From: Pseudobutyrivibrio ruminis
GTDB taxonomy: Bacteria; Bacillota; Clostridia; Lachnospirales; Lachnospiraceae
Assembly: GCA_015057305.1 (NCBI GenBank)
Contig: SVES01000013.1
Span: 1 to 64,000 of the forward strand
DNA length: 64,000 nucleotides
Direction of reading: 5' to 3'
Shown here: positions 1-64,000 of the stretch, one piece after another
Layout: each line of letters opens with the position of its first letter
Numbering within the stretch: the first letter of the stretch is position 1
Translations under genes and position numbers: made by a program
Notes under the pieces: generated by a model
Told to the model about the DNA's origin: nothing
The model's database searches: none
Seen by the model: only the letters and a program-made list of their open reading frames with translations

Positions 1-566
1 ACATTTGAAATGAAGTGAGCCTCCATCTTGAATGTGCCTGTAACCTTTGCCCAGTTCTCAAGTGCAAGATACATAGCGCGAGGGCCAAGGTCAGAACCAC
101 CGATACCAATCTGAACTACTGATGTGAACTTCTCACCCTTTTCATTGACGATTTCACCTGTGTGAACCTTGTTAGCAAAATCAGCGATACGCTCCTGCTG
201 CTTTACATAAAACTCTCTCTTATTAACGCCATCAGCCACAACATCATTACCTAGCTGACCACGTGTAAGCTGGTGAAGAACTAATCTCTTCTCACCTGTA
301 TTGATAACCTCTCCGTTGTAGAGGGCTGCGTACTTATCTACAAGCTGTGCCTCGTCAGCAAGCTTTGCAAGTGCATCAAGAACTGTGTCGTCCACCTGCT
401 TTGAAGCAAAATTGTATACCATTCCATTAGACATTGGAACTACATACTCAGCAACACGCTTAGCTCCATTTGCTCCTGCCATAGCAGACTTTAATTCAAC
501 TTGATTCTTAAGCCCCTGGAGAGTCTTGTAAGACTCGAGCTTATCAAAATTCTTCCATTCTGTCAT
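1..566 (-). CDS. pgi: Glucose-6-phosphate isomerase, N-terminal part (runs off the left edge)
   Basis: Minus-strand translation starts MTEWKNFDKLESYKTLQGL and includes VVQIGIGGSDLGPRAMYLAL, the PGI signature. ATG at 564-566 with an AGGAG-type RBS. Not in the ORF track because it is open at the edge. Confidence 0.93.
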   Translation of the reverse strand, partial: MTEWKNFDKLESYKTLQGLKNQVELKSAMAGANGAKRVAEYVVPMSNGMVYNFASKQVDDTVLDALAKLADEAQLVDKYAALYNGEVINTGEKRLVLHQLTRGQLGNDVVADGVNKREFYVKQQERIADFANKVHTGEIVNEKGEKFTSVVQIGIGGSDLGPRAMYLALENWAKVTGTFKMEAHFISN

Positions 567-674
567 TTTGATCACTCCTTATATAAATCTAATTTTCACC
601 CAAAATCAACTAAAGTTTATAATAAAAGCCCTTTCTTTTCAAGAAAGAGCACGACTTTTTCACAATTATTTACC

Positions 675-1631
675 TTATTTATCTAATTCCTTTGCAAAAT
701 ATTTGCCAATTGAAGCAATGAAGTGCAACACATCATCAGCAAGCTCCTCAGGAAAAGCCCTTAGAGCTGGAGCAGTTTCAAAGCTTAGGACGCCAGTGAA
801 GCCTATGGCCTTAAGTGTACGCAGGTATTCATCCCAATTTGTGGTACAAATTTTATCCCTAGTATTTGTAAATGTATAAGGAATCTGATGCAAATCGGTC
901 ATACAGTCATTATCGTGGATATGCAAGGTCTTCACTCTATGCCCTAAGATTTTCAGGTAAGATGCCATATCCATATCTGTAAGGTTGGCGTGTCCTGTAT
1001 CAAAGCATGCTCCCAAAACTTCAGATTTGTATTTAGCATTAAAATAATCAATCCGGGCTGATAGCTTCACTGGGTCGCAGCATGGGCCTTCCTTGAGCTT
1101 GCTTGTGCCTGGCATGTATAAATTCTCAAGGCATATTGTGATGTGATGTTCTGAAGCAATTGGGGCCAGCTCATGAAGCACCTGGGCATTTGCCCTCCAT
1201 TCAATCCCCTCCTGTTCCAGGGCGCAGGCCTTGTCAGGGACAGTTTTTGGCAGATTAAATAAATGTGCGACGATATTAGAACAATTCATAAAGGCACATA
1301 TTTCCAAGGATTTGGGCAAGACCTGATACCTTAAGTATTCGTTAGCCTCCCTGCTGATATTGGTAGCAAACATAGGGTACGGCATGTGCATCTGATTGAT
1401 TGTAATATTATTCTCTCCTGCTGCATTTTTGTGGGGCTCAAAGAATTCAAATAGCTCCTCCAATGATTTATCAAAAAATCTGTCAGGATAGTTGTCAGCA
1501 AATTCTTCATATCGTAAATACGAATCCAAGCTAAAGTCGCAACAATCAAAGCCTGCTTTTGCAATACGTTTAAAGCCTTCTTCTGGGGTGTCATCTTTTA
1601 CTATATTTGCTGTTTGAATACCTATATTCAT
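675..1631 (-). CDS. Sugar phosphate isomerase/epimerase (AP endonuclease 2-like TIM barrel)
   Basis: 318 aa; CLENLYMPG, GACFDTGHANL and LHIHDND motifs typical of xylose isomerase-like TIM barrels. Confidence 0.85.
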   Translation of the reverse strand: MNIGIQTANIVKDDTPEEGFKRIAKAGFDCCDFSLDSYLRYEEFADNYPDRFFDKSLEELFEFFEPHKNAAGENNITINQMHMPYPMFATNISREANEYLRYQVLPKSLEICAFMNCSNIVAHLFNLPKTVPDKACALEQEGIEWRANAQVLHELAPIASEHHITICLENLYMPGTSKLKEGPCCDPVKLSARIDYFNAKYKSEVLGACFDTGHANLTDMDMASYLKILGHRVKTLHIHDNDCMTDLHQIPYTFTNTRDKICTTNWDEYLRTLKAIGFTGVLSFETAPALRAFPEELADDVLHFIASIGKYFAKELDK

Positions 1632-1724
1632 ATGCCTCGCTCCTTTATGAATAGGAGTCTAGCGAGGGCATGTAAAATTGAAGAGAAATTTGGCTATTGC
1701 CTAATAAACTTTTTCAGTTCAATA

Positions 1725-2081
1725 TTATAATTCTGCAAATCTAGTTGCACCATAATCCTCAAACTTTACCCAATAGTTATCTAGATGGTTATTGCCGTTA
1801 TTTTTCCTGATGTATAAATCAAAATCCATTTTATCCATACCAAGCGCTCTTAGATGCTCACGATAAAACATGCAGCCTTCCCTTATAGTGCGACGCTGAA
1901 AAAATCTAACAAAGCTACCGTAAGAAACACCTAGCATTGCAAGCTCATACGGATATAGCTGATGACCACTTAAATCATCTGCTTTTATAAGCTCTCTATC
2001 CTTTATTTCAAAATCTAAAAGAGGGGTATCTAGAAAGTAAAGTACACCCTTTAGGTTGTTGATTAATCTAACTTCTGCCAT
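1725..2081 (-). CDS. Hypothetical protein, partner of the HTH-HipA-like kinase; overlaps its 3' end
   Basis: 118 aa ORF overlapping the kinase stop by 19 nt, suggesting translational coupling. MAEVRLINNLKGVLYFLDTPLLDFEI. Confidence 0.65.
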   Translation of the reverse strand: MAEVRLINNLKGVLYFLDTPLLDFEIKDRELIKADDLSGHQLYPYELAMLGVSYGSFVRFFQRRTIREGCMFYREHLRALGMDKMDFDLYIRKNNGNNHLDNYWVKFEDYGATRFAEL

Positions 2082-3310
2082 AACGAGCGCATCCTCCTTT
2101 CATATTCCAGCGCAAATGGTGCGTTTAAAATATCTAGATAACGAATATCCTTTACACCTGAATAAACCTCTTTTAATCGAAACTCTTTGTTTAGCATTAA
2201 TAGCAATTCAAATGGATCCTCGCCGTATGGGGATACATAAACATTGTTCATCGCCTCTTCGTAATTACGATAATTATCCCGATAATAGTCGTGTTCAAAT
2301 AACCCCATTCCATTATCAAAAATTAAGGGTATTTCGTATTTTCCTGTAGAAGAATTGTAAAACAAACCAAAATTTCTAGTATGCCTGTCCACATTGCCAA
2401 CCAGGCAATCCAATACTGCTAGATTTAACATGTATCGTTCTGTGTCCTGATAAGACAGATTTCCTATTTCTGATAGTTTTGTAGCGCACCATTTTAGCTT
2501 TTCTATAGCATTCATCTTAAAGAAGAAATCTTCTTTTGTTGATAGATGCCTTTCTTCAAGCATGGAGTCAAAAGATAAAAATGTATATCCATCCAATTCG
2601 AAATTATCGGAAAAAACGGCATCAAATTTTCTACCTCCGTAGGCAAATATGCAGTGCTTTTGCATAACACATGGGATGTTAAGCTGCTTGGCAATATCCG
2701 AGGCTATTATTTCAACGGCCCAATCTCTCATCAAAAGCCCCGACATTATAGCCTGAGATTTAACAAAATGAACCCTTCTGCCAGACAATGCCTTCATCTG
2801 AAATCCATCAGTATCAGTTCTAGTCAACAAAATATCTTGCTTCGTAAATACGAATTCAGGTAGAGACTCTGGTTTATTAATGTGCAGTTCTTTTATCTTA
2901 TTAGGATTAAATGTCTTTTCACCATCTGTAAGTAAGAATACCCCTGGCTCATCAACACCCACATGCTGTAAATATTTTTCTTCCAATACTCTCAAAAATT
3001 CCTGCCATGTAGGATTAGTATTAAAACCGAAAGGAAGCTTAGAAAGCTGAGCTGCATAGTTTGCCAACACAAGCGCCCGATGGCGAACATCCACAGTAAT
3101 GGTAGAAACTGGCTGATCATCCACAACCCAATTGATTGTAACGGGCTTTTCCTGCGACTCTTTTATTCTTTTATGCAAGGCCTGGCGCGAAATGCCGAAT
3201 TCATCAGCAAGGGCTGACAAGCTTTCCCCTGATTTATGACGGGAAATGATTTTATTCAATTGTTCATCAGTGATTTTTGGCTTACGCCCTGCATTACGCT
3301 CATTTGACAT
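2063..3310 (-). CDS. HipA/CtkA-like protein kinase with N-terminal resolvase-type helix-turn-helix
   Basis: N-term GRKPKITDEQLNKIISRHKSGESLSALADEFGISRQALHKRI (HTH). C-term LDCLVGNVDRHTRNFGLFYN and IPLIFDNGMGLF match HipA-type catalytic and metal-binding motifs. Confidence 0.78.
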   Translation of the reverse strand: MSNERNAGRKPKITDEQLNKIISRHKSGESLSALADEFGISRQALHKRIKESQEKPVTINWVVDDQPVSTITVDVRHRALVLANYAAQLSKLPFGFNTNPTWQEFLRVLEEKYLQHVGVDEPGVFLLTDGEKTFNPNKIKELHINKPESLPEFVFTKQDILLTRTDTDGFQMKALSGRRVHFVKSQAIMSGLLMRDWAVEIIASDIAKQLNIPCVMQKHCIFAYGGRKFDAVFSDNFELDGYTFLSFDSMLEERHLSTKEDFFFKMNAIEKLKWCATKLSEIGNLSYQDTERYMLNLAVLDCLVGNVDRHTRNFGLFYNSSTGKYEIPLIFDNGMGLFEHDYYRDNYRNYEEAMNNVYVSPYGEDPFELLLMLNKEFRLKEVYSGVKDIRYLDILNAPFALEYERRMRSLWQKLD

Positions 3311-3392
3311 AGAAATATCTCCTTAGACATATTATGGAGGCTGGCGCACGCTTTGTCAACTAATTAATTACTTTACGCGCATAACATAAAAC

Positions 3393-3433
3393 GAGCTGCC
3401 TCCAAACCTCATTCAGAAGTCAAAAAGCAGCTC
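3393..3433 (-). repeat. Inverted repeat GAGCTGC...GCAGCTC (7-bp stem), intergenic
   Basis: gagctgc 3393-3399 pairs with gcagctc 3427-3433. Confidence 0.4.
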
Positions 3434-3545
3434 TTAAGCGAATACTGATAATGTCATTATTTAGTTCCTTTCTTGAATTGTCCTTCTGCTGTGCCTTCGC
3501 GTCAGCCAACCTGACCTTTGTCAAATCAACCAACGGAGATTTGGT

Positions 3546-3600
3546 CTTCCTGCCGAAAGAATCAATTCTTTTGTTTTATATTCTTTATATCGGCAGGAAG
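3546..3600. repeat. Long imperfect hairpin CTTCCTGCCGA...TCGGCAGGAAG with inner AAGAAT/ATTCTT pairing
   Basis: 11-nt perfect arms at 3546-3556 and 3590-3600, with a further inner stem after a 3-nt bulge; lies in the ~310 bp gap 3311-3629. Confidence 0.7.
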
Positions 3601-3629
3601 GGTGAGGTGGTTTAGGACATCTCCGCTAT

Positions 3630-4067
3630 TTACGCACATATTTTATTTTCCTTATAGCATTCATATATATAATCTCTAGGCTGATAATATAAGTCACTAT
3701 TGTAATTTGAAATAGCATCAGCTAACCATGAATTAAAAATATCCATTATTAACTTAATCAAATCTTCGCCTTCTGTATAAGCATCTTCAATCAATCTGGC
3801 AAATACTTCTCCTATGTCCCAATAACTTGGAACAGTGTATTTACAAGCAGAAACATTGTCGTAATCGCCCTCCTCAATATGAGATGCCTCGATAAATTCA
3901 TCTGCTACTTTTTCAATAATATCTGAATGGAACACATCGGCATATGAATATATTCTTTTGACCTGTTCATAAGTAATAGCATTTACCACAGCCCCACGTT
4001 TCATCTTCATTTTTCGCCCAATATATTCGATTAAACTGCATGTATAGAACAAATCATTTTTATTCAT
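3630..4067 (-). CDS. DUF3791-like protein, partner of the DUF3990 protein
   Basis: 145 aa; overlaps the upstream DUF3990-like gene by 8 nt; N-term FYTCSLIEYIGRKMKMKRGAVVNAI resembles DUF3791. Confidence 0.55.
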   Translation of the reverse strand: MNKNDLFYTCSLIEYIGRKMKMKRGAVVNAITYEQVKRIYSYADVFHSDIIEKVADEFIEASHIEEGDYDNVSACKYTVPSYWDIGEVFARLIEDAYTEGEDLIKLIMDIFNSWLADAISNYNSDLYYQPRDYIYECYKENKICA

Positions 4068-4527
4068 TTTTTACCTCAATACCTTCCACAAATTCCAATG
4101 TAGCCAGTGCGCTAACCGTATGAAAACTAATTTGATGTGTTGGATGCTTGAATTTTGCCAGTGCCCAGAATGCTTCTCGAGATATCGAACCATCAATATA
4201 ATTCTGGACATAATTAAATATAGTATCATCCACCATTGGACCTTCTACTATATCAAAAGCATGTGATTTTCCACTTCGACAAGCAACGATAAAATCAAGC
4301 CATTCTTCTGTCATTTCTGGGAACACTTTTATGTTCAATGATTCTATAGGATTATATTTGTACACATTTAATATACCTGTCTCATTATGTCTAGTGGCCC
4401 AGCGAATCGCCTGCTCTTTCATTTCTGTACAATAAAATCCATAATAAAAATCTTTATTATATCTATGAGTCCTAATTTCTGGAAACTCTACAACTACATC
4501 GCTCCCATGATATATGAGTTTTTCCAC
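4060..4527 (-). CDS. DUF3990-like protein (putative ADP-ribosyltransferase-fold toxin)
   Basis: LIYHGSDVVVEFPEIRTHRYNKDFYYGFYCTEMKEQAIRWA is DUF3990-like. GTG start chosen because AAAGGAG lies just upstream; the track start at 4545 is a TTG inside the RBS region. Confidence 0.68.
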   Translation of the reverse strand: MEKLIYHGSDVVVEFPEIRTHRYNKDFYYGFYCTEMKEQAIRWATRHNETGILNVYKYNPIESLNIKVFPEMTEEWLDFIVACRSGKSHAFDIVEGPMVDDTIFNYVQNYIDGSISREAFWALAKFKHPTHQISFHTVSALATLEFVEGIEVKNE

Positions 4528-4558
4528 AAATATCGCTCCTTTCAACTAATAATTTATA

Positions 4559-4702
4559 TTACCCTCTCTCATTCAACTCCACATCAAGCCCCAATAGATT
4601 TGCTATTCTCAGAGCCTTGTCTAATTCAATAGTCTTTTTTCCATTTTCCAAATCAGACAAAAGCTTGCACTTATTCCCGTAAATTCTGAAATATACTTCT
4701 GC
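4559..4702 (-). pseudogene. Truncated, frameshifted copy of the HipB-like HTH gene at 7568-7780
   Basis: 4559-4702 is nearly identical to 7568-7712: one visible substitution (ccccaat vs ccctaat) and one deleted A (acaaaagctt vs acaaaaagctt). The N-terminal coding part is absent. Confidence 0.8.
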
Positions 4703-4718
4703 CATTATGCCGCTCCCA

Positions 4719-6137
4719 CTATGTAAATAAATCTTTAAGCGTAATAACCGATTGTATATTTCCAGAGTAGGAATTCTGAACCATACCATATGTGGTTATT
4801 AATGTAGGATATATTGCGTACTTTGTTTTTGTAATATTTACAAAGTCAGCAATTTTTTTCCTAATACTCTCATCCACGCTTTCTGTTACTGTGAAATCAG
4901 AATTAGAAAACTTAATCTCGCATAAATTTATCACTTGATCTCTTCTAACAATCAATAAGTCAATCTGAGAACCATTTATCCCTTTATCTACATCACGCGT
5001 ACAATACCACGAGTTCACATCTGTTTGAACACCAGATATACCGAGCTTACTTTTAATTTCACTAATGTGTTCCAAGCACACTCTCTCAAACGCAAGCCCC
5101 TGCCATGTATTTATCTGTGGCATATTTATCTGGTTAGACCAGAATCTTTCATCAGAAGGTTTGTTCTTAAGGAACTGGTAATAGAAAAGAGTATAATTAT
5201 CAATCAATTGATAAACAGCATTCTTTTTCTTCATCCCAAAAGAATCATATTTTCTAATAAAACCACAGCTCTCAAGTTCTTCAAGTTTTTTGGTCAAATC
5301 TCCTGAATTCGCAATTCCAGAATTTGCAATTATCTCTTCACGAGTCATCCCGACTTTTTTTGTAGCCAATGTCTCGATAATTTTTATATATGTTTCTGGC
5401 TTCTTAAATATTGATGAATACAAGTATTTAAACTCATCTGCTAAAGGTGCGTTTTTCGCAAAAAGTATTTCATCGATATTTTGTGGTAGGCTTAGGCCTT
5501 TCTTTAAAAATCCCCAATAAAAAGGTACGCCACCAAAAATCATATAATACTGAAGTATCTGACTTTCTGTCAGTACTAAATTTTTAGATTGTACATATTC
5601 TTGACACTCCGATAATGTAAAACTTTGAAGATGTATTTGTTCGGTCAATCGGTTATACAAACCACCTTTATTATGAACTATTTTTGATAGCATCCATGAT
5701 GTAGCAGAAGCGCATACTATTAAAACCACATCTCTTCTACCTGAAGCCCATCCATTCCAAAAATTCTCTAGAGCTACCATCAAATCACTATTTTGGGTAT
5801 CCATCCATGATAACTCGTCAATAAATATAATTTTCTTTTTTTCTGTTGAGTTTCGAATTACATCTTTAAGGTCTTCAAACGCTTCTAACCAATTCTTCCT
5901 TTTCTTTTCAGGCTTGCCGCCAGCATCTTTTATAGATGACTCAAAAGCAAATAGTTGGTCTTTCAGTCCCCCTTCTGATAATCCCGCATGCTGAAAAGTA
6001 AATCTATAATTAAAAGCCTCTCTGATAAGGAAAGTCTTACCGATTCTTCTGCGGCCATAAATAGCTACAAAATGAGAATAATCGTCTTGCAGTGTTGAAT
6101 TTAATATTTCAAGTTCTTTTTTTCTTCCTATTATCAT
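4719..6137 (-). CDS. ATP-binding protein, ATPase_2/DUF234-type P-loop ATPase with C-terminal nuclease-like domain
   Basis: MIIGRKKELEILN, YGRRRIGKTFLIREAF (Walker A), IIFIDELSW (Walker B), C-term INGSQIDLLIVRRDQVINLCEIKFS (PD-(D/E)XK-like D...ExK). Start moved to the ATG after GAGG. Confidence 0.82.
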   Translation of the reverse strand: MIIGRKKELEILNSTLQDDYSHFVAIYGRRRIGKTFLIREAFNYRFTFQHAGLSEGGLKDQLFAFESSIKDAGGKPEKKRKNWLEAFEDLKDVIRNSTEKKKIIFIDELSWMDTQNSDLMVALENFWNGWASGRRDVVLIVCASATSWMLSKIVHNKGGLYNRLTEQIHLQSFTLSECQEYVQSKNLVLTESQILQYYMIFGGVPFYWGFLKKGLSLPQNIDEILFAKNAPLADEFKYLYSSIFKKPETYIKIIETLATKKVGMTREEIIANSGIANSGDLTKKLEELESCGFIRKYDSFGMKKKNAVYQLIDNYTLFYYQFLKNKPSDERFWSNQINMPQINTWQGLAFERVCLEHISEIKSKLGISGVQTDVNSWYCTRDVDKGINGSQIDLLIVRRDQVINLCEIKFSNSDFTVTESVDESIRKKIADFVNITKTKYAIYPTLITTYGMVQNSYSGNIQSVITLKDLFT

Positions 6138-6292
6138 ATCAGTCCTCAACTCTTCTTAATCTCGATTATTTTGTATCTTTAAGTAGATTCTAATACGTTT
6201 TTGGGTTAATTTCAATATATTTTTCAATCCAACTCTACTTAATCATGATTAAAATAGGAGATTGAGTAGATTCAAAGCAACTTTATGGTTCG

Positions 6293-7564
6293 TTAAATCA
6301 TCCCATATCCACCGCTCTTCAATATCTCATCCTTTAATGATATAGCATTTTCAAATCCTTTTTCCGCCAATTTTTCAGCCGCATCCGCCATTGCCTTTTC
6401 GAGTTTATTTGCCACATCATCAAAATTATTTAGTACCAAATTACTAGATAATCCTATTTCCGATGCCGCCATTTCAAACTTACTTCTATTAATTTTTGAA
6501 ATATTCAATTCATCGCCAATATAAAACGACATATCAGATGTAGTACGATATACTCTCGTTGCCACTAAATCATAAGCTGGTGCTAGTCGTTTTGATTTTA
6601 AATCCTCGCTATATAATAGAGAGAAATTCTTTACATGACAGTCTGTATTTCCTATCAAATAATTAAAAATAATAATTCTTAACAACGCCATTTGATCTTC
6701 AATTGGATTGCTCGAATTATTTCTTAAAAGTTCAAACATTCTCGCCATATATCCTGATGGAGTTTTCTCATATTTGTCGGCCGCAAATATACCCAGTGCC
6801 TGAGCAAAATCCTCTTGATGTAGTCTGTATGGACATTTCAAACCATCCAATTCTTTGTTGTTAGACAATGGCCTATCATATCTCGCTGTTGCGTATAATA
6901 TATCTTCGTCTGCCTGCGAACCATGCGAAACAATAAAGCTTTCCGGTACCGTAATGCCAATACGCTTTGCTGTTTGAATACATAACTGTTCGTTCAGAAC
7001 TATTTGTTTATGTCTAACATGACTTTGTTTTACTATATGGGTACTTGGTGCATCACCTTTTGGCAGATACCATGTTTTATCAGCAGCATCATAATAAAGG
7101 CCAACTTTTCCAGATGCCCCTGTCAAAGAAAGATGTGTTTCTAATAGTATCTCAGTTGATTTTGTTGCCCCCTCTGCTGCAAGTGCTTTAACCCTTTGGG
7201 CTGATAGCAATTCATAGGCCGACACCTCGTCATCCTGCCCTTCAACTATTTTTATAGCACCAAGACATTCCTTGCCCAACTCAGCTAGGATTGATATATA
7301 ATCGTTTTCATCTGCTTTCATCCAATTAGCTACAGCTTTTCGCGAAAAGCCTTCTGGCAGTAGACTCTCAAAAAAATTCTTTGTCTTTGCAGGCGAAAAA
7401 GCCTCCTGTTGCAATGGCAGCGAAATCGATATTGCTGCTGCATCTTTATTATCTAAGTATTCTCTTTCATAACTGAATCGGGCGTCTAAGTAGCTTTCAC
7501 CAGCGATTTTTCCAACCAGCGTCTGTATTCCGTTTAATTCTATATATACACTTAATTCTCGCAT
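6293..7564 (-). CDS. hipA: Type II toxin-antitoxin system HipA family toxin
   Basis: LTGASGKVGLYYD, YLPKGDAPSTHIVKQ, FNYLIGNTDCHVKNFSLLY and LAPAYDLVATRVY are HipA motifs. Confidence 0.9.
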   Translation of the reverse strand: MRELSVYIELNGIQTLVGKIAGESYLDARFSYEREYLDNKDAAAISISLPLQQEAFSPAKTKNFFESLLPEGFSRKAVANWMKADENDYISILAELGKECLGAIKIVEGQDDEVSAYELLSAQRVKALAAEGATKSTEILLETHLSLTGASGKVGLYYDAADKTWYLPKGDAPSTHIVKQSHVRHKQIVLNEQLCIQTAKRIGITVPESFIVSHGSQADEDILYATARYDRPLSNNKELDGLKCPYRLHQEDFAQALGIFAADKYEKTPSGYMARMFELLRNNSSNPIEDQMALLRIIIFNYLIGNTDCHVKNFSLLYSEDLKSKRLAPAYDLVATRVYRTTSDMSFYIGDELNISKINRSKFEMAASEIGLSSNLVLNNFDDVANKLEKAMADAAEKLAEKGFENAISLKDEILKSGGYGMI

Positions 7565-7567
7565 GGA

Positions 7568-7780
7568 TTACCCTCTCTCATTCAACTCCACATCAAGCCC
7601 TAATAGATTTGCTATTCTCAGAGCCTTGTCTAATTCAATAGTCTTTTTTCCATTTTCCAAATCAGACAAAAAGCTTGCACTTATTCCCGTAAATTCTGAA
7701 ATATACTTCTGCGTATACCCTAGTTTTTTTCTTTTATTTCTTATAGCTGTTCCAAATGAATTTGAATCTGTTACTTTCAT
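7568..7780 (-). CDS. hipB: HipB-like XRE-family antitoxin/repressor
   Basis: IRNKRKKLGYTQKYISEFTGISASFLSDLENGKKTIELDKALRIANLLGL is an XRE HTH directly upstream of hipA. ATG at 7780 preceded by AGAGGTG. Confidence 0.88.
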   Translation of the reverse strand: MKVTDSNSFGTAIRNKRKKLGYTQKYISEFTGISASFLSDLENGKKTIELDKALRIANLLGLDVELNERG

Positions 7781-7790
7781 AAACACCTCT

Positions 7791-7882
7791 TAGCCGTACG
7801 GCTATATTTGCCTTTGCATTGTACAAAATTAGCCGTACGGCTATATAATCTTATTTTGATTATACATTTCGCCGTACGGCTA
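7791..7882. promoter_or_regulatory. Three palindromic operators TAGCCGTACGGCTA upstream of hipBA
   Basis: Copies at 7791-7804, 7830-7843 and 7869-7882 (third has one mismatch, TCGCCGTACGGCTA). Start-to-start spacing is exactly 39 bp twice. Confidence 0.88.
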
Positions 7883-7888
7883 TGTCAA
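7859..7888 (-). promoter_or_regulatory. Putative sigma-A promoter of hipBA with an operator inside the spacer
   Basis: Minus strand TTGACA (7888-7883), 18 nt spacer, TATAAT (7864-7859). The third operator lies in the spacer. Confidence 0.7.
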
Positions 7889-7897
7889 TTCAGAATC

Positions 7898-9478
7898 TTA
7901 CACACATTTATATTCCCATTCTGATATGTTCCGTGTCTCAGTTGAAAAATTGGCCCCTATTATCCATTTATCCCGACTATCTGCTGAATAAGGAATCAAA
8001 TATCTATTGTCCTCTATTTGTTTTAGTGCTTCCTGTGCAGTCTTATTTACTTTGAATTCGAATATAAATATGCTTTTATTTGTTTCAACTATACAATCGG
8101 CACGGCCATTAGCACTATGTGGTTCAACCTTTACAAACTGTCCCAATAAAATGAACACTATGTAAATCACATTTTGAAAATCTCGTTCAACTAGCTTTGC
8201 ATCCTTATTATTCGTATAAGGCAAACTTTCAAATAATGACTCGAGCCGCCTTCTCATTCCCTCCAAATCATTGTTTTGAATATCATTAATAAAAGATCTA
8301 ATCTCGAGAGGTGATATGCCCTCGCTATTATACATAAACATAGGTGCAAGGCTCTTTAAAAAACTATATCTAACCTCATCATTCGGATAATCTAACAGTA
8401 ATGCGTTAATTTCTGCATCATACTTCTTTATAGTCAAATAGCCTGTTTGGTACAGTAAAGGGATCAGATTGATCTCATCTGCCTTATATTCTAATAAAGC
8501 ATACCTTTCAGCATAAAGCTTACCTTCAGTAATTAGTTTTACATCAAAATCCTCATTCTGTATTTTTTCAAGTAAAAATGTCGGTGTACCAGTACTAAAC
8601 CAATAAGGCTCGAACTCATTATTATTAAGAGAACATAAAAGACTATATGGGTTATATATGTCAGGAGAATCATTATGAAAATGATATCCATCATACATTT
8701 TCTTTAGTTTTTCTCTACATGCAGCCTCAGTTAAACCTAAAGATAATGACATTTTACTAACGTATGATGAAAGATATAAATCTATTTCCTTATCTGTTAT
8801 TCCACAAATAGCTGCAAATTCCTTATTGATAGAGATATCTGTCAACTGGTTTAAATCACTAAATATGCTAACTTTGCTAAACTTCGTTACCCCAGTAAAA
8901 AAAACAAACTTGATATACTTGTCGTAGCTTTTTAATGTACTGAAGAAACCTTTGAATACGTCCTTATTATGCTCTTCCTTAGAAGTGTCAGTAATAACAT
9001 CTAACAAAGGTTTATCATATTCATCCACTAGAACCACTACATTTTTTCCGGTTTTAGCTACAGCCTTTTCAATGAGAAATCGAAATCTCTCAGGCAATGA
9101 TGCTTCTCTTTTCTCATCGCCATATATTTGCTCCCAGCTAGTCAAGTGTTCATTTAATACTTCTTCTAAGGCATTTTCTCTAGAATATGTATCTTTATTA
9201 AAATCAAAATAAAAAACCGGATATTGCTGCCAAGCATCTTTGTTGTTAGCTTCTAATTTTTCTATTTCAAGTCCAGTGAAAAGTTCCTTCTTTCCTTCCC
9301 AATATGCCATTAATGTGGAAACCAATAAGCTTTTTCCAAATCTACGTGGACGACTCATAAAATATGGAATCCCAGCGTGAACCAATTTATATACATATTC
9401 TGTTTTATCTATATATAAGTACCCTTCGGTCCTTATTTTTTCGAAATTTTGTATTCCCAATGGCAGCTTCTTTTCCAT
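7898..9478 (-). CDS. AAA-ATPase-like protein with C-terminal PD-(D/E)XK nuclease domain
   Basis: LPLGIQNFEKIRTEGYLYIDKTEYVYKLV and YFMSRPRRFGKSLLVSTL (AAA-ATPase_like); NGRADCIVETNKSIFIFEFKVNKTAQEAL (PDDEXK). ATG at 9478 with GGAG upstream. Confidence 0.9.
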   Translation of the reverse strand: MEKKLPLGIQNFEKIRTEGYLYIDKTEYVYKLVHAGIPYFMSRPRRFGKSLLVSTLMAYWEGKKELFTGLEIEKLEANNKDAWQQYPVFYFDFNKDTYSRENALEEVLNEHLTSWEQIYGDEKREASLPERFRFLIEKAVAKTGKNVVVLVDEYDKPLLDVITDTSKEEHNKDVFKGFFSTLKSYDKYIKFVFFTGVTKFSKVSIFSDLNQLTDISINKEFAAICGITDKEIDLYLSSYVSKMSLSLGLTEAACREKLKKMYDGYHFHNDSPDIYNPYSLLCSLNNNEFEPYWFSTGTPTFLLEKIQNEDFDVKLITEGKLYAERYALLEYKADEINLIPLLYQTGYLTIKKYDAEINALLLDYPNDEVRYSFLKSLAPMFMYNSEGISPLEIRSFINDIQNNDLEGMRRRLESLFESLPYTNNKDAKLVERDFQNVIYIVFILLGQFVKVEPHSANGRADCIVETNKSIFIFEFKVNKTAQEALKQIEDNRYLIPYSADSRDKWIIGANFSTETRNISEWEYKCV

Positions 9479-9541
9479 AGTTATTCTCCATTTTGCTATT
9501 CTAACGATATGCTTATACAAATATCAGTAATTACAATTATA

Positions 9542-11539
9542 TTACATCACATCAACTATATTTGTCATCCTTCCAAAAAATGGATCTTCTACAACAAGAT
9601 TCTTAAATGACTGATCGTTGATTTCCAACTTTCCAATTAAAGTCAAAAATGCCTCATCCAACTTTTTATTCTGCTGTCTCATGGATACGGGAACAATTTC
9701 TAAATAATCATCTACATACTGCATAATTCCCTGCTGCATTCGCGATACACATTCCAGATTCTCATCGCTTCTAGTTTCTTTTGCATAGACAGGTTGTCCC
9801 GCTTCATCAAATTCATCAACAGAAGGCATTGGTGATGTAAGTATTGTTTCCAGAATATAATAATTATCAAATATTACACTCTTATCACGTTCCTCTTCAG
9901 TATAAAATGATTCGATTTCAATTCCTTTATCAGCCATAAATTCTGGCTCAAGTTGCAAAAAATATAATCCCTTCAAAGGCTGTCGCATAAACTTCTGTAG
10001 AAATAATTGCGTCGTACCCTTTGCAACAAAATCAAATACACCTAGTTTGCCATCTGGCAACTTTAATGAATCAATGTATTTTATGTAGTTGCGGCGTTTA
10101 TCCTTTGCCTTTTCCAATATGAGCACATTCCGTTCTTCAGCTGCTACGTCTTCATCTATTCCAAATCTGACCAGCATGCTTTCCTTTTCTGTGCCAAAAA
10201 ATTTCATGCTATCCACATATTTAATATCATTTTCGTCCATTATTCCTGCACGAATAGCAGATATTCTGGATGTCAAAAAATAAAAACCATCTTTATCTTC
10301 ACAAAATCTATTATAGATTTTCTCCAGTAAATACCCGTCTCTCGCACATAATAAGATGCCGTCCAATCCAAGTTCTTGTTTCTTTGCAATCATCCATTGC
10401 GTAAAATCTACTATCATCGGACCGCAAATATAGTAGCCTATATCAAAACAGTCATTTATTTCTATTTTTGCACCATTCTCAAATTGAAATGGACTTGAAA
10501 ACTTTCTTGAAAGGAACAATCCCAACTTTGCTTTATCGGAATATGACTCTGCAATTGATTCAACCCCCATTCCACCGAGTGCATCTAACAGACTATTATT
10601 TCCATAAATATGGAATGTTTCGATTCCATATTCCTTTGCTTTCTCTATATCTGCAAGTTCATCATTTCCAATGTGAAGAACCTTCTTTTCTCTATTCGCC
10701 TCAATAACATATGAAAATAGTTTTTGGGTTTTGAAGGTACCATATTCGCAAGAGACAAATAACTCATCAAATATATCTAGTCCACACTTTGCCAGCAATT
10801 CCTCTATTTGCTCTTTTGTGTAATAGGTATCACTTGTGAGAATTACTTTTTTCCCGTGCTTCTTTGCATAAGAAATGATGGCAGTCATATCATCCCGAGG
10901 AACTACCATTTTACTGTCTATTTGAAATTCGATAGATGCTAATTCTTCAGCCGATTCTTTTATACCAGTAAGTTTTTCTTTTACCCATGTATAAATATCA
11001 AGAAGTGTTGGAGATGAATTACGTGATAATTCTTTTTCAGCAGCAATTCGTATATGCGATAATTCTTTGACATCTACTTGTTTGGCAACCAAATCAAATA
11101 TATCTGTGTAATCACTTATTTTTCTATTGATTAGGGTGTCAAAAAAGTCAAAACTAATTACATCTGATTCATCTATCTTTTTGATTAGATCATCTTTTGT
11201 ATAGGTTGCGATATTTGAAAATTCATAGGACGCTTGCTTTTTCTCTAATAAATTATTTCCACGAACATCATATACTTCTACACCGTTCGCTATGCAAGCA
11301 TCTTTAATACGCTTTGCGATTACTTTACATGATCCTGGGCGAGCAACAACAACAATAATCTCAACACCTGCTTCAATTGCCTGTTGTAAGGAAAAAATTG
11401 GATAACCAAACTGCTCGCCAGATTCTTCATAGCCGTCAAGTAGCCCAACTATATTTAGTTCATTTGCATTTGATTGGATAAACCGTTCTGTTTCAGTTCC
11501 AAGTCCGTATAATGCGATTTTCTTATTTGTTGAATTCAC
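9542..11539 (-). CDS. HAD-superfamily hydrolase-like glycan-locus protein with N-terminal YGLG Rossmann-like domain
   Basis: N-term KKIALYGLGTETERFIQ; VISFDFFDTLINRKI (HAD motif I); VILTSDTYYTKEQIEELLAKCGL; VLHIGNDELADIEKAKEYG. Confidence 0.78.
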   Translation of the reverse strand: MNSTNKKIALYGLGTETERFIQSNANELNIVGLLDGYEESGEQFGYPIFSLQQAIEAGVEIIVVVARPGSCKVIAKRIKDACIANGVEVYDVRGNNLLEKKQASYEFSNIATYTKDDLIKKIDESDVISFDFFDTLINRKISDYTDIFDLVAKQVDVKELSHIRIAAEKELSRNSSPTLLDIYTWVKEKLTGIKESAEELASIEFQIDSKMVVPRDDMTAIISYAKKHGKKVILTSDTYYTKEQIEELLAKCGLDIFDELFVSCEYGTFKTQKLFSYVIEANREKKVLHIGNDELADIEKAKEYGIETFHIYGNNSLLDALGGMGVESIAESYSDKAKLGLFLSRKFSSPFQFENGAKIEINDCFDIGYYICGPMIVDFTQWMIAKKQELGLDGILLCARDGYLLEKIYNRFCEDKDGFYFLTSRISAIRAGIMDENDIKYVDSMKFFGTEKESMLVRFGIDEDVAAEERNVLILEKAKDKRRNYIKYIDSLKLPDGKLGVFDFVAKGTTQLFLQKFMRQPLKGLYFLQLEPEFMADKGIEIESFYTEEERDKSVIFDNYYILETILTSPMPSVDEFDEAGQPVYAKETRSDENLECVSRMQQGIMQYVDDYLEIVPVSMRQQNKKLDEAFLTLIGKLEINDQSFKNLVVEDPFFGRMTNIVDVM

Positions 11540-11551
11540 GTTTTCTCCTAT

Positions 11552-11591
11552 AAAAAATCCTCATGCTAAAATTACTGCATGAGGATTTTTT
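11552..11591 (-). terminator. Intrinsic terminator
   Basis: AAAAAATCCTCATGC-taaaattact-GCATGAGGATTTTTT, perfect 15-nt arms. Confidence 0.9.
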
Positions 11592-11641
11592 ATTTCATAT
11601 TCTTTTCGCCTCATCAGAGTATGTAATTTTCACATTCTCTT

Positions 11642-12646
11642 TCAAATCTCAAATGAGCACTTATTAGGAAATCTTTGCTCTAAGGCATTATTAATTGCAC
11701 CTTTCATAATTTCAAACTCTTCTGAGTTACAATTTTCATTAAAACTTATCATTGGATACAATCTGTTATTAATTGCATCAACTACTTCATTGTATGTTTC
11801 TATAGTCGGAAAAAAAACCTTGCCCTGAGTTCTTCTAGGGATAAAGTCTCCATCACATAGTTGCCAATATCTGATCAAATATTGTGTCACATCTGCTGAA
11901 CCCCTAAATCTATCTCTCGAACCTGCATCCAATGCATCTGGTTCTAATTCCCAGAGTTTTTCTAAAGTAGATTTTTTTAGAGGATTGGCCATGTGCGGAT
12001 CATAGAATCCTGGAAAATCATACCAATAAGAGCAGGCTTTTGTTCGTTCTAACCTATCTCCATAATCATCACAATACCATTTATCCCAGTTTTTCTCTTG
12101 TACTTCACGTTTTTTGAAATACTTATTAATGATAAACATATTATTAACTTGAGCATATCGTTGTTCATGAAGCCCTTTTGTAAATGAGCCAGTCGATATG
12201 ATGTTTTCAACCGCTTCGTCGCATACAACATCATTTTGAAAGTAATAATCCTCTGGGATATATTCTATTGGAAATACATCATCGCTAAATAGAATAAAAT
12301 TCTCTGAAAGATTTGATATACGGTGCAAATTCATTTCAATAGTATTAGAATTAAACGTAGGTAGATACTCATCAGGAATATAATCTTCATGATTTACAAA
12401 TACAAGTCGCTCATTATCTACATCTAAAAATTCTGGAATCTGTCCACATGTAATTAGAAAAACCCTGTTAAACCATGGCATACATTCTTCTATTGCCCTA
12501 AACCATAAATGTAAATTATCCCATGACTGAAATCTTACGTTGTGACTTGCATCACTTGCTGATGCTTCGCATTTATATTTTCGTTTTTGCCAGTCAGAAT
12601 CTTTCTCATCAACCCATGGTATTACAATATCAATTGCGTGGTTCAA
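11642..12646 (-). CDS. Stealth-family capsular polysaccharide phosphotransferase
   Basis: IDIVIPWVDEKDSDWQKRK (Stealth CR1), EYLPTFNSNTIEMNLHRISNLSENFILFSDDVF (CR2). Confidence 0.9.
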   Translation of the reverse strand: MNHAIDIVIPWVDEKDSDWQKRKYKCEASASDASHNVRFQSWDNLHLWFRAIEECMPWFNRVFLITCGQIPEFLDVDNERLVFVNHEDYIPDEYLPTFNSNTIEMNLHRISNLSENFILFSDDVFPIEYIPEDYYFQNDVVCDEAVENIISTGSFTKGLHEQRYAQVNNMFIINKYFKKREVQEKNWDKWYCDDYGDRLERTKACSYWYDFPGFYDPHMANPLKKSTLEKLWELEPDALDAGSRDRFRGSADVTQYLIRYWQLCDGDFIPRRTQGKVFFPTIETYNEVVDAINNRLYPMISFNENCNSEEFEIMKGAINNALEQRFPNKCSFEI

Positions 12647-12805
12647 TAAGTTTCCTCCATTTTCCTCAAAAAAATATTTCTATATGCGCCTTTTCATCTA
12701 ATACTTGATGTCAACACTGGTTTTCTTTCTCACCTAGTCCTTAAACTGATTTACAAAATCTAATAAATCTCATTGTCCATAATCAATTATTCAAAACAAA
12801 ATTTT

Positions 12806-14170
12806 CTAATATATTCTTTCATTTATATAATTTGCCCACTTGTAAGCATATTGATTAATATTACAGTTTTCAGCTACACTGCTATACGCATTTTCCCCAA
12901 ACTCTTTTAGCTTCACTGGATCTGCCAATTGCACTACCTTTTCAACAATTGATTTTACATCCCCCACCTCACAAATCACTCCATTTTTTTCTGAAATAAT
13001 CTCGTTAACACCGCTTACATTAGTTACTATTGGGACGCATTTATAACTCATCGCTTCGAGCATTGCCAAACTACATCCTTCGTATTCAGATAAGTTAATA
13101 TAAATATCAACATTTTCCCAAAAATGTCCCATAAGATCAATTGGTATTTGTCCTAGCATTTTGATTTTATTATTAAGACCTTGCCTCTGTATAAAACATT
13201 CTAATTCTGAATATAGTTCTCCCTCTCCTGCAATTTTCAGTAAATATGGAACGTTTTTCTTTTCCATTTCACTAATAAAATCTATAAGTAAATCCGCCCT
13301 CTTTTGCTTTTTTACTAATCTAGCAGCATATCCTATTCGTAGTATCCCATTTTCAGTATATTTTCTTTCTATATTTGGCGGAATTACTATTGCCTGTGTA
13401 AATGTTTCAATTTGACACTTTTTAAATATTCTACTAGCTCTATACTTTATATTCTCACTAACGCCAACAACACCATCTAAATAGTTTTCATACATTGATT
13501 GCCGCTTTATATTTGCATCAATATCATTATGCATAACAGCAATTATTTTTACCATCTCAGGATATTTTTTTTTCAAATATAAAGCTGCAAATAAAACATA
13601 CTTTCCAAAGCTTTGTATAACCACAATAGGTAATTGTCTTTGCAACAGTTCAATAATCTCAGCACATCCACCACGTTTAGGAGCTTCATAAATGTCAATT
13701 TCTTTATTCCGTAATTCGTTTTCCATCCCTTCAGTAACTATTAAACATTTATTTTTAAAGAGAATACTTCTTTCGCACAAATTTAATGCCCATATTTCCG
13801 TCCCAGCCCAATTGGGATATCCATCATGTGCATCAAAAAACAGTGTATATTCTTTATTCAATACTCTTTCATTATTTACAAGCACATTTTCATCAATTAA
13901 CTCATCTAATGTTATTACTTTGTTACCAAATCCAAGACTATCTAATTGATGAAATATTTCCTCAAAATATACACTTGTAATTAATATTTTATACTCACAA
14001 TTTATTAATTCTGAAATGGCTTTAATTGGCTTATCAAATATACTCTTTCCTTGTTTGCTTCTATCATTATCAATCCAACATACTATTTCTATTCCTAAGT
14101 AGCATAAAAAATCCCAATATACTTCTGCCATCTCTCCTGCCCCAAAGCATACAACCTTATTATTCTTCAT
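12806..14170 (-). CDS. Glycosyltransferase family 4-like with N-terminal Rossmann-like domain
   Basis: N-term NKVVCFGAGEMAEVYWDFL; C-term GT-B: LRIGYAARLVKKQKRADLLID, KIAGEGELY, VDIYINLSEYEGCSLAMLEAMSYKCVPIVT. Confidence 0.85.
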   Translation of the reverse strand: MKNNKVVCFGAGEMAEVYWDFLCYLGIEIVCWIDNDRSKQGKSIFDKPIKAISELINCEYKILITSVYFEEIFHQLDSLGFGNKVITLDELIDENVLVNNERVLNKEYTLFFDAHDGYPNWAGTEIWALNLCERSILFKNKCLIVTEGMENELRNKEIDIYEAPKRGGCAEIIELLQRQLPIVVIQSFGKYVLFAALYLKKKYPEMVKIIAVMHNDIDANIKRQSMYENYLDGVVGVSENIKYRASRIFKKCQIETFTQAIVIPPNIERKYTENGILRIGYAARLVKKQKRADLLIDFISEMEKKNVPYLLKIAGEGELYSELECFIQRQGLNNKIKMLGQIPIDLMGHFWENVDIYINLSEYEGCSLAMLEAMSYKCVPIVTNVSGVNEIISEKNGVICEVGDVKSIVEKVVQLADPVKLKEFGENAYSSVAENCNINQYAYKWANYINERIY

Positions 14171-15764
14171 TATTCCTCTCAATCATAACTTCCGCTACCC
14201 TATTTGCAAACAAGTAATATGCAAACTCATTTAGGTGTGCTGGGATACATCCAAAACTAAATCTTTCATCAGTATAGTAAAAATGCTTATCAATTGAGAC
14301 CCATATAGCCTCTGGAAAATTTTTTTTGAAATAATCATAATACTTTTTTAATTGAGTGTTTTTATTCTTTAGTGTTTCTATATTATTATATTTCTTTCTA
14401 TCTTCCTCATTACCATATTCATAGGCATAATATGATTCAATAACAATTATTTCTATTTTATTGTCTCTTACATACTGTGCAAATTTATCAAGCGCATTTT
14501 TCCAAACCATAAAACGCCTATCATCCCACCAAGGAATAATTTCTATATTTCCATATAAATCTATAGAATCTAATAAAGCATCACTCTTCGTTAAATAGTA
14601 TGATCCAATTCTTATCAAATCTGTACATTCTAATAATAAGTCTATTAATATAACAGAGTTTTTTCCTACCTCTTGAAAAAAACTCTTATTAATAATCTTT
14701 TCAACCATACTTTTTCTATATTTGTTGCAAACATTCTCCCTGTAACAAAAATGTTCTGTCCCCACTCCTCCATTGAAAATATCAATTAAACTTATGAATT
14801 GATATTTATACATTTGGAGGTGACGAAAAAGCTTCAATCTATTATATACAGCACATACATTGTAGCTGCCAATCGCAACCAAATTTAAATCATATGTTTT
14901 CCTCCAATTACTAAAATGAAAATCTAAAAAATCGGAAAAAAGCTTATTTCCATCTTCTGTATTGTAAGCACTTATATTATTAATTATTTTTTCCCACTCA
15001 TTTTCTAATTGTCTTACACAAAATGCCTCTATTTCGTTTTTATATTTGTTGAATATATTCTTCTTCTCCGCACCCTCAATCAACTCTGACAGTGCTTTTA
15101 TGAACAGTTCTGGGTTTTTGCGTCCCTTATCCATCAAACTTCCCGTTCTTCCCATACGGTACACATATTTGGTTTCTGACGTACACCCAATTCTTTTATA
15201 AGCATCAAGGATATTTATATATGTAGCAGAGTCCTCATATATAACAGGAGGTATTTCTATATTGTACTCCTCCCATATAGTTTTATTATATACACATCCC
15301 CACATATTTGGATATCCATACATCATTCGTTTAAAAATATCAGCCTTAACATATTGTAGATTTGAACGAAAATAAGCATTTTTTATAAATTTTTCATTCT
15401 CATCAACGTATGTAGTATCGCAATACACTAAATCATAATTATCAACCTTTTTCAGCATACTTTGAACAAAATTATTCTCAATCCAATCATCAGCATCGAC
15501 AAATGAAAAATAGTCAAAAACTGCCTCTTCAACCCCTCTCATTCTTGCCGGTCCCAGCCCCTTGTTCTCTTGTTCAACATAGTGTATAAATGGGTATTTA
15601 TCTACCCACTCTTTACATATGTCTGAACTTTTATCTGTAGAGCCATCATTAACCAGTATTAGTTCAAATCTTCTATCGTTTTGATTTACTATACTTGATA
15701 CACATCGATTTAAATATTTTTCAACGTTATACACTGGAACAATAAATGATATTCCTTTTTCCAT
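14160..15764 (-). CDS. Glycosyltransferase family 2 fused to a C-terminal DUF6270-like (SGNH-like) domain
   Basis: ISFIVPVYNVEKYLNRCVSSIVNQ, LILVNDGSTDKS (GT-A). C-terminal ~200 aa ILIDLLLECTDLIRIGS...IPAHLNEFAYYLFANRV. Confidence 0.82.
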   Translation of the reverse strand: MEKGISFIVPVYNVEKYLNRCVSSIVNQNDRRFELILVNDGSTDKSSDICKEWVDKYPFIHYVEQENKGLGPARMRGVEEAVFDYFSFVDADDWIENNFVQSMLKKVDNYDLVYCDTTYVDENEKFIKNAYFRSNLQYVKADIFKRMMYGYPNMWGCVYNKTIWEEYNIEIPPVIYEDSATYINILDAYKRIGCTSETKYVYRMGRTGSLMDKGRKNPELFIKALSELIEGAEKKNIFNKYKNEIEAFCVRQLENEWEKIINNISAYNTEDGNKLFSDFLDFHFSNWRKTYDLNLVAIGSYNVCAVYNRLKLFRHLQMYKYQFISLIDIFNGGVGTEHFCYRENVCNKYRKSMVEKIINKSFFQEVGKNSVILIDLLLECTDLIRIGSYYLTKSDALLDSIDLYGNIEIIPWWDDRRFMVWKNALDKFAQYVRDNKIEIIVIESYYAYEYGNEEDRKKYNNIETLKNKNTQLKKYYDYFKKNFPEAIWVSIDKHFYYTDERFSFGCIPAHLNEFAYYLFANRVAEVMIERNNEE

Positions 15765-15766
15765 AA

Positions 15767-17329
15767 TTATAAATGCTCCTCTACTACCGAACAAATAAAC
15801 TCATTTATATATTTGCTATATAGTTTTTTAAACTCACTCACAGAAAAATGTTTATCATATACATTTTTATTTCTTTTTCCAATTTCATTTCTCTTCTCTA
15901 TATAAATATCAATATCTTCCATACAACTATTATCATTATACAAATATATATTATCATCAAGATTAAACTCTTGATTACCCGGAATATCTGAAAGTATAAT
16001 TGGCATTTCATTAATCATCGCCTCCAAAGTGGAAAAGTCAAAAATACTTAATCGATGTAACATAATATACACATCACTGATGTTAAATAGATAAAAAATT
16101 TGACTATGCGTTATACGTTCTGAAATTGCAACATACTCCAAATCTACGCCTTGCATACACATGTTATCAACAGTTTTTTGTATTTCTTCCTCAAGTGTAG
16201 TTATACCTCCTGCAACAACAATCCACCTTATTTTTTTATTTGTTTGACGATAATATTTTTGCAAAAAATAAGGAACTAAATCCACTCCCTTTAATCTAGT
16301 CATTTGACCAATGCTAAGAAAGGTAACGCAATCTGTTCTTTTTGAGATTCCCTCTATCGATTTTATCTCTGGCATATCAATAACAGTATTAAACATTGCT
16401 CTTCCTGAATTGTATGAAAGCTTCCCTTCAAAGCAATTATCGAAGTAGACTTTTGCCCCATTGCTTGGGAAAGAAACCATCTGTGCATTTTCAAATGCTA
16501 TTTTTTCTATGGTCTTGATTAAGTTCTCCTCTGTTTCAGTTAATTCCTCCCCCCATAGACGCATCTCATTTACATTATCCCCTTGAGCATGAAAGATTAT
16601 CCTATAATTCTTACCCGCCCTATATAAACCGAAAGCTGAGAAAACATCATTTGCTATATATATTGTATTATTCATTTTTAAAGACATTTCATATGCTGCT
16701 TGAGAAGCCCCTGTCATATATGAAAATCTATTAATTGGGTTTTCATATTCTTCGTTCGTTTCATAATATGGATATATAATCTCTATGCCGCTAAATGAAT
16801 TGCCCAGGATTTTTTTTTGCATACATATAACACCTATTGGTCCGCCCCCTCCTATCAATTCTTTTTCAGCATTAAAGCCTCCTGATAAGAAACATATTTT
16901 TTCAACTTTTCTCAATGATTCTTTTTCACGTTTATTATTCACTGAATCATCTATATAATTTTTCAAATATCTAGAATAAATTTCATTATAATATTCATCC
17001 TCCATATCAATAACAAAAATACAATCATCCCCTACATTGTTCGCATGTAACAATGTAATTGATGACTCAATTTTTTCTTTATTATTGTTATAAAAACCAA
17101 CAATAAAACATGCATTATGCTTTTTTGCTGCATCCGACACACTTATTATAGGATGTTCTAAATCTGCATTATGTTTTTTTTCATCTCTATCACAAAATAA
17201 ATAATCGTCTCTTTTTAATTCAGTTTTAACAACCCATGCATTTACTCTTCCTGCCGGCCCCGCGCCATAAATCACTACATTATTGAAATCTTCTAAGTTG
17301 CATTCTTCAATCTTTCTATATTTAACCAT
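15767..17329 (-). CDS. Glycosyltransferase (GT4-like) with N-terminal YGAG domain
   Basis: NVVIYGAGPAGRVNAWVV at N-term; VTFLSIGQMTRLKGVDLVPYFL; ISDVYIMLHRLSIFDFSTLEAMINEMPIILSDIPGN. Confidence 0.8.
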   Translation of the reverse strand: MVKYRKIEECNLEDFNNVVIYGAGPAGRVNAWVVKTELKRDDYLFCDRDEKKHNADLEHPIISVSDAAKKHNACFIVGFYNNNKEKIESSITLLHANNVGDDCIFVIDMEDEYYNEIYSRYLKNYIDDSVNNKREKESLRKVEKICFLSGGFNAEKELIGGGGPIGVICMQKKILGNSFSGIEIIYPYYETNEEYENPINRFSYMTGASQAAYEMSLKMNNTIYIANDVFSAFGLYRAGKNYRIIFHAQGDNVNEMRLWGEELTETEENLIKTIEKIAFENAQMVSFPSNGAKVYFDNCFEGKLSYNSGRAMFNTVIDMPEIKSIEGISKRTDCVTFLSIGQMTRLKGVDLVPYFLQKYYRQTNKKIRWIVVAGGITTLEEEIQKTVDNMCMQGVDLEYVAISERITHSQIFYLFNISDVYIMLHRLSIFDFSTLEAMINEMPIILSDIPGNQEFNLDDNIYLYNDNSCMEDIDIYIEKRNEIGKRNKNVYDKHFSVSEFKKLYSKYINEFICSVVEEHL

Positions 17330-17333
17330 GCAC

Positions 17334-18620
17334 CTATTCCTCCTTTTTATTCCAATAATTCCACATTAAATCAGATAAATATCTAACTTTGCTGCCTTGC
17401 AGTCCATCAATTTGATTAGCTGAATTATAGTTTGCTATTGCAACGATAATAAGGTCATATTGCACAAGCTCGGTCAGATTTTTACTAACCTTACTACCAT
17501 TAAAATATTCTACTTTTTTATCCATATAGCCAACCACTTCAATCGATGTTTCTTGTATACTTTCAAATAATCTTTTGCCAAAGTTACCTAACCCGTAAAT
17601 CACTATTTTTTTGTTATTCCCTAAAATTTTTTCCCAATTATTATTATGTTTTAGTTCTCTTAGCCCCTCACTAATAATGTATGCATCTTTAACTTTTATT
17701 AAATCCAATTTAACCTTCTGATAACTACAAATTTCATCTAAAATGTCAAGATTTTCTTTTTTATACACATAATAGATATCATTTATCGCCAAAAGGCTTT
17801 TCATTATATCTGGTTCTAAATTAACGAGAATATCTTGATAATACTCATTGTGTATTCTTGAAATTGTTTTATTCACTAATATTATATAATTATTATCTAT
17901 TGAGAATTTTAAATTAGATTTTAAACCTTCTAACAAATCTAGTGTTTTACGCGCATTTAATTGCTTATTCTGATGTCCATAGTTATATTGGTAGAATAAT
18001 ACTGGTTCTACCCAAAATCTACCTGCAATATGGAATGCATTTAAAAGAAATGGAGGATCCTGATATCTTAAAAAATCAGGAAAAAATATGCCGTTATTTA
18101 TAAGAAAATCCCGTTCATAAATAAAACTCTGAAAACAAAAATCATTTTGATAGTCTCTAAATTCAATTATCCCTCCACCTCGTGATATTATGTCATCTTC
18201 ATTATCAAATAAAGGAAAACGTTCCTCCTTGCCCATATAATTCCATTTACGCAAACTACCACAAATTGACATTTTTTTTGAAACAGCAGCATTGTACATT
18301 CTATTTAAGGCATCTTTATCAACGTAAATATCATCAGCATCTAAAAATGCAATATATTCGCCATATGCTTCCATAATACCCATGTTTCGCGCAGAACCAG
18401 AGCCATTGTGATTTTGATGGAATAATCTAATATTTCCGTATTTTTCTTTGCATTTATCTAAAAAAAGCTGTGTTTCGTCTGTTGAACCATCATCAATACA
18501 TAACACTTCTATTTCATTAAGATTTTGCTCTTCTGCTGATTCTATGGCTTTTAATATTTTCTCTCCTGCATTATAAATAGGAATTATAATTGAAACCTTA
18601 ATCATCTTTTTATCTTCCAT
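17334..18620 (-). CDS. Glycosyltransferase family 2 with C-terminal YGLG Rossmann-like domain
   Basis: IKVSIIIPIYNAGEKILKAIESAEEQ, CIDDGSTDET, YIAFLDADDIY; C-term KKIVIYGLGNFGKRLFESIQ. Confidence 0.88.
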   Translation of the reverse strand: MEDKKMIKVSIIIPIYNAGEKILKAIESAEEQNLNEIEVLCIDDGSTDETQLFLDKCKEKYGNIRLFHQNHNGSGSARNMGIMEAYGEYIAFLDADDIYVDKDALNRMYNAAVSKKMSICGSLRKWNYMGKEERFPLFDNEDDIISRGGGIIEFRDYQNDFCFQSFIYERDFLINNGIFFPDFLRYQDPPFLLNAFHIAGRFWVEPVLFYQYNYGHQNKQLNARKTLDLLEGLKSNLKFSIDNNYIILVNKTISRIHNEYYQDILVNLEPDIMKSLLAINDIYYVYKKENLDILDEICSYQKVKLDLIKVKDAYIISEGLRELKHNNNWEKILGNNKKIVIYGLGNFGKRLFESIQETSIEVVGYMDKKVEYFNGSKVSKNLTELVQYDLIIVAIANYNSANQIDGLQGSKVRYLSDLMWNYWNKKEE

Positions 18621-18785
18621 ACTTCTTATATTAACATGTTAATTCTTCTTCATTTATCTGTATATGTTTTCCACTATTACTCTAGAAAAAGTATTTAAAA
18701 TTGCTAACTTCTTCTTGAATCATTTTATATTCTTTTTACTATATATAAACATGTCTCTCTATTAACCCCTCAATAGCTTACCCAT

Positions 18786-20033
18786 TTATTGCAGCCCAGC
18801 ATCAATTTCCCGCCAATTATCCGTACATGTACAATAATTACAAACAGTTCCTCGTGGAAACAGAGAAAAACTTTTTAATTTTTCTCTATCACACAAAGTA
18901 ATGTCTACAAAATTATTTTCATCTTTACATATCCCTAAATCATATAGTGCTGCAGCTCTTGCACACAAATATAATTTTCCATTTGATAAAGTTTTACACA
19001 CCTTAGGCGACGCGCACTTATAGTTCGTCATTAATTCCTCATAAGGAGTCATTTGCCTTGCCATAGTATCATTAGAATCATGCCATATTAGCTCATCTAG
19101 TATCTCAAATTTAATTTCGTTGTTTTTTAATCTATTAATCAATTCATTTAATCTTGTGGATTTAGGATACTTGCTAACTCTGACTAGAACTTTATTCTTC
19201 TTTAACTGTTCTAAAACCCGTTCTGAAGGCACAATAGTCCCATTTGTCGTCAACTCTATCCTATCAATCTTTGCCATTTTCCTTAATTGTTCCAAGATTG
19301 TAACTAAATCTGGATAAAGAAATGGTTCTCCACCTAATAATTCCATTACCATTATTCTATCAACCTTATCAGAAAGGCTGTTTATATCCTTAATAATCCT
19401 GCTTTTATTAAAATGTTTAGGCGCGGTAAATTTAGGCATCAGATTATTACATCCTTTGCATTTCAATGTACATTTTTGTGTTAATTGAACAACAACTCTT
19501 GGAATCACTATTTTGGAGTCATCTTCAATATCTGCTAATATTTTTGCATAATATTCATGATAAGAAGAGGATTCTTTTTCTATTTCATTTATATGGCAGT
19601 ATCGTTCCACTTCTTCCCCAACTGCATCTAAGAGATAGTGCTGTTTAGTTGTAGTCCTTATTGTTTCTCTTTTATAGCCAAGCCATAATATCTTCCCCTG
19701 CTTCACATTCATGCTTAAGAGCAACTTGTTAATAGATTTAGCCGTTAGCATATCAGCAACTGCAATTAACACATAATCATATTGATATTCTTTAATGGCA
19801 TTTATGGGTACAACTTCTAATCCCCAACTGTTATACATTTCTGCTTTTTGGTCAACCCACGCGACAATGTTACAATACTCCGTATACATTAATTGCATAT
19901 AATAAGCTTGCCCCACATCTCCTGCCCCATATAATACAATATTTGAGCCTTTAGGAATTTGAGAGTATGGTACCACCCAATCTTTTGACATATAAAATTG
20001 CTTTTCATAGTTTTCAAAGTCATTTCTTATCAT
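18786..20033 (-). CDS. Radical SAM protein (SPASM-like C-terminal Cys cluster) with N-terminal YGAG domain
   Basis: N-term SNIVLYGAGDVGQAYYMQL; VQLTQKCTLKCKGCNNLMP (CX3CX2C); ELLGGEPFLYPDL; C-term KCASPKVCKTLSNGKLYLC...CNYC. Confidence 0.87.
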   Translation of the reverse strand: MIRNDFENYEKQFYMSKDWVVPYSQIPKGSNIVLYGAGDVGQAYYMQLMYTEYCNIVAWVDQKAEMYNSWGLEVVPINAIKEYQYDYVLIAVADMLTAKSINKLLLSMNVKQGKILWLGYKRETIRTTTKQHYLLDAVGEEVERYCHINEIEKESSSYHEYYAKILADIEDDSKIVIPRVVVQLTQKCTLKCKGCNNLMPKFTAPKHFNKSRIIKDINSLSDKVDRIMVMELLGGEPFLYPDLVTILEQLRKMAKIDRIELTTNGTIVPSERVLEQLKKNKVLVRVSKYPKSTRLNELINRLKNNEIKFEILDELIWHDSNDTMARQMTPYEELMTNYKCASPKVCKTLSNGKLYLCARAAALYDLGICKDENNFVDITLCDREKLKSFSLFPRGTVCNYCTCTDNWREIDAGLQ

Positions 20034-20053
20034 TAATGTATCACCTAGTATTA

Positions 20054-21343
20054 TTAAATCATTCTTGCATTATGCTGCACTAATATATCAAATACCTGCT
20101 TCTTATTGTGGTCATTTAATCCTAAAACAAAAAGTGTAGAGTCATTGATATCTATATCATCTATCCCATTTACACTCTTTCCTAATAACAAACTAGGATT
20201 CATTTGCTTATCTGTAACAACAAATCCCTTAATAAGAATATCGCCATCTTGTAATTGCAATGCTATGTTTTTAGCTTCCACTCCAGCTCCATAAATATAT
20301 ACTTTTTTCCCAAGCGCCTCTTTCCTTATATAATCATAATAATCTTCACATTTTTTTGCCTGCATTACAGCCATTTTATTGAATATAATTCTAGACGACT
20401 TGCCAAAAAGCTTTGTTAGTTCCTCAGCCTTTTTCAAGCATTCATCAACTGTCACAGGCTTATTCTCATAAAAAGCTTGCTCGCAAAGAGCCATTTGCAT
20501 TTTTTCAGTTTGGCATTTATATTTATTTACTGTTTCACTATTAAATAGCTCATAATATTTATAAAATCTTGTTCTATAATCTAATACAAAATCCTTATCA
20601 TTATTGAATCTTTCATTCCAGGACCCAGCATGCATATAATTTCTTACTGCCCAGCATTTATCTAAATAGTATATTCTGCCATTATTATTTAGATGGAATC
20701 TTATAGAATCATCCCCAACTGGACATTCTAAATAAGCTTTGCTATTAATCGCATCTCTTGCATCTTCAACACGATAAAAAAATGATGCTGTAGGTGGTCT
20801 ACCATTTTTACAAAAGAATACTTCGTCATCATCAACAATACCTGTTTCCATATCAAATATTTGTGGTACAATCTCACTAATGCTAACTCTTATAGCATTA
20901 TGAAAACACATTGAAATTTCATCGTTTTCCTCAAGAATATCGTATTGCCGCTGAAGTTTTTTAGGATATATCCAATAATCATCGCCTTCACATAAAGCAA
21001 TATATCTACCATTCACAATTTCATTTTTTAATCTAGTTCTCATCATTCTGCCATTAGCTGTGTTATAGGTGTTTTTTTTTGCAATATAGGCTTTTATAAT
21101 ATCAGGGTATTCAGCAGCATATCTTCTAACAATGTCAGATGTTCCATCAGTTGATGCATCATCAAAAACTATTACTTCATACTTGAATGTTGTTTCCTGA
21201 TTTATAAACCCTAGTAATGCCTTTTCTATAAAATTTACATGATTGTATGTAAGACACCAAATAGTAACATCTATCCCGTCAATATTATTTTCTGTATTGT
21301 GTGTCTCAAATTTAAAAAAATTTTGTAAACTAATATCAAGCAT
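20054..21343 (-). CDS. Glycosyltransferase family 2 with C-terminal YGAG domain
   Basis: IDVTIWCLTYNHVNFIEKALLGFINQ, VIVFDDASTDGT, CEGDDYW; C-term KKVYIYGAGVEAKNIALQLQ. ATG with an upstream AAAGGAG preferred over the track start at 21406. Confidence 0.86.
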   Translation of the reverse strand: MLDISLQNFFKFETHNTENNIDGIDVTIWCLTYNHVNFIEKALLGFINQETTFKYEVIVFDDASTDGTSDIVRRYAAEYPDIIKAYIAKKNTYNTANGRMMRTRLKNEIVNGRYIALCEGDDYWIYPKKLQRQYDILEENDEISMCFHNAIRVSISEIVPQIFDMETGIVDDDEVFFCKNGRPPTASFFYRVEDARDAINSKAYLECPVGDDSIRFHLNNNGRIYYLDKCWAVRNYMHAGSWNERFNNDKDFVLDYRTRFYKYYELFNSETVNKYKCQTEKMQMALCEQAFYENKPVTVDECLKKAEELTKLFGKSSRIIFNKMAVMQAKKCEDYYDYIRKEALGKKVYIYGAGVEAKNIALQLQDGDILIKGFVVTDKQMNPSLLLGKSVNGIDDIDINDSTLFVLGLNDHNKKQVFDILVQHNARMI

Positions 21344-21378
21344 CTGTTTCAGCACTCCTTTAGACCGATTAAAAATAC

Positions 21379-22191
21379 TCAAAGTGTTGATTCCCATTTC
21401 ACCCATTTATGTTCCATAGGACAATAGCCACACAGTTTATTAGCTCGTTCTAACAATTCCAACGCATCCCACCCTGATATATTAATTTGTCCTAATAAAT
21501 CAATTGTATTATCTTGATATGAACCTTTGCATGCGGTTTGCTTTTCTAGCATCTCGCATATAGTTGGAATCGCACCACACATCATAAGCTTACCATTTTT
21601 TAATGTGTGGCAATGAGCACTAGCACAATTTGCAAATATTGATTTATACATTTCATCAAACTCAGGTTCTCGATTAATTCGTTCCATAAAGTATTCAATT
21701 GGTTTACCAATTTGCAACCTCAAATCATACTCATAAATTTTTTCTGTGATTAAATCAATTTGATTTCTAGTCGGAGGATATTGCGATATTTGTATAATAG
21801 CATTGTTGTTTCTTATACTTTTTAGTATTCTGTCATTTACCTTAGGTATTAATAATCCATTTGTAACAATGCACAATTCAGAATTTGGAAAATATGATCT
21901 CGCTGTGCTTATATACCAATCCAAATCATCAACAACAAATGGTTCTCCACCCATCAATCGAATCCGCCTAATGTTAGAAAACAGTCTATTCAATGTCTCA
22001 AATGATTTTTCAAATTCCTCTCTATTTGTTTTGTCGAGTTTTGTCACCAAATCAGACTTATGACCACAATTTCTACATTTTAAATTACAAAAACTAGTTA
22101 CATCATGTTCTATATATGATAGTTCAGGTTTGACATCTTCAAAATATCGTATATACGATTTAAATTCTCCATCATTATCTATAATCGGTAA
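21379..22191 (-). CDS. Radical SAM protein, paralogue of 18786-20033; start codon unclear (only ATT/ATA between the upstream TAA and the CX3CX2C motif)
   Basis: Extending the 223-aa track ORF in frame gives LPIIDNDGEFKSYIRYFEDVKPELSYIEHDVTSFCNLKCRNCGHKSDLVTK, adding the radical SAM motif. Also IRLMGGEPFVVDDL and C-term NCASAHCHTLKNGKLMMCGA...CGYC. Confidence 0.75.
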   Translation of the reverse strand, partial: LPIIDNDGEFKSYIRYFEDVKPELSYIEHDVTSFCNLKCRNCGHKSDLVTKLDKTNREEFEKSFETLNRLFSNIRRIRLMGGEPFVVDDLDWYISTARSYFPNSELCIVTNGLLIPKVNDRILKSIRNNNAIIQISQYPPTRNQIDLITEKIYEYDLRLQIGKPIEYFMERINREPEFDEMYKSIFANCASAHCHTLKNGKLMMCGAIPTICEMLEKQTACKGSYQDNTIDLLGQINISGWDALELLERANKLCGYCPMEHKWVKWESTL

Positions 22192-22494
22192 TTATCCTCC
22201 AAATACATATCTATCTGGAACAAATATATCTTTTTTAAACCAGGGTAACAAAGACATAACCATTTCTTGTGCAACTTGAAAGTTTTCTACGGCTACAACA
22301 ATTGCCTCTACCTGTTTTTGCCAGTCATCCTGAAACAAATTAACATCAACAACAGGAAGTCCAGGTTTATTCCAATCATGTCCATTTACATTATTATCAA
22401 TATACACTATAGGTTCATATTTGTTTGTTTTCTCCAGTTCTTTAAATATATATTTCCCAAAATTTCCTGCACCATATATTGCTATTCTTCTCAT
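22192..22494 (-). CDS. Free-standing YGAG Rossmann-like domain protein (in frame with the following radical SAM ORF, separated by one TAA)
   Basis: MRRIAIYGAGNFGKYIFKELEKTNKYEPIVYIDNNVNG...YVFGG*; stop TAA at 22194-22192. Confidence 0.78.
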   Translation of the reverse strand: MRRIAIYGAGNFGKYIFKELEKTNKYEPIVYIDNNVNGHDWNKPGLPVVDVNLFQDDWQKQVEAIVVAVENFQVAQEMVMSLLPWFKKDIFVPDRYVFGG

Positions 22495-22556
22495 AAAACA
22501 CCTAACAACCTTCTGAGTTTCCTATCAAGATTCATTTTTTTACAAAATACTATTTT

Positions 22557-23609
22557 TCATTCATATTTAATATATTCGATTAGCCCTGATAAGTAGCCTC
22601 TTTCTTCAAAACTTTTTTTATTCTCACTAATCTTACGTTTGATTTCTTCTCTATCGCTTGGTTCTTGAACTGAGACCCATATAATATCCTGTCTATTTTC
22701 ATCTATAGTCAGCATGTAATTTGTCGATTTCCTTGGGAAATAATAAACACCATCTTTTTTCTCATAGGAATAATATTTACTTCCGATTTTTAACCATGCA
22801 TCAGACTGTGTATAATGATAGTCTTCTGGGTAATCTCCATATTTGTATACAGTACCATCATATTTAATACAAATAATATTATCTTCTGTTCTTGGCAGCA
22901 CATATAATTTATCCTTTAATGGAATCATCATTCCTCTGATTAGGTCGCAAGAATTATCTTTTTTTAAGTCTATATAATCTATCTTCTCGTTCCCATCCCA
23001 AATTATTATATTTTTCTCACATAATATATATATTTTTTGATTATAAACTGTCGCATCCTGCATATTATCTAATGAAAACGGCATTTTTTCCATACTCATA
23101 ACATTTTCTTTAAAGTCATATTTATAATAGCTACTTCCAAATGAGGTAAAGAAAAACATCTCATCATCTAATTTACATCCACGCATATTCTTCTTGTCAA
23201 CATTAGGAAGAAAGGAAATCCTCTTATAATCACCACTTTCGCAAAGAATAATTACTTCATCAGCATTCCTTCTAAAAAGATATAAATGATTGTTCCATTT
23301 TTCTAGACTAATAAAACTTGCAGTTGCTTTTTCATCTTCATAAATATCAGTGATTACATTTAATTCTATATCATAGTAAGCAACAATCATTGGTGACCAA
23401 CTAATAATAAAGAGCGTCTTATTTAATAAAACTAAGTATCCAACACCCCTTTTTTGAATCTGTTCAATATTTTTAATTTTTGAACTATACATAGTTTGCC
23501 GCGTGCTCAAATCAGTTTTCCAAAATGCACCATTTGCGTAAAATATCAAACTATTATCAATAATTACATGATCATTACATATCCATTTTTCACCATCGAG
23601 CATTTCCAT
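22557..23609 (-). CDS. Hypothetical protein, repeat-rich (possible beta-propeller)
   Basis: Recurrent short beta-like units (NNHLYLFRRNADEVIILCESGDYKRISFLP, KIYILCEKNIIIWDGNEKIDYIDL, KLYVLPRTEDNIICIKYDGTVYKYGDYP). Confidence 0.6.
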   Translation of the reverse strand: MEMLDGEKWICNDHVIIDNSLIFYANGAFWKTDLSTRQTMYSSKIKNIEQIQKRGVGYLVLLNKTLFIISWSPMIVAYYDIELNVITDIYEDEKATASFISLEKWNNHLYLFRRNADEVIILCESGDYKRISFLPNVDKKNMRGCKLDDEMFFFTSFGSSYYKYDFKENVMSMEKMPFSLDNMQDATVYNQKIYILCEKNIIIWDGNEKIDYIDLKKDNSCDLIRGMMIPLKDKLYVLPRTEDNIICIKYDGTVYKYGDYPEDYHYTQSDAWLKIGSKYYSYEKKDGVYYFPRKSTNYMLTIDENRQDIIWVSVQEPSDREEIKRKISENKKSFEERGYLSGLIEYIKYE

Positions 23610-23614
23610 TTCAC

Positions 23615-23833
23615 CTACTTCCATCTGTCATAGCACCAATCTATGTACTCAGAAATGTATACTTCCAAATCCATATTTTCGTGAAATTTTAAATTTGACT
23701 GTCTACGAATTTCTATATCTGATTTCCACCAACTTAACCCAAAAATTCTTGCAATCTGAGGATAAACCGGCATTTCGTCCCACCCCAAATGCAATGAGCA
23801 ATTTGCATCTTTTTCATTTATCCCTTTTTCCAC
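23615..23833 (-). CDS. Small hypothetical protein (72 aa)
   Basis: ORF in tight operon spacing between the CitE-like and propeller-like genes. Confidence 0.4.
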   Translation of the reverse strand: MEKGINEKDANCSLHLGWDEMPVYPQIARIFGLSWWKSDIEIRRQSNLKFHENMDLEVYISEYIDWCYDRWK

Positions 23834-23866
23834 CTGTTATTTTGATGTTGTGGATAAATAATCATT

Positions 23867-24724
23867 TTATTCTGTAAACTGTCTAATTGCATTTTTGCAC
23901 TTTTTTAACATAGGCGGTCCAATCATTTTTCCGCCAACTAGTATGATATTTTTATTATTTTTTATGGCATCTTCTTCAGCGTCTATTACTCGTTCAGCCA
24001 TTTCTATCTGTTCTTCATCTGGCATATATGCCTTATTGCAAGCATCTATTTGTATAGGATGCAATAATAGCCTACCGGCAAATCCATTCTTATATGATTC
24101 CTGCGACTTTTTTAAAAATGCATCCTGATTCTTATAATCTATAAATGGTGTATCTATAGGTTTAATTTTTTCCTTTCTTGCTGCATTTACAATTGCTGAT
24201 CTAGGCATAATAAATGCTTCTTCATTATATGTAACTATTGACCCTATATCATTTAGATAGTCTTCTCCACCAAAGCATATAGCCACAAGTCTTTTACTTG
24301 CACGTGCAATTTCATTTACTCTTGCCACAGCACTAGCTGTTTCGATTAATGGTGCTAGAGAAATTTTATTATCTGGTAGTCCATTTTTTCTTTCAAAAAA
24401 TAGTAATAGTCTATCTAAATATTCAATATCTTTTTCGTCATTTATTTTACTAGGCATAATCCCATCGATACCTGGAAGAATCACTTTAGAAATATCTTCA
24501 ATAAAATTAATGGAGTTTATTTCATTTATCCTTATGAAAACTGTTTTTCCTTCTAATAAATCTTTTTTGCTATAATCAATGATTTGAAGTCTTGCTTCTT
24601 CCTTCAGTTCCTGCGATACCGAATCTTCCAAATCTAAAATTAATGCATCTACATCTGAATCTAATCCTTTATCGATATACCTTGTTTTATTAGCCGGTAT
24701 AAATAGCATACTTCTCAGTTTCAT
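23867..24724 (-). CDS. HpcH/HpaI aldolase / citrate lyase beta-subunit-like CoA ester lyase
   Basis: LRSMLFIPANKTRYIDKGLDSDVDALILDLEDSV, LAPLIETASAV, AICFGGEDYLNDIG, GRLLLHPIQIDACN are CitE-family motifs. Confidence 0.9.
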   Translation of the reverse strand: MKLRSMLFIPANKTRYIDKGLDSDVDALILDLEDSVSQELKEEARLQIIDYSKKDLLEGKTVFIRINEINSINFIEDISKVILPGIDGIMPSKINDEKDIEYLDRLLLFFERKNGLPDNKISLAPLIETASAVARVNEIARASKRLVAICFGGEDYLNDIGSIVTYNEEAFIMPRSAIVNAARKEKIKPIDTPFIDYKNQDAFLKKSQESYKNGFAGRLLLHPIQIDACNKAYMPDEEQIEMAERVIDAEEDAIKNNKNIILVGGKMIGPPMLKKCKNAIRQFTE

Positions 24725-24738
24725 ATCTCACCTTCATT

Positions 24739-26292
24739 TTATAATGATATATTCCCGTGTTTTTTTTCATTAATATTTGAAATTGTTTTATTATTGAATC
24801 CATCAAATACACCTATTAATGTTTGACGCGTATCTTCCGGTAATATAATCTTATCAATCATTCCGCATGATGCTGCAAAGTATGGAGTCAAATACTTTTC
24901 TCTATATTTTTCTACCTCCATATTTCTCCTCTTTTCAGGATTATCGTCATTTTCAATTTGTCTTTTTAATATAACATCGACAGCTCCATCTGCCCCCATC
25001 ACTGCTAATTCAGCAATTGGCCATGCAAGTACATAATCAGCGCCTATGCCCTTACTATTCATTGCACAATATGCCCCACCATATCCTTTTCGCATAATTA
25101 GAGATACTCTTGGGACTGTTGCTTCCGAAAATGCATATAGCATTTTACAGCCATGTCTCAATATGCCTTTTCTTTCCTGTTTTTTTCCAGGATAAAATCC
25201 AGGAACGTCCACTAATACTAATAAAGGAATATTATAACAATCACATAGTCTAACGAATCTTGCACATTTATCAGCTGCATCACAGTCAAGCGCTCCACCA
25301 ATTACTTTGGGTTGATTCGCAACTATGCCAATAGTTCTTTTGTTTAGTTTTCCAAATCCAATAACAATATTAGGTGCAAATTCTTCTTGAAATTCAAAAA
25401 AGCTATCACTATCCAATACCCTTCTTATTACTTCCTTAACATCATAACTATGTCTTGTATTTTCAGGTACAATCTCTTCTATCTCTTTTGCTCTTATTGC
25501 TTCATTTGTTTTGTTACGCTTGTCGTTTTGATTAATATTTACGTTGTAAATATAACCTATAGTTTCCTTCACCTTCTCAATACATTCAGAGTCATTTTCG
25601 CACACTAAATGTGCTTGGCCACTATATCTCGAATGTATTTCACTTCCCCCCAGCTCATCCATTGTCACTTTCTCTCCAGTCAAAGCCTCTATTACCTTCG
25701 GGCCTGTAATAAAAAACTGACTAGTCACCTTTGTCATAAATACAAAGTCACACATCGCAGGTGAATAACTTGAACCGCCTGCGCAATTGCCCATTATTGC
25801 TGCAATTTGCGGTATAAGTCCCGATGCTTTTGTGTTTAGATAAAATAATCTACTATAGGCATCTAGGGAAAGTATCCCCTCTTCTATTCTTGCTCCACCA
25901 CTATCGCACAAAAATATCATTGGGCACTTGTTGTCTATTGCCATTTCAAGGGTTCTGCATATCTTTCTTAAATGTGTCTCTCCCCCTGACCCGCCTCTTA
26001 CAGTACTATCTTGAGAAACAGCAAAGCATTTCACTCCATTTATGCTTCCATAACCAGCAATAACGCCGTCTCCTATTATTCGCTTACTATTTAATTCTTC
26101 TAAATCGATATGAGTCACAACATATTTTTCAATCTCCGTATACTTTCCGTCATCAAAAAGCATCCCCATTCTTTCACGTGCAGATAATTTACCTAATGAA
26201 TGGATTTTATTTATTCTTTCGACTCTACTTTCCTCAGAAGAACTCGCTTCATTTTCAAAATATCTTTGTCTTACTTCGCTGTTCCAGCTCAT
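24739..26292 (-). CDS. Acyl-CoA carboxylase, carboxyltransferase (beta) subunit
   Basis: KLSARERMGMLFDDG, GGSGGETHLRKICR, PMIFLCDSGGARIEEGI, LLVLVDVPGFYPGKKQERKGILRHGCKMLYAF, MRKGYGGAYCAMNSKG. Confidence 0.92.
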   Translation of the reverse strand: MSWNSEVRQRYFENEASSSEESRVERINKIHSLGKLSARERMGMLFDDGKYTEIEKYVVTHIDLEELNSKRIIGDGVIAGYGSINGVKCFAVSQDSTVRGGSGGETHLRKICRTLEMAIDNKCPMIFLCDSGGARIEEGILSLDAYSRLFYLNTKASGLIPQIAAIMGNCAGGSSYSPAMCDFVFMTKVTSQFFITGPKVIEALTGEKVTMDELGGSEIHSRYSGQAHLVCENDSECIEKVKETIGYIYNVNINQNDKRNKTNEAIRAKEIEEIVPENTRHSYDVKEVIRRVLDSDSFFEFQEEFAPNIVIGFGKLNKRTIGIVANQPKVIGGALDCDAADKCARFVRLCDCYNIPLLVLVDVPGFYPGKKQERKGILRHGCKMLYAFSEATVPRVSLIMRKGYGGAYCAMNSKGIGADYVLAWPIAELAVMGADGAVDVILKRQIENDDNPEKRRNMEVEKYREKYLTPYFAASCGMIDKIILPEDTRQTLIGVFDGFNNKTISNINEKKHGNISL

Positions 26293-26301
26293 ACATATCC
26301 C

Positions 26302-26757
26302 TCAATCATTCTTTTTCTTAATCAGAACATGCCGTCTAAATGACATGACTTTATCTCCATTTTGGTTATAGGCTTCAGTTTCAACATATATTATTCCTCT
26401 ATCCTCTTTAGACTTAGATTCTCTGCAATCTAATACCGTCGACTTAGCATAAATTGTATCTCCTATAAACACTGGTGCTAAATGTTTAACATATTCATAA
26501 TCTAAATTAGCAATAGCTTTTCCACTAATATCAGGCACAGTTATTCCTACAACTAAACTGAATACTAATGTTCCAACTACAAGTATCTTCCCATGTTGTT
26601 GTTTTGAAGCATAGTCAACATTTGTATGAACGGGGTGATGATTCATAGTTATCAATGAAAACAAGTTATTATCACTTTCAAAAATTGTTTTTGATAACGA
26701 ATGAACTATTTCCTCTCCAGGTGTAAACTCTTCGAAATATCTTCCCAAATCACTCAT
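26302..26757 (-). CDS. MaoC-family (R)-hydratase/dehydratase (hotdog fold)
   Basis: RYFEEFTPGEEIVHSLSKTIFESDNNLFSLITMNHHPVHTNVDYASKQQHGKILVVGTLVFSLVVG. Confidence 0.9.
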   Translation of the reverse strand: MSDLGRYFEEFTPGEEIVHSLSKTIFESDNNLFSLITMNHHPVHTNVDYASKQQHGKILVVGTLVFSLVVGITVPDISGKAIANLDYEYVKHLAPVFIGDTIYAKSTVLDCRESKSKEDRGIIYVETEAYNQNGDKVMSFRRHVLIKKKND

Positions 26758-26777
26758 TTTATTCTCCTACACATTTC

Positions 26778-27446
26778 CTATAATGGTTTTATTTTCCTTT
26801 CTGTTTCCTTTGCTGGATTTCCATATACCATCTTTCCTGTCTCTATACTTTTTATAACATTTGATGCCATACCACAAAAAATATCATCACCAAGTTCAAT
26901 ATAATTATTTAACGACGAATTCAGTCCTATAAAACACCTGTCCCCCAGCTTATTATTACTTCCTATAGCACAATGTCCTGTTATAAAATTACTATTTCCT
27001 AATTTAGTATCATGCCCAATCAATACATTTGAATGTATAGTATTATAATTTCCCAAAGTAGCATTTGAATTTATAACTGAATTCGCCAATATCACATTGC
27101 CATATCCCATCGTTACTGATTGAGCCACATACGCGCTATGGTGAATAAAATTTGCATATCGATTAAGTGGTATTTCATAACTGTCTCGTAATCTACATCT
27201 TTCTTCTATTAAATCAGGTCTATATAATGCAAATACAAACTTTACATCATCATCATCTTTAAATAACTTATAAGCATCATAAGTTTTACATAATATTGGA
27301 ATACCATTTATTTCCTCTCCAAACAATTCATCATCAAATGCAAATCCCAATAATTTACAACTTCCAGTCTTTCTTTGTGTATCTAATATTTGTTCTGCAA
27401 TTACAACTGCAGAGCCTTTTCCCCCAATTACTATTATCTTATCCAT
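26778..27446 (-). CDS. NeuD/PglD-family sugar acyltransferase (left-handed beta-helix)
   Basis: IIVIGGKGSAVVIAEQI N-term; hexapeptide repeats VTMGYGNVILANSVINSNATLGNYNTIHSNVLIGHDTKLGN. Confidence 0.87.
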   Translation of the reverse strand: MDKIIVIGGKGSAVVIAEQILDTQRKTGSCKLLGFAFDDELFGEEINGIPILCKTYDAYKLFKDDDDVKFVFALYRPDLIEERCRLRDSYEIPLNRYANFIHHSAYVAQSVTMGYGNVILANSVINSNATLGNYNTIHSNVLIGHDTKLGNSNFITGHCAIGSNNKLGDRCFIGLNSSLNNYIELGDDIFCGMASNVIKSIETGKMVYGNPAKETERKIKPL

Positions 27447-27462
27447 TATTCATTCCCTTTTC

Positions 27463-28413
27463 TTAACCAAGTACCTTATTAATAATCTGCGCAATATATC
27501 TCATATCCTCTGTAGTGTATCGTTGATCCACTGGTAACAGAACTATATTTTTTGTAAATTGATATTCAATGTCAGTTTTATCACATATTTCATATACTTC
27601 TTCCCATAATGTTGGTACATAAATTTTTTTTCTTATCAACGACTTTTTTATTTTTTCTCCATCTTCAACGAACAATGGATACATGTACGCACCATTTGTA
27701 TTTCCCACTTTCAACAGATTATTATTGTTAAGCTGTTCCGCCAAAATATTAAAATTATTATTTCTAATATTTCTTACTTTGTCGTAATCAACTGCCCTTA
27801 ATAAATTCTCCGTAATCTTTGAACACAGTCGAATTTCTATACCATTAAATCTCGCTTCACTTTTATGATACTCTTTAAAATAATCATCTGCTGTACATTC
27901 ATACCTTCCCAGTATGTGTGTCATGCCATTCAAACCTTTTTCTCTAATTAGCTCCCTTTTAATTCTTGCATCTGTATACAGGTACGCACCATCTGGTACA
28001 CCAAAAAACTTACGGGCCACATAAAATGTATCAACCCCTCCAACGGGTTGTTCAAAAAAAGCTTGTGTATTATCAACTATAATATTCCGAAACCTTTGCT
28101 TAAGCTCTTTTATATAATCGGGTTTAAGAACCCCCCAATAATTAACTATAAGAATATATTCATCAGAATCTAAATTATCAATAATTGGTTTAAACGATTT
28201 ATCAATGTGATAATAATCATAACTCACACCATATCGTTCACAACATTTTCTAATACTATTGCATAGATAATAAGGCAAATATAGTTTTTTTATTTTTTTT
28301 GTCTCAATTAGATATGCAAGACAGCTTCGCCCGCAATTCAAAGCAATAGCTTTTGGATGATATGACTCTCCATATAAATTTTCAAATTCTAAATATCCTC
28401 CGATTTCTTTCAT
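27463..28413 (-). CDS. DegT/DnrJ-like PLP-fold protein
   Basis: ALNCGRSCLAYLI, IIVDNTQAFF, YVARKFFGVPDGAYLYTD (candidate PLP lysine). Confidence 0.65.
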   Translation of the reverse strand: MKEIGGYLEFENLYGESYHPKAIALNCGRSCLAYLIETKKIKKLYLPYYLCNSIRKCCERYGVSYDYYHIDKSFKPIIDNLDSDEYILIVNYWGVLKPDYIKELKQRFRNIIVDNTQAFFEQPVGGVDTFYVARKFFGVPDGAYLYTDARIKRELIREKGLNGMTHILGRYECTADDYFKEYHKSEARFNGIEIRLCSKITENLLRAVDYDKVRNIRNNNFNILAEQLNNNNLLKVGNTNGAYMYPLFVEDGEKIKKSLIRKKIYVPTLWEEVYEICDKTDIEYQFTKNIVLLPVDQRYTTEDMRYIAQIINKVLG

Positions 28414-28423
28414 AGCACTCCAT

Positions 28424-29659
28424 TTAGTCCACTATTACCTTGACATTTTTGTTTATCGATTCCATTGTTTCTATCATCTCTTCTTCATTTTCAAACATTA
28501 ATACAAGCGTTCCTATCGCCTTATTAGCACCTGTAAATATTTCAACAACATCGTCTTCATTTATCCAAATATCTTTTTCAAATATGTTTTTTTCTATAAA
28601 CATAGAAGTTTGAATTTTCTTGTAGATACCACGTTTATTATTATGCAATATACACTCCGCAATATTTTTAGCTGAATAAGACTCTGTAAATTCAACTAAT
28701 TCTATCCCTAATGCTGCTCGTACCGAATTTTCAATAAGTTTTACTCCCATTCCTAATTCAATACATTCCGCTAATCTGTTTCCTCCTCCTCTTGGGGATA
28801 CTTCCATTATGTATGATTTACCATTACTACACTCTCTAACCTCAACGTTATAGATTGAAGTTTTTAAATCTAGAAGTTTGATTAGCCTCTGAATCTCCTG
28901 AAGCAATTCAGTCTTTGCCGATTCTGACATTGTAGATTTCCAATAAAAACCTGCTGGAACATATGGATTCACTCCGTCCTTAACAAATAATTGAGAATTA
29001 AAAGAATAAAAAACTATATTCCCTTCTATCGAAAACCAATCCGAATCTGATGGATTACCGACAGGTTGTAAAAAGTCCTCTACTATTATCATTCCACATC
29101 TAGAATTTTCAAAAGCATTATAAGCTGCATCTATTAGTTCATGATAGCTCTCAACTTTTTTCACTCCTTTGCTTCCTGCATTATCAACAGGCTTTACAAT
29201 AATCGGATAATTAATCGCTTCTTTATCTTTTTCTATCTCATCAATACCCTTATATGTTTTCGATTCCGGAACATTAAACCCATTATCTTTAAGAAACTTT
29301 CTAAATTTTCCCTTATCTTGCAATATAGAAACGGATTCATAGCTTCCTACTGAAGGTAATCCCATCTTCTCTGCAACATATGCTGCTGTTACTACCCCAG
29401 GATCACATGCAAAAGACATTATTCCATCAATGTGCTTTGCTTTTGCAACCTCTAATACAGCCTCCTTATCTACTACACTTACATTTACATATTCATCCGA
29501 ATATTTATGTGCAATATTATCTGGCAAATAATCTGCTGTAATAACATATACACCTAATTCATGTGCCGTTCTTATAACTGGCAGTATATATCTTGATCCT
29601 CCGAGTAATAACAATTTTTTCACTCTATAGTCCTCGTTTGATTTAATATTGTGGTTCAT
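28424..29659 (-). CDS. ATP-grasp domain ligase (carbamoyl-phosphate synthase L/PurK-like)
   Basis: KKLLLLGGSRYILPVIRTAHELG, DKGKFRKFLKDNGFNVPES, YPIIVKPVDNAGSKGV, YIMEVSPRGGGNRLAECIELGMG. Confidence 0.88.
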   Translation of the reverse strand: MNHNIKSNEDYRVKKLLLLGGSRYILPVIRTAHELGVYVITADYLPDNIAHKYSDEYVNVSVVDKEAVLEVAKAKHIDGIMSFACDPGVVTAAYVAEKMGLPSVGSYESVSILQDKGKFRKFLKDNGFNVPESKTYKGIDEIEKDKEAINYPIIVKPVDNAGSKGVKKVESYHELIDAAYNAFENSRCGMIIVEDFLQPVGNPSDSDWFSIEGNIVFYSFNSQLFVKDGVNPYVPAGFYWKSTMSESAKTELLQEIQRLIKLLDLKTSIYNVEVRECSNGKSYIMEVSPRGGGNRLAECIELGMGVKLIENSVRAALGIELVEFTESYSAKNIAECILHNNKRGIYKKIQTSMFIEKNIFEKDIWINEDDVVEIFTGANKAIGTLVLMFENEEEMIETMESINKNVKVIVD

Positions 29660-29728
29660 AAAACTTATTACCTTCTATAAACCATCATTTGATATTCATA
29701 GTATCAACTATTTAAAGCATATATAAAA

Positions 29729-29764
29729 ACTCCTCATGCAAGTTTCATACCTTACATGAGGAGT
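29729..29764 (-). terminator. Hairpin, putative terminator downstream of the Rpn-family gene
   Basis: ACTCCTCATG...CATGAGGAGT, 10-bp arms; minus-strand 3' side followed by TTTT. Confidence 0.7.
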
Positions 29765-29770
29765 AATCAT

Positions 29771-30574
29771 TTATTTATTCTCTTTTTCTTTCATCAACTC
29801 AAAAAATTTGTCCACCGTTATATTCAATCTTTCAGCTGCTATTTCTGGTAGAAGCAGTCCATCTCTTACTAACGATATTAATTCCTGTGTCCTACCTTCT
29901 ACTTTCCCCTCTACTCTTCCTTCTTCATATTTCACTTTATCTCTTTGTAATAAAGTCATATATTCCACCTCCCACTCTTCTTTATCAAGAGCTTTCTGTA
30001 TTTCCCTGTTCAGTCTCCTTGTAAAACTATCCGATGGCTCTTTACCTGAAATATAATCTAAAAATGCGATTTGAGCTTCAGTCAATCCTTCTCGATTACC
30101 ATTTGCATTAACAAATACTTTTGTAGAATCATCATCAAGTTCTATATTCTTATCTTCTATGCAACAATTCCTAAAAGTATAAATACTTCGATTTTTCTTT
30201 GCAAAATCATCTAGACATATGAAGACCACATATGATTTTTTCAGTTCAGAATATGCTGCACCTCGGTTTATTAGATTTAAATCTATCATACCCTGATAGT
30301 ATCTTGCACGCTTTGGCAAATCCTTACTAAGCGTGGTTTGCATTTCAATATCGTATACTGTATTTCCATCCTCAAGATAAACATCAAGTCTTATACCCTT
30401 TCCATCAGATGTTATATCAATAGTCTTCTGGTTCTCTAAATATACAATATCCTTTACTTTACAACCAATCAGTAATTCTATTACCTCTTTACAAATATCC
30501 TTATTCTCCATCATGATTTTACAAAACATAAAATCATCTGAGAATCTTAATTCCTTATAACTCTTTTGATTCAA
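29771..30574 (-). CDS. Rpn family recombination-promoting nuclease / PD-(D/E)XK family transposase-like protein
   Basis: LRFSDDFMFCKIMMENKDICKEVIELLIGCKVKDI, LDVYLEDGNTVYDIEMQT, RARYYQGMIDLNLI. Confidence 0.92.
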   Translation of the reverse strand: MNQKSYKELRFSDDFMFCKIMMENKDICKEVIELLIGCKVKDIVYLENQKTIDITSDGKGIRLDVYLEDGNTVYDIEMQTTLSKDLPKRARYYQGMIDLNLINRGAAYSELKKSYVVFICLDDFAKKNRSIYTFRNCCIEDKNIELDDDSTKVFVNANGNREGLTEAQIAFLDYISGKEPSDSFTRRLNREIQKALDKEEWEVEYMTLLQRDKVKYEEGRVEGKVEGRTQELISLVRDGLLLPEIAAERLNITVDKFFELMKEKENK

Positions 30575-30908
30575 TATTAAATTCTCCTTTTATTATAAAA
30601 TCTACATATTACTTCATCAAGGAGAAATATTACGCTGTATCTCTAGCAACCATGCTGTATCCTCCTTTACGCATAAAATATTTCAAACACATAAAATTGG
30701 ATAAAAATAGATACTCTAACAAAAGAGTAAAGAAACTATTTATGCTGCCTCATAGTTCATAACTCATCCTCATACTATCAACATCAAATTTGGTGGGTGC
30801 TATGACCGAAAAGGTCGTGATGTTTTACATATTTGAAATTCGAGGATAAGTATAGCATCCGTTACTTCTCATGTAAAGTATGAAATTTTCAAGCTGCAGT
30901 ATAACTAT

Positions 30909-32018
30909 TTATTTGATTTTTAATAGCTCTAAAATCTTAGACTGATTATTTGCATTTAGTTCTTCAAACAGTGGCAAAACCATTGATTGCTGCGCTAATT
31001 TTCTCGCTACATCCAAGGATTTATTCTTATACTTATTCTTGAAACAAGCCTGATCTGCCGTCAACGGATAGAAATATTTCCTTGTATATATATCATTGTC
31101 GCGTAGCTTTTGATATAGCTCATCTCGCGTTAATGGATACTCATCTGTTACTTTTATTGGGAAATATCCATAATTATGTGTAGCTTTGTCTCTTTGGCCA
31201 TAGAATTTAATTCCTTCTATTTTCGAAATCTCTTCATGATAGTATTCGCAAATACGTTTTCGAGCTTCCATCGCCTTATCTATATGCTTCAAATTGCATA
31301 AACCCATAATTGCAGCAAACTCGTTCATCTTTGCATTTGCTCCGACCGCTACAACTAGTTCCTCTCCCCTAATTCCAAAGTTTTTCAAATCTCGTAATCG
31401 TTCATAGCGCTCATGATTTTTACATACGACTGCGCCACCCTCTATTGTATTGAATACCTTTGTTGCATGAAAACTAAAAATTGATACATCTCCATAATTT
31501 CCAATTCCCTTATCTAAGTACTTTTCTCCAAATGCGTGTGCAGCATCGTAGATAACCTTCAAATTATATTTATCTGCAATCTCCTGAATTGCTTCCACGT
31601 TACATACATTGCCATAAACATGAACTGGGAGAATCGCCACTGTCTTCTCAGTAATCAAATCCTCTATTTTAGTCTCATCTATTGTCCCATCATCTTCTTT
31701 TACATCACAGAACACAGGCTGAAGCTTGTTTCTAACTATTGCATGTGTGGTAGATATAAAAGTAAACGGTGTTGTGATTACCTCTGCCCCTTCTGGGAAA
31801 TCAAAAGATTGTATTGCAAGCTCCAGCGCCATGTGACCATTAACAGTCAAAGATATTTCTGGCACGTCCAAATACTCTGCTAACTGCTGTTCTAATTCTT
31901 TGTGATACTGCCCCATGTTTGTAAGCCAGTGACTGTCCCACAATGGCTTTATTGCTTCAATATATTCCTCGTATGGCGGCATTGATGATCTTGTTACTAG
32001 TATTCTATCGTTTTGCAT
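30909..32018 (-). CDS. DegT/DnrJ/EryC1/StrS sugar aminotransferase (dTDP-4-keto-6-deoxyhexose aminotransferase type)
   Basis: DSHWLTNMGQYHKELEQQLAEYLDV, VNGHMALELAI, YDAAHAFGEKY, IFSFHATKVFNTIEGGAVV (PLP Lys). Confidence 0.92.
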   Translation of the reverse strand: MQNDRILVTRSSMPPYEEYIEAIKPLWDSHWLTNMGQYHKELEQQLAEYLDVPEISLTVNGHMALELAIQSFDFPEGAEVITTPFTFISTTHAIVRNKLQPVFCDVKEDDGTIDETKIEDLITEKTVAILPVHVYGNVCNVEAIQEIADKYNLKVIYDAAHAFGEKYLDKGIGNYGDVSIFSFHATKVFNTIEGGAVVCKNHERYERLRDLKNFGIRGEELVVAVGANAKMNEFAAIMGLCNLKHIDKAMEARKRICEYYHEEISKIEGIKFYGQRDKATHNYGYFPIKVTDEYPLTRDELYQKLRDNDIYTRKYFYPLTADQACFKNKYKNKSLDVARKLAQQSMVLPLFEELNANNQSKILELLKIK

Positions 32019-32131
32019 TTATTGTCCTCATTGCGTATTCAATATTTATCTTTTCTAAATCCCATTTTTACAATTCTCACTTATATTTATTTCGGCAATT
32101 ATGCCTCATTTCTTTAATTTTAAAAGGACCC

Positions 32132-32147
32132 CGCACCACTAGGTGCG
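32132..32147. repeat. Small hairpin CGCACC-ACTA-GGTGCG
   Basis: Perfect 6-bp stem with 4-nt loop in the intergenic gap. Confidence 0.4.
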
Positions 32148-32364
32148 AAGCCCTTAAACTACAACGTTATTTCATTACTCCCCACCATACATTAAGTTGT
32201 TAACATAAATCTAACAGCTTCGTAAAACCCGCCTAATACACGAAACTGTAATCATGTATATATTGTAGTGGATGTTGTGGGTACATTCAATAGATTTGGT
32301 GGTGCGACACAGATTTGTCACAAAGTTCTTCTCTGATTAGCTAATTACTAAGATTCACCCCTGT

Positions 32365-33150
32365 TTATAGCAATCCTTTAGCCTCTTCTATAAATTCCTT
32401 TTTTAGTGGTCTTACTTTATTATTCTCCATATCATCTTTATAATATCTACCTGAGCAAATCAGCCAAAACACCTTATCTACCTTATATGGTGTCTCACCA
32501 CATACTTCTGCCATCTTTACAACTGCCTCAAAAGTATCTAACGGGTCACGCTTACATAGTCCAAGCTCTGCAAAAACATCCATCAGATGGACATCTGGCT
32601 TTGGATAGCTGACATACCCCAACTCTTTTAACATGTCACATGCCAGAGCAAACCCAGTACCACTTACTTTTTCGGCTATTAATAGAGGTAATGCCATTCT
32701 AGTATGCACGTTATAATCAAATAAATCTACAAATTTATCAAAATCCTCATATGAGCTAAACTCACTTAAGAATATGGCCGAATCAACAATAGCATGGCTC
32801 CATTTGTACCAGCTGTTTTGTTTGCAGTCTTTACTTGTTATATTGAATTCATCTCGAAATCGATTATATAAATCATCTGCATTCAATGTGCTTACATATC
32901 CTATATCGTAATTACGAAGTATTTCCTCGATTCTCTTTTTCCTATCAGCATTTCTTGTTATTCCAATGACATTGGGCATAGATTGATAGTTTTGTGCAGA
33001 GATTACAAATCGTTTAAATACGCCTTCAAGAGTTGTACATTTTGAATCCGCTTCATAATATGGTGCAAGATTTATTCCCTCCGGCTTATTTTTCTCTAGG
33101 AAGCCTAGAGCGTATGTATAGATTTTCTTGTATTGATTGTTGTCTACCAT
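32365..33150 (-). CDS. Hypothetical protein, possibly helix-hairpin-helix/DNA glycosylase-like
   Basis: C-terminal LIAEKVSGTGFALACDMLKELGYVSYPKPDVHLMDVFAELGL resembles an HhH followed by a conserved Asp. Confidence 0.55.
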   Translation of the reverse strand: MVDNNQYKKIYTYALGFLEKNKPEGINLAPYYEADSKCTTLEGVFKRFVISAQNYQSMPNVIGITRNADRKKRIEEILRNYDIGYVSTLNADDLYNRFRDEFNITSKDCKQNSWYKWSHAIVDSAIFLSEFSSYEDFDKFVDLFDYNVHTRMALPLLIAEKVSGTGFALACDMLKELGYVSYPKPDVHLMDVFAELGLCKRDPLDTFEAVVKMAEVCGETPYKVDKVFWLICSGRYYKDDMENNKVRPLKKEFIEEAKGLL

Positions 33151-33220
33151 CAGTCCCCTCTTCTATATATCTGTTAATCATCATCACCAATTCTTTTCAT
33201 TACGCTAGCCTCCATTTGTA

Positions 33221-33311
33221 GTGAAACACTTCACTTCGCATTTCTAGTATGGAGTAAAACGCTCCATATCGAATGACTATAACGAATACCATTTGTAGTG
33301 AAATGCTCCAC
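33221..33311. promoter_or_regulatory. Three related dyads upstream of the 32365-33150 gene
   Basis: gtgaaacacttcac 33221-33234; tatggagtaaaacgctccata 33248-33268; gtgaaatgctccac 33298-33311. First and third are each preceded by ccatttgta. Confidence 0.6.
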
Positions 33312-33450
33312 ATTTTTAGTTGTTATTATTATTTCAAATGTACCGCAGTCAGTCACGACAGTGGAATACTAAGCGCTTCCCCTCAATCCACCACAAGCCC
33401 TCCCATCACTTAGAACACTAATTGATACATCATACTTCTGACCTAAATAC

Positions 33451-33488
33451 AAAAGGAGTCAGTTCCCCTAAAGTTACTGACTCCTTTT
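33451..33488 (-). terminator. Intrinsic terminator downstream of hicAB
   Basis: AAAAGGAGTCAGT-tcccctaaagtt-ACTGACTCCTTTT, 13-bp stem. Confidence 0.9.
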
Positions 33489-33500
33489 AAAAGACAAATT

Positions 33501-33926
33501 TTAATTGCCTCTATTGTAGTTTAAATTAAGCAAATTTGCAATGGCATCCTGCAATACTCTCGAGTAATTCAATCCCGCCTGATCAGCTTTTACTGTCATC
33601 CAATATGGTATCGTACAATTCTTTCTAACCGCACGATTATCATATTGCTTTCTGTATTCTGTCAAATCTACATCAACCATAGTCTGTAATCCGTCAGAAT
33701 AATCAAACACATCTTTGTTTGCTTTTGCTTTTTTCACAGCCTCTTTATAATTAGATGATTTCGGCAAGTCACTTTCCTTATCCATACAAACTATCCCAAT
33801 GTAATCTCTAGCCATTTCAATTGCATCTGCTAAATCTTTGCCTTCAGTATAACCATCTAAATCAGGAATATAGACCAAACAATCTCCATCAAACTCTTTG
33901 ATTAATACTGGATAAGCTACCTTCAT
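33501..33926 (-). CDS. hicB: HicB family antitoxin
   Basis: MKVAYPVLIKEFDGDCLVYIPDLDGYTEGKDLADAIEMARDYIG; follows hicA. Confidence 0.88.
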   Translation of the reverse strand: MKVAYPVLIKEFDGDCLVYIPDLDGYTEGKDLADAIEMARDYIGIVCMDKESDLPKSSNYKEAVKKAKANKDVFDYSDGLQTMVDVDLTEYRKQYDNRAVRKNCTIPYWMTVKADQAGLNYSRVLQDAIANLLNLNYNRGN

Positions 33927-33983
33927 AGTGAATTCCCCTTTCCCTGCGAAGCTTAACGACAGAAAAATCAAGCAAGGTAGGGA

Positions 33984-34154
33984 TTAAATCCCTGCCTTCT
34001 TGATGATCTGCTTGGCAGTTATCTCATTGAGTTCTTTATGTCTCGGCACAACTAATTGAATATTTCCATTTGTATAAATATCATGACCTCCACCATGTCT
34101 CAAGAGATAAAAACCAGCATTTTCAAGGTTTTTAATTAAAATTTGTCTTTTCAT
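33984..34154 (-). CDS. hicA: HicA family mRNA interferase toxin (56 aa, below the ORF-track cutoff)
   Basis: Translated by hand: MKRQILIKNLENAGFYLLRHGGGHDIYTNGNIQLVVPRHKELNEITAKQIIKKAGI*; contains the HicA His motif GGGHDIY and VPRHKELNE. Confidence 0.92.
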   Translation of the reverse strand: MKRQILIKNLENAGFYLLRHGGGHDIYTNGNIQLVVPRHKELNEITAKQIIKKAGI

Positions 34155-34322
34155 TTTGCTACCTCGAAAATGGAATATTTAATTCAATTACTATTATACG
34201 CATTCAATACGCATTGTCAAGTTGACCTAATCCTTATTTCGAAGCTGTCAATTACCTTTTTCATTAATCAACAGCTTTTCATTTCCATCCATTTGTAACA
34301 TTTTCGTAATGGGGTCAGGCAC

Positions 34323-34562
34323 CTAAACTCTCTTCCCAACTCTCTTCCCAATAATTGAGAGATTTCTATCCTTACACATCCTTCGATTTTCCTCAAACAT
34401 CAAATCAATTTCCTCATCACTTTTCAAATCATCATCTACCTTTTCTATTTTCACGTTATAATGTGCCAATAACGTCCAACACAATGCATTTGCAAAAGCT
34501 GATATAAATCTTGAATCTACCGCTGGTGCTAAAGTACCTTCAAATGAATATCTCCAATCCAC
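34323..34562 (-). CDS. Hypothetical protein fragment (possible gene remnant)
   Basis: 79 aa; the same frame extends upstream without ATG (KDREEGKVLDELLLISNAF) to an in-frame TGA, so probably truncated. Confidence 0.35.
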   Translation of the reverse strand: MDWRYSFEGTLAPAVDSRFISAFANALCWTLLAHYNVKIEKVDDDLKSDEEIDLMFEENRRMCKDRNLSIIGKRVGKRV

Positions 34563-34637
34563 AAATGCATTTGATATCAGTAATAGCTCATCTAGTACTT
34601 TACCTTCTTCTCTGTCTTTATTTCATTATACTTTTTC

Positions 34638-35753
34638 CTACCCCAAATACCCCCTCACACATTCCTCAACTTCTACCATAATCCTCTTTGCCTTTGGCAA
34701 GCTCAAACCGATATTCTCAGCCACCGCCAATAAGTCATTCTCCCCTGGATTAGATCCATTTCCATTGACTGTAGTTGCGTGCTCGCCTCCAATTGAGTTG
34801 CTGTATGTCATATCGTATGCCGGTGAAAGAATCCAGCGATTTTCATTTTCTATATACAAATAGCTAAAATTCTTAGCATGATCATCCCTATTATGAGCAT
34901 ACACATTAAAACACATACGTCTGAATAACTGTTCACACTCTTCCATTGAACCTGTGAGCTGTAGTGTCAACCGCATGAGTATATTGTAATCAAGATTTGG
35001 GGTTCTATGAGATGTCTCCAGCAAGCCTGCGGCGGAAACCATGTGCACTCTATCGCAAATGCGATTCCCCACTCTATCGAATCTTTTCATTCCAAAATAC
35101 CCTTCCGTATCTTCAGAAGCAAAAAGTCGTACTTCCTCTAGATTTATTCCACACTCCCTTGCACATAAAGCATATTCATATTCTTGCTTTCCAATATTTT
35201 TATCATCAAAGGTTGCAGGAAATTTAATTATCCAATCATCTCCATCCACCTTTGTTAAAATCTTTGGGCGTGCGCCGCCTGATGAGCCGCCCTTTGCAAA
35301 TAAATAGTCCAATTTATCACTAGACTCAGACAATAAGATTTTTTCACATTCCTTGGCAATTTCGTCCAACGAATAATCGTCATATTCTTCATCCATATCT
35401 ATCACTGGACGATAAGTAAGAGCTCCCATTCCAGTCTCTCCAACTATTGCAAGACGCTCCATGTTTCCATAAGAAAAAGGATCTATTCCCTTTTTTCTCA
35501 TTAGGCGATCTACTAATAAACGACCCCAGCCATCAGGCAAACTATCGGCAAATACACCAAACAATCCTTCAAAAGGATCTATCTTTGGCATAAATACGCC
35601 TTTTTCTAATGGAAGTGAAAAAGGGCTGATAGAGAATCCCTCTGTCAGCCATTCCTTGCTATATTCAAATGCACACAATATCCCATTATAGAGTGCCATT
35701 GTTCCAACTAATCTATCGTGATAGAAAACATCTAATTTCTTAACTCTGTCCAT
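34638..35753 (-). CDS. hipA: Type II toxin-antitoxin system HipA family toxin
   Basis: FGVFADSLPDGWGRLLVDRLM, GGSSGGARPKIL, NVYAHNRDDHAKNFSYLY, LSPAYDMTYS. Confidence 0.93.
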   Translation of the reverse strand: MDRVKKLDVFYHDRLVGTMALYNGILCAFEYSKEWLTEGFSISPFSLPLEKGVFMPKIDPFEGLFGVFADSLPDGWGRLLVDRLMRKKGIDPFSYGNMERLAIVGETGMGALTYRPVIDMDEEYDDYSLDEIAKECEKILLSESSDKLDYLFAKGGSSGGARPKILTKVDGDDWIIKFPATFDDKNIGKQEYEYALCARECGINLEEVRLFASEDTEGYFGMKRFDRVGNRICDRVHMVSAAGLLETSHRTPNLDYNILMRLTLQLTGSMEECEQLFRRMCFNVYAHNRDDHAKNFSYLYIENENRWILSPAYDMTYSNSIGGEHATTVNGNGSNPGENDLLAVAENIGLSLPKAKRIMVEVEECVRGYLG

Positions 35754-36018
35754 TTAATATTTCCTCTATAGATTCAAAATTAGCACTTGTAAATAGTGAC
35801 TCCAGTTCGTCTTCGGCGTGAAGCGCTATTGCAATCTTAGTCAGAGATTGCAACGATATTTCACCTGTCTGTTCAAATCTTTTTATAGAACCTAAGCTTA
35901 CCCCTGATCTTTCAGCAAGCTCTTTTTGCGATATCTTCTTTCTCTTGCGAAGCTTTTGAACATTGGATGCTACTTCATTATTTATTTCTTTCCATGTCTT
36001 TTGATATAAACTAATCAT
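35740..36018 (-). CDS. hipB: HipB-like XRE-family antitoxin
   Basis: VQKLRKRKKISQKELAERSGVSLGSIKRFEQTGEISLQSLTKIAIAL; overlaps hipA by 14 nt. Confidence 0.9.
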   Translation of the reverse strand: MISLYQKTWKEINNEVASNVQKLRKRKKISQKELAERSGVSLGSIKRFEQTGEISLQSLTKIAIALHAEDELESLFTSANFESIEEILNGQS

Positions 36019-36019
36019 G

Positions 36020-36071
36020 CTAATATATTAGTCTTTTTCGTCAAAATTAGCAAGTATAGCTAATATATTAG
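36020..36071. promoter_or_regulatory. Two palindromic operators CTAATATATTAG, 40 bp apart, upstream of the second hipBA
   Basis: 36020-36031 and 36060-36071; an additional dyad ATTAGC-aagtata-GCTAAT at 36046-36064 overlaps the second. Confidence 0.78.
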
Positions 36072-36233
36072 CCCTTCCTCTACTTCTCTATCTCCACCCG
36101 GCAAACACCATATTTCTCTAACACATTTTCTATTTTCTGTCAAATATATTTGTCTAAATTAAATTTTTCTCAAATATTTCATAAATTATTTGATATAAAA
36201 AAGTAAAATCTAGATATTTACTTAACTTCTAAA

Positions 36234-36261
36234 AAAGAGATAGCCTCTAAGCTATCTCTTT
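36234..36261 (-). terminator. Hairpin AAAGAGATAGC-CTCTAA-GCTATCTCTTT
   Basis: 11-bp perfect stem between hipBA and the upstream ATPase operon. Confidence 0.75.
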
Positions 36262-36394
36262 CCATTGCTTGCTTACAATAATCTCTGTTTTATTAAAATT
36301 TATATTAAAAAATCCATGCGTGTCCCAACCTCTTTCACATACATTTTTATAACTTTTCTAACTTATCCTAAATTATAGAGCATAAGACACAAAT

Positions 36395-36420
36395 GGCTTC
36401 GCAACATCAGCCGCGAAGCC
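36395..36420 (-). terminator. Hairpin GGCTTCGC...GCGAAGCC just downstream of the 36431 gene
   Basis: 8-bp perfect stem, 10-nt loop. Confidence 0.55.
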
Positions 36421-36430
36421 CTTTTCATCT

Positions 36431-37405
36431 CTACTTTAGTACCTCAAAAACCTCCCTTGGAAGAACTTGTAGTATACTGTCTTTATTCTTTCCCTCTAAA
36501 TAATACTCACTTAGATTTGCTTTCTGATATCTTTTTACAGAGTCATCCTTAGTAGCATCCTCTAATAGTTTTGTATAATATCGCTCCCAGCTAAAGAAAT
36601 CGCTACTTTCAACATATTCTTCAGTGTGTTCTAAAATATCATCTATTCCTTTGATATCAATAACACCAGACTTTAAAATCAGCCATTCAAAAGACTCTGG
36701 AAAATACATACCCACATTTCCGCTTATATTTGAATGAGCTACCACTTGTGCAACATAGGCGCCAAAAGCTGCGCCATCCGCTATAACAATAACTGGATTA
36801 TCACTTGATAATTCCTTTAATCTAGGAATTATATTAGAATTTCCACCTGCGCTAACACACTTATTTTCATTTAATATCTTAGTAAAAAACTGAAAACCTG
36901 ATTTTTCGTCCTCAACTAAAATAACATATTTCTTTTTATTAACTTTCAGTGATGAATAAATTGGATAAAACTCATTATATATCTTTTCAGGAAAATGATA
37001 TTTCCCTGTTGTTCTTATCCCATATATCTCATTTACACTATATGGCAAATTATACAAAGGTTGTCTAGTTATCAAAACATAGTAATTGGATGTATTTTTA
37101 ATTACACTAGCAAATTCTTCTGTGAAAACAAACGAATAGTCCTCATCAATAAACACTATTGTATTATCATAAGATTTAATTAACACATCCCATATGCTAG
37201 AATCACCAGTAAAAGCAACACAAGGAACATCTGATGTTATTCTTATCCCTGACTCTTCCCTGAATCTCCCATAGGTCTGCAACAAATCAATTAATGTAGT
37301 CTTGCCCGTAGCACTATCGCCCTGGATTACTGTGATATTTCTTTTTATTGTAAACTCATATTTAAGTCTTTCGGCTTCTATAATTACTTTATGTTTTCCC
37401 TTCAT
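36431..37405 (-). CDS. P-loop ATPase-like protein with C-terminal region possibly Toprim/OLD-like
   Basis: ITVIQGDSATGKTTLIDLL (Walker A), NTIVFIDEDYSFV, then KKYVILVEDEKSGFQFFTKIL and PVIVIADGAAFGAYV. Confidence 0.6.
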   Translation of the reverse strand: MKGKHKVIIEAERLKYEFTIKRNITVIQGDSATGKTTLIDLLQTYGRFREESGIRITSDVPCVAFTGDSSIWDVLIKSYDNTIVFIDEDYSFVFTEEFASVIKNTSNYYVLITRQPLYNLPYSVNEIYGIRTTGKYHFPEKIYNEFYPIYSSLKVNKKKYVILVEDEKSGFQFFTKILNENKCVSAGGNSNIIPRLKELSSDNPVIVIADGAAFGAYVAQVVAHSNISGNVGMYFPESFEWLILKSGVIDIKGIDDILEHTEEYVESSDFFSWERYYTKLLEDATKDDSVKRYQKANLSEYYLEGKNKDSILQVLPREVFEVLK

Positions 37406-37414
37406 ACGTTCACC

Positions 37415-37852
37415 TTAAATATAATCCAATGCCACGTCTGTATACTCATCCATATTCGTAACGATGGTATCATTATTCAATATTTTGATTTTAAAAGGTT
37501 CCATATCATTGAATGGCATAAAATATCTCAGATTTACAGTAATATCTTTCACTTCTCCTATCTTCAGTAGCCATTTTGCACAATTTTCACCACAGCTTGT
37601 TGCATTAAAAACTAAATCCGGTCTTCCGTAAGCACTAATCAATGTTTGAACACCACCCGATAATCTTTCAGGAGGGATAGGTCCAAGTACTTCACTTTGA
37701 ATCAATTGATCACTTACAACTTTTGATTTATCAATATCTTCAATCATTTGCTGAACTAACTCATCTTTGAACCATTCTGGATTGTAGTTAAACTTAAACC
37801 ATGATGGTCCATGCATTACATTATCTTTTTCACCAAAATAAATTGAAAGCAT
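37415..37852 (-). CDS. DUF4869-like protein
   Basis: MLSIYFGEKDNVMHGPSWFKFNYNPEWFKDELVQQMIEDIDKSKV; immediately upstream of the ATPase gene. Confidence 0.65.
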   Translation of the reverse strand: MLSIYFGEKDNVMHGPSWFKFNYNPEWFKDELVQQMIEDIDKSKVVSDQLIQSEVLGPIPPERLSGGVQTLISAYGRPDLVFNATSCGENCAKWLLKIGEVKDITVNLRYFMPFNDMEPFKIKILNNDTIVTNMDEYTDVALDYI

Positions 37853-37945
37853 ATTATCTCCTCAAACAACTCTACTACATCTTATATAAGATTATAACAT
37901 ATAAGCTAAAACTTGCATTAAATCAATCCTCTCCCAAATATTCCC

Positions 37946-38998
37946 TCACACATCCCCTATCTCCGCCATCACCTTCACATACTCTTCCTTCTTATCTCTC
38001 ATAAGCTCAAAACCGTCCACAATATTTGCCAACTCAAGTTTGTGAGTAATTAGCTTCTCAGGCTTTACCGCTCCCTGCTGCAATCTTCCTAGCACATAGT
38101 GCCAGTCATCATCCAAATCATGGGTGAAAGATGAGTTCCATGTGCCAACAATTTTCAACTGATTCCTAAGAATTTGCCAATAAACATTTCTAGGTATATC
38201 CATGTCTGAATGGGGATTGCCAACAGTGCAAACCACACCACCTGGGGCTGCCGCACTGATTCCGGTAAGAAGGCTTTCATTAGAACCTATGCATTCAAAA
38301 AAGATGTCTACATCTGAAACCTCAGAAACATAATGTTCCTCGTCTACTCCCAGTTCCATGACCTTCTCTTTTTGTAGCTTTTTATTTCCTATCGTATATA
38401 CGTTTTCAAAACCTAAGTCCTTCAGAAACATTGTTACTAATAGTCCGATAGTTCCAAGCCCCATTACTACCACATTACTATTAAATAAATCACTTAAGTT
38501 GCTAGAACCTATATCATATCCCTTCGCTTTCAAGACCTGCCTGATTGCATGGACAGCCACAGCCATTGGCTCCATCATTGCAGCCTGTTCCATCAAAACT
38601 GATGAACCAAGCTCAATCAAGTTCCATTCTGGCACAGCCACATATTCAGCGAATCCTCCATCCACCCGGGAGCCTAAGTAGGAGTAGTTTTTACACATTT
38701 CATATTTTTTGTCTATGCAACACTGGCACTTCTTGCATGGTATCAGTGGAAAAATCCCTACAGACTTTCCTATCCAATCCCCATGCACGCCTGCCCCTGC
38801 TTCCAGTACTTCGCCTGCAAACTCGTGACCAATCACAAGAGGCATATTGTGCGCACCATCCTTATAAGCTCTAGGAATGTCTGACCCACATATGCCGCAT
38901 GCCTTTACATGGACTAAAACCTCCCCCTGCTTAGGGGAAGGTTTTGAAATATCTTCTATCTTTAATTTGCCAACATCTTTTAAAACTAACGCCTTCAT
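37946..38998 (-). CDS. Zinc-dependent medium-chain dehydrogenase (alditol-phosphate dehydrogenase, TarJ-like)
   Basis: GEVLVHVKACGICGSDIPRAY, PLVIGHEFAGEVLEAG, CKKCQCCIDKKYEMC (structural Zn). Confidence 0.88.
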   Translation of the reverse strand: MKALVLKDVGKLKIEDISKPSPKQGEVLVHVKACGICGSDIPRAYKDGAHNMPLVIGHEFAGEVLEAGAGVHGDWIGKSVGIFPLIPCKKCQCCIDKKYEMCKNYSYLGSRVDGGFAEYVAVPEWNLIELGSSVLMEQAAMMEPMAVAVHAIRQVLKAKGYDIGSSNLSDLFNSNVVVMGLGTIGLLVTMFLKDLGFENVYTIGNKKLQKEKVMELGVDEEHYVSEVSDVDIFFECIGSNESLLTGISAAAPGGVVCTVGNPHSDMDIPRNVYWQILRNQLKIVGTWNSSFTHDLDDDWHYVLGRLQQGAVKPEKLITHKLELANIVDGFELMRDKKEEYVKVMAEIGDV

Positions 38999-39696
38999 TA
39001 TTTCGCCTTTATCTGTTCCTTAAATCTATCTAAATCATCCCCAGTTGTTATTTTATAATTCCTCTCGTCACCTGAAATCATATGCATTTTCATGCCTGCC
39101 AAAATTGCCGGTTCGGTGGAACCATTAATGTTTAGAATTTCACCAGACGCCATCAACCTTTGATTTGCTTTTAAATATTTCCCATAGATAAAAGTCTCAG
39201 GAGACTGTCCTGCAAATACCTGCTTACGATCAAGTAATGCATCTATCTGCTGTCCTTCTTTACTCAAGTACACCGTGTCCTTCATAGGTAGCACCGGAAT
39301 CACTCCATCGTATCCACTGAGTGCATCAAAGGAAGCTTGGATTGTTGATAAATCCAGGTTTGGTCTTGCACTATCGTGGATAAACACATTATCATTTGGC
39401 TTGGCAAAAGCATTTATGTCCAAAAGAGCATTGTATATTGACATCTGCCTATTTTCACCTGGTGCTGAATAGCCGCAAATCTTCTTATCAACACAATACT
39501 CAGCTGCCCATTTTTCAATTTCGTGAATCCACTGATTGTGAGCTACAATCTGAATTTTATCTATCCAGTTGCTATTTTCTAGAGTCTCCAGGCTATATAT
39601 GATGATGGGTTTGTCTTCCACCTTTATATACTGCTTTGGGATATCTCCTCCAAGCCTTTGCCCTGTCCCGCCAGACAACAAAATCGCTATATTCAT
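38998..39696 (-). CDS. IspD/TarI family cytidylyltransferase
   Basis: IAILLSGGTGQRLGGDIPKQYIKVEDKPIIIYSLE; VFIHDSARPN; ITTGDDLDRF. Confidence 0.9.
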   Translation of the reverse strand: MNIAILLSGGTGQRLGGDIPKQYIKVEDKPIIIYSLETLENSNWIDKIQIVAHNQWIHEIEKWAAEYCVDKKICGYSAPGENRQMSIYNALLDINAFAKPNDNVFIHDSARPNLDLSTIQASFDALSGYDGVIPVLPMKDTVYLSKEGQQIDALLDRKQVFAGQSPETFIYGKYLKANQRLMASGEILNINGSTEPAILAGMKMHMISGDERNYKITTGDDLDRFKEQIKAK

Positions 39697-39705
39697 ACTT
39701 TTTCC

Positions 39706-40368
39706 TTATATGTTCAACTCTCTAATGTCCTTTAAAATTTCACTATATGGACGCCCCTGTCCAAAAAGCACTGTGGTTCCCAGCACAAAGCCGTCCAATC
39801 CCATTGGCGCATATTTTAAAATTTTGTCCTTTGCGCAGGCACCATCCCAATATAATTTGAAATCCATTTCTTCTTTTAAAGTCAATAGACGTTCTATTTT
39901 CTGTCCTACATATGGTAGATACATCTGACCTGCATTTCCTGGATTTACAGACATTACAAGTACCTTGTCCACTATCCTGAGCATTTCCATAATTGTTTCT
40001 ATACTTGTACCAGGATTTATGGCAATACCTGGCACCATTCCTGCATTTATAATTTTTTGCAGAGTGGTAGATGGATGATATTCAGCCTCGGGATGAATAT
40101 AAATTGTATCGCCCTTGCGTAAATTTCGTATAAATAAATCTATAGTATTGCTAGGATGCTCCACCATCAAATGAACGTCCATAGGTTTATACGTAACCCT
40201 GGAAATATATGTCATATCATTTAGCGACATGGCAAAATTTGGCACATAACGTCCATCCATAATATCGATGTGAAAGGAATCTATGCCCGCATTTTCCAAA
40301 TCGTTTATTTCTCTGGCAAGATGCCCAAAATTGGCGCACATCATTGACGCATTCAGTTCAAAACTCAT
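39706..40368 (-). CDS. Ribulose-phosphate 3-epimerase family protein
   Basis: ASMMCANFGHLAREINDLENAGIDSFHIDIMDGRYVPNFAM, PMDVHLMVEHP, VLVMSVNPGNAGQMY. Confidence 0.9.
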   Translation of the reverse strand: MSFELNASMMCANFGHLAREINDLENAGIDSFHIDIMDGRYVPNFAMSLNDMTYISRVTYKPMDVHLMVEHPSNTIDLFIRNLRKGDTIYIHPEAEYHPSTTLQKIINAGMVPGIAINPGTSIETIMEMLRIVDKVLVMSVNPGNAGQMYLPYVGQKIERLLTLKEEMDFKLYWDGACAKDKILKYAPMGLDGFVLGTTVLFGQGRPYSEILKDIRELNI

Positions 40369-41735
40369 AAGCTCTCCTTTTCAAGTACATTCACATTCTG
40401 AATCATTATTGGTTTCTCTAATTTTTCATATAGTTGAACAATACTGCTTTGATCACCATAATAGGCATCACTAATAGCAATTGCTCTATCCATATCGGCG
40501 GTATCGTCGTATATACCCCAACCCTCAGCTTTGTACTTAGCAACTATTTCTTTATATTGCTCAGATATTTCTGGCACCATACTATCAAGAGTGGCTACAA
40601 TCAATGGATGTGGACGCCACAGCAGAGCAATATCATCCTTATTTTCCTTAAAAACAGCAAGAGCATCTTTGATTTTATCAATCATTTTTTGCTCCTCATT
40701 TAAAATAGCAACCACTCCAGTGTTATAGAATATTACTTTCTTCATGGAGCCATCTGGTTTCTTCATAATCTTCAGCCATTCTTCTGGGATGACCTGATCT
40801 TCTTTCTTTAGTAATTTCAGCTTTTCGAACTTAGGTGAACCTGTCCCCTTTATTTTACGCTCCCATGTGTCTCTAGTCTCTTCCCCAAAATGATTTGTCA
40901 GTATTTTTACATAGGCTTCCTTCATTTTTTCAGACTGCAAAATTACTTCGTCTGCATTAATTACACCCTTTGTTAATGCAAATCCCATTAAATGCTCCAT
41001 GGTCTTCTCATTATCTAAATCTGGTTCACTTAAAACGAAATAAGGAATATATACAAGTTTTTCAGTAAACGCCTTTAATTTATCAGAATAAAAAAATGGA
41101 TGTACTGAGGTTACATAATTCATATCATCATAAGGATTGTGAATATATATTTCATCCGGATGCTCCTTTGCAAAATCGAAAGTCTCATACGAAGTAATTG
41201 GAACATTATCTGGATATTCATTTCCCTCATAATGCATTTCTTTCATGCTTCCATCGGGATTTCTATCAAAATATGGTATAGGTATAACTAAAGCCTCACA
41301 ATTGCTTTCTTCCTTGGCTTTAAGCCACACGCTTTCCAGGGAATCCCACATACTTGCCTTATAGGGGAGAAATACCACAAGCTTGTTGATTTCTATCTCT
41401 TCGTTGGCACTTTTTTCTATTTTATTAACTATGGTTTCCAAACGAGCTTTGGCTGAATCTGCCGACAGACCTTGGTCAGAAATTATTTCTTCGTTTATTT
41501 CATAAATTATTTCGCAGAATTCCTCTAAAACAGATACAGTAGGATGGCCTAAGCCCTCTTCCTCCTCGATAAATGTTCCAAATTCTATTGCTTTTTGCTG
41601 TTCAGCTTGAAGATATTGTGATGCTTTTGCTGCATTATAACTATTAGGGCTTAGCTCCAAAACTATGCCCTCGTTATATTTTCTCAACAATTTAATATAG
41701 TTTTCTACCTGCCTAAATTTGAATTTACGCATCAC
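40365..41735 (-). CDS. CDP-glycerol glycerophosphotransferase-like / GT-B fold hypothetical protein
   Basis: VVFLPYKASMWDSLESVWLKAKEE, IALLWRPHPLIVAT, ISDAYYGDQSSIVQLYEKLEKPIMIQN. Confidence 0.68.
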   Translation of the reverse strand: MMRKFKFRQVENYIKLLRKYNEGIVLELSPNSYNAAKASQYLQAEQQKAIEFGTFIEEEEGLGHPTVSVLEEFCEIIYEINEEIISDQGLSADSAKARLETIVNKIEKSANEEIEINKLVVFLPYKASMWDSLESVWLKAKEESNCEALVIPIPYFDRNPDGSMKEMHYEGNEYPDNVPITSYETFDFAKEHPDEIYIHNPYDDMNYVTSVHPFFYSDKLKAFTEKLVYIPYFVLSEPDLDNEKTMEHLMGFALTKGVINADEVILQSEKMKEAYVKILTNHFGEETRDTWERKIKGTGSPKFEKLKLLKKEDQVIPEEWLKIMKKPDGSMKKVIFYNTGVVAILNEEQKMIDKIKDALAVFKENKDDIALLWRPHPLIVATLDSMVPEISEQYKEIVAKYKAEGWGIYDDTADMDRAIAISDAYYGDQSSIVQLYEKLEKPIMIQNVNVLEKESL

Positions 41736-42472
41736 TCTCTCCCAATAAACTCTACTATTTTATCCACAGTAATATAAGTCTGCTCCTCCACTGTTACTGC
41801 AGGCTCTCCATCCCCTGCTTGCATACCATAGTCCCCAAAATATCCATGGCAGCCTCCATCAATAACAACCTCTTGATAGTCTTTAGGAAGATTAGATAAA
41901 TATTTGTTGTATTTTTCAATATTTAAAACCTGGTCCTCCGAACCTCTGACTAGAAGTGTGTCCATCTCAGGCTCATCTGACAAATCCTTTGTTGAATAAG
42001 CTGCTAAAAGTATCAAACCCTCATATTCACTTTGATGTCTGTTGGCGTAAAGACATGCCATTGCTCCTCCAAGGCTATGGCCTCCTATATACCAATCCTC
42101 AATTTCAGGATATTTTGCTTGAATTCCTCTAGCTCCATTGGCATCTAGCATAGCCAGATAATATGGCATCTCAACCACCACTCCAAATATTCCTTGCTCC
42201 GCTAACTGCTCCATAAGTGGTGCATATGCCTCAGTCTCAACCAATCCACCTGGATAAAAGATAAATCCTGCCACCGGTTCTTCTGGTTCGAAAACTATTG
42301 TATTATCAACGTAGCTTACAGTAACTCCCTCAGCTGGTTCATTGATATAGGACCAAGCACGATCCGTCGCCTTGTAATAATCATCAACATAATTAAAAAA
42401 GCCAAATACCGCAAATACGATTATCGCAAATACGATAATAACCACTATTCTTTTTTTATTCTTATTATTCAT
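41732..42472 (-). CDS. Membrane-anchored alpha/beta hydrolase
   Basis: N-terminal TM helix; GFIFYPGGLVE; YIGGHSLGGAMACLYA (GHSLGG nucleophile elbow); VIDGGCHGYFGDYG. Confidence 0.88.
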   Translation of the reverse strand: MNNKNKKRIVVIIVFAIIVFAVFGFFNYVDDYYKATDRAWSYINEPAEGVTVSYVDNTIVFEPEEPVAGFIFYPGGLVETEAYAPLMEQLAEQGIFGVVVEMPYYLAMLDANGARGIQAKYPEIEDWYIGGHSLGGAMACLYANRHQSEYEGLILLAAYSTKDLSDEPEMDTLLVRGSEDQVLNIEKYNKYLSNLPKDYQEVVIDGGCHGYFGDYGMQAGDGEPAVTVEEQTYITVDKIVEFIGRE

Positions 42473-42504
42473 TTATACCCAAAACCTCTTTTAAATATTC
42501 CCCC

Positions 42505-43170
42505 TTAATGCGTTGCCAACCTATTTATCTGAGTTGCAATATAACCTGCTCCATATCCATTATCTATATTCACTACAGAAATGCCATTGGCACATGAATT
42601 TATCATAGTAAGAAGAGCCGACATACCTCCCATATTAGCTCCGTAGCCTACGCTAGTTGGTACAGCTATTACTGGAACCTTGACCAGGCCTCCAACAACT
42701 GATGCCAAGGCGCCTTCCATTCCTGCCACTGCCACTACGCAATTTGCTTCATTTAGTACGTCCACATTTGATAGTAAACGATGAATACCGCTCACCCCTA
42801 CATCATACACTCTGTTCACTTTACTTCCAAAGTATTCTATGGTGCCAGCTGCCTCTTCTGCAACTGGTATATCTGCGGTGCCAGCTGTCACTACAGCAAC
42901 ATTTCCAATAAGTTTATCCTTAGGTATTTGCTTTTCTGTAGGTATAACCTTGAGAATTCTGCTAATTTTATCATAGCTTGCCTCAGGCAGTGCCGCTTTT
43001 ACTATATTGTACTGGTGCTCACTAGCCCTGGTGCCAAATGCCTGCCCCTCTGTTTCATACATTTTCTTATATATATCAACAAGATATTCATCTGGCTTAC
43101 CTTGGCAAAAAATTACTTCAGGAAAGCCTGTACGGTTCATTCTGTCGTGATCCAACTTTGCAAAATCCAT
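42505..43170 (-). CDS. larB: Nickel pincer cofactor biosynthesis protein LarB
   Basis: AVVTAGTADIPVAEEAAGTIEYFGSKVNRVYDVGVSGIHRLL; VAGMEGALASVVGGLVKVPVIAVPTSVGYGA. Confidence 0.92.
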   Translation of the reverse strand: MDFAKLDHDRMNRTGFPEVIFCQGKPDEYLVDIYKKMYETEGQAFGTRASEHQYNIVKAALPEASYDKISRILKVIPTEKQIPKDKLIGNVAVVTAGTADIPVAEEAAGTIEYFGSKVNRVYDVGVSGIHRLLSNVDVLNEANCVVAVAGMEGALASVVGGLVKVPVIAVPTSVGYGANMGGMSALLTMINSCANGISVVNIDNGYGAGYIATQINRLATH

Positions 43171-43212
43171 GTAAACGACCTCCTATACTTTTTTATTATA
43201 GCATAAAAACGA

Positions 43213-43238
43213 AAAGAACCAGGTAAAACTGGTTCTTT
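43213..43238 (-). terminator. Intrinsic terminator
   Basis: AAAGAACCAG-GTAAAA-CTGGTTCTTTTT downstream of the DUF1292 gene region. Confidence 0.7.
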
Positions 43239-43249
43239 TTATTATCAAT

Positions 43250-43510
43250 TTATATCATTTCCATGTAAGCTTCTGCCACTCTATTATAATCATGTTGATT
43301 TGTAATTTTTTCTACCTTGAAGTCATCCTCCTCCAGCTTGACCCGATAGATGAAACAGCCTTCGTCACTGACCGTGTCGCCGTCCACTAATGCGGCAGCC
43401 ACATAGCCTTTATTTTCAAATTCAAACTGGTCTATAACGGCCATCTCAACTTCGTCGCCGTCCTTTGTATTAACCACAAATGTGATGTACTCTTTAAATT
43501 CATTATCCAT
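43250..43510 (-). CDS. DUF1292 domain protein
   Basis: VDGDTVSDEGCFIYRVKLEEDDFKVEKI, small acidic DUF1292-type protein. Confidence 0.75.
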   Translation of the reverse strand: MDNEFKEYITFVVNTKDGDEVEMAVIDQFEFENKGYVAAALVDGDTVSDEGCFIYRVKLEEDDFKVEKITNQHDYNRVAEAYMEMI

Positions 43511-43634
43511 TATGGGTTCCTCCTTTTCAACGCGGTTCTCCCATCAAGTAAGATATATAGTACACTATAAATGTGTAAAGTATACGCAAAAATTATGAAC
43601 ACTTATAGAATATCATTTATAAGTGGGGCGCAAT

Positions 43635-45041
43635 TCACATTTTATCCAAACTCTCAGGTGGAATTGTAGTAAATCTAGAGGTCTTCGCCATAAGCGCATT
43701 AGCCTCAGCAGATAATTCCTCAAATACAGCCTTCATCTCCTCCAAGTCACTTGTTTCATTTATACCCATAGCATAGCTTTGCAAATTTATCGCAGAAAAC
43801 TGAATGTCGCTGATTATATCATTAAAGGTTGATTTAATTGAGTTGATTGCATTTGACAACTCCTTTAAATCTCCTGGATATTCCTCTACATCCGCCACAG
43901 CAAGGTTTCCCTTTTCCATCTCTTCAAGAATGTATTTTTGCTTTTCAATCATGGAAGATACATAGTTTACTAGCTCTGCCATTCTATTTTGCAGGTCTCC
44001 CAGTTCATCCTTCTCGCTGGAGATATCGATTCTAGCACTTAAATCTCCTTGCATAAGCTTATCCATTGCAGGATTAATCCTTTCAATTGGGAGAAGTATT
44101 TTTTTGATTGCCACAGTTATATCTGCTGCTGCAAAGAAAATGCATATTAGAGCCATAAGTAGGCTAATTCTTATGCCTCTATCTATGATTTTTGCCACAT
44201 TTCTTTCAGGATAGGCCACACCTAAAGTCCATCCTCCTGTACTAAGCTGTTCAACAGAATATACCATTCGAGTGCCATTATAATCCTCAGCCACCACTGT
44301 CTCATCCGAACCTGTTTCAATTAATTTTGCCACCTTAGGCATTACATCTTTAACATTAACCACCGAATTTACAGTTGGTTTGTAATCTTTATTAGGATGA
44401 GCAACAATATCTCCCTCGCTATCCAGCAAAAATCCATAAGCGCCATTTTCAAAATCTATGGAATTTATATAATCGTTTATGGTGCCTATTTCAGCATCTG
44501 CTCCAACAACTCCAACCAGTTTATCATCAATGAAAATTGGTGTAGCTATTGTCATATGCATCAAATCTGGTCTGGTTGCACTAGGATATGGGTCTATTAC
44601 TACCGTTTCTCCTGCCTCTTTAGCCTTCTCGTACCAAGGGCGCACACGTGGGTCCATTCCTGTTGGAAATGACACACCCTTAGCCATAAACATCTTTCCG
44701 TCCTCTGTTCCAACATACAAATTGAATAAATCATCATTGTTGGCAATAATGCTATCAAGGACCTTTTCAACATTTACTTCATCAAGAATCTCCAATGCTG
44801 CAAGACTGCATGCCACATCCTTTGTAATAGAATCCATTTTTCCAGCCCATGCATCAATTTGGCTTGCGCAAAGCTCATTGGCCAAATCCAGCTCCTTGTG
44901 CTGTTCCTTTATTACCCGCCTGCAGGTGTATATCATATTAACTGTAGAAAGAACAATAATTGTAACTAAAAGAGCATATACTACTCTTCTTGCCACCTTT
45001 CTTCTAATTGAATTCCTAGAATTCTTTATACCCTTTTCCAT
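43635..45041 (-). CDS. Cache + HAMP sensory protein lacking an MCP signalling domain
   Basis: RPWYEKAKEAGETVVIDPY, GVVGADAEI (dCache); KILLPIERINPAMDKLMQGDLSARIDISSEKDELGDLQNRM (HAMP); C-term ends without the MCP hairpin motif. Start at MEKGIKN after GGAGGT. Confidence 0.82.
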   Translation of the reverse strand: MEKGIKNSRNSIRRKVARRVVYALLVTIIVLSTVNMIYTCRRVIKEQHKELDLANELCASQIDAWAGKMDSITKDVACSLAALEILDEVNVEKVLDSIIANNDDLFNLYVGTEDGKMFMAKGVSFPTGMDPRVRPWYEKAKEAGETVVIDPYPSATRPDLMHMTIATPIFIDDKLVGVVGADAEIGTINDYINSIDFENGAYGFLLDSEGDIVAHPNKDYKPTVNSVVNVKDVMPKVAKLIETGSDETVVAEDYNGTRMVYSVEQLSTGGWTLGVAYPERNVAKIIDRGIRISLLMALICIFFAAADITVAIKKILLPIERINPAMDKLMQGDLSARIDISSEKDELGDLQNRMAELVNYVSSMIEKQKYILEEMEKGNLAVADVEEYPGDLKELSNAINSIKSTFNDIISDIQFSAINLQSYAMGINETSDLEEMKAVFEELSAEANALMAKTSRFTTIPPESLDKM

Positions 45042-45134
45042 TTCAATACCTCCACCATAAATGATAGATGTAAATTTTTTTATCAAGTATCTACATCTTA
45101 TTACATAAATTAGAGGATTTTGTGAAAAAAGTAT

Positions 45135-45824
45135 TTAAAATCTCGCAATTACAAAGCAATCATATCTAATTGCCTTTCCTGACAAGCTATAGGCAGGCTT
45201 TTCGTCAGCTAGATATGGACCTTTTAATGGTCTTTTAATAACAATTCTTTTGGGAGAAGCTGTAAATGCGGCATCTAACAATTCCCGTTCGGTTGAGCAC
45301 GGGCTTTCAAGCCTTTGTATAAGCTGAAATTTTTTCTTAATTAGAGCACTTTTTTGTCTTGCTGGAAACATAGGATCAAGTAAAACTATATCTGGCTTAT
45401 AATCAAGGCTTCTAAGAGCCTTTGTGCTGTCACCACAGATTAATTCCATTCTGCTTACTGCATCAGCCAATTCAGGAATAGCGCCGGCTCTTTCCAATCC
45501 GTCCTTAAGCAAAGTCGCAATTATCTCGTCAAATTCGTATAATTGTACCTTAAAGCCTGCTGCCGCCAAAATAAGAGAGTCCTCCCCAAAGCCTGCTGTT
45601 GCATCTACGATAGTTTGAGGCATTTCCTGTCCCTTTATTCTTGCTGCCTTTACAAGCAGCTCCCTTTGTAGATTCGACTGCTTTAATCTGGGAAGCATCT
45701 CCCTGAAATCCACATTTATAGACAAGCTTCCGTCAGTAAGAAATAGCCCCAAGTCACTTTGACTCAAGGCCATCCCTAAAGGTTTAAGCTTTTCATTTAG
45801 ATAATCAAGCTTTTCATTTGTCAT
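45135..45824 (-). CDS. rsmJ: Class I SAM methyltransferase, RsmJ-like
   Basis: VDATAGFGEDSLILAAAGFKVQLYE; DIVLLDPMFPARQKSALIKKKFQLIQRL. Confidence 0.82.
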   Translation of the reverse strand: MTNEKLDYLNEKLKPLGMALSQSDLGLFLTDGSLSINVDFREMLPRLKQSNLQRELLVKAARIKGQEMPQTIVDATAGFGEDSLILAAAGFKVQLYEFDEIIATLLKDGLERAGAIPELADAVSRMELICGDSTKALRSLDYKPDIVLLDPMFPARQKSALIKKKFQLIQRLESPCSTERELLDAAFTASPKRIVIKRPLKGPYLADEKPAYSLSGKAIRYDCFVIARF

Positions 45825-45827
45825 TTA

Positions 45828-47330
45828 TTATTTATCCTCTTTTCGAAGAAGCTCCATTTTCATGTTGTAATAATTTGGTGTCATATCCAGGTAATGCTTG
45901 TGAGGATTTTCAAAACGCTGTTCCTCTTGCCAAACACTATTGTTAAGCTGATCCTGAACTCTGGCTCTAATTGTTTGCATATCCTCATCATCAACTGCTG
46001 CTTTACCGTTAACTATAAGGGGTTTTTGCAACAATTCTGCTGTGCAATTTTCAAAAATATGGGTACTTTTCCATGGTTGTTCAGGATCAACAAATTTGTA
46101 GCCTCCCTCAACATCCATATCTATTACCTCACCCTTGATTGCCAACAGGTCTGCCACCGCTCTACCTGATTCATCTTTGATTCGATAAACATCCTTTAAG
46201 CCAGGATTGGTAATTTTTTCAACTGTTTCAGATATTTTTATTTTTGGAATAATCTCACCAGTCTTGGGATTGGTCACTGCACAAAGCTTATAAACTGCCC
46301 CAAATACAGGCTCAGATTTTGCTGTGATAAGCCTCTCACCAACACCAAAAGAATTAACCTGTCCACCCTGCTGCAAAATAGATGTAATAGTGTACTCGTC
46401 CAGGGAATTGCTAACGATTATCTTAGCCTGACTAAAGCCAGCATCATCTAACATCTTTCTTGCTTTCTTGGTAAGATATGCCAAATCTCCCGAATCGATT
46501 CTGATTCCAAAGCTCTTTGACTCTATACCACTATCTCTCATCTCTTGAAATACCTTGATAGCATTTGGCACTCCAGATTTTAGCACATTATAAGTGTCTA
46601 CCAATAGAATGCAGTTATTTGGGTAGCTTTTGGCAAAGCTTCTAAAGGCTTGTAATTCCGAGGTTCTATAGTCATTATCATCGGAAGTGAAATACATAAC
46701 ATAGCTGTGAGCCATAGTTCCGCCAATAGGAATATCAAAATATTGACCGGCAGAAACAGTAGCTGTTCCGCTAGCTCCACCTATGTATGCAGCTCTGGCT
46801 CCGTAAATTGCCGCATCATTGTTATGAGCTCGCCTAGCGCCAAAGTCAGAAACTGCTCTTCCTGCTGCCGCCCTGACTATTCTGCTGGCTTTTGTTGCAA
46901 TAAGTGACTGGTGATTTACCTGAGCTAAAATCTCAGTCTCAACCAGCTGAGCCTCAATAATTGGAGCTGTAACCGTGATAATCGGCTCATTAGGGTACAT
47001 AATAGTTCCCTCTAAAAATGCATCAACATTACCAGTAAATTTGAAGTTCTTTAAATACTCCAGAAAATCCTCTGTGAAATGTCCCACACTTCTAAGATAT
47101 TCAATATCTTCCTCTGTGAAATGCATATTTAGCAAATAATCCTTTACTTGCTGCAGGCCTGCAAAAATTGCGAAGCCGCCCCCATCTGGATTTACTCTGT
47201 AGAACACATCAAAACTAACCTTAGTATTATTGTCTATACTAGGGTCATTGAAATATGCATTTGCCATTGTCAGCTCATATTCATCCATCATCATAGTTAG
47301 ATTACGAGCTTTATCCTGTGTTTGTTTCAT
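45828..47330 (-). CDS. pncB: Nicotinate phosphoribosyltransferase
   Basis: LTMMMDEYELTMANAYF, SDFGARRAHNNDAAIYGARAAYIGGASGTATV, IRIDSGDLAYLTKKAR. Confidence 0.95.
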   Translation of the reverse strand: MKQTQDKARNLTMMMDEYELTMANAYFNDPSIDNNTKVSFDVFYRVNPDGGGFAIFAGLQQVKDYLLNMHFTEEDIEYLRSVGHFTEDFLEYLKNFKFTGNVDAFLEGTIMYPNEPIITVTAPIIEAQLVETEILAQVNHQSLIATKASRIVRAAAGRAVSDFGARRAHNNDAAIYGARAAYIGGASGTATVSAGQYFDIPIGGTMAHSYVMYFTSDDNDYRTSELQAFRSFAKSYPNNCILLVDTYNVLKSGVPNAIKVFQEMRDSGIESKSFGIRIDSGDLAYLTKKARKMLDDAGFSQAKIIVSNSLDEYTITSILQQGGQVNSFGVGERLITAKSEPVFGAVYKLCAVTNPKTGEIIPKIKISETVEKITNPGLKDVYRIKDESGRAVADLLAIKGEVIDMDVEGGYKFVDPEQPWKSTHIFENCTAELLQKPLIVNGKAAVDDEDMQTIRARVQDQLNNSVWQEEQRFENPHKHYLDMTPNYYNMKMELLRKEDK

Positions 47331-47331
47331 T

Positions 47332-47553
47332 TTATTCCCCCGGTGCGCTATTTATAACCTTTCCTGTATTCCAAAGCATTGCTGATTTTTCTGCGGCAGC
47401 AACTTTTCCTGCCTCATCCTTATAGCCCACTGTGCCTGTATAACTGCCACAATCCAAGCAGGCAACATAAAAGCCCTTGTCCTCAGCCTCTAGGATTCCT
47501 GGCCCTCCACATATTGGACAATCGTGTAATTCAATATCGTCTATGGTATTCAT
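47332..47553 (-). CDS. Lar-like zinc-ribbon protein (restriction-alleviation family-like)
   Basis: LHDCPICGGPGILEAEDKGFYVACLDCGSYTGT...AEKSAMLWNTGK. Confidence 0.72.
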   Translation of the reverse strand: MNTIDDIELHDCPICGGPGILEAEDKGFYVACLDCGSYTGTVGYKDEAGKVAAAEKSAMLWNTGKVINSAPGE

Positions 47554-47579
47554 TTTCTGTTCCTTTCTTTCCTAAAAAA

Positions 47580-47605
47580 TAAGGTGTAGCCTAAGCTACA
47601 CCTTA
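47580..47605 (-). terminator. Intrinsic terminator of the MCP gene
   Basis: TAAGGTGTAGC-CTAA-GCTACACCTTA; on the minus strand followed by TTTTTT. Confidence 0.92.
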
Positions 47606-47628
47606 GCATATCTATTTTACACTTTTTT

Positions 47629-49119
47629 CTACTTAAGTGCCATCTCTTCCATCTCTTTTGCTATTTTATTAATAACCTCAAGAGTTTCATTCATATTTGA
47701 AAGGGCATCCATAGCATCATCGCTTACTGAACCAACTGTATCAGTGGCTGCTGCAACCTCCTGTGAAGTAGCTGACAGATTTGTAATATTGTCCATAATC
47801 TCGGTGTTTGCAGACAGTACACTTTCTACAGAACCCTTTACCTGAACAACGCCGCCTCTAAGCTCATCGGTACCTTCCTTGATTGTATCCAGCTTAGAGC
47901 CTGTCTCTGTAATGAGTTCATTTTGTCTGCTGGCATATTCAGCAGATTTTGACATTGCTGATGCTGCAGATTTTGCATCTGATGTAAGTCTTTCTATGAT
48001 TCGTGCAATCTCTTCTGTTGCTTCTCTGGTGCTCTCTGATAGGGCTCTAATTTCGTCTGCAACAACGGCAAAGCCCTTTCCTGCCTCACCAGCTCTTGCA
48101 GCCTCAATAGATGCATTCAAAGCCAACAAATTGGTCTGGCTCGAAATACCAAGAATAGTCTCTGTGATACCCTGGATATCCTGGATACTATCATTAAGAG
48201 CCTGTGTAGTATTACTAGTTTCGATATTAATATTTGCTACCTTTTCTGCCTGGCTCTTTAATTTATTTATTAAATCTACACCTTCATTAACTGAATCTTC
48301 TACACGTAATGAAACATCATCAATATTATTCGCTTCTGCCTCTACAGACTGGATGCTTTCTTGAATAACAGCTGTTTTGTTAGTCTGATTTTCAATAGCC
48401 TCTGCTGTAGTCTTGGTTCCTTCTACAATCTCACCAACTGAAACATGTACAGTTTCCATAGACTCATTTAACTTGCTTGAAACATCATTGGCTTCAACAA
48501 ACTTCTGATTTAGTTGCTCTGCCAAATCCACAATAGTCTCTGAGGTTTCTTTAATATCTGCTGCATGATCTCTGATTGTATCAAGTGTCTCTGTTGTCTG
48601 ACGACGCTGCTGTTTGCAAACAATTACTGCTATAGTACATGCAATTAAACTGAATACCAGCTGTGTGACTAAATCACGTACTGAAATATTTCCTCTGTTG
48701 ATTTCAATTATTCCAGATACAATCAAACTAAAATTCGCGATAATGCAGCCAATTCTAACTGTGCTTGCCTCACCATATATCATTACAATAAGGATAATTG
48801 TATACATGAAGATATACATATTTGTATCACTAGGATAAAATATATTTATCAAAAACATAGCAACCATAGATAATGTAATGCAGAACTTGTATTTATATTT
48901 ATCGCCAAACATCATGGCACAAACTTGAAATAGAATAATGTCAAGTACTGCTATGACAAGTCGAATCGTATCTAATACATTTACTCCGTCCATTATCAAT
49001 GAACGTATTGCAAAAAAGATTAGCGCTAAACAAGTAATTGTTCCACAGTACCTAGCTAATCTATTTTTTTCCGCCATTTGTCTGGTTTCGATTTCCATTT
49101 TCCCGTTAGATTCGCTCAT
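47629..49119 (-). CDS. Methyl-accepting chemotaxis protein with multi-helix N-terminal membrane domain
   Basis: [50 protein letters not shown]. Confidence 0.95.
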
Positions 49120-49243
49120 TTAGTTGTCCTCCATACCTATCCTATATAATATTAAATGATAGTCATCGCATAGCTAGTATATCAAGAATGTTTTGAATAT
49201 TGTGTGATTTCAGTAAATAATTCACAAAATTTTCATTTATCCC

Positions 49244-49477
49244 TCACTTTTTTAGTGCAGCAATTATCTCATCATAATTATCCCTGACATGAGGTCTCAC
49301 ACAGTTCACACAGGATTTTACTCCCTTTTCTGTAATCACAAAATTTCCCCCACATTTTTCTCCCAAATGATAAAGTGGGCAATAACAAAAAAGACAGTTA
49401 AAATCCTCTGGTTTAACTGCCTTGTGGCATGGAAAATATTCACATTCCTTGTTTTGAAAAAACTTGTAATGCTCCAT
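49244..49477 (-). CDS. Cysteine-rich small domain protein
   Basis: KECEYFPCHKAVKPEDFNCLFCYCPLYHLGEKCGGNFVITEKGVKSCVNC. Confidence 0.88.
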   Translation of the reverse strand: MEHYKFFQNKECEYFPCHKAVKPEDFNCLFCYCPLYHLGEKCGGNFVITEKGVKSCVNCVRPHVRDNYDEIIAALKK

Positions 49478-49483
49478 ATTCTA

Positions 49484-50779
49484 CTAACTTACCTTAAGCT
49501 TAAACTTTTGCAAGTCATGCTCATTATCTACCTCAGCAAAGGTTGCTCCAAGCTTTGTGAGCTTTCCAACTATATCTTCATAACCGCGCTGAATATATTT
49601 AATATCGTCAATCACAGTAATGCCATCTGCTGCAAGCCCTGCGATAATTAGTGCCGCACCAGCTCTAAGATCAGGAGCCTGCACTCTTGCTCCTGTATAT
49701 CTTGCAACTCCTGTAATGATTGCAACTGTACTTTCTACCTTTATATTAGCACCCATTCGAGCCAATTCATCAACATATTTAAAACGATTCTCAAAAATAG
49801 ATTCTGTTACTGTGCTAGTACCCTCGGCTATTGCAAGCACTGCTGTTATTTCAGGCTGCATATCTGTAGGGAAGCCTGGATATGGCAAGGTTGTAACATG
49901 AGTACTTGATAGCTTTCTGCCTTTTCCAATCACTCTAACTGCATCATCATACTCTTCAATAACACATCCAGCTTCGATTAGCTTTGCTGATGTAGCCTCT
50001 AAATGCTTAGGAATAACATTTTTAATAAGCACATCACCGTGAGTAGCAGCTGTAGCACACATATATGTACCAGCTTCAATCTGATCTGGTATAACTGCAT
50101 AGGTAGTGCCGTGAAGCTTTGGCACACCAACTATACGAATAACATCTGTACCAGCACCTCTGATATTTGCACCCATACTATTAAGGAATGAGGCAACATC
50201 TACCACGTGTGGCTCTTTAGCTGCATTTTCTATAGTTGTCTTGCCCTCTGCAAGCACTGCTGCAAGCATAATATTAATAGTAGCTCCAACAGATACCTTG
50301 TCCAAGAAAATGTGACTACCAACAAGCTTATCTGCTCTTGCTGACCAAAGTCCATAGGACACATCCACATTTGCCCCTAGAGCCTTCAAACCCTTTACAT
50401 GCAAATCAATAGGGCGAGAGCCTATAAGACAACCACCTGGAAGTGCTACTTCTGCGCTTTTATATTTGCCTAACAGCGCTCCCATTAAGTAATAGGAAGC
50501 GCGAATCTTTTTTATATATTCGTAATCTACCGAAAGTCTATTAATACTTGAGCCAGTAATCTTTACAGTGTGGGCATCAACCCTATCAACTACCGCTCCA
50601 ATATCCTCAATGGCTCCAATAAGCACATTAATATCCTTAACATTTGGCAGATTTTCAATTGTTACAGTCTCGTCGGTCATTATGGCACCAGCCAATATAC
50701 CTAGGGCTGCATTTTTGGCACCGCTAATCTCAACCTCTCCACTGAGAGCTGTGCCACCCTTAATTACATACTGCTCCAT
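49484..50779 (-). CDS. murA: UDP-N-acetylglucosamine 1-carboxyvinyltransferase
   Basis: YVIKGGTALSGEVEISGAKNAALGILAGAIM; IRASYYLMGALLGKYKSAEVALPGGCLIGSRPIDLH; PGFPTDMQ. Confidence 0.96.
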   Translation of the reverse strand: MEQYVIKGGTALSGEVEISGAKNAALGILAGAIMTDETVTIENLPNVKDINVLIGAIEDIGAVVDRVDAHTVKITGSSINRLSVDYEYIKKIRASYYLMGALLGKYKSAEVALPGGCLIGSRPIDLHVKGLKALGANVDVSYGLWSARADKLVGSHIFLDKVSVGATINIMLAAVLAEGKTTIENAAKEPHVVDVASFLNSMGANIRGAGTDVIRIVGVPKLHGTTYAVIPDQIEAGTYMCATAATHGDVLIKNVIPKHLEATSAKLIEAGCVIEEYDDAVRVIGKGRKLSSTHVTTLPYPGFPTDMQPEITAVLAIAEGTSTVTESIFENRFKYVDELARMGANIKVESTVAIITGVARYTGARVQAPDLRAGAALIIAGLAADGITVIDDIKYIQRGYEDIVGKLTKLGATFAEVDNEHDLQKFKLKVS

Positions 50780-50787
50780 CTTATCTC

Positions 50788-52524
50788 CTATACTAATTGA
50801 CTCTGATATAATTTAGCATAAAAGCCATTTTTCTGCAACAACTCCCTATGGCTACCCTGTTCCACTATACTTCCATCCTTTACGAACAAAATAAGGTCTG
50901 CTTCTATGATTGTTGAAAGCCTGTGGGCAACAATAAAGGTTGTTCTGCCCTTCATCATCTTATTAAATGCTGATTGTATTTTCTGTTCTGTGCGCGTATC
51001 AATCGAGCTTGTGGCCTCATCCAATATTAACATTGGTGGAATATTAAGCATAACTCTTGTGATACACAAAAGCTGCATCTGTCCCTGAGACAGAGCCCCT
51101 CCTTCTGAAGAAAGAATTGTATCATAGCCATAAGGCATTCTTTTAATAAAGCTATGTGCATATGTGGCCTTAGCGGCTTCAACTATTTCTTCATCTGTTG
51201 CACTCCGATTTGCCATCCTAAGATTATCCCTTACGCTTGCATTTTTAAGCCAGGTTTCCTGAAGTACCATTCCAAAGCTTTGCCGCAGGTCATTAATAGG
51301 GATATCTTTTATATCTACACCATCAATAAGGATTTGACCTTTATCAATATCATAAAATCTCATGAGAAGATTTATAATTGTACTTTTTCCTGCTCCAGTT
51401 GGTCCCACTATGGCGATGCGCTGACCACTTTTAACTGATAGATTCAAATGTTCAATAAGCTTCTTATTCTTATCATAGGAGAAGAACACGTCCTTAAATT
51501 CTATCTCTCCTTTAATATCAGACAGAGCTTTTTCACCTTCATCTATCTCAATTTCAGCATCTATCATTTCGAACAATCTGGCTGCGCAGGCTAAAGCGTT
51601 TTGGAATTCTGTAATAACTCCTGAAATTTCATTAAATGGCTTAGCATATGTGCTGGCATAAGAAAGAAAGCTTGTTAAACCACCTACCGAAATACCTCCA
51701 CCTATGGCAAGGATTGCACCAAACACTCCTACTGCTGCATAGATTATATTATTTATAAGCCTTGTACTAGGATTAACTGTTGATGAATAAAATGTTGCTT
51801 TCATAGAAGCATCTCGAAGACTATTATTCATCTTGTCAAAGTTTTCTATGGCTCTATTTTCATAGTCCATATTTCTGACAATGTTTTTACCAGTAATCAT
51901 CTCTTCTATATAAGAAGTTTCAATTCCTCTAAGCTTGGCCTGCTCCCCGAAAAACTTGTAAGTCTTTTCCGAGATAAACTTTGCAAGCAAAAGAGATGCA
52001 GGTGTTGCAATAATTACTATCAGTGCAATCTTTACTGAAATCATCAGCATAAAATAGATTGTACCAAGTATTGTAAGCACCCCTGTGAAAAACTGAGTAA
52101 AGCCCATCAAAAGTCCATCTGCAAATGTATCTGCATCAGAGACGATTCGGCTCACATAATCACCATGTGGATGTGAATCTATCTGGGATAGCTTCATATG
52201 CTGTAGCTTTCTAAATGCTCTATCTCGAAGATTCTTGGTTACATTATAGGTAATGGAATTATTTACCCTGTTCATTATCCACTGGGTAAAGAATGTGGCT
52301 GCCACTGTAACAGCCATCTGCTGCAACACCACTATTAGCTTGTCATAATCGATCTGGCCCTTACCAACTATACAATCCACAGCCCTACCTGTAAGAATAG
52401 GAATCCTGAGTGTTAAGTAAACTGTGGCAAGTGCACATATTAAGGAGACGATTATTTGAAAACTATAGCTTTTCAGCTCTGTTAAAACACGATTTAATAT
52501 ATTCCCTTGAGACTTATTATTCAT
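50788..52524 (-). CDS. ABC exporter half-transporter (ATPase/permease)
   Basis: GQRIAIVGPTGAGKSTIINLLMRFYDIDKGQILIDG, LSQGQMQLLCITRVMLNIPPMLILDEATSSID. Start moved to MNNKSQGN, overlapping the upstream stop. Confidence 0.94.
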   Translation of the reverse strand: MNNKSQGNILNRVLTELKSYSFQIIVSLICALATVYLTLRIPILTGRAVDCIVGKGQIDYDKLIVVLQQMAVTVAATFFTQWIMNRVNNSITYNVTKNLRDRAFRKLQHMKLSQIDSHPHGDYVSRIVSDADTFADGLLMGFTQFFTGVLTILGTIYFMLMISVKIALIVIIATPASLLLAKFISEKTYKFFGEQAKLRGIETSYIEEMITGKNIVRNMDYENRAIENFDKMNNSLRDASMKATFYSSTVNPSTRLINNIIYAAVGVFGAILAIGGGISVGGLTSFLSYASTYAKPFNEISGVITEFQNALACAARLFEMIDAEIEIDEGEKALSDIKGEIEFKDVFFSYDKNKKLIEHLNLSVKSGQRIAIVGPTGAGKSTIINLLMRFYDIDKGQILIDGVDIKDIPINDLRQSFGMVLQETWLKNASVRDNLRMANRSATDEEIVEAAKATYAHSFIKRMPYGYDTILSSEGGALSQGQMQLLCITRVMLNIPPMLILDEATSSIDTRTEQKIQSAFNKMMKGRTTFIVAHRLSTIIEADLILFVKDGSIVEQGSHRELLQKNGFYAKLYQSQLV

Positions 52525-54265
52525 TTGCAGCCTCCTCTCTAGGATACTGGCAATAATATATCTCCTGGTATGCTTCGCAGTTCTTAAGTAAAGTTTCGTG
52601 ATTGCCAAGTCCCACACATTTGCCGTCATCCAGCACCAAAATCTGGTCTGCTTCAATTACGGATGAAGCTCTCTGGGAAACTATAATTAGAGTAGGGTGC
52701 CAACTAAGATTCATAAGCGCCTTTTTAAGCTTTGCTTCTGTGGCAAGATCTAATGCGCTTGCAGAATCGTCTAACAACAAATATTTAGGCTGGCCTATAA
52801 GGGCCCTTGCTATAGTAAGACGCTGTCTTTGTCCACCAGAGAAATTAGCGCCTCTGCCCTTCACCTCAGTATCAATGCCACCTTCCTTTGCTTCAACAAA
52901 GTCCAGGGCCTGTGCAATGCCAAGAGCTGATTTGATTTCCTCTGTATCTGGATTAGTTCCAGACATTTCCATATTACTTCTGACAGTGCCACTAAAAAGA
53001 TATGCCTTCTGAGGAACTATACCAAAGCATTTAGCAAGATAGCTATCATCATATTGGTTTACATTAATACCGCCTATTTCAATGGAGCCAGCGGAAACAT
53101 CATAGGTGTGATTAAGGAGCTTAAGAAGGGTACTCTTTCCTGAACCAGTACCACCAATAATACCAAGTGTAGAACCTGCAGGGATTTCCAGATTAATATT
53201 CTCCAAATCCATATCTGCTGTGCCATTGTAGCTAAATGATACATTCTTAATTGATATTGGCTGAGGTGCGGCATTGCTATAGGTAATTATATCCTTATTT
53301 AATTTATCAAATCTTCGTTCATCTGCCTTCATCTCCATAAGCTCCTGCACTCTATCAGCAGATGGAAAAGCCTTCATTAAAAGAACAATTAGATTGGCAA
53401 GCTTTATAAGCTCTACCAATATCTGACCCATGTAATTAACCAATGCCACTACATCACCCTGCAATATAAATCCATTATCCACTCTATGCATTGCTACATA
53501 AATAAGGAACACTATGCCAAGATTTACAACTACATAGGTAACTGGATTTAAAAGGGCTGAAACCTTGCCCGTGCCAATCTGCATGTTAGCAAGCTGTCCT
53601 GTCTTTGCCTCAAAGCTTTCCTTTTCCTCATCCACCTGACAGAATGCTCTAAGTACTCTAGAGCCTTCAAGATTTTCTGAAACAGCATGTAGTACTTTTT
53701 CAAGTTTAGCTGCTATAGACTTATACCTTGGGAGTGTATAGCGCATGATGAAATACACTATTATAGAAAGCATTGCTACCACTAGCACGAAAATAAATGC
53801 TGATTTAATATCAACTATAAATGCCATTACTATAGCCCCTGCCACTATGAATGGTGAGCGCAAAAATAATCTAAGAACCATATTAATTGCATTTTGAATC
53901 TGATTGATATCGTTTGTTATTCTGGTAGTAAGTACTTCCTCTCCAATGCTTTCTTTCACACCTTGAGACAAGGACATGATTTTGGCAAATAAATCTCTTC
54001 TAATTTCTGCTGCTGTAAACACGGCAACATATGCACTAAAATATTGAGCGGTAATAGAAAATACTAATCCAACTATTGCCAAAAATAATAAAACCCCACT
54101 CATCCTAATGATGTAGTGGATATCTGAGCTAGCAATACCCTTGTTAATAATTGCTGCCATAACAAGTGGTACTAAAAGCTCAAATATAGCCTCTAACATT
54201 TTGAATAGTGGGGCAAGTATTGCTCTGATTTTATATTTTTTTATGTAATTAATAATAAAACTCAT
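52517..54265 (-). CDS. ABC exporter half-transporter (ATPase/permease)
   Basis: LGIIGGTGSGKSTLLKLLNHTYDV, FSGGQRQRLTIARALIGQPKYLLLDDSASALD. Confidence 0.94.
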   Translation of the reverse strand: MSFIINYIKKYKIRAILAPLFKMLEAIFELLVPLVMAAIINKGIASSDIHYIIRMSGVLLFLAIVGLVFSITAQYFSAYVAVFTAAEIRRDLFAKIMSLSQGVKESIGEEVLTTRITNDINQIQNAINMVLRLFLRSPFIVAGAIVMAFIVDIKSAFIFVLVVAMLSIIVYFIMRYTLPRYKSIAAKLEKVLHAVSENLEGSRVLRAFCQVDEEKESFEAKTGQLANMQIGTGKVSALLNPVTYVVVNLGIVFLIYVAMHRVDNGFILQGDVVALVNYMGQILVELIKLANLIVLLMKAFPSADRVQELMEMKADERRFDKLNKDIITYSNAAPQPISIKNVSFSYNGTADMDLENINLEIPAGSTLGIIGGTGSGKSTLLKLLNHTYDVSAGSIEIGGINVNQYDDSYLAKCFGIVPQKAYLFSGTVRSNMEMSGTNPDTEEIKSALGIAQALDFVEAKEGGIDTEVKGRGANFSGGQRQRLTIARALIGQPKYLLLDDSASALDLATEAKLKKALMNLSWHPTLIIVSQRASSVIEADQILVLDDGKCVGLGNHETLLKNCEAYQEIYYCQYPREEAANE

Positions 54266-54271
54266 ACTAAC

Positions 54272-55456
54272 TTACTCTGCTTCTGTATTATCAGTTGCTT
54301 CTTCTGTTGTTTCCTCAGATACATCTTCTGTTTCTGTCTGCTCCTCGGTTACTTCTTCAGCACCTTCTTCTACAGTTTCATCAGTAGTTTCTTCTGTAGC
54401 ATCTTCTGTTGTAGCATCCTCTGTTGTAGCATCTTCAGCATCCTCAGTTTGCGTAGCCTGGAACAATGCATCAAATTTTACTTTAGACCATGCTTTATCA
54501 GAAACCTTCCATGTAATCGCTGATTTCCAAGTCTCCATAAGTGAATCAAATGCTTCTGTCTGTAGAGACTCCCTCTTTGTCTGAGAAGCTTCCTCGTCAT
54601 GATCTGCATCAATACGAATTACATAGAATCCAACACCATCTACTTCAATTACGTCTGAAATTTCACCTTCGCCAAGAGCCTCTGCTGCCTCGATAATTGA
54701 CATATCCATACCTGTGTCTTCTTCCTCACCCTTTAGGTATGAATAAGTCTGTGCAGTAAGTCCAAGCTCTTCTACTGTTGCATCAAAATCCTCTGAAGTC
54801 GCCAGTTGCTTTGCCTGAGCCTTCATATCTGTGATTTCATCTTCTGTATACTCAACTGCATTTCCTTCTTCGTCTGTTGTTCCACTGGTATCAAAGGAAA
54901 CATATGAAAATGTACGCATCCAGCAAGCTTCATCAGTAATATCTGCATCTGAGGCCTCTTTAGCAGCTTCTGAAACTAGCGAATAATATGTTCTATATTC
55001 GAGATATTCTTTAACATATTCCTCGGTAGCTCCCAATTCCTCAAGAGTTTCTTTAGAATTGTCTGCTATAAACTTTGCAGCTGCTTCAGCAATTGCTGTG
55101 TTTTGTTCTTCAGAAAGAGTAATTTCATAATCTGCCGCATGAATTTTAGCAAGATATTGTTCTTCCATCTCCTCAAGAACACTTTCCTTCGTATCATCCT
55201 CAAATGTGGAACCTGTACCAGACATATCTGTTGTCCACATTCCTTCTCCATAATAGGAAAGAAGATACTGATCATACATAGACTGCTGATATCTAGCTAC
55301 AAAATTGCCATATCCAAGTGAAATAGTATCCTTGGTGCCATCTCCTGTATTTATTGTTACAAGTGTTGCATCTGGATTAAGGCTGCCACAACCTGTAAAT
55401 AAAGTTGCTGCTGCAAGTGCCGCAACACCTACTGTTTTCATTCTATCCATCTTCAT
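54272..55456 (-). CDS. PrsA/SurA-like peptidyl-prolyl isomerase lipoprotein with acidic Thr/Glu-rich tail
   Basis: Lipobox-like ATLFTGCGSLN; foldase-like helical N-domain; rotamase-like EALGEGEISDVIEVDGVGFYVIRID; C-term TEDATTEDATTEDATEETTDETVEE. Confidence 0.8.
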   Translation of the reverse strand: MKMDRMKTVGVAALAAATLFTGCGSLNPDATLVTINTGDGTKDTISLGYGNFVARYQQSMYDQYLLSYYGEGMWTTDMSGTGSTFEDDTKESVLEEMEEQYLAKIHAADYEITLSEEQNTAIAEAAAKFIADNSKETLEELGATEEYVKEYLEYRTYYSLVSEAAKEASDADITDEACWMRTFSYVSFDTSGTTDEEGNAVEYTEDEITDMKAQAKQLATSEDFDATVEELGLTAQTYSYLKGEEEDTGMDMSIIEAAEALGEGEISDVIEVDGVGFYVIRIDADHDEEASQTKRESLQTEAFDSLMETWKSAITWKVSDKAWSKVKFDALFQATQTEDAEDATTEDATTEDATEETTDETVEEGAEEVTEEQTETEDVSEETTEEATDNTEAE

Positions 55457-55531
55457 TTTTTATCCTCCTGGGCTTTTATACCCATTATTCTCAACTTTTC
55501 ATATTATAGTTAATAATAGCTAATTAATCAA

Positions 55532-58500
55532 TTACTCATCCTTTAAGGTTTTTAAATCCATCAAAAAATCCTGCAAATAATCAAATACTTCGCTAGGCTT
55601 AATTCGAGTATTAGCCTTTGTGTTAAATATAAAAGCTGGAGCCTTTGGATCTGCTGCAAAAGTAATATGAGGATTGTTTCTTTCAAGCAAGGCTGGAATT
55701 TGAGCCACATCTATTTTTGCCCTTTCATACATAATAATTCGTATAATATCACCCTTTTGCTCGATGGCAGAAACATATGCGTCATGGGCTTTAACCCTAA
55801 GCATTGCAACCCATAATAGATTTTGAACACATTTCTTTGGCTCACCAAATCTATCTACAAGCTCGTCCAGCATTTCATCCCTTGCTTCCTCAGAATCTAT
55901 TGCTGCTATACGCTTGTATAAGTCAATTCTTTGTTCTTCATTTGATACGTATGTATCTGGAAGGTAAGCCTCGATATTTATATCTACCGATGTATTAAAG
56001 TTTTCTTCCTTAGCTTCACCCTTCTCTATCTTTACTGCTTCGTTTAACATTTTACAATATAAGTCATAGCCTACTGCAGTCATGTTGCCATGCTGCTCTA
56101 CTCCCAGCAGATTGCCGGCACCGCGAATTTCCAAATCCCTCATTGCAATCTTGAAACCTGAGCCAAGGTCTGTAAATTCCTTTATTGCAGCCAACCTTTT
56201 TTCCGCCACTTCTTTTAGCATCTTGTCCCGTCGATACATCAAGAATGCATAGGCTGTTCTATTACTTCTTCCAACACGTCCTCTTAGCTGGTACAGCTGA
56301 GACAATCCCATGTTGTCGGAATCGTGAATTATGATTGTATTAACATTTGATATATCAAGACCGATTTCAATGATGGTAGTAGCAACCAATACGTCAATTT
56401 CATGGTTGATAAACTGCATCATTACATCCTCGACCTTTGCCTCTGTCATCTGGCCATGGATATAGCCTACGGTGGCTTCAGGCACAAGTCGCTCTATCTC
56501 TGCTGCCATGTCCTGGATGCCTCTAACCCTGTTAAACACATAGTAGACCTGCCCATCTCTCGCCATTTCTCTGACTATGGCCTCTCTCACCATTTCTTCA
56601 TTGTACTCAAATACAAAGGTTTGAATTGGTGTACGCTCCATAGGAGCCTCGTCCAAAACACTCATATCTCTGATTCCAACTAAGGACATGTGCAATGTTC
56701 TTGGAATTGGTGTTGCGGATAATGAGAGCACATCAACAGTTTTTTTCATCTGCTTGATCCGCTCCTTGTGATTTACACCAAAGCGCTGCTCCTCATCAAT
56801 AATAAGTAGCCCAAGGTCTTTGAATTCAACATCCTTGGAAAGTAATCTATGGGTGCCGATAACAATATCTACCATGCCATTTTTAAGGTTTTCTATGGTC
56901 TTCTTTTGCTCAGCAGGTGTCCTAAAGCGACAGAGCAATCCAATATTTACTGGATAGCCTCCCATACGTTGAACAAAATTATTGTAGTGCTGTTGAGCTA
57001 AAATAGTAGTTGGAACTAAATATGCAACCTGCTTTCCCTCTTGCACAGCCTTAAAGGCAGCTCTCATGGCCACCTCGGTTTTTCCAAAGCCTACATCTCC
57101 GCAGATTAATCTGTCCATGATTTTTTTAGATTCCATGTCAGCCTTTACTGCTTCTATTGCTGCTAGCTGACCCTCGGTTTCTTCATATGGAAAGCTTTCC
57201 TCAAATTCTCTCTGCCAAACCGTATCCTTGCCATATACAAAGCCATCGGTGTTCTGTCTAAGGGCATACAAATCCACCAGCTCCTTAGCCACAACCCCAA
57301 CAGCAGATTGTACCTTCTGTTTTGTTCTGGTCCACTCCTGTGTACCCGCTCCAAGGCTGTTTAGCTTTGGCTTCTTGCCATCTGGTCCAGAGTACTTCTG
57401 AATCATATCCAGCTGGGAGGTAAGAACATATAGATTACTTCCCTTGGCATATTCGATTTTGATGTAATCACGTATGACCTTGTCCACTTCCATTTGCTCA
57501 GTGCCCTTATAGACACCTAAGCCGTAATTTTCGTGGACTACATAATCACCCACATGCAAATCTGAGAATGATGATATTGTTTCACCCTCATATTTTTTTA
57601 CTCTGTGTTTTTTCTTTCTAACGTGGCCAAAGATATCTCCATCTGAAAGCATTACAAATGCAGAATCAGGGTATTCGTAGCCTCGCTTAATATTTCCAAC
57701 GCAAAGCATTGTCTCCCCTTGATTAATTTTGTGATCCAAATCATTAGTAAAGTATGCATTCAGCCCTTCATCCAGTAAATCTTCTGCCAGCCTTTGCCCC
57801 TTTGTTGTTGAGCCTGTAACTAATAGTACCTTATACTTTCGTTTCTTGTAGTTTAATAGCTCCTTCGTCAAAAGCTCAAAGCTTCCATTATAGGCATTAA
57901 CTCCCTGTACTGCTACGCTAAAATGTTCTGCTGATTTTAAAAATTTATTCTTGGCATCAAGAAGCGACATAAGAACTGTAGGTCTTTTTCCCATCCGCCC
58001 AAATATTTCAGACACAGAAAATAACATGTCCATCTGTCCTTTTAGCATGTAGCCTGCTTCCACGCGTCTGCTCATTGCCTCAGAGAATTCCAGTTCAGTT
58101 GCCTCACCCTTTGCAATAATTTTTTGCACCTCATCGATGAATAGATAGGTGCCTTTAGGCATAAAATCTATTAAACTCTGAAGATTTTCGCAAAAATAGT
58201 TTAAGTTTGTTTCAACTTCTTGGCTCAATCCCCATTCTCTTGTTTCTTCTACAACCCTATCTACATAGGTTTTTAATCTATAAGCCTCCTCTGTTTTCAT
58301 CTCCTTTCGATACATTTCATATCGAAGGTCTCTTTCCTGCTCCATTTTGTTTAATCCTGTCTCAACTTGATCTCTATCAAGAATAACCTCTATAGCTGGA
58401 AAGATTATTACAGAGCTTATATTTTCAATTGATTTCTGGTTGGTGGGGTCATAGCTACGAATACTATCAACCTCGTCCCCCCATAATTCTATTCTTACAG

Positions 58501-59056
58501 GAAGCTCTGCTGTCAACGGATAAACGTCTATAATTCCTCCTCTAACAGCAAATTCACCTGGATGCTCACAGGTTCCTACTCCTTCATATCCCATAGCCAC
58601 AAGCTTACGACGTAATGCCTCAAGCTCTATTGTATCTGCATCACTTACAGCTACGATACCTTCTTCAAAGTACTCTAAAGCAGGTAGCTTGTTCATCAAA
58701 GCATCAATTGTTGTGATTATTGTGCAAGAATTATTGCTAATCACAGCCTCGATAGCACTCATTCTCTCTCTAGTGAGAGCATTACCCCTAATATCTGATT
58801 GGTAAAACAGGAAATCCTTTGCAGGAAAGAATACTACATCCTTATCGTAAAATCTGTATTCCTCCAACAATTCTCGCGCCTTAAGCTCGTCTGCAGTGAT
58901 TATTAGCTTATAATTTACATCATGGCCAATACCAAAAATAAGGTGCGCTTTGTCAGCACACCCTGTAATATCATATACTTTTCCTCGACGAGAAAGAGCC
59001 TCACGAAGAGACTCTACCGCCGTTAAATTTTCAAATGGTTCTAAAAAAGTTTTCAT
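55532..59056 (-). CDS. mfd: Transcription-repair coupling factor
   Basis: 1174 aa; [82 protein letters not shown]. Confidence 0.97.
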
Positions 59057-59059
59057 ATA

Positions 59060-60706
59060 TTATTTGCCTATTATAACCTGCGCCCTATCTAAAGCTGCAT
59101 CAATGTTTGGCTGGAAATTATCTGCTCCGACCTTCTTAACAAAATCGGCTTTTTCCATCATGTGCATAGGTTGCTCATTTACATGTGAAAAGATAACAGT
59201 TACGCCCTTTTTACCTGCTTCATCTACCAAATCATTTAATGCTCTAAGAGCAGTAAAATCTATTGCTGGTACAGAACGCATTCTGATTACTAAAGCCTTA
59301 GTGTAGTCCTTAACATTAATGCTTTCAGCCAAGGAATCTGATACGCCAAAGAACAATGGGCCTGTAATCTCAAATACCCTTATGCCCTTATCAACAGGTC
59401 TTAAATCGTCAACAAATTCTGCATCATCAGACTGATAAGTCCATCCACTAACATGGGTTTCTTCGCTCATTCTCTTAATAAAGAGGATGCATGCCACAAT
59501 CATTCCCCACTCAATAGCTACTACCAAATCAAATACGATTGTTAACACGAAGGTTAAAACTAATACGATTATATCTGACTTTGGAGCATATTTAACAAGT
59601 CTTACAAATGGTCTCCACTGGCACATGTTATATGCAACCTGGAATAATATAGCAGCTATACATGGCATTGGTATAAATTTTGCGTAAGGCATAAGTACAA
59701 CTAGTACAATAAGAAGTGTAACTGAGTGAACCATACCTGCCACAGGGGTACGACCACCATTTTTGATATTTGCTGCTGTACGGGCGATTGCTCCTGTTGC
59801 TGGTATACCGCCAAATAAAACAGAACCGATATTTCCTATACCCTGACCAATAAGCTCCTGGTTACTTCTGTGTTTGCTGTTTACCATTCCATCAGCTACT
59901 ACAGCCGAAAGAAGGGACTCAATAGCTGCAAGAATAGCAATAGTAAATGCATTTGGCATCTCATTTCTAATTACTCTTAATGAGAAAGTTGGTATTGAAA
60001 TAGATGGTAACCCTGCCTTTAAATCTGGGTAAAGAGTACCAATTGTATTTACATTAAGCTTTAATCCCTGAACCAAAGCAATACTTACAAACACTGCTAT
60101 AATTGAAGCAGGAATCTTAGAGAAAAACTTTGGCCAGATTATAAGCACTGCAAGACACACAATACCTACGATTGTAGCCTGCCAATTAATGGTGCCAATA
60201 TTTCCAAAGAAAACCTTTAGCTTATCGATTGTTTCTATTGGCTTCTCTCCATGAAAATCCACACCAAAGAAATCCTTGAACTGTCCAATTAAAATTGTGA
60301 CAGCAATACCTGCTGTAAAGCCTGTTGTTATGGTGTATGGAATAAATTTTATAAGGGCTCCTGCCTTAACTAAGCCTAAAATAATAAGGATTATACCTGC
60401 CATTATTGTTGCAATAATGAGACCATCCATGCCGTCAGTAGCAATAATACCTGCGACTATTGTTGCAAATGCCGCAGTTGGACCAGCAATTTGAACTGTG
60501 CTACCGCCGAAAAATGAAATCAAAAAGCCTGCTACTATTGCGGTGTACAGACCTGGTTCTGGACCAACGCCTGAGGCCAAAGCCAGGGCAATAGAAAGTG
60601 GCAATGCGATGATTGCCACAATGATTCCTGATACTAAATCTTTTGCGAACTGTTCCTTGCTATACTTTTTCATGCAAGTAAACAGCATTGGTTTGAAACT
60701 TTCCAT
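59060..60706 (-). CDS. SulP family inorganic anion transporter with STAS domain
   Basis: IALPLSIALALASGVGPEPGLYTAIVAGFLISFFGGSTVQIAGPTAAF; C-term STAS ALVIRMRSVPAIDFTALRAL. Confidence 0.95.
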   Translation of the reverse strand: MESFKPMLFTCMKKYSKEQFAKDLVSGIIVAIIALPLSIALALASGVGPEPGLYTAIVAGFLISFFGGSTVQIAGPTAAFATIVAGIIATDGMDGLIIATIMAGIILIILGLVKAGALIKFIPYTITTGFTAGIAVTILIGQFKDFFGVDFHGEKPIETIDKLKVFFGNIGTINWQATIVGIVCLAVLIIWPKFFSKIPASIIAVFVSIALVQGLKLNVNTIGTLYPDLKAGLPSISIPTFSLRVIRNEMPNAFTIAILAAIESLLSAVVADGMVNSKHRSNQELIGQGIGNIGSVLFGGIPATGAIARTAANIKNGGRTPVAGMVHSVTLLIVLVVLMPYAKFIPMPCIAAILFQVAYNMCQWRPFVRLVKYAPKSDIIVLVLTFVLTIVFDLVVAIEWGMIVACILFIKRMSEETHVSGWTYQSDDAEFVDDLRPVDKGIRVFEITGPLFFGVSDSLAESINVKDYTKALVIRMRSVPAIDFTALRALNDLVDEAGKKGVTVIFSHVNEQPMHMMEKADFVKKVGADNFQPNIDAALDRAQVIIGK

Positions 60707-60713
60707 TTCTACA

Positions 60714-61817
60714 TTAAACTCCTAATCTTCTTCCTAGCATTTCTGCATTTACTGCAAATTCCATTGCAGTTTCCTTTGTGATTTTACCTTCTTTTACAAG
60801 CTTAAACAAGCTCGAATCCATTGATACCATCTCATCAGTATCACTAGAGTAGATTACACCCTCTATTTGTGGAACCTTATTTTCTCTAATCATGTTTCTG
60901 ATAGCTGGTGTGACAGTCATAACCTCGAATGCTGGTACAAGGGAACCATCAACTGCTGGCACCAATTGCTGAGAGACTACAGCCTTGATAACCATTGAAA
61001 GCTGCAATGCAATCTGATGCTGCTGCTCTGATGGGAAAACATCTATAATACGGTCAATAGTATTTGCTGCACCTATTGTGTGTAGTGTGGACAAAATTAA
61101 ATGTCCTGTCTCTGCTGCAGTCATTGCCACAGAAATAGTCTCCGCATCACGCATTTCTCCCAAAAGAATAACATCTGGACTTTGGCGCAGGGACGCACGA
61201 AGGGCTGTTACATAGTTTTCTGTATCCAAGTGAATTTCTCTTTGAGACACTATAGATTTTGAATGTCTATGCAAATACTCTACCGGATCCTCAAGTGTAA
61301 TAATATGCTTGTTAAAATTCTTATTAATCCTATCCACTATACAAGAAAGTGTTGTGGATTTACCACTTCCTGCTGGTCCAGTTACAAGCACAAGACCTTT
61401 GGACTCATTAGAAAGATTGATAACTGACTCTGGAATCAATAGCTCTCTGTAGTCTGGCAAAGTAAACGTAATTACACGCACTACAGCTGCATATGTTCCT
61501 CTTTGCTTAAAGGCATTTACTCTGAAACGAGATACATCTTTTATTGCAAAGGAAAAATCATCATCCCCTTCTGCAATGTATTTTGTCATATCCCGATTTG
61601 CAAGCTCATAAATCTGCTTTACAAGCTCCTCGGCTGTAGCTGGCATAACTGGTCCTTCAGAAACCCCCTCGCCACCTACGCTTTTTTCCAGCTCTGAATG
61701 TGTCATTACCAAATCATTTACTCTAAATGAAACTTCACGACCTGTGATAATAAACACATCTGATGCCTTATACTTTTTTACTGCGTCTGTTAAATAACTA
61801 ACTATGCTTGTACTCAT
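60714..61817 (-). CDS. pilT: Type IV pilus retraction ATPase PilT
   Basis: GLVLVTGPAGSGKSTTLSCIVDRIN, ALRASLRQSPDVILLGEMRDAETISVAMTAAETGHLILSTLHT. Confidence 0.93.
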   Translation of the reverse strand: MSTSIVSYLTDAVKKYKASDVFIITGREVSFRVNDLVMTHSELEKSVGGEGVSEGPVMPATAEELVKQIYELANRDMTKYIAEGDDDFSFAIKDVSRFRVNAFKQRGTYAAVVRVITFTLPDYRELLIPESVINLSNESKGLVLVTGPAGSGKSTTLSCIVDRINKNFNKHIITLEDPVEYLHRHSKSIVSQREIHLDTENYVTALRASLRQSPDVILLGEMRDAETISVAMTAAETGHLILSTLHTIGAANTIDRIIDVFPSEQQHQIALQLSMVIKAVVSQQLVPAVDGSLVPAFEVMTVTPAIRNMIRENKVPQIEGVIYSSDTDEMVSMDSSLFKLVKEGKITKETAMEFAVNAEMLGRRLGV

Positions 61818-61829
61818 TTTTCTCCCCTT

Positions 61830-62192
61830 TTAATCCTGGATTGTTATTACTGGCTGAGTGCTGTCTGCTTCCCAGCTAGATATGTTTTCCACCTGCCAAC
61901 AAGTAATCTCTCCTGAAGCTACCTTTACATTTAACACCTGATTTTCATTTATATCAACTGTAAATTCCTGGTCAGCCCAATCAGTCTTTGCAATAGTTTC
62001 GTATGCCTGATTGCTTGCTGCATAATATTCATTTGTGTGAGTCATAAGCTTTTCACTAAGACTGTAGTTGTTATGGCTGGAAGATATGGCAAGAGCCGCA
62101 ATAACAGCAAAAGCCATTCCAATAAGAATAACCACCATCAGTGATGTGCCTATATTAATAATTGTCCGATTTTCCTTTTTACTTTGCTCCAT
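61830..62192 (-). CDS. Pilus-associated small membrane protein (hypothetical)
   Basis: Single N-terminal TM helix; operonic between pilT and pseudopilin-like genes. Confidence 0.6.
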   Translation of the reverse strand: MEQSKKENRTIINIGTSLMVVILIGMAFAVIAALAISSSHNNYSLSEKLMTHTNEYYAASNQAYETIAKTDWADQEFTVDINENQVLNVKVASGEITCWQVENISSWEADSTQPVITIQD

Positions 62193-62200
62193 GGCATCTC

Positions 62201-62584
62201 CTATTTAAGAGCTTTTTCAATCTCAAGAGAATATATTTCCTCGTCTGTAATTGTAGATACAACTACATGCATTGATTGACATTCTCCTTTTCTTTCTGGC
62301 TCTATAACAAGGCTCGTTACCTTGTATGCACCATTTACATCATCAGAAATATTCCAGTCTGAATCATAATATTCAGTGAAGCCTTCATAGTTATCTGAAA
62401 CCAGATATTCCTCTGCTGCATTTGATGCAAGGTTAATTGCTTTTGTCATTTCATTTGCTTGTCGGCTTTTTGCAAAGCTTCCAGCAAAGCATTGAACACA
62501 AATAGCTGAAACTATTATGAAAAACAGAATTGAAAACATTAGCTCTGTCATAAATATTCTGGAACCATTATTCCGATTTTTCAT
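62201..62584 (-). CDS. Pseudopilin-like protein
   Basis: RIFMTELMFSILFFIIVSAICVQCFAGS resembles a prepilin hydrophobic segment with Glu but no obvious Gly-Phe cleavage site. Confidence 0.58.
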   Translation of the reverse strand: MKNRNNGSRIFMTELMFSILFFIIVSAICVQCFAGSFAKSRQANEMTKAINLASNAAEEYLVSDNYEGFTEYYDSDWNISDDVNGAYKVTSLVIEPERKGECQSMHVVVSTITDEEIYSLEIEKALK

Positions 62585-63083
62585 ATGATTCCTCCCCTGC
62601 TGACTTTACTCCAATTGTAACATCCTGTTTGTTTCCGGATTTATCCTCAATCTGGATATTTAGGGTGTCTTTTTCATTTTGAGTTATTTCGAGGCTATTT
62701 ATCTCAAGAATCCGATTGCCAAAATCTACGGTAACACCTGCTCCGTCCTTAGCCTCAAGCTCCATTAAATACCCTTCATATTCGTAAATATACAGGCTAT
62801 ATCCACTTTCCTCGGACATTTTTATGCAATCAATTCCATCAATAGTATCTAGTGAAACTGCTCCATATGCATCATGCTGCCTTACCTCTTCACGAATGAA
62901 TGCTGTAGCAGTTCTGGCATTGGCATTTGATTCATTGGCATATACTACTGACCTATAGGAATTTACTGCCATCAAAAGAACACTCACCGCAGAAAAAGTG
63001 AATATTAAAAACAATACCATTAGAAACAGGATATCAATATTATGTTTTCTAAGTCGCTCTTTTTTCAAAGTCGCTCCTTTCAA
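62568..63083 (-). CDS. DUF4860-like pilus-associated protein
   Basis: Single N-terminal TM, operonic in a pilus cluster; overlaps the next gene by 17 nt. Confidence 0.58.
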   Translation of the reverse strand: MKGATLKKERLRKHNIDILFLMVLFLIFTFSAVSVLLMAVNSYRSVVYANESNANARTATAFIREEVRQHDAYGAVSLDTIDGIDCIKMSEESGYSLYIYEYEGYLMELEAKDGAGVTVDFGNRILEINSLEITQNEKDTLNIQIEDKSGNKQDVTIGVKSAGEESYEKSE

Positions 63084-63089
63084 ACCCTA

Positions 63090-63440
63090 CTATTTAAGAT
63101 TAATTATTGTAACGTCTGGTCTCATGTTTGAGCCATAGATTACATAGTCTACCCTAAACTGGTCTTCATCATAAATTATTCCATAGTTGTCCTGTAAATA
63201 TTCAAAGCTCTCAGGATATCTTCCTTCTGTTACATAGCATTGAATTATAGCCTTGTCTATTGCATCAGAAAGGCTTTGACGTTGCTCATATACAGAGCCT
63301 TCAGATGCCTTTGAAACCACAAAAAGGAACACCACAAATATGAGAAGAAACAAAGCAGCTGAAATCATTGTTGTCCCTGCCACATTCTTCTTTTTGATTT
63401 GATGAATGCCATCTAGGCTTCCAAATCTGGTCTTTGACAT
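63090..63440 (-). CDS. Pilus-associated membrane protein (minor pilin-like)
   Basis: TTMISAALFLLIFVVFLFVVSKASEGSVYEQRQSLSDAIDKAIIQCYVTEGRYPESFEYL. Confidence 0.58.
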   Translation of the reverse strand: MSKTRFGSLDGIHQIKKKNVAGTTMISAALFLLIFVVFLFVVSKASEGSVYEQRQSLSDAIDKAIIQCYVTEGRYPESFEYLQDNYGIIYDEDQFRVDYVIYGSNMRPDVTIINLK

Positions 63441-63441
63441 A

Positions 63442-64000
63442 TTAAATCATCCCCGACATTATGTTTAATAGTGGCAACATTACCGAAAGTAAAATGATAC
63501 CGACAATTACTGAAAGTATAATAACCAGTGTAGGCTCAACAACTGCTATTAAATCATTTATTTCTTCATCTGCCTCTTCCTGATAGGTTGTTGCTACCTT
63601 TTCTAGAACATTTTCCATATTTCCTGTTTTGGCTCCTAAAATTGCCATTCGGCCATATAATCCGCCAAAAATACCTGACAATGAAAAGGCTTTTCCAATA
63701 TCCATTGTTTCAGCAAAAGAGTCTTTGCATTTTTCTACCTTTGACTCAAAATCTGGTGCTTCAACTATTTTTCCACTGACATCAAGGGCCTGCATCACAT
63801 CCATACCACTAGAAAGTGTCATTGCCATTGCTGATGCAAAGCGGCTTGTGGCAATTTTTGAATGAATTGATTTGAATCTGCGACTCTTGTAAAGAATTCC
63901 ATTTCTGTGGTTTTTGCCCCAGGTTGTTTTATTTAGGATAATTACATAGACAACTAATGCAAGTAATATAAGCAAAAGAATTAGTCCATGAGATTTCATA
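63442..64000 (-). CDS. pilC: Type II secretion/type IV pilus inner-membrane protein (PilC/GspF), C-terminal part, runs off the right edge
   Basis: FASAMAMTLSSGMDVMQALDVSG, AKTGNMENVLEKVATTYQEEADEEINDLIAVVEPTLVIILSVIVGIILLSVMLPL is the GspF C-terminal half. Confidence 0.88.
   Translation of the reverse strand, partial: MKSHGLILLLILLALVVYVIILNKTTWGKNHRNGILYKSRRFKSIHSKIATSRFASAMAMTLSSGMDVMQALDVSGKIVEAPDFESKVEKCKDSFAETMDIGKAFSLSGIFGGLYGRMAILGAKTGNMENVLEKVATTYQEEADEEINDLIAVVEPTLVIILSVIVGIILLSVMLPLLNIMSGMI

Follow-up and report, generated by a model that had tools for sequence, protein, structure and literature searches.

The locus considered here lies on the minus strand of a 64,000-nucleotide stretch of the Pseudobutyrivibrio ruminis contig SVES01000013.1 (hereafter, the window) and consists of a reading frame, 22494-21379, that encodes 100 amino acids, a stop codon and a further 270 amino acids before being closed by a TGA at 21381-21379. 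The upstream part (22494-22195, starting with the ATG at 22494) is a YGAG or PglD_N-like domain of the Rossmann type; the downstream part (22191-21379, 270 codons plus the TGA) reads as a radical SAM protein. Between them, the TAA at 22194-22192 is the sole stop inside an otherwise open frame of 1,113 nucleotides (22494-21382), and the minus-strand junction runs ...YVF GGA GGA TAA TTA CCG ATT ATA GAT AAT GAT GGA..., in exact agreement, coordinates included, with an earlier sequence-only reading of this DNA that had described an ORF ending in GGA GGA TAA followed by a stop-free frame down to 21379. That reading had also pointed to the want of a canonical start for the radical SAM part, and a codon listing bears this out: no ATG, GTG or TTG is present between the TAA and Cys136 (read-through numbering), where the CX3CX2C motif begins (FCNLKCRNC, with CNLKCRNC as residues 136-143), and the earliest canonical start after the stop, a TTG at 22050, lies past the motif and would forfeit it, as had been noted. 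Codons one change away from ATG do occur in this interval, namely the ATT at 22185 and the ATAs at 22182, 22152 and 22113. The ATT (22185-22183), which had been proposed as a rare start, stands 10 nt behind a Shine-Dalgarno-like GGAGG (22200-22196) located within the Gly-Gly codons, a spacing that was likewise read correctly.

The 100-residue ORF matches the Pfam family PglD_N (PF17836) with 36.2 bits against a cutoff of 23.4, which places it among the PglD_N-like (YGAG) domains, and the 270-codon frame matches Radical_SAM (PF04055) with 33.9 bits against a cutoff of 29.5, which, together with CX3CX2C, places it in the radical SAM superfamily. Because both halves exceed their Pfam cutoffs and a profile of the relatives aligns through the stop (E = 6.6e-139, the window sequence itself being one of the eight rows of that profile), the split frame goes beyond chance. 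To describe the YGAG domain as free-standing is misleading, since it derives from the ancestral gene that also gave the radical SAM half. In NCBIfam, the radical SAM half matches many radical SAM families, with MoaA as the best, and all of them fall below threshold, so that its specific enzymatic role cannot be named. Its C-terminal part contains Cys290, Cys295, Cys306, Cys355 and Cys358, which are invariant among the aligned relatives and form a pattern that we take to suggest an auxiliary Fe-S cluster. At the level of sequence profiles, the radical SAM part matches the 4Fe-4S cluster-binding domain protein of structure 7wzv (E 1.2e-18) and MoaA (1tv8; E 4.4e-11), both of them distant likenesses that do not imply functional equivalence, whereas the YGAG domain matches neither of these but 3nkl, an entry for a UDP-D-quinovosamine 4-dehydrogenase. 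In a structure model of the read-through protein (mean pLDDT 71), the position of the stop falls in a predicted linker, with strand 89-93 before it and strand 115-117 after it.

Among the neighbours of the split gene are family 1 and family 2 glycosyltransferases, and the surroundings are therefore those of a surface-glycan type cluster. Directly downstream lies a family 2 glycosyltransferase (20054-21406, minus), whose longest ORF overlaps the 3' end of the radical SAM frame, and upstream lies a 355-residue protein with no Pfam match (22557-23624, minus). This arrangement is partly alike in the nearest relative found (L034, CAJSZV010000001.1): the downstream glycosyltransferase finds its best match there in a family 2 enzyme at 5230-6549 (33%), with an extra gene in between in L034, and the upstream neighbour shows weak similarity (19%, E = 0.001) to the gene directly upstream in L034. 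Farther upstream on the minus strand, genes labelled by eye as citrate lyase beta/HpcH-like, carboxyltransferase-like and MaoC-like dehydratase (23867-26757) form an unusual company inside a glycan cluster; they adjoin a NeuD-like acetyltransferase (26778-27446, also labelled by eye), and a 72-residue ORF with a GTG start and no Pfam match (23615-23833, minus) separates the HpcH-like gene from the upstream neighbour. The window also harbors an intact paralogue (18786-20033, minus), already recognised in the sequence-only reading as having both domains in one ORF; it is indeed a single ORF of 415 residues and belongs to a different branch of the family.

Homologous loci were compared for fused and split forms, as that reading had advised, across overlapping draws of 29 genomes at the level of the genus, about 400 at that of the family and about 390 each at those of the order and the class, together with a scan of genome contigs, in which a single-protein search returned no relative and an alignment-based search did. 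The yield was about 107 homologues, most of them single ORFs of roughly 365-390 residues that begin with a YGAG domain; in about 28, the N-terminal part is shorter, and most of those are domain-only. Among the roughly 107, none lacks a canonical start ahead of CX3CX2C and none consists of two abutting in-frame ORFs, and the rows of three of these genome searches contain no internal stop besides that of the window gene. A natural two-gene arrangement was considered and rejected, since the domain-only relatives have no abutting in-frame YGAG ORF; four loci (L065, L069, L082 and L110) show weak N-domain matches in another ORF. L034 itself is one ORF of 382 residues, 37% identical over residues 1-370, that shares its start position with the window gene and aligns to it without gaps near and across the junction. 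In the maximum-likelihood tree, the window copy groups with L034 and with another fused relative, L035, in a clade supported at 97/95, and is thus nested among fused members. These proteins, which with L038 represent a fused YGAG/PglD_N-like and radical SAM type found in Lachnospiraceae and other gut Bacillota, have the same domain order, CX3CX2C motif and set of C-terminal cysteines as the window gene, and homology runs along its full length. The difference lies in the linker, where the TAA prevents the window gene from carrying both domains in one ORF as fused members do, and where the relatives have a sense codon: AAG (Lys) in L034, GAG (Glu) in L035 and CAA (Gln) in L038. A disabling lesion at a position where intact homologues carry a sense codon is one mark of a nonsense pseudogene, the other being the absence of a functional product or a relaxed constraint. 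The nearest relatives are thus fused and the split is seen in the window copy alone.

The state of the downstream half is less telling. Of the 27 columns with at least 85% conservation it retains 25, nothing unusual among these proteins (rank 16 of 104); in the class of 60-85% conservation, which comprises 39 columns, it deviates at 44%, the fifth worst of 104. It also lacks a C-terminal tail of about 15 residues with a conserved DW, which is found in many relatives, L034 among them, and whose loss hints at a possible second real change. On these alignments, the conservation pattern is compatible with a recent lesion and does not tell function from decay.

The split gene is not the only broken one in this genome. 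On a second contig (C64 of G000, locus L155), the minus-strand stretch 1039-131 encodes a YGAG domain, a single in-frame TAA (667) in the linker and then a TylF-like methyltransferase frame, which has no start codon for 34 codons; the relatives of this gene are fused, and a sense codon takes the position of the TAA. The same contig also carries a radical SAM paralogue (3657-2412, minus) that loses its frame at a short (TA)n tract, whereas the homologue L006, from a congeneric species, is one intact frame; this frameshift could be either decay or slippage-based phase variation. A heuristic scan for split genes based on ORF dominance, covering 1.82 of 3.42 Mb, returned about five nonsense splits that look credible, including two in transposases (labels by eye); coding-potential scoring had been tried for this purpose and set aside as too weak, the window gene itself scoring near background. 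Minus-strand in-frame stops at L136:18420, L214:3862 and L234:7136 split the two transposases and one signal-peptide protein (by eye). These further splits suggest a background of pseudogenes. The occurrence of two YGAG-TAA-enzyme cases in one genome is a curiosity; their stops have no common context and neither is present in any of the relatives found.

Of the four explanations that the sequence-only reading had offered without ranking them, the one that prevails is the nonsense mutation of a fused gene, since the nearest relatives are fused and carry a sense codon, and we consider it probable that a single nonsense substitution in the linker has divided an ordinary fused YGAG-radical SAM gene. 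The ancestral gene would have encoded one protein, with a YGAG/PglD_N-like nucleotide-binding-fold domain in front and, behind it, a radical SAM domain bearing additional cysteines in its C-terminal part; a single-nucleotide substitution would then have turned a linker codon (Lys, Glu or Gln in the nearest relatives) into TAA, and no insertion, deletion or change of frame would be required. Translation from the ATG at 22494 to the TAA would yield the YGAG domain alone, and the radical SAM half would be expected to be absent or present in traces. The case is made by the sense codon in L034, L035 and L038, by the nesting of the window copy in a fused clade, by a split that is shared with no other homologue, by a stop that sits in a predicted linker and by the further nonsense and frameshift lesions of the genome, two of which affect related genes. 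Against it count the retention of the invariant radical SAM residues, as would also be expected of a functional gene, and the GGAGG that happens to adjoin the stop; and with 37% identity even the nearest relative is a distant one, so that the split may instead be older and maintained in the lineage. The gene is most likely inactive in this strain, with loss of its function, and the retention of every catalytic residue makes the lesion look recent. The sequence-only reading had named, as the outcome that would overturn it, relatives that all start normally and a copy that is a lone decaying pseudogene, and this is essentially what the comparison found.

A sequencing or assembly error of one base, with a fused and intact gene in the organism, also figured among the four explanations and keeps some standing as an unlikely one. 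The assembly is a draft of 113 contigs, 89% complete, and its scanned half has few tRNA genes, a picture consistent with a short-read metagenome bin; the TAA is one base away from a sense codon, and the catalytic residues are all kept. Single-base consensus errors are, however, rare in well-covered short-read assemblies, the other split genes include transposases, which are commonly real pseudogenes, and the missing C-terminal tail, if it is a second real change, also argues for a genuine lesion. We infer that the base is real. The two remaining explanations, an ATT start and readthrough, gained no positive support. In the former, the radical SAM half would be made separately, by termination and re-initiation at the ATT (22185) by way of the Gly-Gly GGAGG, at a low output sensitive to IF3. 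The existence of domain-only radical SAM relatives means that the domain can probably work alone, and Escherichia coli infC provides a precedent, the only one found in a literature search, of a gene that starts with ATT (PMC5472188). The common point with infC-type genes, which start with ATT or ATC, is an ATT codon behind GGAGG; the rare start of infC is documented and autoregulatory (PMC5472188), whereas the ATT of the window is a candidate read from the sequence. Non-canonical starts are moreover repressed by IF3 (PMC5472188), which speaks against use of this one. The GGAGG is the simple product of two GGA glycine codons and is present in no relative; the position of the ATT is not conserved, the nearest relatives being fused with no start there; and the domain-only relatives use ATG, GTG or TTG, several of them 14-19 codons before the cysteine motif, a solution that has not arisen here. 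Taken together, these points make re-initiation at the ATT very unlikely.

Programmed readthrough, which would produce a mixture of the free YGAG domain and the full fused protein, with the YGAG-TylF gene as a second case, draws on the two in-frame TAAs in the linkers of YGAG-enzyme genes in one genome and appears scarcely credible. A UAA followed by U is a strong and efficient termination context, and UAAU is the context of the window gene. Readthrough of a programmed kind is marked by a conserved stop with a stimulatory context or structure; here, the stop at either place occurs in no relative found, the two stops have no context in common (GGA TAA TTA and TTT TAA AGA), and the predicted RNA fold around the window stop, in which the GGAGG is partly paired, is no more stable than that of shuffled sequence (z = -0.64). 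A scan of half the genome revealed no ochre-suppressor tRNA, and the paralogue neighbouring the YGAG-TylF gene is broken by a frameshift instead. The broader idea that this lineage splits the fused YGAG-enzyme genes of its surface-glycan clusters at the linker, reversibly or in a programmed way, so as to yield a free YGAG domain and a second enzyme by readthrough or ATT re-initiation, with the window gene and the YGAG-TylF gene of C64 as its instances, is highly improbable.

The nonsense mutation of a fused gene settles an annotation puzzle: the startless radical SAM frame is the rear part of a fused gene that a stop has interrupted, and neither half should therefore be annotated as a complete enzyme. 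If the radical SAM half were made after all, a glycan gene would provide a rare case of ATT initiation or of readthrough. As it stands, the split looks like an ordinary broken gene and not like a new mode of translation start, and the several broken YGAG-enzyme genes in one genome fit an ordinary turnover of surface-glycan genes.
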